DNA of 43,114 bases from a virus: positions 1 to 43,114 of IMG/VR virus record IMGVR_UViG_3300025116_000091. One strand, written 5' to 3'. The position numbers and the translations under genes are program-made. The notes under the pieces were generated by a model that was given only the letters and a program-made list of their open reading frames with translations, ran no database searches and had not been told where the DNA came from. Shown here piece by piece: positions 1 through 43,114 of this stretch (position 1 is the first letter of the stretch; each line of letters begins with the position of its first letter).

Positions 1-402
1 ATGATCAGACTGCTCATCCTCTGCGCCGCGCTGTTTGCCGGCCACGCCCACGCCTACACCGCCCAGGAAATGCTGGAGGACTGTCGCAGCGCGGAACGCC
101 TTTACGCCGGCGAGAAAAATACCGACCCCTTCTTCGCCATCCGCAGCAACCGCTGCATTTCCTATGTCGCCGGTTTCGCCGACGGTTACGCAGTCGGCGA
201 CTTCCTTGCCGGCAAGATCGGCGTCCGCATCAACGCCTTCTGCCTGCCCAACGACGCCGATCTCTCGCTGCGCCTGGTCCGTGCCGTCGTCATCCACGTC
301 GAACGCGTACCGCCCGACACCACGGTGACCACCGCCACCCTGGTCGCCGGCGCCCTGGCCAAAGCCTTCCCCTGCCCGGAAGTGCTTGAACCGAAGAAGT
401 GA
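1..402 (+). CDS. Rap1a/Tai-like small secreted protein (host flank)
   Basis: A 133-residue protein with a cleavable signal peptide (hydrophobic residues 4-18, AHA-like cleavage near 19) and four cysteines in the mature part, expected to act in the periplasm. The pattern of a central C-I-SYVAGFADGYAVG helix followed by a short C-terminal domain ending in FPCPE is typical of the Rap1a/Tai family, named after immunity proteins of type VI secretion amidase effectors. Many members lie outside such loci, and no effector is visible here, so an immunity role is not claimed. The gene is host chromosome left of the prophage and ends 26 bases before the tRNA-Leu fragment. The window starts at its first ATG, so an earlier start cannot be excluded. 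Confidence 0.75.
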   Translation: MIRLLILCAALFAGHAHAYTAQEMLEDCRSAERLYAGEKNTDPFFAIRSNRCISYVAGFADGYAVGDFLAGKIGVRINAFCLPNDADLSLRLVRAVVIHVERVPPDTTVTTATLVAGALAKAFPCPEVLEPKK

Positions 403-414
403 TTCGGGGATAAT
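386..414 (+). promoter_or_regulatory. Host sigma70 promoter of the split tRNA-Leu
   Basis: TTGAAC (386-391) and GATAAT (409-414) are separated by 17 bases and followed by a GC-rich discriminator, as in strong, stringently controlled tRNA promoters. The tRNA 5' end is 14 bases after the -10 box. In the lysogen this promoter reads through the truncated tRNA and attL into phage DNA, where a terminator at 536-576 should stop it. Confidence 0.6.
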
Positions 415-427
415 CCGCGCTCCATTC

Positions 428-468
428 GCCCCGATGGCGGAATCGGTAGACGCAGCGGATTCAAAATC
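428..468 (+). pseudogene. 5' fragment of host tRNA-Leu(CAA), cut by integration
   Basis: Acceptor 5' strand, D arm, and the 5' anticodon stem and loop of a class II tRNA-Leu with CAA anticodon. After position 468 the sequence no longer pairs: the 3' anticodon stem, variable arm, T arm and acceptor 3' strand are absent. They are found at 42654-42713. Joining 428-452 to 42654-42713 gives a normal 85-nt tRNA with encoded CCA. Confidence 0.93.
453..468 (+). repeat. attL core (16-bp direct repeat)
   Basis: CAGCGGATTCAAAATC occurs here and again at 42654-42669. Left of this copy is host tRNA; right of it is phage. The core covers the 5' anticodon stem and the anticodon loop, a common target for tyrosine recombinases. 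Confidence 0.93.
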
Positions 469-535
469 TACGGACGGATACTCTCACAATCGAGATTGGA
501 AGACAAACAGCAAGTAATTCCGACCTGATCTGAAC

Positions 536-576
536 GGCGGGAACTCAAGAGAAATCAAGGGTTCCCGCCTTTTTTC
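536..576 (+). terminator. Intrinsic terminator between attL and the RNA polymerase gene
   Basis: A perfect 9-bp stem, GGCGGGAAC (536-544) with GTTCCCGCC (561-569), is followed by six T. It lies between attL and the phage promoters P1 and P2. In the lysogen it shields the polymerase gene from the host tRNA promoter. In the excised genome it would lie just after the phage tRNA-Leu. Confidence 0.88.
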
Positions 577-586
577 GCCTTGAATC

Positions 587-606
587 TACCCGACTGGGCA
601 TGTTAC
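587..606 (+). repeat. Leader element TACCC-N4-GGGCATRTTAC, copy 1
   Basis: TACCCGACTGGGCATGTTAC resembles 3372-3391 at 16 of 20 positions. Both copies can form a small CCC/GGG hairpin and both precede a phage promoter by less than 110 bases. Function unknown; RNA processing is possible. Confidence 0.45.
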
Positions 607-686
607 GACCACACGGGCGGTTTCGCAGGGGTGGGAACATTTTTTGGGATTTTTCCCTGAAATAAGACAACAGCATGGAGGGAAAT

Positions 687-706
687 CAATTCTTACCACC
701 CTTAGG
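687..706 (+). promoter_or_regulatory. Phage RNA polymerase promoter P1
   Basis: CAATTCTTACCACCCTTAGG, one of nine near-identical + strand sites that lie between or at the edges of genes. By analogy with the T7 CACTATAGGG core, transcription should start at G705. It drives the phage's own RNA polymerase gene. Confidence 0.8.
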
Positions 707-723
707 GTGACGAGGGTCGAAAT

Positions 724-743
724 CGATTCTTACCACCCTTAGG
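724..743 (+). promoter_or_regulatory. Phage RNA polymerase promoter P2
   Basis: CGATTCTTACCACCCTTAGG lies 37 bases after P1, with expected start at G742. Tandem P1 and P2 make the polymerase gene self-activating. Confidence 0.8.
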
Positions 744-747
744 AATC

Positions 748-836
748 CCTGAAGGGAAACCTGAAGTGAAAAACCTGAAGTCTTCAACCTGAAGATGAAT
801 AACCAATGAAGAGTAAAACCTAAGGAGTAACTGAAG
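748..836 (+). repeat. CCTGAAG/CCTAAGG short repeats upstream of the polymerase gene
   Basis: CCTGAAG at 748-754, 760-766, 774-780 and 788-794, CCTAAGG at 819-825 and a final CTGAAG directly before the ATG. The spacing is 12-14 bases. A related cluster follows promoter P9 after terL. The units resemble the CCTAAAG repeats next to T7 genome ends. Confidence 0.6.
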
Positions 837-3368
837 ATGACTACTGAGAACACTGAAGTCCTTGGCTGCGAGACTTCCCTGAACCTGATCGAGGAGCAGA
901 TTCGTCTGGAGGAAGAGACCCGTGAGCAGGGTGCCATCCGCTACCGCAAGCGCACCGAGAAGGACATCAAGCGTGGTACCGAGACTGATACTGCCTATGG
1001 CTCCCGTCTTGTCGCTGGGCTGACCCAGAAGGTTGCCCAAGGTGTCCGTGAGTTCCTTGAGGTCGCTGACTCTGGCAAGGCCGGTCGTCGCCATGCCTCG
1101 GTCAAGTACCTGCGTCTTGTCACCCCGGAGAAGGTCGCTTACCTGGGACTCAAGGTTGTCCTGAATTCCATCTCCAAGGAGCGTCGTCTGGCGAAGGCCA
1201 TGATCGAGATCGCTACCGCCATCGAGGACGAGGTGCGCTTCGCTGTCCTGCGTGAAGCCGACAAGCGGTACTTCGACAAGGTGCTGGCTGAAGGCGTGAA
1301 GAAGCGCAACAGCTACCACAACAAGAAGTATTACCTCGTCTACGCCATGAACCGGCGCGATGTCCCTTGGGAGAACTGGCCTGAGTTCGACAAGATGCGG
1401 ATTGGTGAGAAGGTGCTGGACATCATCATGCAGACGGTGGGTCTGGTCGAGAAGGTCTCCAAGTCGGAGGCCAATGGCACCACCACCATGTACCTGAAGG
1501 CCAACGCCGAGACCCTTGAGTGGATCAAGGAGCGCAACTCCATCATGGAGGTCATGTCGCACACCTGCGAACCCATGGTCGTACCGCCGAAACCATGGAC
1601 GACTCCCTTTGATGGTGGCTACCTGACTGCCAACATTGCGCCCAAGACTCTCGTCAAGACTCGCAACCGTGCCTACCTCAACCAGCTTGAGGATGTGGAC
1701 ATGCCCATCGTCTACGATGCGATCAACGCCATGCAGAACACCGCATGGGTCATCAACCGTCGTGTCCTGCGTGTCATGGAGCAACTGTGGGATTCTGGCG
1801 TCGAACTGGACATCCTTCCCCGCAAGGAGGACTACCCGTTGCCGCAATTCCCTGCCGATGGTGACACCAACCCGGCATCGAAGAAGGCATGGAAGGCTGA
1901 AGCTGCCCGGATTCACCGGAAGAACATCGAAGTTGCGTCCAAACGCTTGCACTTTGACATTAGTCTCACCACCGCAAGGAAGTTCTCCAAGTACGAGGCG
2001 ATCTACTTCCCGTACCAAGTGGACTTCCGTGGTCGCGTCTATGCCATCCCGGCATTCAACCCGCAGGGTACCGACTACATCAAGGGTCTGCTGCGCTTCC
2101 AAGAGCAGAAACCGCTGGGTGAAGAAGGCTGGAAATGGCTGGCTATCCATGGTGCCAACTGCGCTGGCGTGGACAAGGTTCCCTTCGAGGATCGTGTCGA
2201 GTGGGTACTGAACCACGAAGCCGAAATCCTCGCCTGTGCCGAAGACCCGCTGGCCTACAAGTGGTGGATGGATCAGGACAGTCCGTGGCAATTCCTCGCC
2301 TTCTGCTTCGAGTGGAAAGGTTACTGCACCTTTGGTGAGGACTACCGCTGCGGTCTCCCGGTCGCCCTTGATGGTTCCTGCTCTGGCCTCCAGCACTTCT
2401 CCGCGATGCTGCGCGATGAAGTCGGTGGTGGTGCCGTGAACCTGATCCCGGCTGACCGCCCCCAGGACATCTACCAACGTGTGGCCGACAAGGTGGTCGA
2501 GGAGTTGAAGTTCCTCGCCAAGGAAGGTACCGAGGATGACTTCGAGATGGTCACCTTGGATGACGGTACGGAGCAGCAGAAGGTCAAGCGTGGCACCCGC
2601 AACCTTGCCCGTCAGTGGCTCCAGTTCGGTGTGACCCGCAAGGTCACCAAGCGGTCAGTGATGACCCTCGCCTACGGTTCCCGTGAGTACGGCTTCCGTG
2701 ACCAACTGATGGAAGACATCATCGTCCCGGCCAAGAATGCCGGTAAGGACTTCCCGTTCGATGGCGATGGTTTCTCTGCGGCTGGCTTCATGGCGAAGCT
2801 GATCTGGAATGCCGTGCAGCAGGTTGTCGTGAAGGCTGCGGAAGCTATGGAGTGGTTGAAGTCTGCCGCTCGTCTGGTGGCCTCTGAAGGTCTCCCGGTG
2901 CGTTGGGTGACCCCGGCGGGCTTCCCCGTCCTTCAGGACTATCGTGACACCAAGTCCCGCCAGGTACAGACCTTCGTCAATGGCTCGAAGATCACCCTGT
3001 CCCTGTCGGAAGAGGTGGATGCCATCAACAAGACCGGCATGGCGAACGCGATCAGCCCGAACTTCGTCCATTCGTGTGACTCGGCACACCTCAAGGTGAC
3101 CGTCTGTCGTGCTGTGGACAAGGGCATCAAGTCCTTCGCTCTGATTCACGACTCGTTCGGCACCCTCCCGGCTGACACGCCTGACCTTTTTATGACTATC
3201 CGCGAGTCCTTCGTGGAGATGTACGGAGAGGTCGATGTGCTGGCCCGATTCGCTGATCAGATTCGTGATCAACTGACCGAGGAGAATCGAGAGAAACTCC
3301 CCGAACTCCCCAAGGTGGGTACCTTGGAACTGGAATCGATCCTCGAATCGAGGTATTGCTTCGCCTAA
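837..3368 (+). CDS. Single-subunit DNA-directed RNA polymerase (T7 gp1-like)
   Basis: An 843-residue T7-type RNA polymerase (T7: 883) that would transcribe the middle and late phage genes from the nine P-type promoters. Motif A has the catalytic Asp512 (DGSCSGLQHFS), motif B Lys605 and Tyr613 (TKRSVMTLAYGS), motif C His771-Asp772 (IHDSFGT). The protein ends in CFA, matching the FAFA foot of T7 RNAP. The promoter specificity loop (about 702-725) differs from T7, in line with the different promoter sequence. The start is placed at 837, 9 bases after AAGGAG. Unlike T7, two own-type promoters lie upstream (positive feedback) and an intrinsic terminator and attL separate the gene from the host tRNA promoter. 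Confidence 0.97.
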   Translation: MTTENTEVLGCETSLNLIEEQIRLEEETREQGAIRYRKRTEKDIKRGTETDTAYGSRLVAGLTQKVAQGVREFLEVADSGKAGRRHASVKYLRLVTPEKVAYLGLKVVLNSISKERRLAKAMIEIATAIEDEVRFAVLREADKRYFDKVLAEGVKKRNSYHNKKYYLVYAMNRRDVPWENWPEFDKMRIGEKVLDIIMQTVGLVEKVSKSEANGTTTMYLKANAETLEWIKERNSIMEVMSHTCEPMVVPPKPWTTPFDGGYLTANIAPKTLVKTRNRAYLNQLEDVDMPIVYDAINAMQNTAWVINRRVLRVMEQLWDSGVELDILPRKEDYPLPQFPADGDTNPASKKAWKAEAARIHRKNIEVASKRLHFDISLTTARKFSKYEAIYFPYQVDFRGRVYAIPAFNPQGTDYIKGLLRFQEQKPLGEEGWKWLAIHGANCAGVDKVPFEDRVEWVLNHEAEILACAEDPLAYKWWMDQDSPWQFLAFCFEWKGYCTFGEDYRCGLPVALDGSCSGLQHFSAMLRDEVGGGAVNLIPADRPQDIYQRVADKVVEELKFLAKEGTEDDFEMVTLDDGTEQQKVKRGTRNLARQWLQFGVTRKVTKRSVMTLAYGSREYGFRDQLMEDIIVPAKNAGKDFPFDGDGFSAAGFMAKLIWNAVQQVVVKAAEAMEWLKSAARLVASEGLPVRWVTPAGFPVLQDYRDTKSRQVQTFVNGSKITLSLSEEVDAINKTGMANAISPNFVHSCDSAHLKVTVCRAVDKGIKSFALIHDSFGTLPADTPDLFMTIRESFVEMYGEVDVLARFADQIRDQLTEENREKLPELPKVGTLELESILESRYCFA

Positions 3369-3371
3369 TTG

Positions 3372-3391
3372 TACCCACTTGGGCATATTAC
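3372..3391 (+). repeat. Leader element TACCC-N4-GGGCATRTTAC, copy 2
   Basis: TACCCACTTGGGCATATTAC, 16/20 identical to 587-606. It is followed by a perfect 7-bp hairpin (CCCGTGA at 3397-3403, TCACGGG at 3407-3413) directly upstream of promoter P3. Confidence 0.45.
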
Positions 3392-3424
3392 CCATGCCCG
3401 TGAAGCTCACGGGTGTGGGGATTT

Positions 3425-3444
3425 CAATTCTTACCACCCTTAGG
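3425..3444 (+). promoter_or_regulatory. Phage RNA polymerase promoter P3
   Basis: CAATTCTTACCACCCTTAGG with expected start at G3443. It lies 11 bases after a 7-bp hairpin at 3397-3413 and drives the small protein, SSB, endonuclease and amidase genes. Confidence 0.8.
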
Positions 3445-3475
3445 AAATCCCGCCGTTTCGAGAAAGGAGACCCGC

Positions 3476-3610
3476 ATGGATCGAGACCTTCACGTTGCCA
3501 TCCTGACCCTCAAGCGAGGCAACCCCATCCCTCTGGACTTGGCCTTCCGCCTTATGAGCAAGGGCTACGACGTGGCCGAGATCGAGGCCAAGTATTCAAC
3601 CAACGACTAA
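3476..3610 (+). CDS. Small protein of unknown function (44 aa)
   Basis: A short soluble protein, MDRDLHVAILTLKRGNPIP..., ending in IEAKYSTND. The start is set by AGAAAGGAG 8 bases upstream of ATG 3476; longer in-frame readings would cross promoter P3. The gene is first in the P3 transcript and its stop is followed at once by the ribosome site of the SSB gene. I do not recognise a domain. Confidence 0.7.
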   Translation: MDRDLHVAILTLKRGNPIPLDLAFRLMSKGYDVAEIEAKYSTND

Positions 3611-3624
3611 GGAGCAATCCCCCT

Positions 3625-4341
3625 ATGAGCGACAAAAAGAAACCCAAGAACTTCACCGGCATTACCCCGAAGGGTGTGTTCAAGTTTCCGAACCTGACCA
3701 AACCTGACTTCGGTACCAAGGAACACCCGAAGGAGGGTGGCGAGTACAACGTCCGTCTGGTGATGACGCACGACGAAGCCGAACCGCTGCTGGCCGATCT
3801 GGAGCCGGTCATCGAGAAGGCTCGTGCTGAAGCCGAAGAGGCATTCGCCAAGCTGCCGGTGGCAACCCGCAAGAAGATCGGTGACATCAAGGAAAACCCG
3901 GTCTTCAACGAAATCTACGACAAGGAAACCGAGGAGCCGACTGGCGAAATCGAGTTCCGCTTCTCGATGAAGGCATCGGGCAAGAACGACAAGGACGAGA
4001 AGTGGGAACGCAAGCCGACCATCTTCGACGCCAAGGGCAAGCCGGTCACCCTGAAGTCCATCTGGGGTGGTACCAAGGGCAAGGTCTCGTTTGAAGCCGT
4101 GCCGTATTTCGTCAATGGCTCCGGTGCGTGGGGCGTGAAGCTCTACCTCCGCGCTGTCCAGATCATCGAACTGAACAAGGGCGGTGGCCGTTCGGCTTCC
4201 GACTTCGGCTTCGGTGCCGAGGACGGCTTCGATGGCTCGGAGGTCGAGGAGGACGAAGGTTCTCCGTTCGGTGACGAGTCCAACGGTCACGACGATGAAG
4301 GTGCTGGCAATGGTTCTGCCGGTGGCCCGGAGGACTTCTAA
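3625..4341 (+). CDS. Single-stranded DNA-binding protein (T7 gp2.5-like)
   Basis: A 238-residue protein (T7 gp2.5: 232) expected to coat single-stranded DNA at the replication fork and promote annealing. The N-terminal part (about 1-185) has the FPNLTKPDFGTKEHPKEGG opening and the WGVKLYLRAVQI ending of the OB-fold family. The last 50 residues form an acidic, Gly-rich tail ending in EDF; in T7 the acidic tail and its terminal Phe contact the polymerase and helicase. Start ATG 3625 follows GGAGCAATCCCCCT. The endonuclease gene begins inside its 3' end. Confidence 0.92.
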   Translation: MSDKKKPKNFTGITPKGVFKFPNLTKPDFGTKEHPKEGGEYNVRLVMTHDEAEPLLADLEPVIEKARAEAEEAFAKLPVATRKKIGDIKENPVFNEIYDKETEEPTGEIEFRFSMKASGKNDKDEKWERKPTIFDAKGKPVTLKSIWGGTKGKVSFEAVPYFVNGSGAWGVKLYLRAVQIIELNKGGGRSASDFGFGAEDGFDGSEVEEDEGSPFGDESNGHDDEGAGNGSAGGPEDF

Positions 4342-4753
4342 GTCCCGCTTCCGTCCGAAGACCGAAGACATCGGCCTCAGGCTCGGGTTTCGATCCGGGC
4401 TTGAGGAGAAGGTCGCTGATGACCTGAAGGCGCGTGGGGTGAGTTTCACCTTCGAGGAAGACAAGATTCCTTACACGGTGGAACACACCTACACGCCAGA
4501 CTTCAAGCTGCCCAACGGTATCTACATCGAGACCAAGGGCTACTTCGCTCCTTCGGACAGGAGCAAACACCTCTCAGTCAAGAAGCAGCATCCGCATCTG
4601 GATATTCGCTTCGTTTTCCAAAACCCCAACACCCGCCTCTCTTCAAGGAGCAAAACGACCTACGCCCAGTGGTGCGAGAAGCACGGCTTTCTGTACGCCA
4701 AAGGTTTCATCCCCGAAGAGTGGATCAGGGAGAAACCCAAGAAGAAACCGTGA
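4310..4753 (+). CDS. Endonuclease I, Holliday-junction resolvase (T7 gp3-like)
   Basis: About 147 residues (T7 gp3: 149). In T7 this enzyme cuts branched DNA and degrades host DNA. The catalytic set is visible: Glu in FRSGLEEKV, Asp in YTPDFKLPNG, and Glu and Lys in IYIETKG, matching T7 Glu20, Asp55, Glu65 and Lys67. The C-terminal EKHG-IPEEWI region also matches. I chose ATG 4310 because GAAGGT lies 7 bases upstream and the length fits the family; ATG 4295 is also possible. The start overlaps the SSB gene by 32 bases and the stop overlaps the next start (ATGA), so translation is coupled on both sides. Confidence 0.93.
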   Translation: MVLPVARRTSKSRFRPKTEDIGLRLGFRSGLEEKVADDLKARGVSFTFEEDKIPYTVEHTYTPDFKLPNGIYIETKGYFAPSDRSKHLSVKKQHPHLDIRFVFQNPNTRLSSRSKTTYAQWCEKHGFLYAKGFIPEEWIREKPKKKP

Positions 4754-5184
4754 TGTTCAAGAAACGACTCAAGACCACGGCCATCGTTGTCCATTGCAGT
4801 GCTACCCAGCCGAAGCAGGACATCGGTGCTGCCGAGATCGAACGCTGGCACCGTCAGCGCAAGTACCTCGCCATTGGTTACCACTACGTCATCCGTCGTG
4901 ATGGCACCGTCGAGAAAGGTCGGGATGAAACCGTGGTAGGTGCCCATGTTGAAGGCCACAACTCTACGTCTATTGGTGTGTGCATGGTTGGTGGTGTTGA
5001 TGCCAAGCTCAACCCCCAGGACAACTTCACTCCAGCCCAGTACGCATCTCTCCAGACCCTTCTGCGCGAACTGAAGACCCGCTACTCCACCGCTGAGATC
5101 AAAGGCCATCGGGATTTCCCCGGTGTTGCCAAGGCGTGTCCCTGCTTCGATGTCAAGGACTGGCTGACCAAAAACCCGCTGTAA
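4753..5184 (+). CDS. N-acetylmuramoyl-L-alanine amidase / T7 lysozyme (gp3.5-like)
   Basis: A 143-residue Zn amidase of the T7 lysozyme family (T7: 151). Expected Zn ligands are His in IVVHCSAT, His in KGHRDF and Cys in KACPCFD; the catalytic Tyr in GYHYVI and Lys in VAKACP are also present. T7 lysozyme has two jobs, cutting peptidoglycan at lysis and inhibiting T7 RNA polymerase; the second is plausible but cannot be read from sequence. No signal peptide is seen, so holin would be needed for release. Start ATG 4753 overlaps the endonuclease stop. A terminator follows at 5203-5246. Confidence 0.95.
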   Translation: MFKKRLKTTAIVVHCSATQPKQDIGAAEIERWHRQRKYLAIGYHYVIRRDGTVEKGRDETVVGAHVEGHNSTSIGVCMVGGVDAKLNPQDNFTPAQYASLQTLLRELKTRYSTAEIKGHRDFPGVAKACPCFDVKDWLTKNPL

Positions 5185-5202
5185 CCCATCCATCTGCAAC
5201 AC

Positions 5203-5246
5203 GGCCCCCATCCTGACCCGAAAGGGTTGGGCTTGGGGGTTTTTTC
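5203..5246 (+). terminator. Intrinsic terminator after the amidase gene
   Basis: An imperfect hairpin with outer stem CCCCCA/TGGGGG and inner ACCC-GAAA-GGGT, followed by a run of six T (5240-5245). It lies 19 bases after the amidase stop. Confidence 0.75.
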
Positions 5247-5267
5247 GTTCTGACAAAGGAGAACCCT

Positions 5268-5501
5268 ATGACCCCCCAAGCTCGTACCGTTCTGCGTCAC
5301 CTCGTTCAAGAAGGCTCCATCACCCCGATGGTTGCCGCTGGTATCTACAAGGTTCGCTCACTGCCGCGCCGCATCTGCGACCTGAAGGATGCCGGTATCA
5401 AGGTCGAGACCGAACTCCGCAAGGATGCCACCGGCCAGCGTTACGCCTTCTACACCCTGCCGCAAGGTGAGCGCCGCCGCTTCGCCCATCTGGCTAAGTA
5501 A
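5268..5501 (+). CDS. Small helix-turn-helix protein
   Basis: A basic 77-residue protein. Residues 5-45 read as a winged-helix unit (TVLRHLVQEGSITPMVAAGIYKV, then RRICDLKDAGIKVET), as in the HTH_39-type proteins common in phages. It probably binds DNA; the target is unknown. The start has AAAGGAG 7 bases upstream. It sits between the amidase terminator and promoter P4 and so must be read through from P3 or an unseen promoter. Confidence 0.75.
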   Translation: MTPQARTVLRHLVQEGSITPMVAAGIYKVRSLPRRICDLKDAGIKVETELRKDATGQRYAFYTLPQGERRRFAHLAK

Positions 5502-5505
5502 GTCT

Positions 5506-5525
5506 CGATTCTTACCACCCTTTGT
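5506..5525 (+). promoter_or_regulatory. Phage RNA polymerase promoter P4 (variant start region)
   Basis: CGATTCTTACCACCCTTTGT keeps the first 17 consensus bases but has TGT in place of AGG around the start, so it is probably weaker. It lies directly upstream of the primase-helicase gene. Confidence 0.65.
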
Positions 5526-5548
5526 GAAGACAACGCAAAGGAGAACCC

Positions 5549-7192
5549 ATGACTGATTCTGATTCCACGTTCATCGGCCATGAGCCTTGCCCCAAGTGCG
5601 GCTCCTCTGATGCCCTTGCCCGTTACTCAGACGGTCATGGGTTTTGTTTCGCCTGTGAGGCGCACTTCCAAGGCGACGAAGCCAAACCACGAAAAGGAGG
5701 GAAGAAGATGGCTGGAGACATTCTCTCCGTCGAAGATTACGAGGGTGAGTTCCGCACCCTGACCAAGCGAGGCATCTCCGAAGAGACTTGCAAGAAGTTC
5801 GACTACCGAGTCGGCAAGTACAAGGGGAAGGCCGTTCAGGTCGCCAACTACCGGAACGCTGATGGTGATCTGATCGCTCAGAAGATCAGGTTCCCCGACA
5901 AAGAGTTCGTGGCGAAGGGCAACATGAAGGAAGCCCCGCTGTACGGACGTAACCTCTGGAACCCGCAGAACAGTGGCAAGATGATCGTGATCACCGAGGG
6001 TGAGATCGACGCCCTGTCTGTGGCTGAAGTCCAGAAGTGCAAGTGGCCTGTCGTGTCGCTCCCGAACGGGGCACAGTCGGCCAAGAAGTGCATCGCCGCC
6101 AACATCGAGTACCTAGAATCCTTCGAGTCGGTTGTCCTCATGTTCGACATGGACGAACCCGGCCAGAAGGCAGCGAAGGAATGCGCCGAGATTTTCTCCC
6201 CCGGCAAATGCAAGATCGCTTCACTCCCCCTCAAGGATGCCAACGAGTGCCTCACCGAAGGCAAAGGCCAAGAGATCATTCAGGCCATCTGGAATGCTCG
6301 TACCTACCGTCCTGATGGGTTGGTCTCCATCGACGAGATCATGGAGGAAGCCGAGAAGCCTATCGAGTGGGGTCTGCCTTGGTGCTTCGACTTCCTGACC
6401 AATGCCACCTATGGCCGCCGCTGGGGCGAACTCTACGCCCTCGGTGCTGGTACCGGTGTGGGCAAGACCGACTTCTTCACCCAGCAGATTGCCTACGATG
6501 TCGAGACGCTGGGCCTGAACGTCGGCCTCCTGTTCCTTGAGCAGAAGCCTGTCGAGACTGCGAAGCGTGTGGCCGGGAAGCTGGCCGGAAAGCGTTTCCA
6601 TGTGCCTGACGCTGGCTGGACGCAAGAGGAACTGAAGGCTGCTCTGTCCTCGATGAAGGGCAAGGTGACCTTCTACGACAACTTCGGCTCCACCGATTGG
6701 GAAATCGTCTCGGCCAAGATTCGGTACATGGCAGTGTCCCAAGGGATCAAGGTGTTCTACCTGGATCACCTCACTGCGATGGCCGACACGGCAAACGAGA
6801 AGGAATCTCTGGAGCAACTGATGAAGGAGATGGCTGGCCTTGCCAACGAACTGGGCATCATCATCCACTTCATTTCCCATCTCAGCACCCCGGATGGGAA
6901 GCCGCATGAAGAAGGCGGTCATGTGTCGATCCGGCACTTCAAGGGGTCTCGGGCGATTGGCTTCTGGTCGTACTTCATGTTCGGCCTTGAGCGCAATCAA
7001 CAAGCCGAGGACGAGTTGGAACGTCAGACCACGACCTTCCGTATCCTGAAGGATCGCTACACGGGACAGGCAACAGGTAAGACCTTCCCGTTGTTCTACG
7101 ACGTTGCCACTGGTCGCCTCACCACTGAAGTCCCTGAGTTCTCCGACGAGACCACGGGAGGTGGTGAGTTTGTTGGGTCGAACGACTTCTGA
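5549..7192 (+). CDS. Primase-helicase (T7 gp4-like)
   Basis: A 547-residue bifunctional replication protein that would make RNA primers and unwind DNA at the fork. Zn-binding Cys14, 17, 33 and 36 form the primer-site recognition domain. The TOPRIM domain shows Glu150 (TEGEIDALS) and the Asp200/Asp202 pair (MFDMDEPG). The RecA-like helicase has Walker A GAGTGVGKT (Lys306) and Walker B VFYLDHLTAM. The acidic tail ends in NDF; the matching tail and terminal Phe of T7 gp4 bind the polymerase. Start ATG 5549 follows AAAGGAG. A second strong start inside the gene at 5708 would give a helicase-only form. Confidence 0.96.
   Translation: MTDSDSTFIGHEPCPKCGSSDALARYSDGHGFCFACEAHFQGDEAKPRKGGKKMAGDILSVEDYEGEFRTLTKRGISEETCKKFDYRVGKYKGKAVQVANYRNADGDLIAQKIRFPDKEFVAKGNMKEAPLYGRNLWNPQNSGKMIVITEGEIDALSVAEVQKCKWPVVSLPNGAQSAKKCIAANIEYLESFESVVLMFDMDEPGQKAAKECAEIFSPGKCKIASLPLKDANECLTEGKGQEIIQAIWNARTYRPDGLVSIDEIMEEAEKPIEWGLPWCFDFLTNATYGRRWGELYALGAGTGVGKTDFFTQQIAYDVETLGLNVGLLFLEQKPVETAKRVAGKLAGKRFHVPDAGWTQEELKAALSSMKGKVTFYDNFGSTDWEIVSAKIRYMAVSQGIKVFYLDHLTAMADTANEKESLEQLMKEMAGLANELGIIIHFISHLSTPDGKPHEEGGHVSIRHFKGSRAIGFWSYFMFGLERNQQAEDELERQTTTFRILKDRYTGQATGKTFPLFYDVATGRLTTEVPEFSDETTGGGEFVGSNDF
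5694..5710 (+). promoter_or_regulatory. Internal ribosome site for a short (4B-like) helicase form
   Basis: AAAAGGAGGGAAGAAG lies directly before in-frame ATG 5708 (Met54). A start here removes exactly the Zn-finger domain and gives 494 residues, as T7 gp4B does from Met64. Confidence 0.75.
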
Positions 7193-7194
7193 GT

Positions 7195-7214
7195 CGATTC
7201 TTACGACCCTTAGG
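7195..7214 (+). promoter_or_regulatory. Phage RNA polymerase promoter P5
   Basis: CGATTCTTACGACCCTTAGG with expected start at G7213. A 5-bp hairpin (CGACT 7183-7187, AGTCG 7192-7196) overlaps the primase stop codon and abuts it. The transcript enters a 380-base gene-free stretch that ends in a terminator. Confidence 0.75.
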
Positions 7215-7593
7215 AATCCTCGGGCTGGTAGCCAAAGCAGCCTGATCAGCATCCCAACCTGCCGGGAAGAACAGCATCCTCCGCACTCCGCAATGATCAG
7301 CGGGTATGTCAAGGAGTGACACCAAGCAGGTAGCCCGAGGAATCTCCTTCCGAATTAGCCCCTCCAGCCTCTCCCGGTTTCCTCCTTTCCCGGTGAAGCT
7401 CAAAGCGAGGATGACCCCGAGCTAGATACGGGTCAGGGTCGCGCCCACCGACTACGGCTTTCATGTGGGCACCTTTTCTCCTCTCCTCATGCAAGGACGC
7501 GCTGGCTGGATGCGCGGAATAAGTACCAGCCTCTTCATGGTTAGTTCCTTTCGGTTTCCCCCGGTTGGCTTGTCCTTCCGGGGGTTTTTTTTT
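7213..7593 (+). ncRNA. Candidate structured non-coding RNA between P5 and a terminator
   Basis: No convincing gene fits here. The transcript from P5 would be about 380 nt and contains several paired segments: TCCTCGGGCT (7217-7226) with AGCCCGAGGA (7332-7341), closing a domain at the very 5' end; CACTCC (7284-7289) with GGAGTG (7313-7318); TGACCC (7412-7417) with GGGTCA (7430-7435), or the alternative AGCTC (7397-7401) with GAGCT (7419-7423); GCCCAC (7443-7448) with GTGGGC (7465-7470); GGCTGG (7504-7509) with CCAGCC (7526-7531). It ends in the terminator at 7558-7593. It matches no RNA family I know; a long leader of the polymerase mRNA is the alternative. Confidence 0.5.
7558..7593 (+). terminator. 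Strong intrinsic terminator before the DNA polymerase gene
   Basis: CCCCCGG (7558-7564) pairs with CCGGGGG (7578-7584), followed by nine T. It ends 21 bases before the DNA polymerase start, so polymerase expression needs read-through. Confidence 0.9.
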
Positions 7594-7614
7594 CACCAGC
7601 AGGAGGTGTCTTCA

Positions 7615-9423
7615 ATGTTGCTGTTTGACTTGGAGTCCAACGGGCTTCTGCCTGAATTGACTCGCATCCACTGTCTGGTGATCAAGGACGTGGAGAGCAA
7701 GCAAGTATTCAAGTTCGTGAACGACGGTCTCGGTAAGAACAACATCGAGGTCGGCGTGAAGATGCTGATGGCGGCTGAAGCGATTGGTGGTCACAACGTG
7801 ATCAACTTCGACGTTCCGGCCATCCAGAAGCTGTACCCATGGTTCCAGATCGACAAGGCCAAGGTGTTCGACACACTGGTCTGCTCTCGCCTGATCTGGA
7901 CTGACATCAAGGATCGAGACGCTGCGCTCCTCCGCAAGGGCATCCTACCTGGGAAGCTCTTCGGTACCCACAAGCTGGAAGCGTGGGGTTATCGACTGGG
8001 TGTCCTCAAGGGCGAGTACGGGAAACAGGAAGACGCTTGGGCGACTTACTCCGACGAGATGCTGGAGTATTGCGTTCAGGACGTTGAAGTGACCCACGCC
8101 CTGTTCGACAAGATCGTCTCGAAGAACTACTCCGTCGAGGCCATCCGCCTTGAGCATCAGGTCATGTGGCTCATGGCGAAGATGATGCGGAATGGCTACT
8201 ACTTCGACGTGGCTGCGGCCAAAGACCTGTACGGCCAACTGAGTGCCAGACGCTACGAGATCGAGCAGAAGCTCAAGGAAGTCTTCGGCTGGTGGTGGCA
8301 GAAGGACGGCAAGACGTTCGTCCCGAAGGCCGGGAACCGGAAGAACAACTACACCGCTGGGGCACCACTCTCCAAGATCAAACAGGTGTGGTTCAACCCC
8401 AGTTCCCGCAAGCACATCGCCAACCGCCTCACCAAGCTGTACGGCTGGGAACCTCAGGAGTTCACCGAGAGTGGCGAACCCAAGGTCGATGAAGACATCC
8501 TCAAAGACCTGAAGTACCCCAACATCGACATCCTTGTCGAGTACCTGATGGTGGACAAGCGGATCGGGCAGTTGGCCGAGGGTGACCAAGCGTGGCTCAA
8601 GTGTGAGCGCGATGGTGTCATCTACGGTTCCATCAATCCGAACGGTGCGGTCACCGGACGAGCAACCCATTCCTTCCCGAACATCGGACAGGTACCGGCC
8701 TGTGACAAACCGTATGGTAAGGAATGCCGGTCTCTCTTCGGCCCGAAGCCGGGATGGATTCAGGTGGGTGCCGATGCTTCCGGTCTGGAACTGCGCTGCC
8801 TCGGCCACTTCATGGCTCCCTACGACGAAGGGAAGTACATCGCTCTGGTGACCACTGGCGATGTGCATACGGCCAACCAAGAGGCTGCTGGTCTGCCTAC
8901 CCGGAACAACGCCAAGACCTTCATCTACGCCTTCCTCTACGGGGCTGGTGACGAAAAGATTGGCTTGATCGTGGGTAAGGGTGCCAAGGAAGGGAAACGC
9001 CTCAAGGCCAAGTTCCTCGCCAACACCCCGGCGCTGGCCTTCCTGAAGGATGCCGTTGCCACCAAGGTCAAGAAGACCAAGACCCTCGTTGGTCTCGACA
9101 AGCGAATCCTCCACGTTCGATCCGACCACTCTGCATTGAACACCTTGCTGCAATCAGCAGGTGCCCTCCTGTGCAAGAAGTGGATCGTCCTGTGGGAGGA
9201 GGAGATGTTGCGCCTCGGCTACAAGCATGGCTGGGACGGTGACTTCGCTCTGATGGCTTGGGTGCATGACGAAATCCAAGTCGCCTGTCGCACCCCGGAG
9301 ATTGCCGAGGTGGTTGCCAAGGTGGCTGTCGAGTGTGTCGCCAAGGCTGGCGAGTTCTTCAACTTCCGTTGCCCATTGACCGGCGAAGCCAAGACCGGAG
9401 CCAACTGGGCTGACTGCCACTGA
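7615..9423 (+). CDS. DNA polymerase with 3'-5' exonuclease (T7 gp5-like, short)
   Basis: A 602-residue family A polymerase (T7 gp5: 704). Exonuclease residues Asp5 and Glu7 (FDLESNG), FDVPA and YCVQDVEVT are present. Polymerase motif A (Asp387, DASGLELR), motif B (RNNAKTFIYAFLYGAG) and motif C (His551-Asp552-Glu553, WVHDEIQV) are intact, and the protein ends in ANWADCH like T7. The thumb insertion that binds thioredoxin in T7 is mostly missing: only about 25 residues lie between FGWWWQ and AGAPLSK, against roughly 70 in T7. Processivity must therefore rest on another factor or be lower. Start ATG 7615 follows AGGAGGTG. The stop codon is part of promoter P6. Confidence 0.95.
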   Translation: MLLFDLESNGLLPELTRIHCLVIKDVESKQVFKFVNDGLGKNNIEVGVKMLMAAEAIGGHNVINFDVPAIQKLYPWFQIDKAKVFDTLVCSRLIWTDIKDRDAALLRKGILPGKLFGTHKLEAWGYRLGVLKGEYGKQEDAWATYSDEMLEYCVQDVEVTHALFDKIVSKNYSVEAIRLEHQVMWLMAKMMRNGYYFDVAAAKDLYGQLSARRYEIEQKLKEVFGWWWQKDGKTFVPKAGNRKNNYTAGAPLSKIKQVWFNPSSRKHIANRLTKLYGWEPQEFTESGEPKVDEDILKDLKYPNIDILVEYLMVDKRIGQLAEGDQAWLKCERDGVIYGSINPNGAVTGRATHSFPNIGQVPACDKPYGKECRSLFGPKPGWIQVGADASGLELRCLGHFMAPYDEGKYIALVTTGDVHTANQEAAGLPTRNNAKTFIYAFLYGAGDEKIGLIVGKGAKEGKRLKAKFLANTPALAFLKDAVATKVKKTKTLVGLDKRILHVRSDHSALNTLLQSAGALLCKKWIVLWEEEMLRLGYKHGWDGDFALMAWVHDEIQVACRTPEIAEVVAKVAVECVAKAGEFFNFRCPLTGEAKTGANWADCH

Positions 9424-9440
9424 TTCTTACCACCCATAGC
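9421..9440 (+). promoter_or_regulatory. Phage RNA polymerase promoter P6
   Basis: TGATTCTTACCACCCATAGC begins in the DNA polymerase stop codon. The expected start G9439 is only three bases before the next ATG (9442). Confidence 0.7.
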
Positions 9441-9441
9441 A

Positions 9442-9681
9442 ATGATCGACCAACCCAATGAAAAGCGGCTGGGCACCGTCGTAATGATGGCCCACCTCCA
9501 ACCGTTCCGCACCAAGAGTGACTTCGCCCGAGAACAGGCTGACTACGTTGCCATCGCAGCGTCCATCGGCCTGATCTCGGTGGCTCAAGGTGCGTTCACC
9601 TTCAACCGTGAGTGGCGTGTGACCGCGAAGGGCATCCGCTACCTCCAGAACATGGGAGCGTTACCACATGAAATTCAGTGA
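9442..9681 (+). CDS. Small winged-helix-like protein (79 aa)
   Basis: A hypothetical protein with a winged-helix feel: TKSDFAREQADYVAIAASIGLISV followed by a W-R-VTAKGIRYLQNMGA segment typical of small phage regulators. No ribosome site precedes ATG 9442, and promoter P6 would start its mRNA three bases upstream, so translation may be near-leaderless or begin at ATG 9484. It overlaps the next gene by 14 bases. Target and function unknown. Confidence 0.6.
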   Translation: MIDQPNEKRLGTVVMMAHLQPFRTKSDFAREQADYVAIAASIGLISVAQGAFTFNREWRVTAKGIRYLQNMGALPHEIQ

Positions 9682-9946
9682 CGACAAGGAATGGCGACCG
9701 ACCGGACTCAACTACCTGCGCCTGTTCGTGAATGAACACAAGGGCCAAAACTTCACCACCTCCGAGGTTCGCCAGTGGGCCTATGCCAAAGGCTGTCCTG
9801 CGCCTCGCCACGAACGGGCATGGGGCATGGTGATGACTACCGGCAAGCGCCTCGGCCTGATCCGCAAGGTCGGGTTCGCCCTCGCTACCTACCCTGACCG
9901 TCCCAACTCCGGTGCAACCCCGGCTGGCTGCTGGACTGTTGCCTGA
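9668..9946 (+). CDS. Small winged-helix-like protein (92 aa)
   Basis: A hypothetical basic protein: EWRPTGLNYLRLFVNEHKGQ, then TTSEVRQWAYAKGCPAP and WGMVMTTGKRLGLIRKVGF. The spacing of helices and the GLI-KVG turn suggest a winged helix related in layout to the preceding protein, so the pair may be an old duplication. The start overlaps the upstream gene, with GGGAG 7 bases before ATG 9668. The end is GC-rich with ATPAGCWTVA. Function unknown. Confidence 0.65.
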   Translation: MKFSDDKEWRPTGLNYLRLFVNEHKGQNFTTSEVRQWAYAKGCPAPRHERAWGMVMTTGKRLGLIRKVGFALATYPDRPNSGATPAGCWTVA

Positions 9947-9964
9947 TCGAGAAAGGAGATGACC

Positions 9965-10666
9965 ATGAAATTTGATCCCCTGAACGACGGTATCTCTTCC
10001 GTCGAACTGCTGACCCACATGGGTGATGACCTCATGGTCGTCAACGCTGCCAGAGTGTCCATGGCGAAGGAAAGCGCATGGGCCTACTCCGACGAGCTGG
10101 GCCTTGAACTGGAACTGGCAGGACGCGACAAGAAGCTGATCAAGTACCTCGCCACGCACAACCACTGGACTCCCTTCAGTCATCCCCAGGTACAACTGCG
10201 GATCAAGATGCCGATCTTCGTGGCCCGTCAGTGGTTCAAGCACATGATCGGCTTCACCCGCAACGAGGTCTCCCGTCGATACGTCGATGACACCCCGGAG
10301 TTCTTCGTCCCGAAGGAGTGGCGCTGCCGTGCTGAGAACGTCAAGCAAGGCTCCAGCGATGAAATCCATCCGGTCTCTCACATCATGTCCAAGGACTTCG
10401 CCCTGCTGGTGAAGGGTTCGCTCGACCTGTACGAGGAACTGCTGGCTTCCAACGTGGCACCTGAACAGGCCCGGATGGTTCTGCCGCAGTCGATGTACAC
10501 CGAGTTCATCGAGACCGGTTCCCTCGCTGCCTACGCCCGACTGGCTGGCCTTCGCCTCGACAGCCATGCCCAGAAGGAAATCCGCGACTACGCCTCGGCG
10601 GTCGATTCCATCCTGTCCAACCTGTTCCCGGTTAGCTGGGAAGCTCTGCAAGGAGGTGCTGCATGA
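9965..10666 (+). CDS. thyX: FAD-dependent thymidylate synthase ThyX
   Basis: A 233-residue ThyX-type enzyme that methylates dUMP to dTMP using methylene-tetrahydrofolate and FAD. Visible family features are HNHWTPFSHPQVQLRIKMPIFVARQW, the flavin/substrate segment ending NEVSRRYVDDTPEFF, and the C-terminal PQSMYTEFI plus DSHAQKEIRDYA. The central ThyX signature is altered here (KHMIGFTRNE in place of the usual RHRTASVNE), as in some phage versions. ATG 9965 is preferred over ATG 9959 because AAAGGAG abuts the earlier one. It belongs to the phage nucleotide supply set with the exonuclease, MazG-like protein and ribonucleotide reductase. Its stop overlaps the next start (ATGA). Confidence 0.93.
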   Translation: MKFDPLNDGISSVELLTHMGDDLMVVNAARVSMAKESAWAYSDELGLELELAGRDKKLIKYLATHNHWTPFSHPQVQLRIKMPIFVARQWFKHMIGFTRNEVSRRYVDDTPEFFVPKEWRCRAENVKQGSSDEIHPVSHIMSKDFALLVKGSLDLYEELLASNVAPEQARMVLPQSMYTEFIETGSLAAYARLAGLRLDSHAQKEIRDYASAVDSILSNLFPVSWEALQGGAA

Positions 10667-11007
10667 AGCGTCTGTTCTCTGTACTGATCCTCAGTCTGTC
10701 CATGGTGTTCGCCCATCCGGTGTTCGCCAAGGGCTTCGGTGGTGCCCGAGTGTCGTCCTTCTCGTCTCGCCCTGCGATGACCTACCGTGCCCCGGCTGTT
10801 GCCCCGCGACCGGTCGCTGCACCGGCCCCGAAGGCTGCAACCCCTGCGACCTCCCCCGCCAGTTCAACGTCTGCTGCTACTACCTCGACCACCTCGGCTA
10901 CCTCTTCTGGTTCCGGCTGGCTGGCGTGGCTCCCGGCTTGGTTGCTGCTGACTTCCTCGTCCTCCAACGCAAGTGACTGCAACAAGGACAAGAAGGACTG
11001 CAAATGA
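10663..11007 (+). CDS. Secreted low-complexity protein with C-terminal hydrophobic segment
   Basis: A 114-residue protein with a clear signal peptide (KRLFSVLILSLSMVFAHPVFA, cleavage near 22), then a Pro/Ala/Ser/Thr-rich linker (about 35-85), a short hydrophobic stretch (GWLAWLPAWLLL, about 87-98) and a charged tail with two Cys. It should end up in the periplasm or anchored in a membrane. AAGGAGGTG gives strong initiation. It sits, unusually, between thyX and the exonuclease and is overlapped by both through ATGA junctions. Envelope modification, superinfection exclusion or a spanin-like role are all possible; no family is recognised. Confidence 0.7.
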   Translation: MKRLFSVLILSLSMVFAHPVFAKGFGGARVSSFSSRPAMTYRAPAVAPRPVAAPAPKAATPATSPASSTSAATTSTTSATSSGSGWLAWLPAWLLLTSSSSNASDCNKDKKDCK

Positions 11008-11762
11008 CCAAGACCGTAGCACTGATCGACGCTGACATCCTGTGCTACGAAGCCGCCTCCTCCTGTGAAGTCGAGACCCGGTGGGATGACGACATCCATA
11101 CCGTCCATTCCGACTTCAAGGAGGCATGGCGTGTTCTCAATGCCAAGGTCGAGCGCGTGGTCGAGGCTGTCAAGGCTGACAAGATCGTCATGGCCCTGTC
11201 GTCCAACACGAACTTCCGCAAGGAGATCGTCTATCCGGCCTACAAGGAACACCGCAAGGCGATCCGCAAGCCGCTCTGTCTGGCTGACCTGAAGGCCAAG
11301 ACCCTCGACTACTGGGAGTGTCACCGCCATCCGAGCCTCGAAGGCGACGATGTACTGGGCATCCTCACGACTGACCCGGAGTTCTACCGTGGTTACAAGA
11401 AGGTCGTTGTCTCGCTGGACAAGGACTTCAAGACCATCCCAGGTATTCACTACAACTTCCGCAAGGAGGAGTGGCTGGAGGTCAATGAGGATCAAGCCAA
11501 CTGGTGGCACCTGTACCAAACCCTGACAGGAGATACCACTGATGGATACCCCGGTTGCCCCGGCTGCGGCCCGAAGACAGCCGAAAAGATTCTTGGTGAT
11601 CTACCCATGGGAGATCGCTGGGAAGCTGTGGTGGCTGCTTATCAGAAAGCCAAGCTCTCTGAAGCGGTCGCTCTCCAACAAGCCCGCTGTGCCTACATCC
11701 TGCGGCATGGCGATTATCAAGCTGGCGAGGTGATCCTATGGAAACCACCGGTAGCCGCCTGA
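11004..11762 (+). CDS. 5'-3' exonuclease, FEN family (T7 gp6-like)
   Basis: A 252-residue nuclease (T7 gp6: 300) that would remove RNA primers and help break down host DNA. Metal-binding acids appear in order: Asp9/Asp11 (LIDAD), EGDDVLG near 113-119 and SLDKDF near 137-142. The helix-three-turn-helix DNA-binding motif is GYPGCPGCGPKTAEKIL. ATG 11004 overlaps the upstream stop (ATGA). The 3' end overlaps the start of the next gene at 11738. Confidence 0.93.
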   Translation: MTKTVALIDADILCYEAASSCEVETRWDDDIHTVHSDFKEAWRVLNAKVERVVEAVKADKIVMALSSNTNFRKEIVYPAYKEHRKAIRKPLCLADLKAKTLDYWECHRHPSLEGDDVLGILTTDPEFYRGYKKVVVSLDKDFKTIPGIHYNFRKEEWLEVNEDQANWWHLYQTLTGDTTDGYPGCPGCGPKTAEKILGDLPMGDRWEAVVAAYQKAKLSEAVALQQARCAYILRHGDYQAGEVILWKPPVAA

Positions 11763-12193
11763 CCTTCGGGCAGTTCAAGACCTGCATGAGTTGTGTTCAC
11801 CACCCGAGTGATGCTCGTTCCATTGACGAGGCACCCATGCAGTGTTGGTTCTGCTCGTCAGGCTCAACCCGCCAGAATCCCCTCCCGTTGTGGGAGAGAA
11901 AGGAGACATCAATGCACCCTTACGATGCAGCCTTCCGTAACGAAGACCCTCTCAAGGCTTCCGGCCAGAAGTCTGATGGTTCCTCCGCTGACTACTACAA
12001 GTTGCCGGAAGGTGCCACCCAGCTTCAAGACCTGATCAGCTTCAAGAACATGAACGCCCAGATCGGGGAAATCTTCCGCGCCTGTTACCGCATGGGTCAG
12101 GCTTCCCACAGCAACGCCTTGCGTGATGCCAAGAAGATTCTCTTCTACGCTCAAGCCGAGGTTGCCCGACTGGAGAAACTCGCCAATGTTTGA
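11738..12193 (+). CDS. CxxC zinc-ribbon-like / DUF3310-like protein with nested start
   Basis: A 151-residue reading with two parts. Residues 1-58 contain CMSC and CWFC, a likely zinc ribbon. Residues 59-151 (from MHPYDAAF) have YYKLPEGATQLQDLI, an N-A-Q-I-G-E-I-F-R helix and LRDAKKILFYAQAEVARLEK, the layout of DUF3310, the family of the T7 gp1.7 nucleotide kinase. A very good ribosome site, AAAGGAGACATCA, stands directly before Met59 (ATG 11912), so the C-terminal domain may be made alone or be the main product. The kinase call rests on layout only. Confidence 0.6.
   Translation: METTGSRLTFGQFKTCMSCVHHPSDARSIDEAPMQCWFCSSGSTRQNPLPLWERKETSMHPYDAAFRNEDPLKASGQKSDGSSADYYKLPEGATQLQDLISFKNMNAQIGEIFRACYRMGQASHSNALRDAKKILFYAQAEVARLEKLANV
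11899..11914 (+). promoter_or_regulatory. Internal ribosome site for the DUF3310-like domain
   Basis: AAAGGAGACATCA precedes in-frame ATG 11912. This is the second nested start in this phage that separates a Cys-rich N-terminal domain from the rest of a protein. Confidence 0.6.
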
Positions 12194-12611
12194 TGCCGTC
12201 AAGCAATTCATGGAAGCCTCCGGGCAGACCACCGACCAGATCAACCTCGATCAGGCTGAGTTATACGCCGACCTGATCAACGAAGAGGCTGATGAACTGG
12301 ACGAAGCCACCACCGACCTGATCGCCGCCCTGAAGACCGGGAACCTCCCGGCCATCCAAGGTTGCCTTGAGCATCTGCTGAAGGAGGTCAACGACCTGAT
12401 CTGGGTCGCGGCTGGCTTCGGATACTGCTTCGGTCTCCCCCTCAAGGAAGGCATGGATCAGGTGGCCTCGACCAACCTCGCCAAGATCATCGATGGTGAA
12501 GTCCGTCGTCACCCGGAGACGGGCAAGGTACTGAAGCCGGAAGGCTGGCAACCGCCGGATTACTCCTCGCTGATCGAGCAGATGATGCCGCGTCTGGTGC
12601 AAATCCACTGA
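12186..12611 (+). CDS. MazG/PRA-PH-like nucleotide pyrophosphohydrolase
   Basis: A 141-residue all-alpha protein. The EEADELDEATTDL helix and the LKEVNDLIWVAAGFGYCFGLPL helix supply the acidic metal-binding pattern (ExxE...ExxD) of the MazG-like superfamily, followed by NLAKIIDGEVRRHPETGKVLKPEGWQPPD, the substrate-loop ending of these enzymes. It would hydrolyse nucleoside triphosphates to monophosphates and pyrophosphate. The start at ATG 12186 lies inside the 3' end of the upstream gene. A terminator follows at 12636-12667. Confidence 0.82.
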   Translation: MFDAVKQFMEASGQTTDQINLDQAELYADLINEEADELDEATTDLIAALKTGNLPAIQGCLEHLLKEVNDLIWVAAGFGYCFGLPLKEGMDQVASTNLAKIIDGEVRRHPETGKVLKPEGWQPPDYSSLIEQMMPRLVQIH

Positions 12612-12635
12612 TCTGATCTGATCCTGCTCAACACA

Positions 12636-12667
12636 AGGGCCACCTTCGGGTGGCCTTTTGTTTTTCT
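12636..12667 (+). terminator. Intrinsic terminator after the MazG-like gene
   Basis: GGCCACC (12638-12644), TTCG loop, GGTGGCC (12649-12655), then TTTTGTTTTT. A compact and strong-looking hairpin. Confidence 0.9.
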
Positions 12668-12678
12668 GAGGTGTCACT

Positions 12679-13279
12679 TTGCGCGTACTCGTCGCTTGCG
12701 AGTACAGCGGCAGGGTGCGGAACGCTTTCCGCGCACGGGGGCATGAAGCCTTCAGTTGCGACCTCTTACCGTCAGAGGACAACAGCGAGTTCCACATCCA
12801 AGGGGATGTCACCGACCTCCTCAAGGAACCGTGGGATTTGATGATCGCCCACCCTCCCTGTACCTACCTGGCTGCCAGTGGCCTTCACTGGAATCACCGG
12901 GTTCCGGGCAGAGCGGAGAAGACCGAAGAGGCTCTCCTGTTTGTCCAGACCCTCCTCAACAGTGGCATCCCCCCGGATCGCTCTGGAGAACCCCAAGGGG
13001 TGCATCTCCTCCCGCATCCGCAAGCCGGATCAGACGATCCAGCCCTACCAATTCGGGGATGACGCTTCCAAAGCCACCTGCCTCTGGCTGGTCAATCTCC
13101 CGCCCCTGAAGCCTACCTCCTACGTCGAGCCTCGCCTCGTCAATGGGAAACCACGCTGGGCGAACCAGACCGACAGTGGGCAGAACCGCCTGACCCCCAG
13201 CGAAGACCGCTGGAAAGAACGCAGCCGAACCTTCCCCGGAATCGCGGAAGCCATGGCTGACCAATGGAGTTGCCTATGA
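12679..13279 (+). pseudogene. DNA methyltransferase-like gene split by a +1 frameshift in a C run
   Basis: The first frame (from TTG 12679) reads MRVLVACEYSGRVRNAF... with the HPPCTYL motif of C5-cytosine methyltransferase folds (IAHPPCTYLAASG). It then leaves the family after LLNSGIP. The continuing family sequence (ALENPKGCISSRIRKPD, FGDDASKATCLWL, ANQTDSGQNRL, PGIAEAMADQW) is in the +1 frame to 13279. The switch lies at the six-C run 12969-12974; with one C fewer the product would be 199 residues. This is either a sequencing or natural indel, or programmed frameshifting. The downstream half still overlaps the next start. Confidence 0.75.
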
Positions 13280-15249
13280 ACCCTTCACTTCGTGCCCAAG
13301 TTGTCACTCGGCGCACCTACAACCGTCCTCTCGATGAAGACGGTCAGGTTTTCGAGACTTGGGAGCAAACCGTGGATCGTGTCATTGCCCACCAAGCGTG
13401 GCTCTGGAGCCGCGCCAAAGGTGGCGTACTCATTGACCGTGACTACGACGAACTGGCCGAACTGCGCCAACTGATGCTGGATCGCAAGGTACTGACTTCT
13501 GGCCGCACCCTCTGGCTGGGCGGTACCGAAGTTGCCCGGAAGCGTGAAGCCTCCCAGTTCAACTGCTCGTTCACTCATGTCGAAACCGTCTATGACGTTG
13601 TGGATGTCTTGTGGCTGCTGCTGCAAGGCTGCGGTGTGGGCTTCCGTCCCATCATCGGCCAACTGACGGGCTTCGTTCGCCCCATCCCCAAACTGACCAT
13701 CATCCGCTCCAAGCGCACCCTCGAAGCGTTCAAGGCAGGTGATCGTGGTCGTGAAACCAATCTGGAGACCTTCGAGAATGGAATCTGGACAATCTCTGTC
13801 GGTGACTCTGCCGAAGCATGGGCAAAGTCCATTGGCAAAATCCTTGCTGGCAAGTACCCAGCTAACGAACTGGTTCTGGACTTCAGCGAAATTCGCCCCG
13901 CTGGTATTCGCCTCCGGGGTTACGGTTGGATTAGCTCTGGCGACGGTGCTATCGCCCGTGCCTACGAAAACATCGTTGGCATCCTGAACCGCCGCGCTGG
14001 TTGCCTCCTGTCCCGCATCGACATCCTCGATCTGGTGAACTGGCTGGGCACCGTCCTGTCCTCGCGCCGCTCTGCCGAGATCGCTCTGTTCCCCTTCGGT
14101 GAAGACGAGTGGGAAGAGTTCGCGGTTGCCAAGCGTGAGTTCTGGATCGACAACCCGCAACGCGCTCAGAGCAACAACTCCCTGCTGTTCCGCCAGAAGC
14201 CGACCCGTTCCGAACTGGAGCGCATCTTCAAGATGATGGTCGAGTCCGGTGGCTCCGAGCCGGGTTTCATCAACCAAGTCGCTGCTACCCGCCGTGCCCC
14301 GTGGTTCAAGGGTGTGAACCCCTGCGCTGAAATCCTGCTGGGCAACAAGGCGTTCTGTAACCTGATGGAGGTCGATGTTGCGAAATTCAAAGGTGACTCG
14401 GCTGGTCTCCAACGTGCAGTCGAAGTTGCTGCCCGTGCTTGCTACCGGCAGACCTGTGTTGATCTACAGGATGGCATCCTGCAAGAAGCATGGCACCTCA
14501 ACAACGCTTTCCTGCGGCTGCTGGGCGTGGGACTTACGGGTATCGTGCGGCGACCTGACCTTTCAGGTTACGACTACGCGACGTTACAGCGAGTTGCTGT
14601 TGCGGGTGGTTACGCGATGGCTGACGAGCTTGGGCTTCCACGGCCTAAGAATGTCACCACCATCAAGCCCAGCGGTACCGTCAGCAAGATCATGGACACT
14701 ACTGAAGGTGTTCATAAGCCCCTCGGCAAGTACATCTTCAACAACATCAACTTCTCCAAGCATGACCCCCTCGTCGGGAAGTGCCGAGAAGCTGGCTATC
14801 GAGTCTTCGACAACCCGAACGATCCCGATGGCGTACTCGTAACTTTCCCGGTCAAGTGGGAAGGCGTCGAGTTCGATGTTGTAGATGGTAAGGAAGTGAA
14901 CCTCGAATCGGCCATCGATCAGCTTGAGCGTTACAAGATGCTCATGCAGAACTGGTGCCAGCAGAACGTGTCCTGCACGGTCAGCTACTCGGTCGAGGAA
15001 GTCCCGGCCATCATCAACTGGCTGCTTGCCAACTGGGACAACTACGTCGGTGTGTCCTTCCTGTTCCGTGCTGATCCGACCAAGACCGCCAAGGACTTGG
15101 GTTACCTCTACCTCCCGCAGGAAGTGGTGACCAAGGAGCAGTACGAGACGTACAGCGCCCAACTGAAACCCCTGACGCTTGATGACGCGAACTCCTTCGA
15201 GGAAATCCGCGACAACGAGTGTGCTGGTGGTGTCTGTCCCATTCGCTGA
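13276..15249 (+). CDS. nrdJ: Class II (B12-dependent) ribonucleotide reductase
   Basis: A 657-residue monomeric adenosylcobalamin-dependent reductase that converts ribonucleotides, probably triphosphates, to deoxyribonucleotides. Seen in order: SGRTLWLGG, QFNCS (active-site Cys near 95), GCGVGFR, NPCAEILLG with the thiyl-radical Cys near 352, KPSGTVSKIMDTTEG, and a C-terminal CAGGVCPIR with the redox Cys pair. No small-subunit gene is nearby, as expected for class II. ATG 13276 is chosen because GGAG lies 6 bases upstream. Class II reductases of this type also occur in marine T7-like cyanophages. A hairpin and promoter P7 follow. Confidence 0.94.
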   Translation: MNPSLRAQVVTRRTYNRPLDEDGQVFETWEQTVDRVIAHQAWLWSRAKGGVLIDRDYDELAELRQLMLDRKVLTSGRTLWLGGTEVARKREASQFNCSFTHVETVYDVVDVLWLLLQGCGVGFRPIIGQLTGFVRPIPKLTIIRSKRTLEAFKAGDRGRETNLETFENGIWTISVGDSAEAWAKSIGKILAGKYPANELVLDFSEIRPAGIRLRGYGWISSGDGAIARAYENIVGILNRRAGCLLSRIDILDLVNWLGTVLSSRRSAEIALFPFGEDEWEEFAVAKREFWIDNPQRAQSNNSLLFRQKPTRSELERIFKMMVESGGSEPGFINQVAATRRAPWFKGVNPCAEILLGNKAFCNLMEVDVAKFKGDSAGLQRAVEVAARACYRQTCVDLQDGILQEAWHLNNAFLRLLGVGLTGIVRRPDLSGYDYATLQRVAVAGGYAMADELGLPRPKNVTTIKPSGTVSKIMDTTEGVHKPLGKYIFNNINFSKHDPLVGKCREAGYRVFDNPNDPDGVLVTFPVKWEGVEFDVVDGKEVNLESAIDQLERYKMLMQNWCQQNVSCTVSYSVEEVPAIINWLLANWDNYVGVSFLFRADPTKTAKDLGYLYLPQEVVTKEQYETYSAQLKPLTLDDANSFEEIRDNECAGGVCPIR

Positions 15250-15281
15250 CCTTTGGAAACCCTTGAGAAATCGAGGGTTTT

Positions 15282-15301
15282 CAATTCTTACCACCCATAG
15301 G
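15282..15301 (+). promoter_or_regulatory. Phage RNA polymerase promoter P7
   Basis: CAATTCTTACCACCCATAGG with expected start at G15300, six bases before the next ATG. A 7-bp hairpin (AAACCCT 15257-15263, AGGGTTT 15274-15280) abuts it. This is the entry point to the virion genes. Confidence 0.8.
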
Positions 15302-15305
15302 AATC

Positions 15306-15491
15306 ATGGAAAAAACGAAAGATTTCCCAATGGTTCCTGAGGACTTACTGATGGCCCTCAAGGAAGCCTTCCCTGACAGGCTCCCTCGAAGGTCGATCTC
15401 CCTTGAGGAGGTCAATGTCCTTCAGGGCCAACAAAAGGTGATCGACTTCCTGTCGGTCAAGTTCAACGAGCAACGCAAAGGAAAACGCTGA
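15306..15491 (+). CDS. Small protein upstream of virion genes (61 aa)
   Basis: A short, soluble, charged protein (FPMVPEDLLMALKEAFPDRLP... then a VLQGQQKVIDFLSVKFNEQ helix). Small proteins with an LMALKEAFP-type start are found just before the gp7.3/portal genes of several T7-like phages, but no function is known to me. P7 would start its mRNA six bases upstream, leaving at most AGGA as ribosome site. Its stop overlaps the next ATG (TGATG). Confidence 0.75.
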   Translation: MEKTKDFPMVPEDLLMALKEAFPDRLPRRSISLEEVNVLQGQQKVIDFLSVKFNEQRKGKR

Positions 15492-15715
15492 TGTGTGGTT
15501 CTAAGCCCAAGGCTCCACCCCCGCCCCCGCCACCGCCGCCTCCCCCGGCTCCTCCGCCTGAACCGATCCAGATGGCTCCTGCTGCTGCCGGTTCGGATGA
15601 AGGCCGTTCCGAATCTTCCCAGATCGAGGCGAAGAAGAAGGGTCGCAAGGCTCTTCGGATTGACCTCCAGACCGCAACTGGTGGTGGTACCGGCCTCAAC
15701 ATCCCGAAGGGGTAA
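15491..15715 (+). CDS. Polyproline virion-type small protein (gp7.3-like position)
   Basis: A 74-residue protein starting MCGSKPKAP, with an 11-Pro run and a Gly-rich C-terminus (GGGTGLNIPKG). The MCG start and proline run are seen in small proteins just upstream of the portal in many Autographiviridae, where the position corresponds to T7 gp7.3, a virion/tail-assembly protein. That role is inferred from position only. The Cys at residue 2 has no signal peptide before it. Start overlaps the upstream stop (TGATG). Confidence 0.75.
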   Translation: MCGSKPKAPPPPPPPPPPPAPPPEPIQMAPAAAGSDEGRSESSQIEAKKKGRKALRIDLQTATGGGTGLNIPKG

Positions 15716-15718
15716 TCA

Positions 15719-17242
15719 ATGCAAGAGCGGCAGACGGCAAAGTCCATCTACCAGAAACTTGAGACCTACCGCCGCCCCTACCTTGACCGTGCCCGTAAGG
15801 CTGCTGAACTGACGATCCCCTCCCTGATCCCGAAGGAAGGGAGCAACGGTAACACCCAGTTCATTACGCCTCACCAAGGCATCGGTGCGCGAGGTGTCAA
15901 TCACCTCTCAGCCAAACTACTGCTGGCAATCCTGCCGCCCAACAGCCCGTTCTTCCGACTCAACGTCAGTGACCAAGCCTTGGTTGCCTTGACGAAACAG
16001 GAAGGGATGCGGGCCAAGGTGGAACAAGCCCTCGGTTCTGTCGAGCGTTCCATCATGGGCTACATCGAGTCGTCCAACATCCGGGCTTCCACGGGTGAAT
16101 CCCTGAAGCACCTGATCGTGGCTGGCAACGTCCTGTTGTTCCTGCCACCGACCGGTGGGATGCGTCTCTACCCGCTCCATTCGTATGTCGTCCGTCGTGA
16201 TCCCATCGGGAACGTCCTCGACATCGTGACCAAGGAGCAGGTGGCGATTGCCGCACTGCCGCCTGAAATCGCTTCCAAAATCAAGGGAAGTGGTGACAAG
16301 TCCCCCGAAACCTCTGTGGACATCTACACCCACATCACCCGATCCAAGAAGGGTGACCAATGGGAGTCCTATCAGGAGGTCGAAGGTGAGATCATCCGTG
16401 GCACCGAAAACACCTACCCGTTGGACAAATCCCCGTGGATTGCCCTGCGCTGGACGAAGGTGGACGGTGAGCATTACGGGCGTGGTTTCGTTGAGGAACT
16501 CCTCGGCGACCTGATCACCCTTGATGCCCTGACCCAAGCCATCGCTGAAGGCTCTGCTATTTCCGCCAAGGTGGTCTTCTTGGTGAACCCCAACGGGGTG
16601 ACCAAGGCCCATAAGTTGGCGAAAGCTGAGAACGGTGCCTTCGTTGAAGGTGACATCAACGATGTGGAAGCTCTCCAGGTACAGAAAGCCTCTGACCTCC
16701 GGGTAGCTCAAGACATGATCTCCATGGTCACCGAGCGCCTTTCGTTCGCCTTCATGCTCAACTCTGCTGTTCAACGGACGGGTGAGCGTGTGACTGCCGA
16801 AGAGATTCGGTACATGGCGTCTGAACTGGAAGACACCCTCGGCGGCATCTACTCGATCCTGTCTCAGGAGTTCCAACTCCCGCTTGTTCGCCGTCTGATG
16901 AACCAGATGGCCTCGCTGCGGATGATCCCTGATCTGCCCAAGCAAGCCCTCAACCCGACGATCACGACGGGCATGGAGGCACTTGGCCGGGGTCACGATC
17001 TGAACAAGCTGAACATCCTCATTCAACAACTAGCCCCGCTGGGCGATGCCCTCCATACCTACCTCAACGTCGGTGACTACATCACCCGCGTGGGTACCTC
17101 GCTGGGTATCGACATGGCTGGTCTGGTGCGTACTGAAGAGGAAGTCCAGCAGATGCAGCAACAGGCCCAGATGATGCAGATGGCACAGGTGGCGGCACCT
17201 CAGGCAATCAAGGCAATGGCTGACTCCCAACAGGGGCAGTGA
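15719..17242 (+). CDS. Portal / head-tail connector (T7 gp8-like)
   Basis: A 507-residue protein (T7 gp8: 536) of the podoviral head-to-tail connecting family; twelve copies should form the DNA entry vertex. Clear family segments are YRRPYLDRARKAAELTIPSLIP, NHLSAKLLLAILPPNSPFFRL, the SYVVRRDPIGNVLDIVTKEQ region, GRGFVEELLGDLITLDAL and RTGERVTAEEIRYMASELEDTLGGIYS. The C-terminus is Gln/Met-rich and probably flexible. It starts 4 bases after the polyproline gene. Confidence 0.96.
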   Translation: MQERQTAKSIYQKLETYRRPYLDRARKAAELTIPSLIPKEGSNGNTQFITPHQGIGARGVNHLSAKLLLAILPPNSPFFRLNVSDQALVALTKQEGMRAKVEQALGSVERSIMGYIESSNIRASTGESLKHLIVAGNVLLFLPPTGGMRLYPLHSYVVRRDPIGNVLDIVTKEQVAIAALPPEIASKIKGSGDKSPETSVDIYTHITRSKKGDQWESYQEVEGEIIRGTENTYPLDKSPWIALRWTKVDGEHYGRGFVEELLGDLITLDALTQAIAEGSAISAKVVFLVNPNGVTKAHKLAKAENGAFVEGDINDVEALQVQKASDLRVAQDMISMVTERLSFAFMLNSAVQRTGERVTAEEIRYMASELEDTLGGIYSILSQEFQLPLVRRLMNQMASLRMIPDLPKQALNPTITTGMEALGRGHDLNKLNILIQQLAPLGDALHTYLNVGDYITRVGTSLGIDMAGLVRTEEEVQQMQQQAQMMQMAQVAAPQAIKAMADSQQGQ

Positions 17243-17283
17243 GTCTCTTTCTTCAACCCTTTTCACATAGGAACCCCCCCACT

Positions 17284-17445
17284 ATGACCGAGCAAGTGAA
17301 ACAGGAAAACGCCAACCCCGAAGTCAAGGCCGACAAGAAGTCCAAGGCTGACGCAGCCAAGGTCGAGAAAGTCGAGCAGAAGGCCAAGCGCAAGATCGAG
17401 AAGATCGAACACGCTTCCGGCGACTTCACCATCGAACACCTGTGA
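17284..17445 (+). CDS. Small highly charged Lys/Glu-rich protein (53 aa)
   Basis: Starts MTEQVKQENANPEVKADKKS and continues as a predicted coiled coil of alternating Lys and Glu to HLstop. It lies between portal and scaffold, where T7 has no gene. ATG 17284 is taken because AGGAA lies upstream; a GTG at 17239 overlapping the portal end would add 15 residues. Function unknown; a scaffold or assembly helper is possible from its place. Confidence 0.6.
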   Translation: MTEQVKQENANPEVKADKKSKADAAKVEKVEQKAKRKIEKIEHASGDFTIEHL

Positions 17446-17453
17446 GGTGACCC

Positions 17454-18308
17454 ATGAGTGGAACCGCAGGTAACCAAGGAGCAGCGGCTCCTGTTCCGGG
17501 CAGCGATGCCTACAACCAGCAGATGGCCCAAGCGGGTGACAACGTAATCCTGAACAGCGGCAACGCAGTTCCGAGCGGTGATCCGGCCAAGGCCAACGCT
17601 GGTGAATTCGACGGTATGAACCAAGGTGGTGGCGAGAAGCTGCTGGCCGGTAAGTTCAAGACTGTCGAGGAACTGGAAGCTGCTTTCAACCAACTCCAGA
17701 GTGGCAACTCTGGTGACAGCAACAACAACCAGCAGCAGTCTCAGCAGAACAACGCTGATCTCCAGAATGCGGCCAACGCCAATGCCCAAGATGCGGCCAA
17801 TGCGTTGCAGTCGCGTGGTCTGGATTTCAACGCCTTCTCTGCCGAGTACGAGAGCAACGGCGGTCTGTCCGAAGCCAGCTACCAGAAGTTGGCCGAAGCG
17901 GGTATCCCGAAGGAAGTCGTGGATTCCTACATCGCAGGGCAGGAAGCACAGGCCAACCTGATGGTCACCGAAGTTCATCAGGCGGTGGGTGGCTACGACA
18001 GCTACGCCCAGATGATCCAGTGGGCGGCTCAGAACCTGAGTCACTCCGAGATCGATGCCTACAACGCCGTGGCTTCGACGGGTGACATCAACGTCGCCAA
18101 GCTGGCTGCTGAAGGTCTCTACCGGCGCTACACCGAGGCTGTCGGTACGAACCGTCCCATGATCAACGGCTCGACTTCTCCGGTTTCCACGGATGTCTTC
18201 CAGTCCACCTTCCAAGTGACTGAGGCCATGCGTGACCCGCGCTACCGCAACGACCCGGCCTACCGCCGTTCGGTTGCCGAGAAGATCGCCCGTTCCAGCA
18301 TCCTGTAA
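17454..18308 (+). CDS. Capsid assembly scaffolding protein (T7 gp9-like)
   Basis: A 284-residue acidic, Ala/Gln/Asn-rich protein (T7 gp9: 307) that would guide procapsid formation and then leave. A disordered N-terminus, LAGKFKTVEELEAAFNQLQS near 60-80, a Gln/Asn-rich centre and a helical C-terminus with MRDPRYRNDPAYRRSVAEKIARSSIL match T7-type scaffolds. The last segment is the expected capsid-binding end. Start is close to the preceding stop with GAGGTGACCC upstream. Confidence 0.93.
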   Translation: MSGTAGNQGAAAPVPGSDAYNQQMAQAGDNVILNSGNAVPSGDPAKANAGEFDGMNQGGGEKLLAGKFKTVEELEAAFNQLQSGNSGDSNNNQQQSQQNNADLQNAANANAQDAANALQSRGLDFNAFSAEYESNGGLSEASYQKLAEAGIPKEVVDSYIAGQEAQANLMVTEVHQAVGGYDSYAQMIQWAAQNLSHSEIDAYNAVASTGDINVAKLAAEGLYRRYTEAVGTNRPMINGSTSPVSTDVFQSTFQVTEAMRDPRYRNDPAYRRSVAEKIARSSIL

Positions 18309-18318
18309 GGAGGTTCAC

Positions 18319-18489
18319 ATGAACTACATCGTTGCACGTCTGAAGGAAGCCTCGACGTGGCGTGGTCTGGTGATGATCCTGACCTCGCTGGGTGTGACGA
18401 TCAACCCCGAGTTGGTCGCTCCGATCATCGCTGTGGGTACCGGTGTGGCCGGTATCGTCGGCGTGTTCCTGCCCGACAAGTCGAAGTAA
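18319..18489 (+). CDS. Holin-like small membrane protein (56 aa)
   Basis: A short protein with two hydrophobic segments (about 15-27 and 32-50: VMILTSLGVTI and PIIAVGTGVAGIVGVFL) and charged ends (KEASTWRG, LPDKSK). This W-G-hydrophobic-NPE layout is common among small phage holin-like proteins. AAGGAGG before ATG 18319 gives strong translation. Its position between scaffold and capsid genes is unusual; the usual T7 holin position (before terminase) is occupied by another protein at 33625, so this may be a second holin or antiholin. Confidence 0.65.
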   Translation: MNYIVARLKEASTWRGLVMILTSLGVTINPELVAPIIAVGTGVAGIVGVFLPDKSK

Positions 18490-18517
18490 CCCTTCGGGTC
18501 TTCTTTCGCCCAAATCG

Positions 18518-18558
18518 TCCCACGTTGGCATTTGTTGCTGGCGTGGGATTTTCTTTTT
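18518..18558 (+). terminator. Terminator-like hairpin before the capsid gene
   Basis: TCCCACG (18518-18524) pairs with CGTGGGA (18542-18548) followed by TTTTCTTTTT. It stands just upstream of the capsid gene although no consensus P-type promoter follows it, so it may be leaky or act in RNA processing and stability. Confidence 0.7.
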
Positions 18559-18578
18559 CTGATCTCAAGAGGTAATCA

Positions 18579-19520
18579 ATGACCTTCAATCTCTCTCGTT
18601 CGGGTCAGCGTAACGCTGCCGGTGATGACCGCGCCCTGTACCTGAAGGTATTCGCGGGTGAAGTCCTGACTGCTTTCCAGCAGAAGCAGGTGATGATGGA
18701 CAAGCATCAGGTGATGACCATCACCCATGGCAAGTCGGCGTCCTTCCCGGTCGTTGGCACGGTGGAAGCCCGCTACATGAAGCCGGGTGATGAACTGGCC
18801 GGTGATGTGATCCAGCACGGTGAGCGCATCATCACCATCGATGATCTGCTGACCGCCTCCACGACCATCGCCAACATCGACGAGGCGATGAACCACTACG
18901 ACACCCGCTCGATCTACTCCAACGAGCTGGGTCAGGCTCTCGCCAACACCGCCGACAAGCACCTGCTGCAACTGGGTGTTCTGGCTGCTCGTACCGCTGG
19001 TACCGAAGCTGGCGAACCGGGTGGTTCCGTCATCACCAACGCTGGTGCTGCCACCGATTCCGAAGCCCTGATTGCTTCGATCTTCGCCTGTGCCCAAACC
19101 TTCGCCGAGAAGGATGTGCCGGAAGACGAGCAGTATTTCTTCCTGCGTCCGGCTGCGTACTTCAAGCTGGCCCAGAACACCAAGCTCCTGAACAAGGACT
19201 GGGGTGGTGCTGGTGTCTACGCTGATGGCAAGGTGCTGCGTGTCGCCGGTATCACGCTGGTTCCGACCAACCACCTGCCGAACGGCGTTATCGCCAACGA
19301 CACGGTTCTGGCCGGTACTGGCAACAAGTACGCTGGCAACTTCAGCACGACCGTCGGTCTGGCGATGCAGCGTCAGGCTCTGGGTACCGTCAAGCTGCTC
19401 GACCTCTCCATGGAGACCGAGTACGAGACCCGCCGTCAGGGCACCTTCGTGGTCGCCAAGTACGCCATGGGTCACGGCATCCTGCGCCCGGCTTGCGCCA
19501 TCGAAGTCAAGACCGCCTAA
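18579..19520 (+). CDS. Major capsid protein (T7 gp10A-like)
   Basis: A 313-residue HK97-fold type capsid protein of the T7 family (T7 gp10A: 345). Family segments include LYLKVFAGEVLTAFQQKQV, the GKSASFPVVGTVEARYMKPGDEL E-loop region, ITIDDLLTASTTIANIDEAMNHYDTR and the C-terminal ETEYETRRQGTFVVAKYAMGHGILRPACAIEV. A good ribosome site (AAGAGGTAATCA) precedes ATG. A strong terminator follows, as T7 Tphi follows gene 10. No 10B-type frameshift extension is apparent. Confidence 0.96.
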   Translation: MTFNLSRSGQRNAAGDDRALYLKVFAGEVLTAFQQKQVMMDKHQVMTITHGKSASFPVVGTVEARYMKPGDELAGDVIQHGERIITIDDLLTASTTIANIDEAMNHYDTRSIYSNELGQALANTADKHLLQLGVLAARTAGTEAGEPGGSVITNAGAATDSEALIASIFACAQTFAEKDVPEDEQYFFLRPAAYFKLAQNTKLLNKDWGGAGVYADGKVLRVAGITLVPTNHLPNGVIANDTVLAGTGNKYAGNFSTTVGLAMQRQALGTVKLLDLSMETEYETRRQGTFVVAKYAMGHGILRPACAIEVKTA

Positions 19521-19536
19521 CCAGCGGTAACCACAT

Positions 19537-19570
19537 AGGGGAACTCTTTCGGGGGTTCCCCTTTTTTTTC
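19537..19570 (+). terminator. Intrinsic terminator after the capsid gene (Tphi-like)
   Basis: GGGGAAC (19538-19544) pairs with GTTCCCC (19555-19561), followed by eight T. Same relative position as the T7 late terminator after gene 10. Confidence 0.9.
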
Positions 19571-19586
19571 TACCTGAGGTTTTCCA

Positions 19587-20162
19587 ATGAACTTCCTGAC
19601 TCCTACCACCCAACTGGATGCTGTGAACCTCATGCTTTCCACCGTGGGCGAAAGCCCCATCGTGTCCCTTGAGGACGGGAGTTCGGTGGATGCCTCTCAA
19701 GCCAAGCTGATGCTGAACAACGTGTCTCGTCAGGTTCAACAACGTGGCTGGTGGTTCAACACTGAGGAAGGGTACAAGCTGGTACCTGACTCGATCAACA
19801 AGAACGTCCTCGTTCCGCCCAACACCCTGAAGATCGTCCCGAAGTCGATCAATGCGGTACTGCGCGGGACTCGCTTGTACGACATCGACAAGCACACCTA
19901 CACCTTCACTTCCCCGGTTGAGGTGGAGATCGTCTTCCTGCTTCCCTTCGAGGAACTGCCGGAACCCGCTCGTAATCTGGTGGCGCACCGCGCTGGCCGG
20001 ATGTTCCAAGAGCGGATGTTTGGCTCCGACACCTTGAGTGCCTTCACCAAGAGCGACGAGTCGATTGCCCTCAGTGACCTCGTAGCTGCCGACATGGAAG
20101 CTCGGTCTCCCAACATGCTCACCGGTAGTCAATTCGCTCAGAAACTCACCCGGAGGTCTTGA
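19587..20162 (+). CDS. Tail tubular protein A (T7 gp11-like)
   Basis: A 191-residue protein (T7 gp11: 196) that would form the ring joining portal and nozzle. Conserved features are TQLDAVNLMLSTVGESPIVSL at the N-terminus, QVQQRGWWFNTEEGYKLVPD, and FEELPEPARNLVAHRAGRMFQER. Translation starts after CTGAGGTTTTCCA. The stop overlaps the start of tail tubular protein B. Confidence 0.95.
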   Translation: MNFLTPTTQLDAVNLMLSTVGESPIVSLEDGSSVDASQAKLMLNNVSRQVQQRGWWFNTEEGYKLVPDSINKNVLVPPNTLKIVPKSINAVLRGTRLYDIDKHTYTFTSPVEVEIVFLLPFEELPEPARNLVAHRAGRMFQERMFGSDTLSAFTKSDESIALSDLVAADMEARSPNMLTGSQFAQKLTRRS

Positions 20163-22804
20163 TGGGACTTGTTTCTTCCACGATCCCGAACCTGATCAAC
20201 GGGGTCAGTCAACAACCCTACGTTCTCCGCTTGTCGTCTCAATGCGACCTGTTGGAGAACGGTTATGCCACCGTGGCGGAAGGCCTGAAGAAGCGCCCTC
20301 CGTCCAACCATGTGGCAAAGCTGTTCAATGAACCGGTGGATGATGCCTTCATTCATGTGATCAACCGTGACGAGAAAGAGCAGTACATCGTCACGATCAC
20401 CAAGAACGACATCAAGATTCACGATGTGGAAGGTAACCCCTACCAAGTGAGTTTCCCTGACGGTCTGGGTTACCTCCAAACCGAGGAGGCCGCAACGTCC
20501 TTCCGGGCAGTGACCATTGCTGACTTCACCTTCATCGTGAACAACAAGATCAAGGTGGAGAAAGGTACCAAGAAGTCAGGGCTACGTCCTTACGAGGCTT
20601 TGGTGTCGATCAAGCAGGGTAACTATGGTAAGACCTACCGGTTGCTGGTGAACGGTAACGCCATTTCGTCCTTCACCACCCCGAACGGTACCTCTGCCGC
20701 TGATGCTCCGTTCATCGATACCACCTACATCGCCACCCAGTTGGTGAATGGTGTGAGCCAGCCCCCGCGTCAAACCATCGCTGTCAGTGTGGGGAACCTG
20801 TACCACAACATCGTCGGTTACAACTCGACGTATGACCCGAACACGGGTACTTACACCAACGACCCGATCTACAACTACTCCGAGTTCACCCTAACCTCGG
20901 CGTATGACATCGTGAGTCTCCAAATCCTCGCCAACGGGAACGTGATCACTCACACCCCGGTGGCAGGGCAGCAGAATCGCTTCCGTATCTCCTACGCCAA
21001 CACCTCGGTACCGCCGTCGATTACCGCCCGGTACTTCTTCCAGCCAGCCAACCCGACTGGTCTTCAGGTGGTTCGGTTTGGTACGACCCTGCATATCTCG
21101 TCTCCTGACGATTTCGCCATTGCTGTTGAGGATGGCTTCAACGGGAACGCGATGCTTGCCATCAAGGGACGGGCGCAGAAGTTCTCTGATCTACCCAACC
21201 AAGCACCGAACGATTTCACCATCGAGGTTGTGGGTGACCCGTCGTCCAACTTCGACAACTACTACGTCCGGTTCGACAAGAACAACCTATCGGATGCGGT
21301 GGGTGTGTGGCGTGAGACGGTCAAGCCCGGTGTTGATGTTGAGATTGCACCTGGGACGATGCCTCATGTGCTGGTTCGGGAGGCTGACGGTACGTTCACC
21401 TTCCGTCGGGCTGAGTGGGGTGAGCGGATCGTGGGGGATGAAGACTCCTCTCCGTACCCCTCGTTCGTGGGCAACAAGATCGCCGACCTGTTCTTCTACC
21501 GGAACCGGCTGGGGCTGCTCTCCGAAGAGAACGTGATCTTCTCGGAGGCCAGTGAGTTCTTCAACTTCTTCCCGACCACGGTGACCACGGTTCTCGACAG
21601 TGACCCAATCGATGTCGCTGTGTCCCACGTCAAGGTGTCCCTGCTGCGCCATGCGGTTCCCTTCAATCAGGAACTGATGCTGTTCTCGGCGCAGACGCAG
21701 TTCACGGTTGCCTCTGGTGACCTCCTGACCCCGAAGTCGGTCTCCATCGACCAGACGACGGAGTTTGAGTGTTCGGTCAAGACTCGCCCTGTGGGTGCTG
21801 GCCGGAACGTGTTCTTCTGTGTGAACAAGGGTTCCTACACTGGGGTGCGGGAATACTACGTCGATGGTGACACCAAGACCAACGATGCGGCGGATGTGAC
21901 TGGTCATGTCCCGAAGTACATCCCCGGCAATGTTCTGAAGATGGCTGCGGCCACCAACGAGGACATGCTGGTGTTGCTGTCGGGCGATGATCGCCGGTCG
22001 CTGTACGTCTACCGCTACTACTGGTCTGGCGAAGAGAAGCTGCAATCGTCTTGGAGCCGCTGGGTGTTCGGAACGGAAGACCGGCTGCTGTCCCTTGAGT
22101 TCATCGAGACCAAGCTGTTCATTGTGGTAGCTCGTCCTGACGGGACGTACCTGGAGGTGATCAACACCGAACTGGGAGCTACCGACGGTGACATCCTGCC
22201 GTACCGGATCATGCTGGATCGGAAGGTGACCGTCACCGGTGGGGCACTGGTCAAGGACGGTGGCATCACCTACACGACCGTTGAGGTTCCCTACACGCTG
22301 ACGAATGACCAATTCTTGTCTGTTGGCGTGGAAGGGGCGGGTACTGGTGAGATCGTCCCGGTGGAGAAGAAGGATGGTGCTTTGGTGGTTCAAGGTGACT
22401 ACCAAGGGCAGAAGCTGGTGATTGGCCGCACCTACAACTTCCGGTACCGCTTCAGTACCCAGACGGTGAAACAACTGGCTACTGGTGGTGGTTCCGAATC
22501 GGTGACCCAAGGCCGACTCCAGTTGCGGCGCTTCTCGGTGACCTACGAGAACTCCGGTGCATTCCGGGCAATCGTGACTCCGCGAGGCCGCGAACCCTAC
22601 ACCTACCAATTCACCGGGCGAATCCTCGGTGACCGAGACAACCGTCTTGGTGAGACCGCTCTCGCCACCGGCATCTTCCGCTTCCCTGTGATGGCGAAGA
22701 ACACCGATGTGGACATCGAGATCGAGAACGACTCACCGCTTCCGGTGACCCTGCTGAGTGCTGCTTGGGAGGGTTTCTTTGTAATCCACACGCAGAGGTT
22801 GTGA
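20162..22804 (+). CDS. Tail tubular protein B / nozzle (T7 gp12-like)
   Basis: An 880-residue protein (T7 gp12: 794) expected to form the hexameric tail nozzle. It begins MGLVSSTIPNLINGVSQQPY, the typical gp12 start, and contains NGYATVAEGLKKRPPS, the DSSPYPSFVGNKIADLFFYRNRLGLLSEENVIFSEASEFFNFFPTT hallmark split over about 425-475, and KTRPVGAGRNVFFCVNKGSYTGVREYY. ATG 20162 is chosen because GGAGG lies 5 bases upstream. It is longer than T7 gp12, mainly in the N-terminal half. Start and stop both overlap neighbours. Confidence 0.95.
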   Translation: MGLVSSTIPNLINGVSQQPYVLRLSSQCDLLENGYATVAEGLKKRPPSNHVAKLFNEPVDDAFIHVINRDEKEQYIVTITKNDIKIHDVEGNPYQVSFPDGLGYLQTEEAATSFRAVTIADFTFIVNNKIKVEKGTKKSGLRPYEALVSIKQGNYGKTYRLLVNGNAISSFTTPNGTSAADAPFIDTTYIATQLVNGVSQPPRQTIAVSVGNLYHNIVGYNSTYDPNTGTYTNDPIYNYSEFTLTSAYDIVSLQILANGNVITHTPVAGQQNRFRISYANTSVPPSITARYFFQPANPTGLQVVRFGTTLHISSPDDFAIAVEDGFNGNAMLAIKGRAQKFSDLPNQAPNDFTIEVVGDPSSNFDNYYVRFDKNNLSDAVGVWRETVKPGVDVEIAPGTMPHVLVREADGTFTFRRAEWGERIVGDEDSSPYPSFVGNKIADLFFYRNRLGLLSEENVIFSEASEFFNFFPTTVTTVLDSDPIDVAVSHVKVSLLRHAVPFNQELMLFSAQTQFTVASGDLLTPKSVSIDQTTEFECSVKTRPVGAGRNVFFCVNKGSYTGVREYYVDGDTKTNDAADVTGHVPKYIPGNVLKMAAATNEDMLVLLSGDDRRSLYVYRYYWSGEEKLQSSWSRWVFGTEDRLLSLEFIETKLFIVVARPDGTYLEVINTELGATDGDILPYRIMLDRKVTVTGGALVKDGGITYTTVEVPYTLTNDQFLSVGVEGAGTGEIVPVEKKDGALVVQGDYQGQKLVIGRTYNFRYRFSTQTVKQLATGGGSESVTQGRLQLRRFSVTYENSGAFRAIVTPRGREPYTYQFTGRILGDRDNRLGETALATGIFRFPVMAKNTDVDIEIENDSPLPVTLLSAAWEGFFVIHTQRL

Positions 22805-23283
22805 TGCTTCCTGTAATCCCGACTGACCCTGACCACCTCTTGGAACTCTCTCGCACCATGCGAAGGGCTGACCGAGAGGAGTTACTAGCTTCCAGTGGGC
22901 AATCCCCGCTGGAGGCTCTGGAGGAGGGATATGTTCTCTCCTCCAAAACTCACACCATCCTTACCAAGGAAGGCCAAGTGGTTGGGGTCTTCGGGGTTGC
23001 ACCCAACTCCGTTGACCCTACCGTTGGTCACCCATGGATGCTGGCGTCTGATCTTCTTGATGACGTGAAGGTGTCCTTCTTGAAGCAGTGCCGCCCGGTC
23101 GCCGACTCGCTTGGTGAAGGGTATGCCCTGTTGATGAACGTCTGTGACAAGCGCAATGCCGTCCATATCAAGTGGCTCCGGTGGCTTGGCTACACGTTCA
23201 TCCGTGAACACCCGCACTACGGTGTCGGGAAACTCCCTTTCCTCGAATTCGTGAAGATAGGAGAAGACCCATGTGTGGCGTAA
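22804..23283 (+). CDS. Internal virion protein A-like (T7 gp13 position, GNAT-like)
   Basis: A 159-residue protein in the T7 gp13 place (T7: 138). It has an acetyltransferase-like layout: a TILTKEGQVVGVFGVAP strand pair, then GYALLMNVCDKRNAVHIKWLRWLGYTFI, which resembles the C-terminal part of the GNAT fold. T7 gp13 is needed for virion assembly though not itself a major virion part; enzymatic activity is not implied. TGATG overlap at the start; 13-base overlap with the next gene. Confidence 0.85.
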   Translation: MLPVIPTDPDHLLELSRTMRRADREELLASSGQSPLEALEEGYVLSSKTHTILTKEGQVVGVFGVAPNSVDPTVGHPWMLASDLLDDVKVSFLKQCRPVADSLGEGYALLMNVCDKRNAVHIKWLRWLGYTFIREHPHYGVGKLPFLEFVKIGEDPCVA

Positions 23284-23858
23284 CTGAAGCCGCAATCGCT
23301 GGTTTGATCATCAGTGCCGGTTCCGCCGCGTACTCTTTCGACCAGCAAAACAAGAACGCCCAGTACCAGAACGAACTCAACGAGTACAACAACAAGTTGA
23401 GTGCCCGGAACTTGGCCGACAACATGAACACGCTGGCCTACAACCAGAACGCCGAACGGGATGCTGCTGTTGAGCAACTCTGGCGGGATGACCTTGAGGC
23501 TCGTCGTGCCGAAGCCCGAGCGCGAGTCGCTGCGGGTGAATCTGGTGTCGCAGGACAGACCATCGAGTCCGTCATGCGGGAAATCAAAGCGCAACAGGCG
23601 ATGTACGCCTCGTCCGTCAATCAGAACCTCGACCGGATCAACGATTCGATGGATGGCGAACGTCGTCAAATCTGGAACAACTATCTCTCCGAGATTGGTA
23701 ACCGTACCCCAGGTATCAAGGGTAGCAAGATGGCTCTCGGGTTGCAGATCGCAGGGGCTGGCCTCCAAGCCTACAACGGCTATCAGGAAGGCAAGTTCCG
23801 CGAGAACTACTACAAGAGCCGCAACACGGGTACTTCCAGCGGAGGCAAGGGAGGCTAA
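23271..23858 (+). CDS. Internal virion protein B (T7 gp14-like)
   Basis: A 195-residue protein (T7 gp14: 196). After MCG comes a hydrophobic helix (EAAIAGLIISAGSAAYSF, 5-22), then a long Gln/Asn/Glu-rich coiled region (QQNKNAQYQNELNEYNNKL) and a Gly/Ser-rich end. In T7 gp14 is ejected into the outer membrane at infection to start the DNA channel; the N-terminal helix fits that. AGGAGAAGACCC precedes the ATG. Confidence 0.9.
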   Translation: MCGVTEAAIAGLIISAGSAAYSFDQQNKNAQYQNELNEYNNKLSARNLADNMNTLAYNQNAERDAAVEQLWRDDLEARRAEARARVAAGESGVAGQTIESVMREIKAQQAMYASSVNQNLDRINDSMDGERRQIWNNYLSEIGNRTPGIKGSKMALGLQIAGAGLQAYNGYQEGKFRENYYKSRNTGTSSGGKGG

Positions 23859-23861
23859 TAG

Positions 23862-26138
23862 ATGGCACGATCCAAACTTGAGAATGCCCTGTACGAGTCC
23901 TTCGTCAAGGGTGAAATGCCTCGTCCGGTCAAGCCGGAAGTGGCGAAGATGCGTCTTACCAGCAGCGCCCAAGTCCGTGGTCAGTACGATGACGGCGGGG
24001 CTTCTCAGTTGGTGAAAGCCCTGTCTGGCTTCAGCGACGAGATGAATCGGATGTTCACCGGGTTCAAGACCCGGAAGGACTTCGAGAACCAAAAAACCGC
24101 CGAGCGTGAGTACATGAACCTCACGATGGAGGAGCGGAAGAAGAAGATCGAAAGTGGGGAACTGAGCAAGTTCGACACGATGTACGCAGCTGTCTTCTCC
24201 CGCCTCTACGCCGAGGACATGGCCCGAGCCAGCAAGGAACAGGTCACTGCTGACATCGCCTCAGGGAAACTGCGGTTCGATACCCCGGAAGCTCTTGAGC
24301 AACACCTGCGTCAGCGCCGTGATGAAGACCTCCAAGGTCTCAGCCTGAGTGACTTCGCCCTCGACGGGTACGACGCTCAGTTCAACCAGATGCGGCGTGA
24401 GGCTGGGCAGATGAATGCCCGGATGCGCGGCCAAGAGCGTTACCAGCGCGACATGGCGGTGATGCAGAACAAGTTCTTGGCTGAAATCAAGCCGGGAGTG
24501 AGTTCTGACTCGATGAAGAAGCTGTACGACCAGATGCGTCTGGACGGCACCTTCACTGATCTGGAGATGCACAAGCCGCTGTCGGAAGCTGCTCAAGTTC
24601 TGGCACGTCAAGGGCGTGTGGAAGAACTGAAGATTCTCCTCGGGACGAAGTTCTCCGATGACGCTGAGATGGGCACCCTCGGTGACTACCTTGGTGATCA
24701 GAGCGAAATCCTGATGAAGTCTGCTGACGCTGAAAGGCTGAACAAGGATCAGGAAGCGTTTGAGGACACCCATGGCCGGATGCGACAGGCTGCTCATAAC
24801 GGCCAGTTGCTGAAGTTCATCGGGAAGAAAGCCCTGACGCTTGACTCGGTTGACGAGTACCTGGATAGCATCGGGGTGAGCCGCCGTGTTCTAACCCCTG
24901 TCCAGAAGGACAACCTGATCCAGATGAACGCCAACGCCATCGAGCGGCAACGTGCAGAGGCTGACCGTCGGTTGGCCCGAGCGCAGCGTCAGATGATGAT
25001 GTCCGGTGTTCTGGCCGAGGCTTCCCGCCAGTGGGATATGTTTGGCCCCTCCGGTGTGCAAGACCAACTGATCATGGGCGAGAACGGCCCTCAGACGGTC
25101 ACGGCTGCTTCCCTCCTGCCCAAGATTCAACTGATGAAGGAGCAGGAAATCCGCAAGGAGATCATGGCTGGACGCATGACCGAAGAAGATGGTCAGCGGA
25201 AGCTCATGGGAGCCTACGCCCGAGGGGGTGTCAACAAGAACTGGTCGCACACCCTGCGTGGTGTCTCTGCTGCCGGGAACATCATGGCGAACCCTGAGGA
25301 TCAAGGCTCCCGTCAAGCCTTCACTCGGGCCATGAGTCTGGCGAAGGACATGCGCCGGTCGATGACCCCGTGGCTGCTTGAGAACCACATCGATGGGAAG
25401 GAACGTGACCTGATCTACTTGGGCCTGACTGCCGAGCAACACGGGCAGGATGCCGTTCAGGTGGTCACCCGCGCCTTGGCGAATGGCGTCCGTTCGGTGT
25501 CCAGCAAGGATGTCCTGAAGTCCGTCAAGGATGAACGGCTGGTTGCCCAAGCGACCCGGCTGGCGGATATGTACGTCAACGGTCTGGGGATGTCCCAGAA
25601 GGATGCCATCGAGAAAGCCAAGGAAGACCTGACCCAGTACAACCTGAAGGTCAATGGCGTCTCCGTCCCGCGTCTGTCGAAAGAGATGGAACCGGAACGG
25701 CAGGAGCAAGTGGTCACCCGGATTCTCGGGAAGGTCTCCCAAGAGGCTCACCCGGCTGGGATCAAGGCTTCCGAGATGTACATCGAACCGTTCAACGAAC
25801 AATCCGATGTCTTCATGGTGCGCCACAAGAACGGCTTCGCTCCGGTGATCGGCAAGGACGGACAACCGTTGTTCATCAGCAGGAAGCAATTCATGGCTGA
25901 GAGCGCGGCCCTGTCTGACGAGGAACTGGCGGCTGTCTCCAACAAGGCAGTACCGACGGATCGTGGCCCCGGCTTCAAGCGTGGCAAACCCCTTGATCTC
26001 TCCAACAAGTACCCGCTTGGACAGCAGATCGATCACGTTGTCAATTCCATCAAACCCACCCAAGGGATCGGTCTCGGTGTGTCCGAAGCTCCCAACTTCA
26101 ACGACATGCAGAACTGGAAACCCAAGAACGCGAGGTAA
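23862..26138 (+). CDS. Internal virion protein C (T7 gp15-like)
   Basis: A 758-residue protein (T7 gp15: 747), largely alpha-helical and charged. It starts ARSKLENALYESFVKGE and has long helical segments (FKTRKDFENQKTAEREYMNL, NAIERQRAEADRRLARAQRQ) as expected for the periplasm-spanning part of the ejected core. Position between gp14- and gp16-like genes supports the call. It starts 4 bases after the preceding stop and ends 3 bases before the next start. Confidence 0.92.
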   Translation: MARSKLENALYESFVKGEMPRPVKPEVAKMRLTSSAQVRGQYDDGGASQLVKALSGFSDEMNRMFTGFKTRKDFENQKTAEREYMNLTMEERKKKIESGELSKFDTMYAAVFSRLYAEDMARASKEQVTADIASGKLRFDTPEALEQHLRQRRDEDLQGLSLSDFALDGYDAQFNQMRREAGQMNARMRGQERYQRDMAVMQNKFLAEIKPGVSSDSMKKLYDQMRLDGTFTDLEMHKPLSEAAQVLARQGRVEELKILLGTKFSDDAEMGTLGDYLGDQSEILMKSADAERLNKDQEAFEDTHGRMRQAAHNGQLLKFIGKKALTLDSVDEYLDSIGVSRRVLTPVQKDNLIQMNANAIERQRAEADRRLARAQRQMMMSGVLAEASRQWDMFGPSGVQDQLIMGENGPQTVTAASLLPKIQLMKEQEIRKEIMAGRMTEEDGQRKLMGAYARGGVNKNWSHTLRGVSAAGNIMANPEDQGSRQAFTRAMSLAKDMRRSMTPWLLENHIDGKERDLIYLGLTAEQHGQDAVQVVTRALANGVRSVSSKDVLKSVKDERLVAQATRLADMYVNGLGMSQKDAIEKAKEDLTQYNLKVNGVSVPRLSKEMEPERQEQVVTRILGKVSQEAHPAGIKASEMYIEPFNEQSDVFMVRHKNGFAPVIGKDGQPLFISRKQFMAESAALSDEELAAVSNKAVPTDRGPGFKRGKPLDLSNKYPLGQQIDHVVNSIKPTQGIGLGVSEAPNFNDMQNWKPKNAR

Positions 26139-26141
26139 TCA

Positions 26142-29100
26142 ATGAGGAATCTTCTCCAAGAGACCGAAGTCTTCAGTGGCTTCAGCGTCGATGCTCCACC
26201 TACGGCTCCGGTAGCGCGGAGTAGCTTCTTCTCCAGCCCAACGGCAGTCGGCGCTCAGTACCAGCAACAGTTGGAACAAGAGGCCGCTGCCGCCGAGCGG
26301 AAGTCGAAAACCAACTACTGGGAAGGCTTCCAGAAGGCCCGGAAGCAAAGCCATGGCTGGCTCTTCGAGGAAAGCCTTGTCTCTCCTGACTTGTACGACC
26401 CGTCGTATGTTCACGACATGGAGAAGCACAAGGCAATGCTCAAGGCTGCCGAGGCTCGTCCTGAACACTACGAATACTTCAACCAACCGATCCTCTCGCA
26501 GCGTCATGCTGAATTGCTGATCGAGCGGTACAAGGAATCCCGTGGTAACGACCAATACCTGGCTGACATGGGTCTGGCCGGAAGTCTTGCCGTGGGGCTG
26601 GCTGCTGAAGTGGTCAATCCTGTGAACCTCGCCGCTGGTCTGATGACTGGCGGTGCGGCCTACGCTTACCACGCCTACAAGGTAGGGAAGCTGGTCAAGA
26701 ACGGCATGGCTACGGCCAAGGCCATCGAGGAGGTGAACAAGGCAAGTCGTATCGCCACGGTTGCCAAGGGTGCTGCCTTTGGTGCCGGTGAGGCGATGGC
26801 GACCGAGTACATCCTGAGGGGCGAGAAGCCGACTTGGACGATGGACGATGTGTGGAGTGCAGGCATCGTCGGTGCTGGTTTTGGTGGCGGTGGTGCCTAC
26901 ATCGGTGCCCTCCTGAAGGGTAACTCTGCCAAACACATGGGTTCCTCCGAACTCGGGCGTGAGAACCAGATCATCCACCAGATCGGTGAGACCATGGAGA
27001 TCAGCACGATTCGGGACGATGTGGATCGCGGTGAGTATGTTGTTCATCCTGACATCGAGCGGATCATCCGTGACCCAGCTCAAACCAACCCGAACTCCGA
27101 GATCACCCGCTTGGCTACCGAAGCCGAGACGCGGATCAAGAAGATCGAGGAGGAGATCACCCAGCGTGAAGCTGAACTGGCTGCAATCGAAGCCGGGATA
27201 CCCACGCAGAAGACGGCGCTGGTCGGTGAGGAAGCTCAACTGAAAGACCCGCGCACTGCTGGCAGCACCAAGACTGACTACACCAAGTACCTGAAGGGTG
27301 AAGTCCAGAACAAACTGGCTGACATCAAACCGGGTGAGGTGCTGTCCGACCTGACGGCTGGCCCGACCAAGAAGACGGAAGGGAAAGACGTTCGGGAGGC
27401 CAATGTCCAGCGTAAGGCTGGTGTCGAGGAACTGGCGCGAACCCTGATGAAGGAGTTCCTGCCGGATCAGAAGCTGTACCTGACGACCACCTCCGGGGCG
27501 ATGCAGAAGAACGCCACGAAGGGTAAGTATGGTGTGACCGCCCGTCTGAGCGATGATGTGATCCAGATTTCACTGAATCGCAACCATCTGCGGGACAACA
27601 CGGCCTACGCCACGCTGGCCCATGAGATCGGCCATCAGGTTCTCAACACCAACTTCCTCCGTGCCCCGGCGGCTGTCCGTCGTGGCATCTATGACGAGTA
27701 CCAGAAGTACCTGACCGAAGTCCGAAACATGAAGGACGGTCAGGAGGTGGCACACACTCGGTTCACTGCCGAGGACGCTGAGAAGACCAAGCTGGTGTCG
27801 AAAGACCCGGCGCTGGAACTCTCCCGGCGCTACAAGAAGGACTACATCTTCTCGTTCGATGAATACATGGCCGAGCGATTCGCCAAGTACGTCGAGCAGA
27901 AGGGTGACCTCTCGCTGCCGGAACAGGTTCGTGCCTACTTCGATGCCATGGTCGAAAAGATCAAGGCACTCTTCGGGAAGGTCGATGGTTACCTCGCACC
28001 AGGTACGACGGTGGAGAAGTTCTTCGATGACATCCGGGCTGGTAACTACCGGGATGCTGTCAAGAAGACCGATGCTGAACTGAAGCAGGAAGCCGAGAAC
28101 ATCCGCAAGGAACTCGATGAACTGCGCGGTCAGTTGGGGATCGAGCAGGAGAACGCTGCGGCCTACAACAGCTTCCTCCGAAGTGACACGGCTGCTGCTC
28201 TGGCAAATGCAACCCAAGCGCCAGAGACCGTCATGGGCAACGTCCGGTTCGACATCTCGTCGTCGATGGGTACCTCCCCGAATCCGATTGTGCGGAAGTT
28301 CGGCTTCAACACGGTGACCGAGCCTGTTGGGTTCAAGAACAAGGAGCGTCAAGGTATGACCGCTGAAGAGAGCCAGAAGATTCTGTCTCGTCAGATGGAG
28401 ACTGCCTACTACCGAGCCTTCACCCCGCTGTACAACCAGTGGCTGTCCAAGCAGAAACTGTCGGGTGCCGATTGGTTCAACGCCCGTAACCGCTTCGCCG
28501 AAGAGGTGGGGATGGTGCGGCTGGGTCTGGCTGTCGATCCGTCTCCTGAGGCGGTGAAGATGGCGAAGGTCTATGGTGACATCATGGTGGAGTACAACGC
28601 TCACATCAATGACATCGGTAAGCTGGATGGTCGCCCCATGGGTGGCTTGCGTAGCGAACCCCTGCCGGATGATCCTGACTACTTCTCCCGGTTCCACGAC
28701 ATGCACAAGTGGGATGAAGCCATGGCGAAGTATGGGCCTGACAATGTGCAGCAGTTCTTCAAGGGTGCGCTAATGAGTGCCAACCCGAGCCTGACCGACA
28801 AGCTGGCTGACCGTATCGCCAAGACCTACATGAAGAAGGTTCAGGGGATGAAGCTGGAGGAGTTCGGTTCCTTTGAACGGGCCTTCTCGGGCAACGATCT
28901 GGACGAACTGAAGGTGATCCTGAAAGATCAGGGAATCCTGACGGACGACGAGATCGACACTGTGGTGTTCCAACTCAAGGCCAACACTGGCAAGGACAAG
29001 GATGCCCCGGTGAATTCCCGCATGAAGCGTCGGGCGATGCTCGATACGTCCTACACCTTGGACATCAACGGCGAGAAGCTGTCCATCGCTGACTTCATCA

Positions 29101-30587
29101 ACACCAACGCAGAGGAGGTGTTCCAGACCTACAACCGGCAAATGTCCGGTTCCATCGCCATGGCTCGGGCGGGTATCCGCACCAAGGCTGACTTCGACCG
29201 GCTGCTCATGCAGTTCAAGGATTCGGCCAGCGCCATTCCGGGGTACTACGGTTCTTTCCGCATGAAGACGGACATGGAAAACATGGAGTACGTCTACAAG
29301 AAGATCGTGGGCATCCCGATCAATCCCGACACTTGGTACACCCAAGCTGCTGGGATGTTCCAGAAGCTGAACGTGACCCGCCTGATGAACCAGATAGGTG
29401 TGGTGCAGTTTCAGGAACTGGGCAACGCCATCGGCCAGATGGGGCTGAAGACGGTGATCAAATCCGTCCCGGCCTTCCGTGACCTGATCCGTGATGCCAA
29501 GTCAGGAAACCTTCCCGACAAGGTGCTGGATGACATGGAGGCGATGCTGGGGTTTGGTACCGACATCCTGAAGGGACACAACGTCGATGAACGGTGGCTG
29601 GAAGAGCGTGGAGGTTTGCTCAACACCACCGGGAACAAGGTGTGGAACACGGTGGATTCGGCGCTCAACAAGGCGGTGAACACCACCATGATGATCTCCG
29701 GGTTCCGGCACATCAACGTCGGGCTGCAACGGATGTTGAGCCGAGCGATTCCTCAGAAGTTCCTCGAAGCCGCCAAGGGTAACGACAACGCCATCAAGGC
29801 GGAATTCAGGGAAATGATGGGGATGACCGATGATATGTACCAGCGCGTCCTGAAACAGTTTGACCAACATGCAAAGGAAAAGCGGGGTGCCTTGTTCGGT
29901 CGGAAGATCACCGACATCAACATGGAGAACTGGACTGATCCAGAGGCTGCTGCGGCTTTCCGCTTGGGAGCCTTCCGTTGGGCACGTCGGATGGTGCAGG
30001 AGAACGACATCGGTTCGATGCACCGGGTCATGGGGCACTGGGCGGTTCAACCACTGTTGCAGTTCCGTGGTTTCACGATCAACGCTTGGTCGAAGAGTAC
30101 CCTCTGGGGTATTCACAACGCCAACACCGAGGTCATGCTGAGTGTCCTGTGGGGCACCATGCTGGCGTCCATGGTCTACATCGGGCGTATCTACGCGAAC
30201 AGCATTGGCCGAGGTGATGCCGAGGAGTACCGGGAGAAGCACCTGAGTCCCGAGAAAATCCTGATCAACGGCGCATCTCGCACGACCCAAGCGTCCCTGA
30301 TCCCCGGCTTCTTGGACACTGGCGTGTCTCCGTGGTTTGGTACCCAGTGGTTCTCCGAGAGCCGCTCTACCGGCCTGACGGCATCCTTCTTGGATGTCCG
30401 AAGCACTCCTACCGGTGGTGTGTTGGAAGCTCTTGCGTCCATCCCATCGGCAGCGCACGGGATCGTCAGTGAGGACAAGGAAGCGTCGGAAGCAACCATT
30501 CGGAAGCGTCTGTCGCTCCTACCGTTCCAGAACGCCTTGTTCGTGCAGCAAGGTCTCAACGTGTTGGCCTCTGAATTGGCCGAGTAA
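26142..30587 (+). CDS. Internal virion protein D (T7 gp16-like) with a HEIGH metallopeptidase domain
   Basis: A 1481-residue core protein (T7 gp16: 1318) expected to be ejected into the cell envelope and help translocate DNA. The C-terminal half (about 730-1481) is gp16-like. The N-terminal lytic transglycosylase domain of T7 gp16 is not visible. Instead residues about 440-600 carry ATLAHEIGHQVL (His494, Glu495, His498) and, 75 residues on, FDEYMAERFAKY (Glu574 or Glu578 as likely third ligand), the layout of zinc metallopeptidases found in phage polyvalent proteins. A glycine/alanine-rich hydrophobic region (about 140-265) could insert in membrane. The domain swap suggests cutting peptide cross-links or other proteins instead of glycan strands. 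Confidence 0.9.
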   Translation: MRNLLQETEVFSGFSVDAPPTAPVARSSFFSSPTAVGAQYQQQLEQEAAAAERKSKTNYWEGFQKARKQSHGWLFEESLVSPDLYDPSYVHDMEKHKAMLKAAEARPEHYEYFNQPILSQRHAELLIERYKESRGNDQYLADMGLAGSLAVGLAAEVVNPVNLAAGLMTGGAAYAYHAYKVGKLVKNGMATAKAIEEVNKASRIATVAKGAAFGAGEAMATEYILRGEKPTWTMDDVWSAGIVGAGFGGGGAYIGALLKGNSAKHMGSSELGRENQIIHQIGETMEISTIRDDVDRGEYVVHPDIERIIRDPAQTNPNSEITRLATEAETRIKKIEEEITQREAELAAIEAGIPTQKTALVGEEAQLKDPRTAGSTKTDYTKYLKGEVQNKLADIKPGEVLSDLTAGPTKKTEGKDVREANVQRKAGVEELARTLMKEFLPDQKLYLTTTSGAMQKNATKGKYGVTARLSDDVIQISLNRNHLRDNTAYATLAHEIGHQVLNTNFLRAPAAVRRGIYDEYQKYLTEVRNMKDGQEVAHTRFTAEDAEKTKLVSKDPALELSRRYKKDYIFSFDEYMAERFAKYVEQKGDLSLPEQVRAYFDAMVEKIKALFGKVDGYLAPGTTVEKFFDDIRAGNYRDAVKKTDAELKQEAENIRKELDELRGQLGIEQENAAAYNSFLRSDTAAALANATQAPETVMGNVRFDISSSMGTSPNPIVRKFGFNTVTEPVGFKNKERQGMTAEESQKILSRQMETAYYRAFTPLYNQWLSKQKLSGADWFNARNRFAEEVGMVRLGLAVDPSPEAVKMAKVYGDIMVEYNAHINDIGKLDGRPMGGLRSEPLPDDPDYFSRFHDMHKWDEAMAKYGPDNVQQFFKGALMSANPSLTDKLADRIAKTYMKKVQGMKLEEFGSFERAFSGNDLDELKVILKDQGILTDDEIDTVVFQLKANTGKDKDAPVNSRMKRRAMLDTSYTLDINGEKLSIADFINTNAEEVFQTYNRQMSGSIAMARAGIRTKADFDRLLMQFKDSASAIPGYYGSFRMKTDMENMEYVYKKIVGIPINPDTWYTQAAGMFQKLNVTRLMNQIGVVQFQELGNAIGQMGLKTVIKSVPAFRDLIRDAKSGNLPDKVLDDMEAMLGFGTDILKGHNVDERWLEERGGLLNTTGNKVWNTVDSALNKAVNTTMMISGFRHINVGLQRMLSRAIPQKFLEAAKGNDNAIKAEFREMMGMTDDMYQRVLKQFDQHAKEKRGALFGRKITDINMENWTDPEAAAAFRLGAFRWARRMVQENDIGSMHRVMGHWAVQPLLQFRGFTINAWSKSTLWGIHNANTEVMLSVLWGTMLASMVYIGRIYANSIGRGDAEEYREKHLSPEKILINGASRTTQASLIPGFLDTGVSPWFGTQWFSESRSTGLTASFLDVRSTPTGGVLEALASIPSAAHGIVSEDKEASEATIRKRLSLLPFQNALFVQQGLNVLASELAE

Positions 30588-30588
30588 C

Positions 30589-30608
30589 CAAATCTTACGA
30601 CCCATGGA
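30589..30608 (+). promoter_or_regulatory. Phage RNA polymerase promoter P8 (most divergent)
   Basis: CAAATCTTACGACCCATGGA keeps the CTTAC and ACCCAT parts but changes four positions. The expected start is G30607. The terminator hairpin 30608-30636 begins in its first transcribed bases. It serves the tail fibre genes. Confidence 0.6.
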
Positions 30609-30636
30609 GGGGAGGCTTCGGTCTCCCCTTTTTCTT
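30608..30636 (+). terminator. Intrinsic terminator before the tail fibre gene
   Basis: AGGGGAG (30608-30614) pairs with CTCCCCT (30623-30629) followed by TTTTTCTTTT. It starts within one base of the expected start site of P8, so it should stop transcripts from upstream but is part of the new 5' leader. Confidence 0.8.
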
Positions 30637-30651
30637 TTCAGGAGCCTGTGA

Positions 30652-31404
30652 ATGTATCTGAGCCGTGTGCGTTACCCGGTCTCGGGTCAGACTGCCTTCT
30701 CCGTACCCTTCATGTACTTGAGCCGGGATCATGTCCGTTGCTATGTGGATGGGGTGGAGGTTGCTTTGGAATGGATGACGGCACACACCGTCACTGTTCC
30801 AGGTATTCCTAACGGGGCCGAGGAAGTTCTGATCAAGCGGATGACTCCCAAGGATGAACTGTTGGTGAATTTCACCGACGGCTCGATCCTGAAGGGTATC
30901 CACCTGAAGACCGAGAACCTTCAACTTCTGTTCATCGCGCAAGAAGCCATGGACGACGCTCTCGATGGTATCCGCCTGACCAACGCGGGTATCTACGTCG
31001 CCAACAGCAAGCGCATTACCGATGCCGGTGACCCGGAAGAACCCGGCGATCTGGTGACCCTCCGCTACGCCGATGCGAAGTATGGAGGCAACGTGGTGAA
31101 CCGTGCCGAAGAGGCGCGAGACCTCGCCATCCAAGAAGCCGACCGGGCTACCCAGCAACGCAGTGAAGCGCAAGCCGCACTGGCTGCTGCCGAGGAAATC
31201 CGTGACGACTTCGCTGAAGCCCTCTCCTCCACCTTCGACCGCTTCGCCTGTTTCGCAACGGACGGGGCCGATCTGGTGGTGACCTTCACTGACCACTCCG
31301 ACAACGTGGAAGTGAAGGCTGACGACTACCGAGACGTGTTCATCCTGTCCGGTTCCGCTTCTCTGTCCATCTCGCCGCAAGGCGATCTTCTGATCACTCT
31401 GTGA
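30652..31404 (+). CDS. Tail fibre proximal part (T7 gp17 N-terminal adaptor)
   Basis: A 250-residue protein matching the N-terminal, tail-attaching domain of T7 gp17 (553 residues): YPVSGQTAFSVPFMYLSRDHVRCYVDG, ILKGIHLKTENLQLLFIAQEAMDDA. A coiled-coil rod (NRAEEARDLAIQEADRATQQRSEAQAALAAAEEI) follows at about 148-185, then a small beta domain. It lacks a receptor-binding end, which is presumably supplied by the next gene. GGAGCCTGTGA precedes ATG. Confidence 0.92.
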   Translation: MYLSRVRYPVSGQTAFSVPFMYLSRDHVRCYVDGVEVALEWMTAHTVTVPGIPNGAEEVLIKRMTPKDELLVNFTDGSILKGIHLKTENLQLLFIAQEAMDDALDGIRLTNAGIYVANSKRITDAGDPEEPGDLVTLRYADAKYGGNVVNRAEEARDLAIQEADRATQQRSEAQAALAAAEEIRDDFAEALSSTFDRFACFATDGADLVVTFTDHSDNVEVKADDYRDVFILSGSASLSISPQGDLLITL

Positions 31405-31413
31405 GGTTAAACA

Positions 31414-33174
31414 ATGCCGAGCGTACTCAATCTTGGCCGTATCAAGCCCGTCTGGAAGGGCGCTTGGAATGCGGCAACTGCCTATGTGCTGGACGATATG
31501 GTGTCCCACATGGGCCACTCCTACATCTGCGTCCAGCCGAACACCAACGTCGCCCCGGCGGTGGGTACTGACAATGCCCACTGGAACGTGATCGCTGTGG
31601 GCCAGACCGTCCTGTCCAACCGTGGTGACCTGATGTGGCACAACGGTTCCAACGTGACCCGTCTCCCGGCTGGTGGCGTCGGTACCGTCCTGCGTGTTGG
31701 TCAGAACAACACCCTTGGCTGGGGTCTGCTGGATGGTAAGCCGTCTGCAACTGCTGCCCGTCTGGCCGAACATCCGGGTAACGGCGGTGCTTGGTCGAAC
31801 AACGGCTACATCTCGCCTGACGGCACCGCCAAGGTCTGGGGTCTCGCTGGTCTGGGTACCAACGGCGACGGCGCTCAGAACCCGGTCTATGTGCCGCGTC
31901 CTCTGACCTTCTTGGTTCGCCCGACCAATCCGCGTGTTCGCCAGCTTGTCCTATGTGGCCGCTCTGCGTATGCGGTCATGGAGAACGGCTGGGTCTACTC
32001 TTGGGGTGGCAACATCTCGGGCCAGCTTGGTCACGGTGATACCACGAACCGTGGCTTCCCTACCCGCATCGAGTCCTTCGTCCAGAACAACATCCAGATC
32101 GCCCGTGTGATCACTGCGGCCACCCGCACCAACCTCAACACGGCCAGTGAAACGATGTCCACGTTCTTCTTGGACACGCTGGGTCGCCTGTACGCCTGTG
32201 GTAACAACGCTGTCGGCCAACTGGGTGTGGGTGACACCAACGCCCGTCTGACTCCGGTTCGCGTGGGTACCTTCGAGGGTATCACCGATGTGGTGCTGTG
32301 CTTCGAGAACACCTTCGCCTCCAGCTACCTGCTCCAAGGTGGTTCCCTGTTCGTCACCGGCTTCAACGGCCAAGGTCAACTGGGTCTGGGCGATACGGTG
32401 AACCGTTCGGCCTTCACTGTGGTGTCTGGCCTGTCGAACGTCTCCAAGGTCGCCGCAAGCTGCACCTACAACACCACCGCCCTCTCGGCCTTCGGTGGCT
32501 TCGCTCTGGCTCTCCGGGGTGACGGCACCGTCTGGTCTACGGGGTTCAACGCCTCGGGCCAGTTGGGTGTGGGTGATGTGACCAACCGTTCGTCCTTCGT
32601 CCAAATCTCTGGTCTGACGAACGTGGCCGACATCGGCTGCTCCAGCGGTCACAACGGCTACTCTTGGGCTGTCACTCAGGCTGGCACTCTGGCTACCTGG
32701 GGGAACAACTCTCAGGGTGCCTTGGGTCTCGGCGACACGGTGAACAAGACCTCCCCGGTCATTGTTGACCAGTGGCATGGCGACCACATCACGGCAGGTT
32801 CCGGCCAGTCTGTGCCCCCGTTCAACGGCAAGATCAAGAAGGTCGTTGCCGGTGGTATCTACGGTAACCACAACCTGACGGTGCTGACGACCGACGGTCT
32901 CCTGTTCACCGCTGGTCTGGCCCGTGGCGCTACCGCATGGGAAGGTATCAACACCAACTACACCCGGTTCCGTCCGTGGCTCCAGCACGGTCTGCCGGAA
33001 GGTGTGATCGTCCTCGACATCGTGATGGCGGGTATCGACAACGAACTGTTCTCGACCCTGCTGCTCTCCGATGGCCGTGTGATGACGACCGGTCACAACA
33101 CCAACGGTGTCCTCGGCTACAACGAGGCGTCGGTCAGCAACCACCAGCAAGCTCTCCAGCTTGTGCAAGCCTGA
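31414..33174 (+). CDS. Distal tail fibre with RCC1-like beta-propeller repeats
   Basis: A 586-residue protein right after the fibre adaptor. Residues 12-50 (WKGAWNAATAYVLDDMVSHMGHSYICVQ) look like a CBM5/12-type carbohydrate-binding module. From about 180 to 580 six repeats follow the RCC1/BLIP-II pattern: SWGGNISGQLGHGDT, ACGNNAVGQLGVGDT, VTGFNGQGQLGLGDT, STGFNASGQLGVGDV, TWGNNSQGALGLGDT, and a weak TTGHNTNGVLGYNE. They should form a propeller. Most likely it is the receptor-binding tip; RCC1-type propellers are unusual for this role in T7-like phages. GAGGTTAAACA precedes ATG. Confidence 0.88.
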   Translation: MPSVLNLGRIKPVWKGAWNAATAYVLDDMVSHMGHSYICVQPNTNVAPAVGTDNAHWNVIAVGQTVLSNRGDLMWHNGSNVTRLPAGGVGTVLRVGQNNTLGWGLLDGKPSATAARLAEHPGNGGAWSNNGYISPDGTAKVWGLAGLGTNGDGAQNPVYVPRPLTFLVRPTNPRVRQLVLCGRSAYAVMENGWVYSWGGNISGQLGHGDTTNRGFPTRIESFVQNNIQIARVITAATRTNLNTASETMSTFFLDTLGRLYACGNNAVGQLGVGDTNARLTPVRVGTFEGITDVVLCFENTFASSYLLQGGSLFVTGFNGQGQLGLGDTVNRSAFTVVSGLSNVSKVAASCTYNTTALSAFGGFALALRGDGTVWSTGFNASGQLGVGDVTNRSSFVQISGLTNVADIGCSSGHNGYSWAVTQAGTLATWGNNSQGALGLGDTVNKTSPVIVDQWHGDHITAGSGQSVPPFNGKIKKVVAGGIYGNHNLTVLTTDGLLFTAGLARGATAWEGINTNYTRFRPWLQHGLPEGVIVLDIVMAGIDNELFSTLLLSDGRVMTTGHNTNGVLGYNEASVSNHQQALQLVQA

Positions 33175-33186
33175 TAGGAGGTTCCT

Positions 33187-33576
33187 ATGAACAAATCCTT
33201 CATCTTTTCCATGGATGCCCAGCACAAGGGTTCCTTGGTCTACCCGTCCCTGACCGGTACGCAGACCATCTACCACCTCGGTGAAGTGGATGGTCGTCAC
33301 TACATCGCTGTTCCCGAAGGGGTGAACCTCGGCCTTCAACCGGCTGTACTGGACATCCGCTCCGAGGAACTCGTCAGTGGCCCCGTGCGTGATGCCCTGA
33401 AGAAAACCTGCCTTGAGTACCGCACGATCAACGACAAGATCAAGGCAGCTATCCGTTCGCGCTACAGCGTGGAGGATGAACTTCAGGCACTGCGTGAAGG
33501 CGACGAAGCGTACCAGCAGTTCGTCAAGACGGTGATCTCCAGCTTCGCTGCCGAGAAGGCACTGCTGGGTTTCTGA
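33187..33576 (+). CDS. Protein of unknown function after the fibre gene (129 aa)
   Basis: A soluble protein with a beta-rich first half (VYPSLTGTQTIYHLGEVDGRHYIAVPEGVNLG) and a helical second half (EYRTINDKIKAAIRSRYSVEDELQALREGDEAYQQFVKTV). TAGGAGG gives strong translation. Its place directly behind the receptor-binding fibre suggests a fibre assembly chaperone or fibre-associated protein; the sequence itself does not prove this. Confidence 0.65.
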   Translation: MNKSFIFSMDAQHKGSLVYPSLTGTQTIYHLGEVDGRHYIAVPEGVNLGLQPAVLDIRSEELVSGPVRDALKKTCLEYRTINDKIKAAIRSRYSVEDELQALREGDEAYQQFVKTVISSFAAEKALLGF

Positions 33577-33624
33577 CAATCCCCCCAAGGGCCGGGGAGG
33601 GGCAACCCTCCTCGGTAGTTTTCA

Positions 33625-33828
33625 ATGAGCCTAGATAACACCAAGCACGTCGTGGATGGTCTTTCCCTCGGTACCGCTGTTGGTACCTTCTTCGGATACC
33701 TGCCCTCCATCGCCGCCTTGCTGACCATCGTCTGGACTGCCATCCGTATCTACGAGACGGACACGGTTCAGAAACTACTTGGTAAGGAGGTCTCCTGTGA
33801 CCAACAAAGCTGCACCAAGGGCAACTGA
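33625..33828 (+). CDS. Holin (T7 gp17.5 position)
   Basis: A 67-residue protein with hydrophobic segments at about 12-25 and 27-42 (LSLGTAVGTFFGYLPSIAALLTIVWTAIRIY) and a charged tail. The layout and the place before the terminase small subunit are those of class II holins in T7-like phages. It would open the inner membrane for the amidase. No Rz/Rz1-type spanin pair is visible between here and terL, where T7 carries 18.5/18.7. The 3' end overlaps the terminase small subunit start by 32 bases. Confidence 0.82.
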   Translation: MSLDNTKHVVDGLSLGTAVGTFFGYLPSIAALLTIVWTAIRIYETDTVQKLLGKEVSCDQQSCTKGN

Positions 33829-34108
33829 CGACGAACTCTCCCAGATTCACTCTGGGTTCGCCAAGTGGTGCCTGATGATCCTTCAAGGGACTCCGCTCCT
33901 CGACAAGGATGGTTGCGCGGTCTTGAAGGAGGACGGAACGCCGTGGCTCGTACCGCCGAGCGCCGCTCACATGAGCACCATCCGGCAGTTCCTGAAGGAC
34001 AACGGTATCGACTCCGTTCCCAAGCAGGGCACCGCCTTTGGCACCCTTGCTTCTCTCCCTGTTTTCGGAGATGACGAGGGCGTCCCTGCCCACCTGAAAT
34101 CCCACTAG
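33797..34108 (+). CDS. Terminase small subunit (T7 gp18-like)
   Basis: A 103-residue protein in the gp18 position (T7: 89), expected to recognise concatemer DNA for packaging. The start is GTG 33797 after AAGGAGGTCTCCT. The sequence ELSQIHSGFAKWCLMILQGTPLLDKDG, then PPSAAHMSTIRQFLKDNGID, is typical of small terminases of T7-like phages outside the T7 genus. A terminator follows at 34132-34170. Confidence 0.85.
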   Translation: MTNKAAPRATDDELSQIHSGFAKWCLMILQGTPLLDKDGCAVLKEDGTPWLVPPSAAHMSTIRQFLKDNGIDSVPKQGTAFGTLASLPVFGDDEGVPAHLKSH

Positions 34109-34131
34109 AAACGCCCTCAGGGCGACGAATG

Positions 34132-34170
34132 AGCCTACCTAAGGGGTAACCCTTGGGTGGGCTTTTTTTT
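34132..34170 (+). terminator. Intrinsic terminator between terminase genes
   Basis: A 14-bp stem with two G-T wobbles (34132-34145 with 34150-34163), GTAA loop, then eight T. It is preceded by a small CGCCCT/AGGGCG hairpin near 34112. Read-through is needed for terL. Confidence 0.85.
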
Positions 34171-34204
34171 CGTCTCCACGGGCCGGAAAACGAGGTTTCT
34201 GACG

Positions 34205-35887
34205 ATGACCCCCGAACAGTACATGAAACGCATCAAGGACGACTTCCGAGTCTTCCTGTGGCTGGTTTGGAAGTACCTGAACCTACCCGAACCAACTCCC
34301 ATTCAACTCGACATCGCCTACTACCTGCAACACGGCAAGGCCAAGCGCCGGATCATCCAAGCGTTCCGTGGTGTGGGTAAGTCATGGATCACCTCGGCCT
34401 ACGTCGTGTGGCGACTGCTCGTCAATCCCGACTACAAGGTGATGGTGGTATCAGCCTCGAAGGAACGTGCTGATGCCTTCACGATCTTCACCAAGAAGCT
34501 GATCAACGAAATCCCTGAGTGCCAACACCTGAAACCTCGGGCTGACCAGCGAGACTCCATGATCGCCTTCGAGGTCAATGGGGCGCGACCCGACCATTCC
34601 CCCTCGGTGAAGTCGGTAGGTATCACCGGCCAGCTAACCGGTAGCCGTGCTGACGAGATCGTGGCTGACGACGTGGAGGTTCCGAACAACTCTGCCACCC
34701 AAGCACAACGCGACAAGCTGGGTGAGCTGGTCAAGGAATTCGACGCCATCCTGAAGCCGGGTGGTCTGGTCACTTACCTGGGCACTCCCCAGAACGAGAT
34801 GTCCCTCTACAACGAACTCCAGAATCGCGGGTACGACACCCGTATCTGGCCCGCTCGTTACCCGAAGGATCAAGCCCAGCGTGACAACTATGGTATCCGC
34901 TTGGCTCCGATGATCGCTGATGCCTTTGACGACAACCCTGCACTGGCATGGACGACCACCGAGCCTCGTCGCTTCGATGACCGTGATCTGGCCGAGCGGG
35001 AACTCTCCTACGGCAAAGCTGGCTTCATGCTCCAGTTCATGCTCGACACCAGCCTATCGGATGCTGACAAGTTCCCACTGAAGTTGTCCGATCTGGTCGT
35101 GATGAATCTGAACCCTACGTTGGCCCATGTGAAGATCGCGTGGGGTGCCGCCCCCAATCTGGTCTTGGATCACCTCCAAGCGGTGGGCCTGAAGGGTGAC
35201 CGCTACTACCGCCCAACGTGGCACTCCGAGGAAATGAAGGAGTACACCGGGACGGTCATGGCGATTGACCCCTCTGGTCGAGGCAAAGACCTCACTGCCT
35301 ACGCCATCGTGAAGTTCCTCCATGGTTACCTCTTCGTGGTGAACGCTGGTGGCTTCTCAGGAGGCTACTCCAACGAGACCCTATCGGAACTGGCGAAGAG
35401 GGCCAAGGTGTTCGGTGTGAACCATGTCGTGATCGAAGCCAACTTCGGTGATGGTATGTTCACTGAACTGATCAAGCCTCACTTCCAGAAGATCGGCCAC
35501 CCGGTCAAGGTGGAGGAGGTCAAGCATTCCTCCCAGAAGGAAGCCCGGATCATCGACACCCTTGAGCCTGTGATGATGCAGCACCGGCTGATCGTTGACG
35601 AGTCAGTCATCAAGCGTGACCTTGAGATGTCCACCGACATCAAAATGAGTCTCTTCTACCAGATGACCCGGATCACCCGCGAGAAGGGTTCCTTGGCCCA
35701 CGATGACAAGATCGATGCTCTGGCTATCGCTGTGGCCTACTGGGTGGAGAAGATGGCCCATGACGCTGATCGTGGTCTGGTCGAACATCGGGCAAACCTG
35801 ATGGATGCAGCCTTGGATCGGTTCATGGAACACGCCATAGGTGGTACCCCGAAGCGAGACTCTTGGCTGTCTTCCTACGGGATCTAA
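34205..35887 (+). CDS. Terminase large subunit (T7 gp19-like)
   Basis: A 560-residue packaging motor (T7 gp19: 586). Walker A is FRGVGKS with Lys59; ASKERADA, PDHSPSVKSVGITGQLTGSRADEIVADDVE (Walker B region), and YLGTPQNEMSLYNEL belong to the ATPase. The nuclease domain has AIDPSGRGKDLT, EANFGDGMF and LAHDDKIDALA with metal-binding acids. ATG 34205 is chosen because the longer reading frame begins in the terminator T-run. It is the last gene of the virion genome and is followed by the phiOR-like promoter P9. Confidence 0.97.
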   Translation: MTPEQYMKRIKDDFRVFLWLVWKYLNLPEPTPIQLDIAYYLQHGKAKRRIIQAFRGVGKSWITSAYVVWRLLVNPDYKVMVVSASKERADAFTIFTKKLINEIPECQHLKPRADQRDSMIAFEVNGARPDHSPSVKSVGITGQLTGSRADEIVADDVEVPNNSATQAQRDKLGELVKEFDAILKPGGLVTYLGTPQNEMSLYNELQNRGYDTRIWPARYPKDQAQRDNYGIRLAPMIADAFDDNPALAWTTTEPRRFDDRDLAERELSYGKAGFMLQFMLDTSLSDADKFPLKLSDLVVMNLNPTLAHVKIAWGAAPNLVLDHLQAVGLKGDRYYRPTWHSEEMKEYTGTVMAIDPSGRGKDLTAYAIVKFLHGYLFVVNAGGFSGGYSNETLSELAKRAKVFGVNHVVIEANFGDGMFTELIKPHFQKIGHPVKVEEVKHSSQKEARIIDTLEPVMMQHRLIVDESVIKRDLEMSTDIKMSLFYQMTRITREKGSLAHDDKIDALAIAVAYWVEKMAHDADRGLVEHRANLMDAALDRFMEHAIGGTPKRDSWLSSYGI

Positions 35888-35933
35888 TTACTCATTTGAC
35901 ATGGGTCTGGAAGCCTTGTGCCACAAGGGTTTC

Positions 35934-35953
35934 CAATTCTTACCACCCATAGG
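35934..35953 (+). promoter_or_regulatory. Phage promoter P9, phiOR-like
   Basis: CAATTCTTACCACCCATAGG followed by GGGG, expected start G35952. No gene follows for 1.2 kb. T7 phiOR lies in the same place after gene 19. A hairpin (GGAAGCCTTG with CAAGGGTTTCC, 35909-35933) abuts it. Confidence 0.78.
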
Positions 35954-35964
35954 GGGGATGAGAG

Positions 35965-36020
35965 GCTGAAGATGAAACCTGAAGATTATCTCTATGGTTA
36001 TACCTAAGGTAATCCTAAGG
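35965..36020 (+). repeat. GCTGAAG/CCTGAAG/CCTAAGG repeats after P9
   Basis: GCTGAAG 35965-35971, CCTGAAG 35978-35984, CCTAAGG 36003-36009 and 36014-36020. Same units as at 748-836. In T7, CCTAAAG repeats flank the terminal repeat and help process concatemers; a like role is inferred. Confidence 0.5.
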
Positions 36021-36103
36021 TTCATCTTCAGTGTCTCTGTAGTCTTCCCTGAGGTGTTACCTCTTCCATGTTATTCTTCAATGAGGAATAAGATCGAAGA
36101 GAA

Positions 36104-36176
36104 CCGGTAGTGTTACCGGGGTGAGAGCGTAAGTGGGACTGAGGTGAGACTGGGGTGGTACCCCGGACTTTTTTAC
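36104..36176 (+). terminator. Hairpin pair with T run near the likely genome end
   Basis: CCGGTA (36104-36109) pairs with TACCGG (36114-36119). Farther on GGGGT (36152-36156) pairs with ACCCC (36160-36164) and a run of six T follows (36169-36174). Probably stops phage transcripts from P9; the call is moderate because of the gap between stem and T run. Confidence 0.5.
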
Positions 36177-36400
36177 CGCAAAAATCTGAAGTCCTCCCCT
36201 TGATTTGGACAACTGACGACTCCCCCCGTGGCCCCCTCAACCTGGCCCCTCCAGTCAAGATTGATTCTCATTTCAATAGTTGATCAAGAAGCATTCTCAA
36301 CTAGATACCTTTCAATGCCTCAGAATCAATGCTAACCCTTTGATTTTATTGAGAGTAGCAGTGGATATTACATCCGATGTTCTACCGTTAGACCAAAAGA

Positions 36401-36443
36401 CAGCCTGTCGTTTTTCACATTGTGAAACGATGGGCTTTTTTTT
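36401..36443 (+). terminator. Bulged intrinsic terminator containing TTTCACATTGTGAAA
   Basis: AGCC-TG-TCG...CGA-TG-GGCT encloses the perfect palindrome TTTCACATTGTGAAA (36413-36427) and is followed by eight T. The palindrome recurs with one change at 36452-36466, so it may double as a protein site. Confidence 0.65.
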
Positions 36444-36451
36444 CTGGTTCA

Positions 36452-36466
36452 TTTCGCATTGTGAAA
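36452..36466 (+). promoter_or_regulatory. Second copy of the TTTCRCATTGTGAAA palindrome
   Basis: TTTCGCATTGTGAAA, one base different from 36413-36427, centre to centre 39 bases. No T run follows this copy, so a terminator does not explain it; an operator or end-recognition site is possible. Confidence 0.4.
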
Positions 36467-36483
36467 TATCCTTACTTCTCTGT

Positions 36484-36652
36484 GTTTCCCTATCAATCGT
36501 TTTCCCTCTGGTTTTCCCTGCCGTTTTCCCTCTGGTTTTCCCTGCCGTTTTCCCTTTGCCTCTGCTACCTGGGCGCAATACACATTAGTTTCCCTCTCGT
36601 TTCCCTCTCGTTTCCCTCTGGTTTCCCTATCGCCTAACCTATTGATTTCCCT
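36484..36652 (+). repeat. TTTCCCT repeat array (11 copies)
   Basis: Eleven TTTCCCT units. Copies 2-6 recur every 12 bases with alternating CTGG and GCCG tails; copies 7-10 recur every 11 bases with CTCG or CTGG tails; a 30-base interruption lies between the two blocks. There is no gene. The array lies just left of the early promoters, where T7 carries its left-end short repeats, and probably marks the left end of the packaged genome or a replication or packaging site. Confidence 0.75.
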
Positions 36653-36703
36653 GCCGTTTTCTACTTTGTTTGCCCAAGTGAGAAAAAATTTTCATCGGGA
36701 CTA

Positions 36704-36732
36704 TTGACAAACCGTCGGCACATCTTCACAAT
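36704..36732 (+). promoter_or_regulatory. Early host (sigma70) promoter E1
   Basis: TTGACA (36704-36709), 17-base spacer, CACAAT (36727-36732). Perfect -35 box. It is followed 30 bases later by a boxA-like GCTCTTTAAAA. Confidence 0.75.
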
Positions 36733-36762
36733 GCGCCCCATCGATGCAGCAAACGCATCACC

Positions 36763-36773
36763 GCTCTTTAAAA
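36763..36773 (+). promoter_or_regulatory. boxA-like antitermination site 1
   Basis: GCTCTTTAAAA after E1, close to the bacterial rRNA boxA core (GCTCTTTAACA). Weaker match than the second copy. Confidence 0.5.
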
Positions 36774-36817
36774 GTCTGGTTCTAATCTCTGGTTTCTCTC
36801 TGTAGGGAATCCGGTAA

Positions 36818-36874
36818 GGTAGCAGAAGGATGACTAGGTTTCTCCGTTCAGGCCGATTAAACGGGGCTGCTACC
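36818..36874 (+). ncRNA. Leader RNA hairpin between the two early promoters
   Basis: GGTAGCAG (36818-36825) pairs with CTGCTACC (36867-36874); inside, CCGTT (36844-36848) pairs with AACGG (36860-36864). A closed two-stem element in the E1 transcript. Function unknown. Confidence 0.45.
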
Positions 36875-36952
36875 TGATACTGAAAATGCCCACATGGGGA
36901 AGTAGGTATCGGCCATTAAAGGTTTCCCACAATGCACCCGGAAACGGATGTA

Positions 36953-36981
36953 TTGACAAGACGGGTAGAAATCGGTAAGAT
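36953..36981 (+). promoter_or_regulatory. Early host (sigma70) promoter E2
   Basis: TTGACA (36953-36958), 17-base spacer, TAAGAT (36976-36981). It drives the early gene block; a strong boxA follows at 37056. Confidence 0.78.
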
Positions 36982-37055
36982 GCGAACCAAGCTCAAACGA
37001 GCGATGCAATGACGGAAACGCACATAAGCTGGATTCTCTGGCGATATTGGCTGAC

Positions 37056-37070
37056 TGTTCTTTAACAATT
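37056..37070 (+). promoter_or_regulatory. rRNA-type boxA antitermination site 2
   Basis: TGTTCTTTAACAATT differs by one base from the E. coli rRNA leader boxA as I recall it (TGCTCTTTAACAATT). NusB/S10 binding here would let host RNA polymerase read through terminators in the early block. Confidence 0.7.
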
Positions 37071-37085
37071 CGGAATGATGGATGG

Positions 37086-37192
37086 CCGCGTGACTTTCAC
37101 AAACCTGTACGCGGAGAACTGACAAGCTCCGCACATTCCCTCTAACGAGGGAGACCACCAGATGCCCTTGATGTGTCTCACATAGGGGCATC
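37086..37192 (+). promoter_or_regulatory. Early leader with competing hairpins
   Basis: CCGCGT (37086-37091) can pair with ACGCGG (37109-37114), or GCGGAG (37111-37116) with CTCCGC (37127-37132); the two cannot form together. Next come TCCCTC-TAAC-GAGGGA (37137-37152) and GATGCCC (37161-37167) with GGGCATC (37186-37192). This looks like an attenuator or structured 5' leader of the first early gene. Confidence 0.5.
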
Positions 37193-37218
37193 GATTGGTC
37201 TAACAGGAGGAAACCACC

Positions 37219-37353
37219 ATGTCTAATGCTGAAAAAATCCGCTCGAATGTCGAAGTCCATGGCTTGGATTGGACGCTTGGGTGGGCTTCTCGCAAGGGCA
37301 TCAACCGTGACACGATCAGCTTTGCCTTGTTTGGGCGCTATGGGCTGATCTGA
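37219..37353 (+). CDS. First early protein, 44 aa, unknown function
   Basis: Reads MSNAEKIRSNVEVHGLDWTL and ends in ALFGRYGLI. A strong ribosome site (ACAGGAGGAAACCACC) precedes ATG 37219. It is the first gene after promoters E1 and E2 and the structured leader, where T7-like phages often place small proteins acting against host defences or host polymerase. No family is recognised; a host-takeover role is only a positional guess. Confidence 0.7.
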   Translation: MSNAEKIRSNVEVHGLDWTLGWASRKGINRDTISFALFGRYGLI

Positions 37354-37375
37354 TCAGGGGATTATTACGTCCACA

Positions 37376-37408
37376 CCTACCCATGTTGGCATGGCTTGCA
37401 TGGGTGGG
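37376..37408 (+). other. Hairpin between the first two early genes
   Basis: CCTACCCATG (37376-37385) pairs with CATGGGTGGG (37399-37408), one wobble. No T run, so more likely an RNA processing or stability element than a terminator. Confidence 0.5.
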
Positions 37409-37478
37409 GATACCGAAGGGAATCGGTAGGTTCTCTTCGCTATCCCTTCAATCAACCTTCTTTCATGGAGATAGAATC

Positions 37479-38081
37479 ATGGCCGGAGTATTTTTCCGCA
37501 CCAAGTCCCTGTGGGATGGTTCGTCCATCCTCGTCGCTGCTGTCCTGCCCAAGTCTGCCAAGAATTCCAAGACAGGGGCGCTGGCTCAGGTCTACATCCT
37601 GCCGGATAACGGGAAGCTGCCGCATGTGGCTTGGAAGGATGGCGACTATGATTCCGTCTGTGGTGACTGCCCACATAAGGACAATGGTGCCTGTTATGTG
37701 GATCGCACCAAGGGAAGCCGTGGGGTTATGGTGGGTATCCGCAACGGTAAGTCCTACCGGGAAGTGACGGTGGAAGGCTTCCGTGATGCTCTCGCTGGGC
37801 TGGCTGTCCGGTGGGGTGCCGATGGTGACCCGGCCATGATTCCTGAGGCTGAATTCAGGGTTATTGCGTCCCAGGTTACGTCCTGCACTGGCTACACCCA
37901 TCAATGGCGCTGGGCGCATTGGCTCAAGGGTCACTGCATGGCCTGTGACGGTAACCTGCGTGGGGAACGTCGGGCTAACCCGGTGATCATCGCCCATGGG
38001 CTGGCCCACAAGGTCACCAAGTACAAGACCTTCCGCATGTCGCTGGCTCTTCATGACCGTTCTGGGTCGAACTACGCCTAA
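37479..38081 (+). CDS. Conserved phage early protein with CGDCP motif
   Basis: A 200-residue protein. It has the pattern NSKTGALAQVYILP near 25-40, then VCGDCPHKDNGACYVDRTKG (about 61-80) with three Cys, and a second pair GHCMACDGN near 166-174. Proteins with this CGDCP...CYV block are widespread in phages and plasmids, without a known function; a zinc site is likely. GGAGATAGAATC precedes ATG 37479. An upstream hairpin (37376-37408) separates it from the first early gene. Confidence 0.75.
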   Translation: MAGVFFRTKSLWDGSSILVAAVLPKSAKNSKTGALAQVYILPDNGKLPHVAWKDGDYDSVCGDCPHKDNGACYVDRTKGSRGVMVGIRNGKSYREVTVEGFRDALAGLAVRWGADGDPAMIPEAEFRVIASQVTSCTGYTHQWRWAHWLKGHCMACDGNLRGERRANPVIIAHGLAHKVTKYKTFRMSLALHDRSGSNYA

Positions 38082-38103
38082 TTTCAACCAGTTGGGCAAT
38101 CAA

Positions 38104-38132
38104 TGCACCTTCGGGGTACTCCTGAGGGTGCA
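38104..38132 (+). other. Hairpin upstream of the third early gene
   Basis: TGCACC (38104-38109) pairs with GGTGCA (38127-38132), flanked by ATCA and TTGAT that extend the pairing with a bulge. No T run. Possibly an RNA processing site or operator. Confidence 0.4.
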
Positions 38133-38173
38133 TGAATTGATCAACCGTAACCCTTGAAAGGAAGGGAAACATC

Positions 38174-38503
38174 ATGGAAAGCGTCCTTACTCGGAAGCAA
38201 TACATGGACTCCTACACCGGGAAGTCCAAAGAGGAACAACTGGCCCTCCATCGGGCTTACTACGGTCAGCTTGTAGGGGAATCGACCATCCGCCGCGTGG
38301 TGTCTGTTATCGGGGAAAAACGCCTGATGGCTTCTACCGACCCGTGGCTGAACGACATCCCGTTGAAGGAATGGGATCGCCTGACGGCTTCTCTACCGCT
38401 GGCCCAGCCGTTCAAGAACCTCGAAGACTACGCCACGTTGGCTGGCTTGGTCTGTGTTGCCAAGGAAGCTGCCCATCAGTTCATCGAAAGGAACCGCAAA
38501 TGA
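38174..38503 (+). CDS. Early protein of unknown function (109 aa)
   Basis: A soluble, mostly helical protein (MESVLTRKQYMDSYTGKSKE, later EKRLMASTDPWLNDIPLKEWDRL). GAAAGGAAGGG precedes ATG. The stop overlaps the next ATG (ATGA), so it is translationally coupled to the AbrB/SymE-like gene. No domain is recognised. Confidence 0.75.
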   Translation: MESVLTRKQYMDSYTGKSKEEQLALHRAYYGQLVGESTIRRVVSVIGEKRLMASTDPWLNDIPLKEWDRLTASLPLAQPFKNLEDYATLAGLVCVAKEAAHQFIERNRK

Positions 38504-38826
38504 GCAAGACCTACGCTCGAAAAGTCGGCCTGAACCGGGGGAAGCCCCGCCTGTGGCTCGAAGGGAAAATCCTGCTGGAAAACGGCTTCGGACATAAGGT
38601 GGCATGGGGTGTGGTTCGCCCGGATTCCACGCCGCACCCGGAGTGGCCCTCGCTGTACCTGATCGCTGGCCCCGGTGGGAAGCGTCTGGTTGCCGGGAGT
38701 CCTGACCGTCCGGTGATCGACATCAACTCCAAGGAACTGCTGGCCGGTTTCACGCCGGGTGAAGAGGTGGTGGTGCGTGTGATCGGGGAAGGTCATCTGC
38801 ACATCACCCGCAAGGTGGAGGGCTGA
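38500..38826 (+). CDS. AbrB/SymE-like small protein with duplicated half
   Basis: A 108-residue protein. The first half (KVGLNRGKPRLWLEGKILLENGFGHKV) and the end (ELLAGFTPGEEVVVRVIGEGHLHITRK) both follow the AbrB/SymE pattern: hydrophobic strand, L...GF..G..V.V, then a terminal strand. It may bind DNA or RNA as a swapped-hairpin barrel made from one chain. Start ATG 38500 is coupled to the upstream stop. This is a pattern judgement, not a family match. Confidence 0.6.
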   Translation: MSKTYARKVGLNRGKPRLWLEGKILLENGFGHKVAWGVVRPDSTPHPEWPSLYLIAGPGGKRLVAGSPDRPVIDINSKELLAGFTPGEEVVVRVIGEGHLHITRKVEG

Positions 38827-38828
38827 CC

Positions 38829-38915
38829 ATGACCATGCACCTGACCGAAGCCGACTATCTGGCTGGGGAGTTCCAGCCGTGGTTTTTGTACGAAATGGTG
38901 GAGATGGAGCCGTGA
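38829..38915 (+). CDS. Mini-protein, 28 aa
   Basis: MTMHLTEADYLAGEFQPWFL and eight more residues. GGAGG lies 7 bases before ATG 38829 and the stop overlaps the next GTG (GTGA), so it fits the operon spacing well. Too short to judge otherwise. Confidence 0.5.
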   Translation: MTMHLTEADYLAGEFQPWFLYEMVEMEP

Positions 38916-39157
38916 ACCTCCAGCAGATCAAAGACACGGATGCTGCCTTGCACTGCATCGAAAGCCGGTTGGCTCCTCTACTGGATCAACCCTTTCGGGA
39001 TGCCTTGACGAGGGTCAGCACGTTGATGGCAGAGGTTCGCCACTTCGCTGTGATGTGGGCAGACGCTGCCGATATTGAACCCAAGAGCAGAGACCATGCT
39101 GCTCAGATTCGGGAAGAGGCAATCACCCGCCTCGTCCAAACCATCCGCCCTGATTAA
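38912..39157 (+). CDS. Early helical protein (81 aa), GTG start
   Basis: Starts at GTG 38912 (overlapping the mini-protein stop) and reads as helices: LQQIKDTDAALHCIESRLAPLL, FRDALTRVSTLMAEVRHFAVM, and a charged end. GGAG lies 8 bases upstream. No domain is recognised. Confidence 0.65.
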   Translation: MNLQQIKDTDAALHCIESRLAPLLDQPFRDALTRVSTLMAEVRHFAVMWADAADIEPKSRDHAAQIREEAITRLVQTIRPD

Positions 39158-39185
39158 ACCTTCAACCTTCATAGGAGATACCACT

Positions 39186-39614
39186 ATGACCAAGACCCTG
39201 ACCATTGCCCTGAACGACATCGAAAACCAAGTCTTCGCTGCCGCGATGATCAACTTCACCCGAGCCTCGATTGAGTTCCTCCCGGAGATTCAGAACGATC
39301 TCGGGATGATGCTGAAGGCCACCAAGGCTGTCGTCCGTGCCGAGAAGTTCCGCCTCATGTTCGAGGAGAAGGCGGAATCCATCGAACTGAAGGCAAACGA
39401 GGCCGCCTTCCTCGTCTCGACCCTCCAGTTGTTCGAGGTGACGACCCAGCAGAAGCTCGCCAAGATCGCCGAAGAGGGTGACGTTCGGATGCTCGTCGGT
39501 GGCCTCCAAGCCCTCGCCGTGGCCCAGAAGATCATCGCCACCATCTGCGAAGGTGGGGAACGTCTGGCCCAAGAGGAAGAGGCAGAAGCTGAAGCCCTCC
39601 GCAAGGCAGCGTAA
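39186..39614 (+). CDS. Early alpha-helical protein (142 aa)
   Basis: Almost wholly helical, with heptad-like stretches (MMLKATKAVVRAEKFRLMFE, QKLAKIAEEGDVRMLVGG) and an acidic tail EEEAEAEALRKAA. AGGAGATACCACT precedes ATG 39186. A hairpin (GTGACCC 39631-39637, GGGTCAC 39653-39659) follows the gene. Function unknown. Confidence 0.75.
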   Translation: MTKTLTIALNDIENQVFAAAMINFTRASIEFLPEIQNDLGMMLKATKAVVRAEKFRLMFEEKAESIELKANEAAFLVSTLQLFEVTTQQKLAKIAEEGDVRMLVGGLQALAVAQKIIATICEGGERLAQEEEAEAEALRKAA

Positions 39615-39630
39615 CCGGTAGGTCAAGCCG

Positions 39631-39659
39631 TGACCCTTCTCTACCTGGGAGGGGTCACC
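39631..39659 (+). other. Hairpin between early genes
   Basis: A perfect 7-bp stem GTGACCC/GGGTCAC (39631-39637 and 39653-39659) without T run. RNase III-type processing is possible. Confidence 0.45.
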
Positions 39660-39704
39660 ACTGGATCAACCAAACCCGCATCAACTTGAAAAGGAGATAC
39701 CAAG

Positions 39705-40001
39705 ATGCAAACCAATGCTGGTCAAATCAAAGTCCGTAAGTCCATCGCCAAGTCCATGCTGGAAGCCTCCGAGGGCACCTTCGTGGGTCTGACCTTCCGC
39801 AAGAAGGATGGCTCCATGCGAGAACTGAACGGTCGTCTGGGTGTTCGCAAGGGCACCAAGGGTGGCAAGTCCAACCTCGACAAGCGCAACTACATCACCG
39901 TCTGGGATGCCAAGAAGCGCGACTTCCGGGCTGTCAATCTGGCAACCCTGACCGGTGTTCGTATGCGTGGCTTCTCCTACGATCTGGAAGAGGTGGTGTG
40001 A
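39705..40001 (+). CDS. Conserved phage early protein (KDGSMRELNGRLGV type)
   Basis: A basic 98-residue protein with FVGLTFRKKDGSMRELNGRL, a Lys/Gly-rich loop, NYITVWDAKKRDFRAVNLATL and MRGFSYDLEEVV. This beta-rich pattern is widespread in unrelated phages (DUF2693-like); the biochemical role is unknown. AAAGGAGATACCAAG precedes ATG. The stop overlaps the next ATG (TGATG). Confidence 0.8.
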   Translation: MQTNAGQIKVRKSIAKSMLEASEGTFVGLTFRKKDGSMRELNGRLGVRKGTKGGKSNLDKRNYITVWDAKKRDFRAVNLATLTGVRMRGFSYDLEEVV

Positions 40002-40381
40002 TGACTCTCAGAAAAGACACCACTTCGACCCAAGTTCTCCAGTTCATCAAAGAGAACCCCGGATGTACCCGTAAGAATGTCCAATGCGGCCTTGGTCTGT
40101 CTGAAAGTCAAACAAACAATGCAGTTACATACCTACGGAAAAAGGGTCACCTTGTCACCTTCCGTGCTTTGGCTGGGTCTGGTCTACATGGTCTTATTTC
40201 CAACTACTACGCCAAAGAGGCTGCACCAAAAAACCTTAAACACAGGATCAAGTGTGAGATCGGTGTCGGGAGAAGGAGAAGCGACGACAGTATTAGCGAG
40301 GAACTTGCCGCAATGATCGCAGATAAGGCCACCCGTATTGTCATGCAACGTATCAAACGTGCTTTGGATATTTCACGATGA
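40001..40381 (+). CDS. Winged-helix DNA-binding protein (126 aa)
   Basis: Residues 8-60 form a wHTH: STQVLQFIKENPGCTRKNV, then LSESQTNNAVTYLRKKGHLVTF with the wing. The C-terminal part is basic and helical. It could regulate the early promoters or lysogeny. ATG 40001 overlaps the upstream stop; the end overlaps the next start (ATGA). GC content is lower than in neighbours. Confidence 0.75.
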   Translation: MTLRKDTTSTQVLQFIKENPGCTRKNVQCGLGLSESQTNNAVTYLRKKGHLVTFRALAGSGLHGLISNYYAKEAAPKNLKHRIKCEIGVGRRRSDDSISEELAAMIADKATRIVMQRIKRALDISR

Positions 40382-40479
40382 ACCGCTGGGACATGATCGG
40401 TGAGGTACTGGCTGGCCTGTCGGTGTTCCTCCTACCCATCGTCATGCTCTACCTGGGAGCGGCACTGGGCTTGAAATAA
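40378..40479 (+). CDS. Small membrane peptide, 33 aa
   Basis: MNRWDMIGEVLAGLSVFLLP and on to ALGLK: a single transmembrane segment (about 8-31). Start overlaps the stop of the wHTH gene (ATGA), which makes translation likely. A hairpin (CCCTATCT 40490-40497, AGATAGGG 40511-40518) follows. Confidence 0.6.
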   Translation: MNRWDMIGEVLAGLSVFLLPIVMLYLGAALGLK

Positions 40480-40489
40480 CGGACACCTT

Positions 40490-40518
40490 CCCTATCTCTG
40501 GCAGCAAGGTAGATAGGG
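40490..40518 (+). terminator. Hairpin after the membrane peptide gene
   Basis: CCCTATCT with AGATAGGG, a perfect 8-bp stem; the following T-rich stretch is weak, so termination is uncertain. Confidence 0.5.
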
Positions 40519-40558
40519 GGGTTCACTTCTTTCCAGCACCTTTGGTAATATCTCTAGC

Positions 40559-40573
40559 TGTCATAGGATGACA
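40559..40573 (+). promoter_or_regulatory. Inverted repeat TGTCAT-AGG-ATGACA
   Basis: A perfect 6-bp inverted repeat with 3-base spacer in the gap before the next small gene. Size and place fit an operator for one of the phage wHTH regulators. Confidence 0.45.
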
Positions 40574-40594
40574 ACATGAGAAAGGAGTAATCAT

Positions 40595-40723
40595 GTGAAT
40601 ACGATCTACCTCATCTGTACGGCATTAGTTGTCGCCATCGGGCTGCTTGGGTTCCTCGATTTGATACTCTCAAGCAGACCCCGTTGGAGGCGCAACAATA
40701 ACAACAAAGAGGGTTCCCCTTGA
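40595..40723 (+). CDS. Small membrane protein, 42 aa, GTG start
   Basis: GTG 40595 after AAAGGAGTAATCAT. Reads VNTIYLICTALVVAIGLLGF, one transmembrane segment (4-26), then a basic, Asn-rich tail (RPRWRRNNNNKEGSP) that should face the cytoplasm. Function unknown; it resembles in layout small superinfection-exclusion or signalling peptides. Confidence 0.6.
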   Translation: MNTIYLICTALVVAIGLLGFLDLILSSRPRWRRNNNNKEGSP

Positions 40724-40790
40724 TTTTTTACGGCAATTATCGCCGGTATGGCAAGGAACCCGCTTGTCAATCAGATTAAAAGGTGATAAC

Positions 40791-40973
40791 GTGGCACTAC
40801 TGCATGGATCAATGAAGAAAGTTCTGTTTTTCAACGTAGGCAAACGCGAGGTGTATGCGGAAGTGCCTACGAGACTCAAAGAACTCCTGTCCGGCGGGGT
40901 AAGTAGGCATGTAGAGGAAGGGGCGGTGCACTACCACATCGGTGGTGCCCACCTGATTATTAGTGAAGTTTGA
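40791..40973 (+). CDS. Small protein (60 aa), GTG start
   Basis: GTG 40791 after AAAAGGTGATAAC; ATG 40812 is an alternative. Reads beta-rich: KKVLFFNVGKREVYAEVP, then LSGGVSRHVEEGAVHYHIGGAHLIISEV. No family is recognised. Confidence 0.55.
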   Translation: MALLHGSMKKVLFFNVGKREVYAEVPTRLKELLSGGVSRHVEEGAVHYHIGGAHLIISEV

Positions 40974-41086
40974 AGCGTTGCTGTCTCACACGGCTGTTGT
41001 GCACCTCAGGTAACAGTTGAGTGGGCACCCTTAGGGGTTCTGGGATTGACCAGCCTTTAACGCTTCAGGAACTGAGAGGTGTAACC

Positions 41087-41482
41087 ATGGAAGACCTGAA
41101 CAAAACCACCAACGCCACCATCAAGATCGACTCGGAGAAGAAGCGCAAGCTGATCCGCAAATGCCTCCGAGTGATGGAAGAGTTCAAGAAACTCGACCCG
41201 GAAATGCCGCTGCAACAGATGATCACCCTGATCGAAGTGGCACTGGCAACCGAAGAAGGAATCACCGTCTCCGATCTGGCGGTGCGCGTGGGGAACTCGC
41301 AGTCTTCTGCTTCCCGTCATGTCGCCATCCTTGGTGACTACGGGAGGAGAAACACACCAGCCCTGCAAGTAGTCAAGGCAACGGTCAATCCCATGGATCG
41401 CCGTAGCCAGACCGTGAAGCTGACCCCCAAGGGCCAGCGTGTGATCGACCAACTGGTCGAGGTGTTAGCAAAGGAGGTATGA
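41087..41482 (+). CDS. MarR-like winged-helix regulator next to the integrase
   Basis: A 131-residue protein with LQQMITLIEVALATEEGITVSDLAVRVGNSQSSASRHVAIL as helix-turn-helix and MDRRSQTVKLTPKGQRVIDQL as wing and terminal helix, the MarR arrangement. It ends one base before the integrase start and should be cotranscribed with it, so control of integration, excision or early promoters is likely. GAGAGGTGTAACC precedes ATG 41087. Confidence 0.82.
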   Translation: MEDLNKTTNATIKIDSEKKRKLIRKCLRVMEEFKKLDPEMPLQQMITLIEVALATEEGITVSDLAVRVGNSQSSASRHVAILGDYGRRNTPALQVVKATVNPMDRRSQTVKLTPKGQRVIDQLVEVLAKEV

Positions 41483-41483
41483 C

Positions 41484-42425
41484 ATGGCAAGAACGACCAC
41501 AAAAGGCAGCAAGGTGGTCACCCTGAAGGAAGCAAAGGACTTGGCCCACCGTCTGGTCTGGAAGGGATCGCACGGGGAAAGAACCACCATGATCAACGCC
41601 GAGGATGTCTGCAATATCCTTGGCAAGGATCGCCCGGTGGACTCCATCGATACCGAGGACGTAGACGAGATGGTGTTCAAGTTGGAGGATCGGGGGTTGT
41701 CACTCTCGACCATCAACAAGAAGATTTCCGCCCTCTCCACCATCCTGCGCGTCTGCATGGAGCGTGGGTACATCGAGAAGAAGCCCAAGCTGACCTTCCG
41801 CAAGGTGGTCAATGGGCGAATCCGGTGGGTCACCGAGAAGGAAGAGGAAACGATCCTCTACCTGTGTGAGCAGTGGGGTCTCTCCGATGTGGCTGACCTG
41901 ATCAAGGTGGCGATTGACACCGGGATGCGTAAGGGCGAACTTCTGCGGATGGAGGTGCGTGACTACAACCCTCACACCCGGATGATCACTGCTTGGTTCA
42001 CCAAGAACAACGAGCAGCGTTCCATCCCGGCCACCAAGCGTGTCCATGAGGTGCTGGTAAGGCGCTCCCAGGATTGCCTCCCCACGGCGGTGATCTTCGG
42101 CGGCATCGATGAATGGCGGTTGCGGAACGTCTGGGATCGCATCCGTCGTCACATGAAGCTGACCGACGACAAGGAGTTCGTCTTCCACACCCTGCGCCAC
42201 ACCTGCGCCAGCCGCATGGCAATGGAAGGGGTGCCTCTGGTGATGATCCAGAAGTTCATGGGCCACAAGACGATCCAGATGACCCTGAGGTATTCCCACC
42301 TGTCACCCGACAGCCTGAACGCAGCAAGGGATGCCTTGGAGCAGCGTCAGAAGCGGTCTGAGGAAAAAGAAGAGACAGCGCAGGTTGCGGAGGTGGTAGA
42401 ATTCCGCCCCGCAGCGCAGATGTAG
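41484..42425 (+). CDS. int: Tyrosine integrase
   Basis: A 313-residue phage integrase. Catalytic residues: Arg149 (TGMRKGE), His235 and Arg238 (HTLRH), His261 (GHKT) and Tyr270 (RYSH). The N-terminal part carries a core-binding SAM-like domain. It would join attP to the tRNA-Leu anticodon arm. AAGGAGGTATGAC gives strong initiation. The last codons contain an extended -10 promoter for the tRNA-Leu that starts 13 bases after the stop. In the virion order it stands between the early genes and the RNA polymerase gene, as in cyanophage P-SSP7. Confidence 0.96.
   Translation: MARTTTKGSKVVTLKEAKDLAHRLVWKGSHGERTTMINAEDVCNILGKDRPVDSIDTEDVDEMVFKLEDRGLSLSTINKKISALSTILRVCMERGYIEKKPKLTFRKVVNGRIRWVTEKEEETILYLCEQWGLSDVADLIKVAIDTGMRKGELLRMEVRDYNPHTRMITAWFTKNNEQRSIPATKRVHEVLVRRSQDCLPTAVIFGGIDEWRLRNVWDRIRRHMKLTDDKEFVFHTLRHTCASRMAMEGVPLVMIQKFMGHKTIQMTLRYSHLSPDSLNAARDALEQRQKRSEEKEETAQVAEVVEFRPAAQM
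42394..42402 (+). promoter_or_regulatory. Extended -10 promoter for the phage tRNA-Leu
   Basis: TGGTAGAAT (TG-N-TAGAAT, five of six -10 matches) inside the 3' end of int, followed by a GC-rich discriminator as in tRNA promoters. The expected start is near 42409, about 29 bases before the tRNA. There is no good -35 box. Confidence 0.5.
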
Positions 42426-42437
42426 CAGCAAAGCAGT

Positions 42438-42522
42438 GCCCCGATGGCGGAATAGGTAGACGCACGGGATTCAAAATCCCGCGCCGAAAGGCGTTCCAGT
42501 TCGAGTCTGGATCGGGGCACCA
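42438..42522 (+). tRNA. Phage-encoded intact tRNA-Leu(CAA)
   Basis: An 85-nt class II tRNA with GCCCCGA/TCGGGGC acceptor stem, CAA anticodon in TTCAAAA, long variable arm, T loop TTCGAGT, and encoded CCA. Against the reconstructed host tRNA it differs at seven positions: one in the D loop and six that keep pairing (27-43, 28-42 and 49-65). Two changes fall in the att core (CAGCGG becomes CACGGG). It can replace the host tRNA that the prophage breaks. Confidence 0.96.
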
Positions 42523-42582
42523 AGAGTAGCAGAAGACGACATCTACACATTCTGAAAATGAGGTGCAGATGTGCAGAGAAGG

Positions 42583-42603
42583 TCAAAATTCCTCCGATTT
42601 TGA
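42583..42603 (+). repeat. Inverted repeat near attR (possible integrase arm site)
   Basis: TCAAAAT (42583-42589) and ATTTTGA (42597-42603) with 7 bases between. The half-site resembles TTCAAAATC in the core. It lies 51 bases from the core on the phage side. Confidence 0.4.
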
Positions 42604-42653
42604 GGGCCAAATCATTCGTAAGCTGTTGATTACTAAGGGAAAGCCAACGTCAA

Positions 42654-42669
42654 CAGCGGATTCAAAATC
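42654..42669 (+). repeat. attR core (16-bp direct repeat)
   Basis: CAGCGGATTCAAAATC, identical to 453-468. Left of it is phage; right of it is the 3' part of host tRNA-Leu. Confidence 0.93.
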
Positions 42670-42713
42670 CGCCGCCGAAAGGCGTGCCAGTTCGAGTCTG
42701 GCTCGGGGCACCA
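42654..42713 (+). pseudogene. 3' fragment of host tRNA-Leu(CAA)
   Basis: Anticodon arm, variable arm, T arm, acceptor 3' strand and CCA, without acceptor 5' strand and D arm. The upstream phage bases do not restore them (the acceptor partner GCCCCGA is missing), so this copy is dead in the lysogen. Confidence 0.93.
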
Positions 42714-42722
42714 GATACAAGC

Positions 42723-42762
42723 AAAAAAGCCGGAAATCCTGCTCGGATTTTCGGCTTTTTTG
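42723..42762 (+). terminator. Host terminator after the tRNA
   Basis: AAAAAAGCCG...CGGCTTTTTT, a long hairpin with A and T flanks; also usable from the minus strand for the convergent gene. Confidence 0.85.
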
Positions 42763-42796
42763 CGTCTACCGCCCGGCGGGAAAATATCTGCCGGAC

Positions 42797-43114
42797 CTAT
42801 ACCATCAAGGTCATGCCGAACCAGCCCGTACCGATCACGCGGAACAGTGCCGGCGCGTTCACATGCCGCCACAGGCTGGCCAGCAGGAAGATGTTGTAGG
42901 GCACCAGCACGGCGTGCAGCAGCAGCCAGACCGAGCCGTCCCAGCCCTTGGCCAGCAGGATCAGCGACACCAGGGCCAGCGCGGCGTTGAGCAACGTTGC
43001 CACGCCCAGCATGTCCCAGTAGAACAGACGGCGGTGCGACACCTGGCCGTGCCAGCGCGCCCGAAAGAAATGGATCGGAGCGAAGGCCGTCACCGCCGGG
43101 GAAGTGTCCCGCAT
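42797..43114 (-). CDS. Small membrane protein (host flank, possibly cut by window end)
   Basis: A 105-residue reading on the minus strand with two hydrophobic segments (about 36-55, MLGVATLLNAALALVSLILL, and 62-82, VWLLLHAVLVPYNIFLLASLW). It converges on the tRNA terminator. The ATG lies at the very edge of the window, so the true start may be outside. No family is recognised. It is host DNA right of the prophage. Confidence 0.65.
   Translation of the reverse strand: MRDTSPAVTAFAPIHFFRARWHGQVSHRRLFYWDMLGVATLLNAALALVSLILLAKGWDGSVWLLLHAVLVPYNIFLLASLWRHVNAPALFRVIGTGWFGMTLMV

Follow-up and report, generated by a model that had tools for sequence, protein, structure and literature searches.

tRNA-dependent lysogeny was described by Guerrero-Bustamante & Hatfull (2024; PMC10865867) in the actinobacteriophages Fionnbharth, LeBron and Gaia, where it was tested experimentally, and the replacement of a host tRNA by a phage-borne copy is already proven in mycobacterial phages (PMC10865867). 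These systems combine a tyrosine integrase, an attB located in a tRNA gene, a short core (8-17 bp in the published cases), no rebuilding of the interrupted gene and a phage tRNA of the same isotype; in Gaia, it is tRNA-Leu-CAA that is both broken and replaced (PMC10865867). In prophages of Sinorhizobium meliloti, an inactivated tRNA gene is likewise replaced by a phage-borne isoacceptor, and these prophages were later likened by the authors to the T7-like phage Lo5R7ANS (PMC11476347, PMC12429752). The T7-like cyanophages P-SSP7 and S-TIP37 also possess an integrase and an attP in a host tRNA-Leu, but this attP matches the first half of the tRNA (39-bp motif) and is able to rebuild the gene, and the accessible part of the source reports no separate tRNA for them (PMC8776855). 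The tRNA-Leu of the T7-like phage LUZ100 was considered by its authors to be a remnant of imprecise excision, and no stable lysogens were found (PMC10134795).

The window, by which we mean the whole 43,114-bp IMG/VR record analyzed here, contains a T7-like prophage with both host junctions. Like the actinobacteriophages, it has a tyrosine integrase, an attB in a tRNA gene, a short core, no rebuilding and a same-isotype phage tRNA, and its tRNA-Leu(CAA) is the one concerned in Gaia. Those systems were experimentally tested in Actinobacteria hosts, whereas the window holds a T7-like phage with a Pseudomonadota host and a 16-bp core, and was read from its sequence (PMC10865867). It differs from the S. 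meliloti prophages in its host and in the tRNA gene involved, and a link between anticodon and att site across a group is not given in the accessible parts of those reports (PMC11476347, PMC12429752). LUZ100 resembles the window in being T7-like and in having a MarR-int module with a tRNA-Leu beside int, but carries tRNA-Leu(UAA). We propose that the window very probably represents tRNA-replacing (tRNA-dependent) lysogeny in a temperate T7-like phage, a mechanism that is itself already known (PMC10865867).

A temperate T7-like prophage

The prophage, about 42.2 kb long and bounded by a 16-bp direct repeat, is of the Autographiviridae type (Table 1). A single-subunit RNA polymerase, a T7-type single-stranded DNA-binding protein, an integrase and a MarR-like regulator were all found, as in a temperate member of this group. 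The catalytic set of the integrase (R149, K174, H235, R238, H261 and Y270) is complete and invariant in the alignment. The nearest annotated relatives of the phage are LUZ100, BB8 and YIMV22061, which are T7-like and integrase-carrying, and the nearest annotated integrase, that of LUZ100, is 44% identical. Eight intergenic copies of the motif ATTCTTACCACCC(T/A)TAGG, at window positions 686, 723, 3424, 5505, 7194, 9420, 15281 and 35933, are likely promoters for the phage RNA polymerase. Pyrimidine-rich 12-bp tandem repeats of the GTTTTCCCT type occupy an intergenic stretch 3' of the structural genes (36472-36640).

Table 1. Features of the prophage and its junctions (window coordinates)
Feature	Position	Strand	Evidence
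Host gene, Rap1a-like protein, left chromosomal flank	1..402	+	Pfam Rap1a, 45.5 bits
Left part of host tRNA-Leu(CAA)	428..468	+	Joins 42670-42713 into a perfect tRNA; alone, no tRNA match
att core CAGCGGATTCAAAATC in attL	453..468	+	Exact 16-bp direct repeat with 42654-42669
Repeat family D2 (copies at 686 and 723; eight in the phage)	686..748	+	Putative T7-type promoter
T7-like single-subunit RNA polymerase	837..3368	+	phrog_414, E 3e-294
MarR-like regulator, immediately 5' of int	41021..41482	+	phrog_9665 transcriptional regulator; MarR_2 below Pfam cut-off
Tyrosine integrase (int), 313 aa	41484..42425	+	Pfam PF00589, 94.5 bits
Intact phage tRNA-Leu(CAA), encoded CCA	42438..42522	+	ARAGORN; Rfam tRNA, 54.7 bits, E 4e-11
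Phage arm of attP/attR, tRNA to core	42523..42653	+	Position only
att core CAGCGGATTCAAAATC in attR	42654..42669	+	Exact repeat of 453-468
Right part of host tRNA, including core	42654..42713	+	Joined-tRNA check; sub-threshold partial tRNA match
Hairpin, A/T-rich stem, 3' of host tRNA	42720..42763	+	Fold -29.7 kcal/mol, z -6.4

A host tRNA-Leu(CAA) gene split at the junctions

Joining positions 428-468 to 42670-42713 restores an intact 85-nt tRNA-Leu(CAA), recognized by ARAGORN. Taken alone, the left half gave no tRNA match at E<=1, and the right half gave only a partial match below threshold (18.3 bits), with no tRNA called. The flanks match members of the order Burkholderiales, and the empty site, in which a homologue of the Rap1a-like gene is directly followed by an intact tRNA-Leu(CAA), was recognized in five genomes (same order); in two of these, the tRNA differs from the reconstructed host tRNA at 1 of 85 nt. 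The hairpin beyond the host tRNA is probably the host terminator.

Outside the 16-bp core, the sequences at the two junctions diverge in both directions. A third match to CAGCGGATTCAAAATC, with two mismatches, lies within the phage tRNA (42463-42478), while shuffled sequences contained a mean of 0.30 matches and none of 100 shuffles reached three. No arm-type repeats were recognized around the core. The attB thus lies within a tRNA gene and is paired with a tyrosine integrase, the core is too short for tRNA rebuilding, and neither junction folds as a tRNA. Rebuilding integration of the P-SSP7 or P4 type would involve a long tRNA half in attP, which is absent here, as identity ends at 16 bp on both sides. 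In our model, the integrase would recombine attP with attB in the anticodon arm of the host tRNA-Leu(CAA), splitting the gene and rebuilding neither end, because attP and the gene have only these 16 bp in common.

The phage-borne tRNA-Leu(CAA)

ARAGORN recognized a single tRNA in the window, the tRNA-Leu(CAA) at 42438-42522, which has the same anticodon as the broken gene. A gathering-threshold Rfam scan of the whole window passed over it because of the speed filter. It begins 12 nt past the stop codon of int, in the direction of the MarR-int module, and ends 131 nt before the core. A promoter scan upstream of it revealed no convincing sigma-70 promoter and nothing above shuffles; the tRNA would most likely be cotranscribed with the repressor and int.

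The phage and host tRNAs differ at 7 of 85 positions, of which four form two anticodon-stem pairs, two form one T-stem pair and one is in the D loop. Every change in a stem is thus compensated, and these six paired substitutions show that folding is under selection. Two genomes of host kin (G377 and G125) have a tRNA that differs by 1 nt from the host tRNA and by 8 of 85 from the phage tRNA; they carry the host base at all seven positions, so that the changes arose, most simply, on the phage side. No closer source of the phage tRNA was found, the best matches being 91% in 151 genomes of the host's family, about 80% in phages and 83% in plasmids, and its anticodon arm had no exact match in IMG/VR.

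An earlier sequence-only reading had described both host tRNA halves as dead in the lysogen and the host gene as left unrebuilt, with a separate full tRNA-Leu(CAA) supplied by the phage and the att core altered from CAGCGG to CACGGG by the anticodon-stem swaps. The results above agree with this description on each point. It had also placed the compensation in three stems; the compensation itself stands, but it involves three pairs in two stems.

The carried anticodon and the att site in related phages

A single-sequence scan of IMG/VR with the integrase returned no close relatives, and an alignment-based scan returned 67 viral loci whose integrases are related. Roughly two dozen of those examined possess an intact tRNA-Leu in the vicinity of int, before or after it and in either orientation, with the anticodon UAA, UAG or CAA. 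To compare these anticodons with the att region, the carried tRNA was masked and all five leucine anticodon loops were searched in the 620 bp after int. The leucine anticodon-loop heptamer of the carried anticodon was present in this stretch in 14 of 17 tRNA-carrying loci, LUZ100 among them, against 3 of 68 trials for the other four leucine loops (Fisher p ~1e-10, a value that is indicative only, as the 17 non-redundant representatives were hand-picked with near-copies left out). Of the three exceptions, L003 has the matching loop on the opposite strand and L008 has it past inserted genes. This anticodon link across temperate T7-like phages appears to be new in the open-access literature, and suggests that many integrating T7-like phages replace the tRNA that they break.

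Both halves of such an exchange can be followed in a LUZ100-like prophage (G004, IMGVR_UViG_2927991490_000002), which carries a tRNA-Leu(UAA) and splits another with a 9-bp core, GACTTAAAA, its attL ending with GCATGGGACTTAAAA and its attR continuing with CTTAAAATCCCC. The attP of this prophage, CAACAGACTTAAAAGGTCTTGC, is also found in LUZ100. Since G004 both splits and carries tRNA-Leu(UAA) and LUZ100 has the same attP, the tRNA-Leu of LUZ100 looks like a replacement for the gene that this phage is predicted to break and not like an excision leftover.

Not all relatives carry a tRNA. A half tRNA-Leu lies beside int, with no intact tRNA-Leu of its own there, in L011, L035, L053, L054 and L064, and also in L033, L076 and L077, and many integrase relatives have neither a carried tRNA nor a recognized half tRNA. 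In the two Pseudomonas loci (L076:4798-11266 and L077), the related integrase is located inside a tRNA Arg-His-Leu-His cluster; an intact tRNA-Leu(UAG) precedes it and a 3' half tRNA follows int. The intact gene of L076 is 5 kb upstream and its 3' half is present as a second copy after int, so this element appears to rebuild the gene canonically; to judge from the spacing, it measures about 6 kb and is not a whole phage. In the integrase tree, the window is on a long branch with no starred neighbours, and the carrier state would require at least six changes on well-supported branches; we claim no history from it, because the state of many rows is unknown and long branches join one another.

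Two other arrangements were observed near related integrases. Rhizobium phage Pasto (L007:7150) contains, near its own tRNA-Leu(UAA), a lone stretch corresponding to most of the LUZ100 tRNA-Leu anticodon arm, possibly a relic of an earlier carried tRNA or an attP; the sequence 'GCACTTAAAATGC' at this place was not counted as an attP match, as it may be a tRNA remnant. At L059:8876-8950 and L061:8852-8926, a tRNA-like gene with a UUA 'anticodon', reading the stop codon UAA, lies 78 bp after int. Because its anticodon arm looks irregular, it may be a tRNA-mimic att site and not a suppressor.

Origin and role of the carried tRNA

Four features are read from the DNA itself: the split gene, the intact copy with the same anticodon, the compensated substitutions and the recurrence of the anticodon match among relatives. 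That the phage tRNA is expressed, charged and needed in lysogeny is our inference. Imprecise excision that left a passive tRNA behind, the origin suggested by the LUZ100 authors for their tRNA-Leu (PMC10134795), would also explain a tRNA that lies beside int and attP and whose nearest counterparts are the tRNA-Leu(CAA) genes of host kin. A leftover would hardly retain compensated substitutions, which show lasting selection for folding, nor recur in divergent phages, in both orientations and on both sides of int, with an attP-matching anticodon; moreover, the tRNA is found where no half tRNA could rebuild the host gene. We therefore regard this origin as very improbable. The tRNA could instead serve lytic growth, by supplying codons or by replacing tRNAs cut by anticodon nucleases, the att match being incidental. 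It is established that phage tRNAs can counteract defences that cut tRNAs, and UUG represents about 10% of the leucine codons of the phage; the defence role is also discussed by Guerrero-Bustamante & Hatfull (PMC10865867). However, the same-anticodon link to attP extends across lineages far beyond chance, and codon supply fits poorly because UUA is very rare in phages that carry tRNA-Leu(UAA) (0-0.7% of Leu codons). As the whole explanation, a lytic function appears very improbable, although a second role of this kind beside replacement is possible. Replacement of the lost isoacceptor by the phage tRNA in the lysogen is well supported as a reading of these loci, because the broken and supplied genes have the same anticodon and this match recurs in many related phages.

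A further proposal, which would add to replacement, is that the carried tRNA has been specifically altered so that its own integrase cannot use it. The two anticodon-stem swaps are inside the 16-bp core, and if the carried tRNA recombined as a direct repeat with attP, 191 bp away, its two halves would be expected to part. In addition, 2 of 7 lineages of carried tRNA-Leu(UAA) have inner-stem pairs that were not seen in any of 51 bacterial genes (p 0.013), or 3 of 8 lineages (p 0.002) when the tRNA of a nested element is included, the bacterial counts having been made by eye with one gene per genome. The sequence-only reading had likewise expected the replacement to be a poor integrase target, an expectation weakened by the 12 bp, GGATTCAAAATC, that the phage tRNA still has in common with attP (16 for attP and attB), given that the core of a related prophage (L042/G004) is just 9 bp. 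The tRNAs carried in L028, L041, L022 and L003 retain 10-12 bp of their own attP, the trend in tRNA-Leu(UAG) is not significant (p 0.13), the CACGGG stem is native in the tRNA-Leu(CAA) of 3 of 399 Burkholderiales genomes, and one carried tRNA (L146) was cut by another integrase. Resistance of the phage tRNA to its own integrase is plausible, but specific alteration for this purpose is doubtful on this evidence.

The last case is a LUZ100-like prophage remnant (L146, IMGVR_UViG_3300014012_000008), whose carried tRNA-Leu(UAA) is split at the anticodon loop into halves 12.5 kb apart. The element between them (L146:4567-17066) encodes an integrase of the Arm-DNA-bind_3 type (4627-6018) and an NYN-domain protein, and has an intact tRNA-Leu(UAA) of its own (16871-16955). 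We read this arrangement as a nested tRNA replacement, in which the carried tRNA served a second element as attB. Since joining the halves gives a LUZ100-type tRNA, the record is unlikely to be a chimeric assembly.

Possible dependence of the lysogen on the replacement

Each of the close kin of the host (G125, G232, G350 and G377) has a single tRNA-Leu(CAA) gene and a single tRNA-Leu(UAA) gene, and, judged from these genomes, the host tRNA-Leu(CAA) gene looks single-copy. UUG can also be decoded by a tRNA-Leu(UAA) whose wobble base is modified, and leuX, the tRNA-Leu(CAA) gene of Escherichia coli, can be lost. The tRNA-Leu(UAA) of the host kin can probably read UUG too, and its presence means that loss of tRNA-Leu(CAA) may be tolerable. 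The earlier interpretation of the phage gene as a replacement is retained, given the shared anticodon and its repetition in relatives, but a need for it in survival is weakened by this probable second reader of UUG; in the window, the replacement may improve survival instead of permitting it. Where a tRNA-Leu(UAA) or tRNA-Leu(UAG) is broken, full dependence is more likely, since UUA or CUA normally has no other reader.

Discussion

Those defining features of tRNA-dependent lysogeny that a sequence can reveal are present in the window. Phage tRNA genes are usually explained by codon usage or defence. Here, the carried anticodon tracks the att site across a T7-like group, which suggests that the tRNA belongs to the integration module.

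We tentatively consider that the carried tRNA-Leu of temperate T7-like phages may be doubly selected, for decoding in the lysogen and for loss of the anticodon-stem bases recognized by the integrase, although we hold this to be rather unlikely. If it were true, the paired stem changes would be an attachment-site self-immunity device, and carried tRNAs that are still recognizable would serve other elements as integration targets, as in L146.

How widespread tRNA-dependent lysogeny is beyond the actinobacteriophages was a question raised by Guerrero-Bustamante & Hatfull (PMC10865867). Our data suggest that it is frequent among temperate T7-like phages. The anticodon link predicts which host tRNA is broken by each such phage, and offers a new reading for the tRNA of LUZ100.
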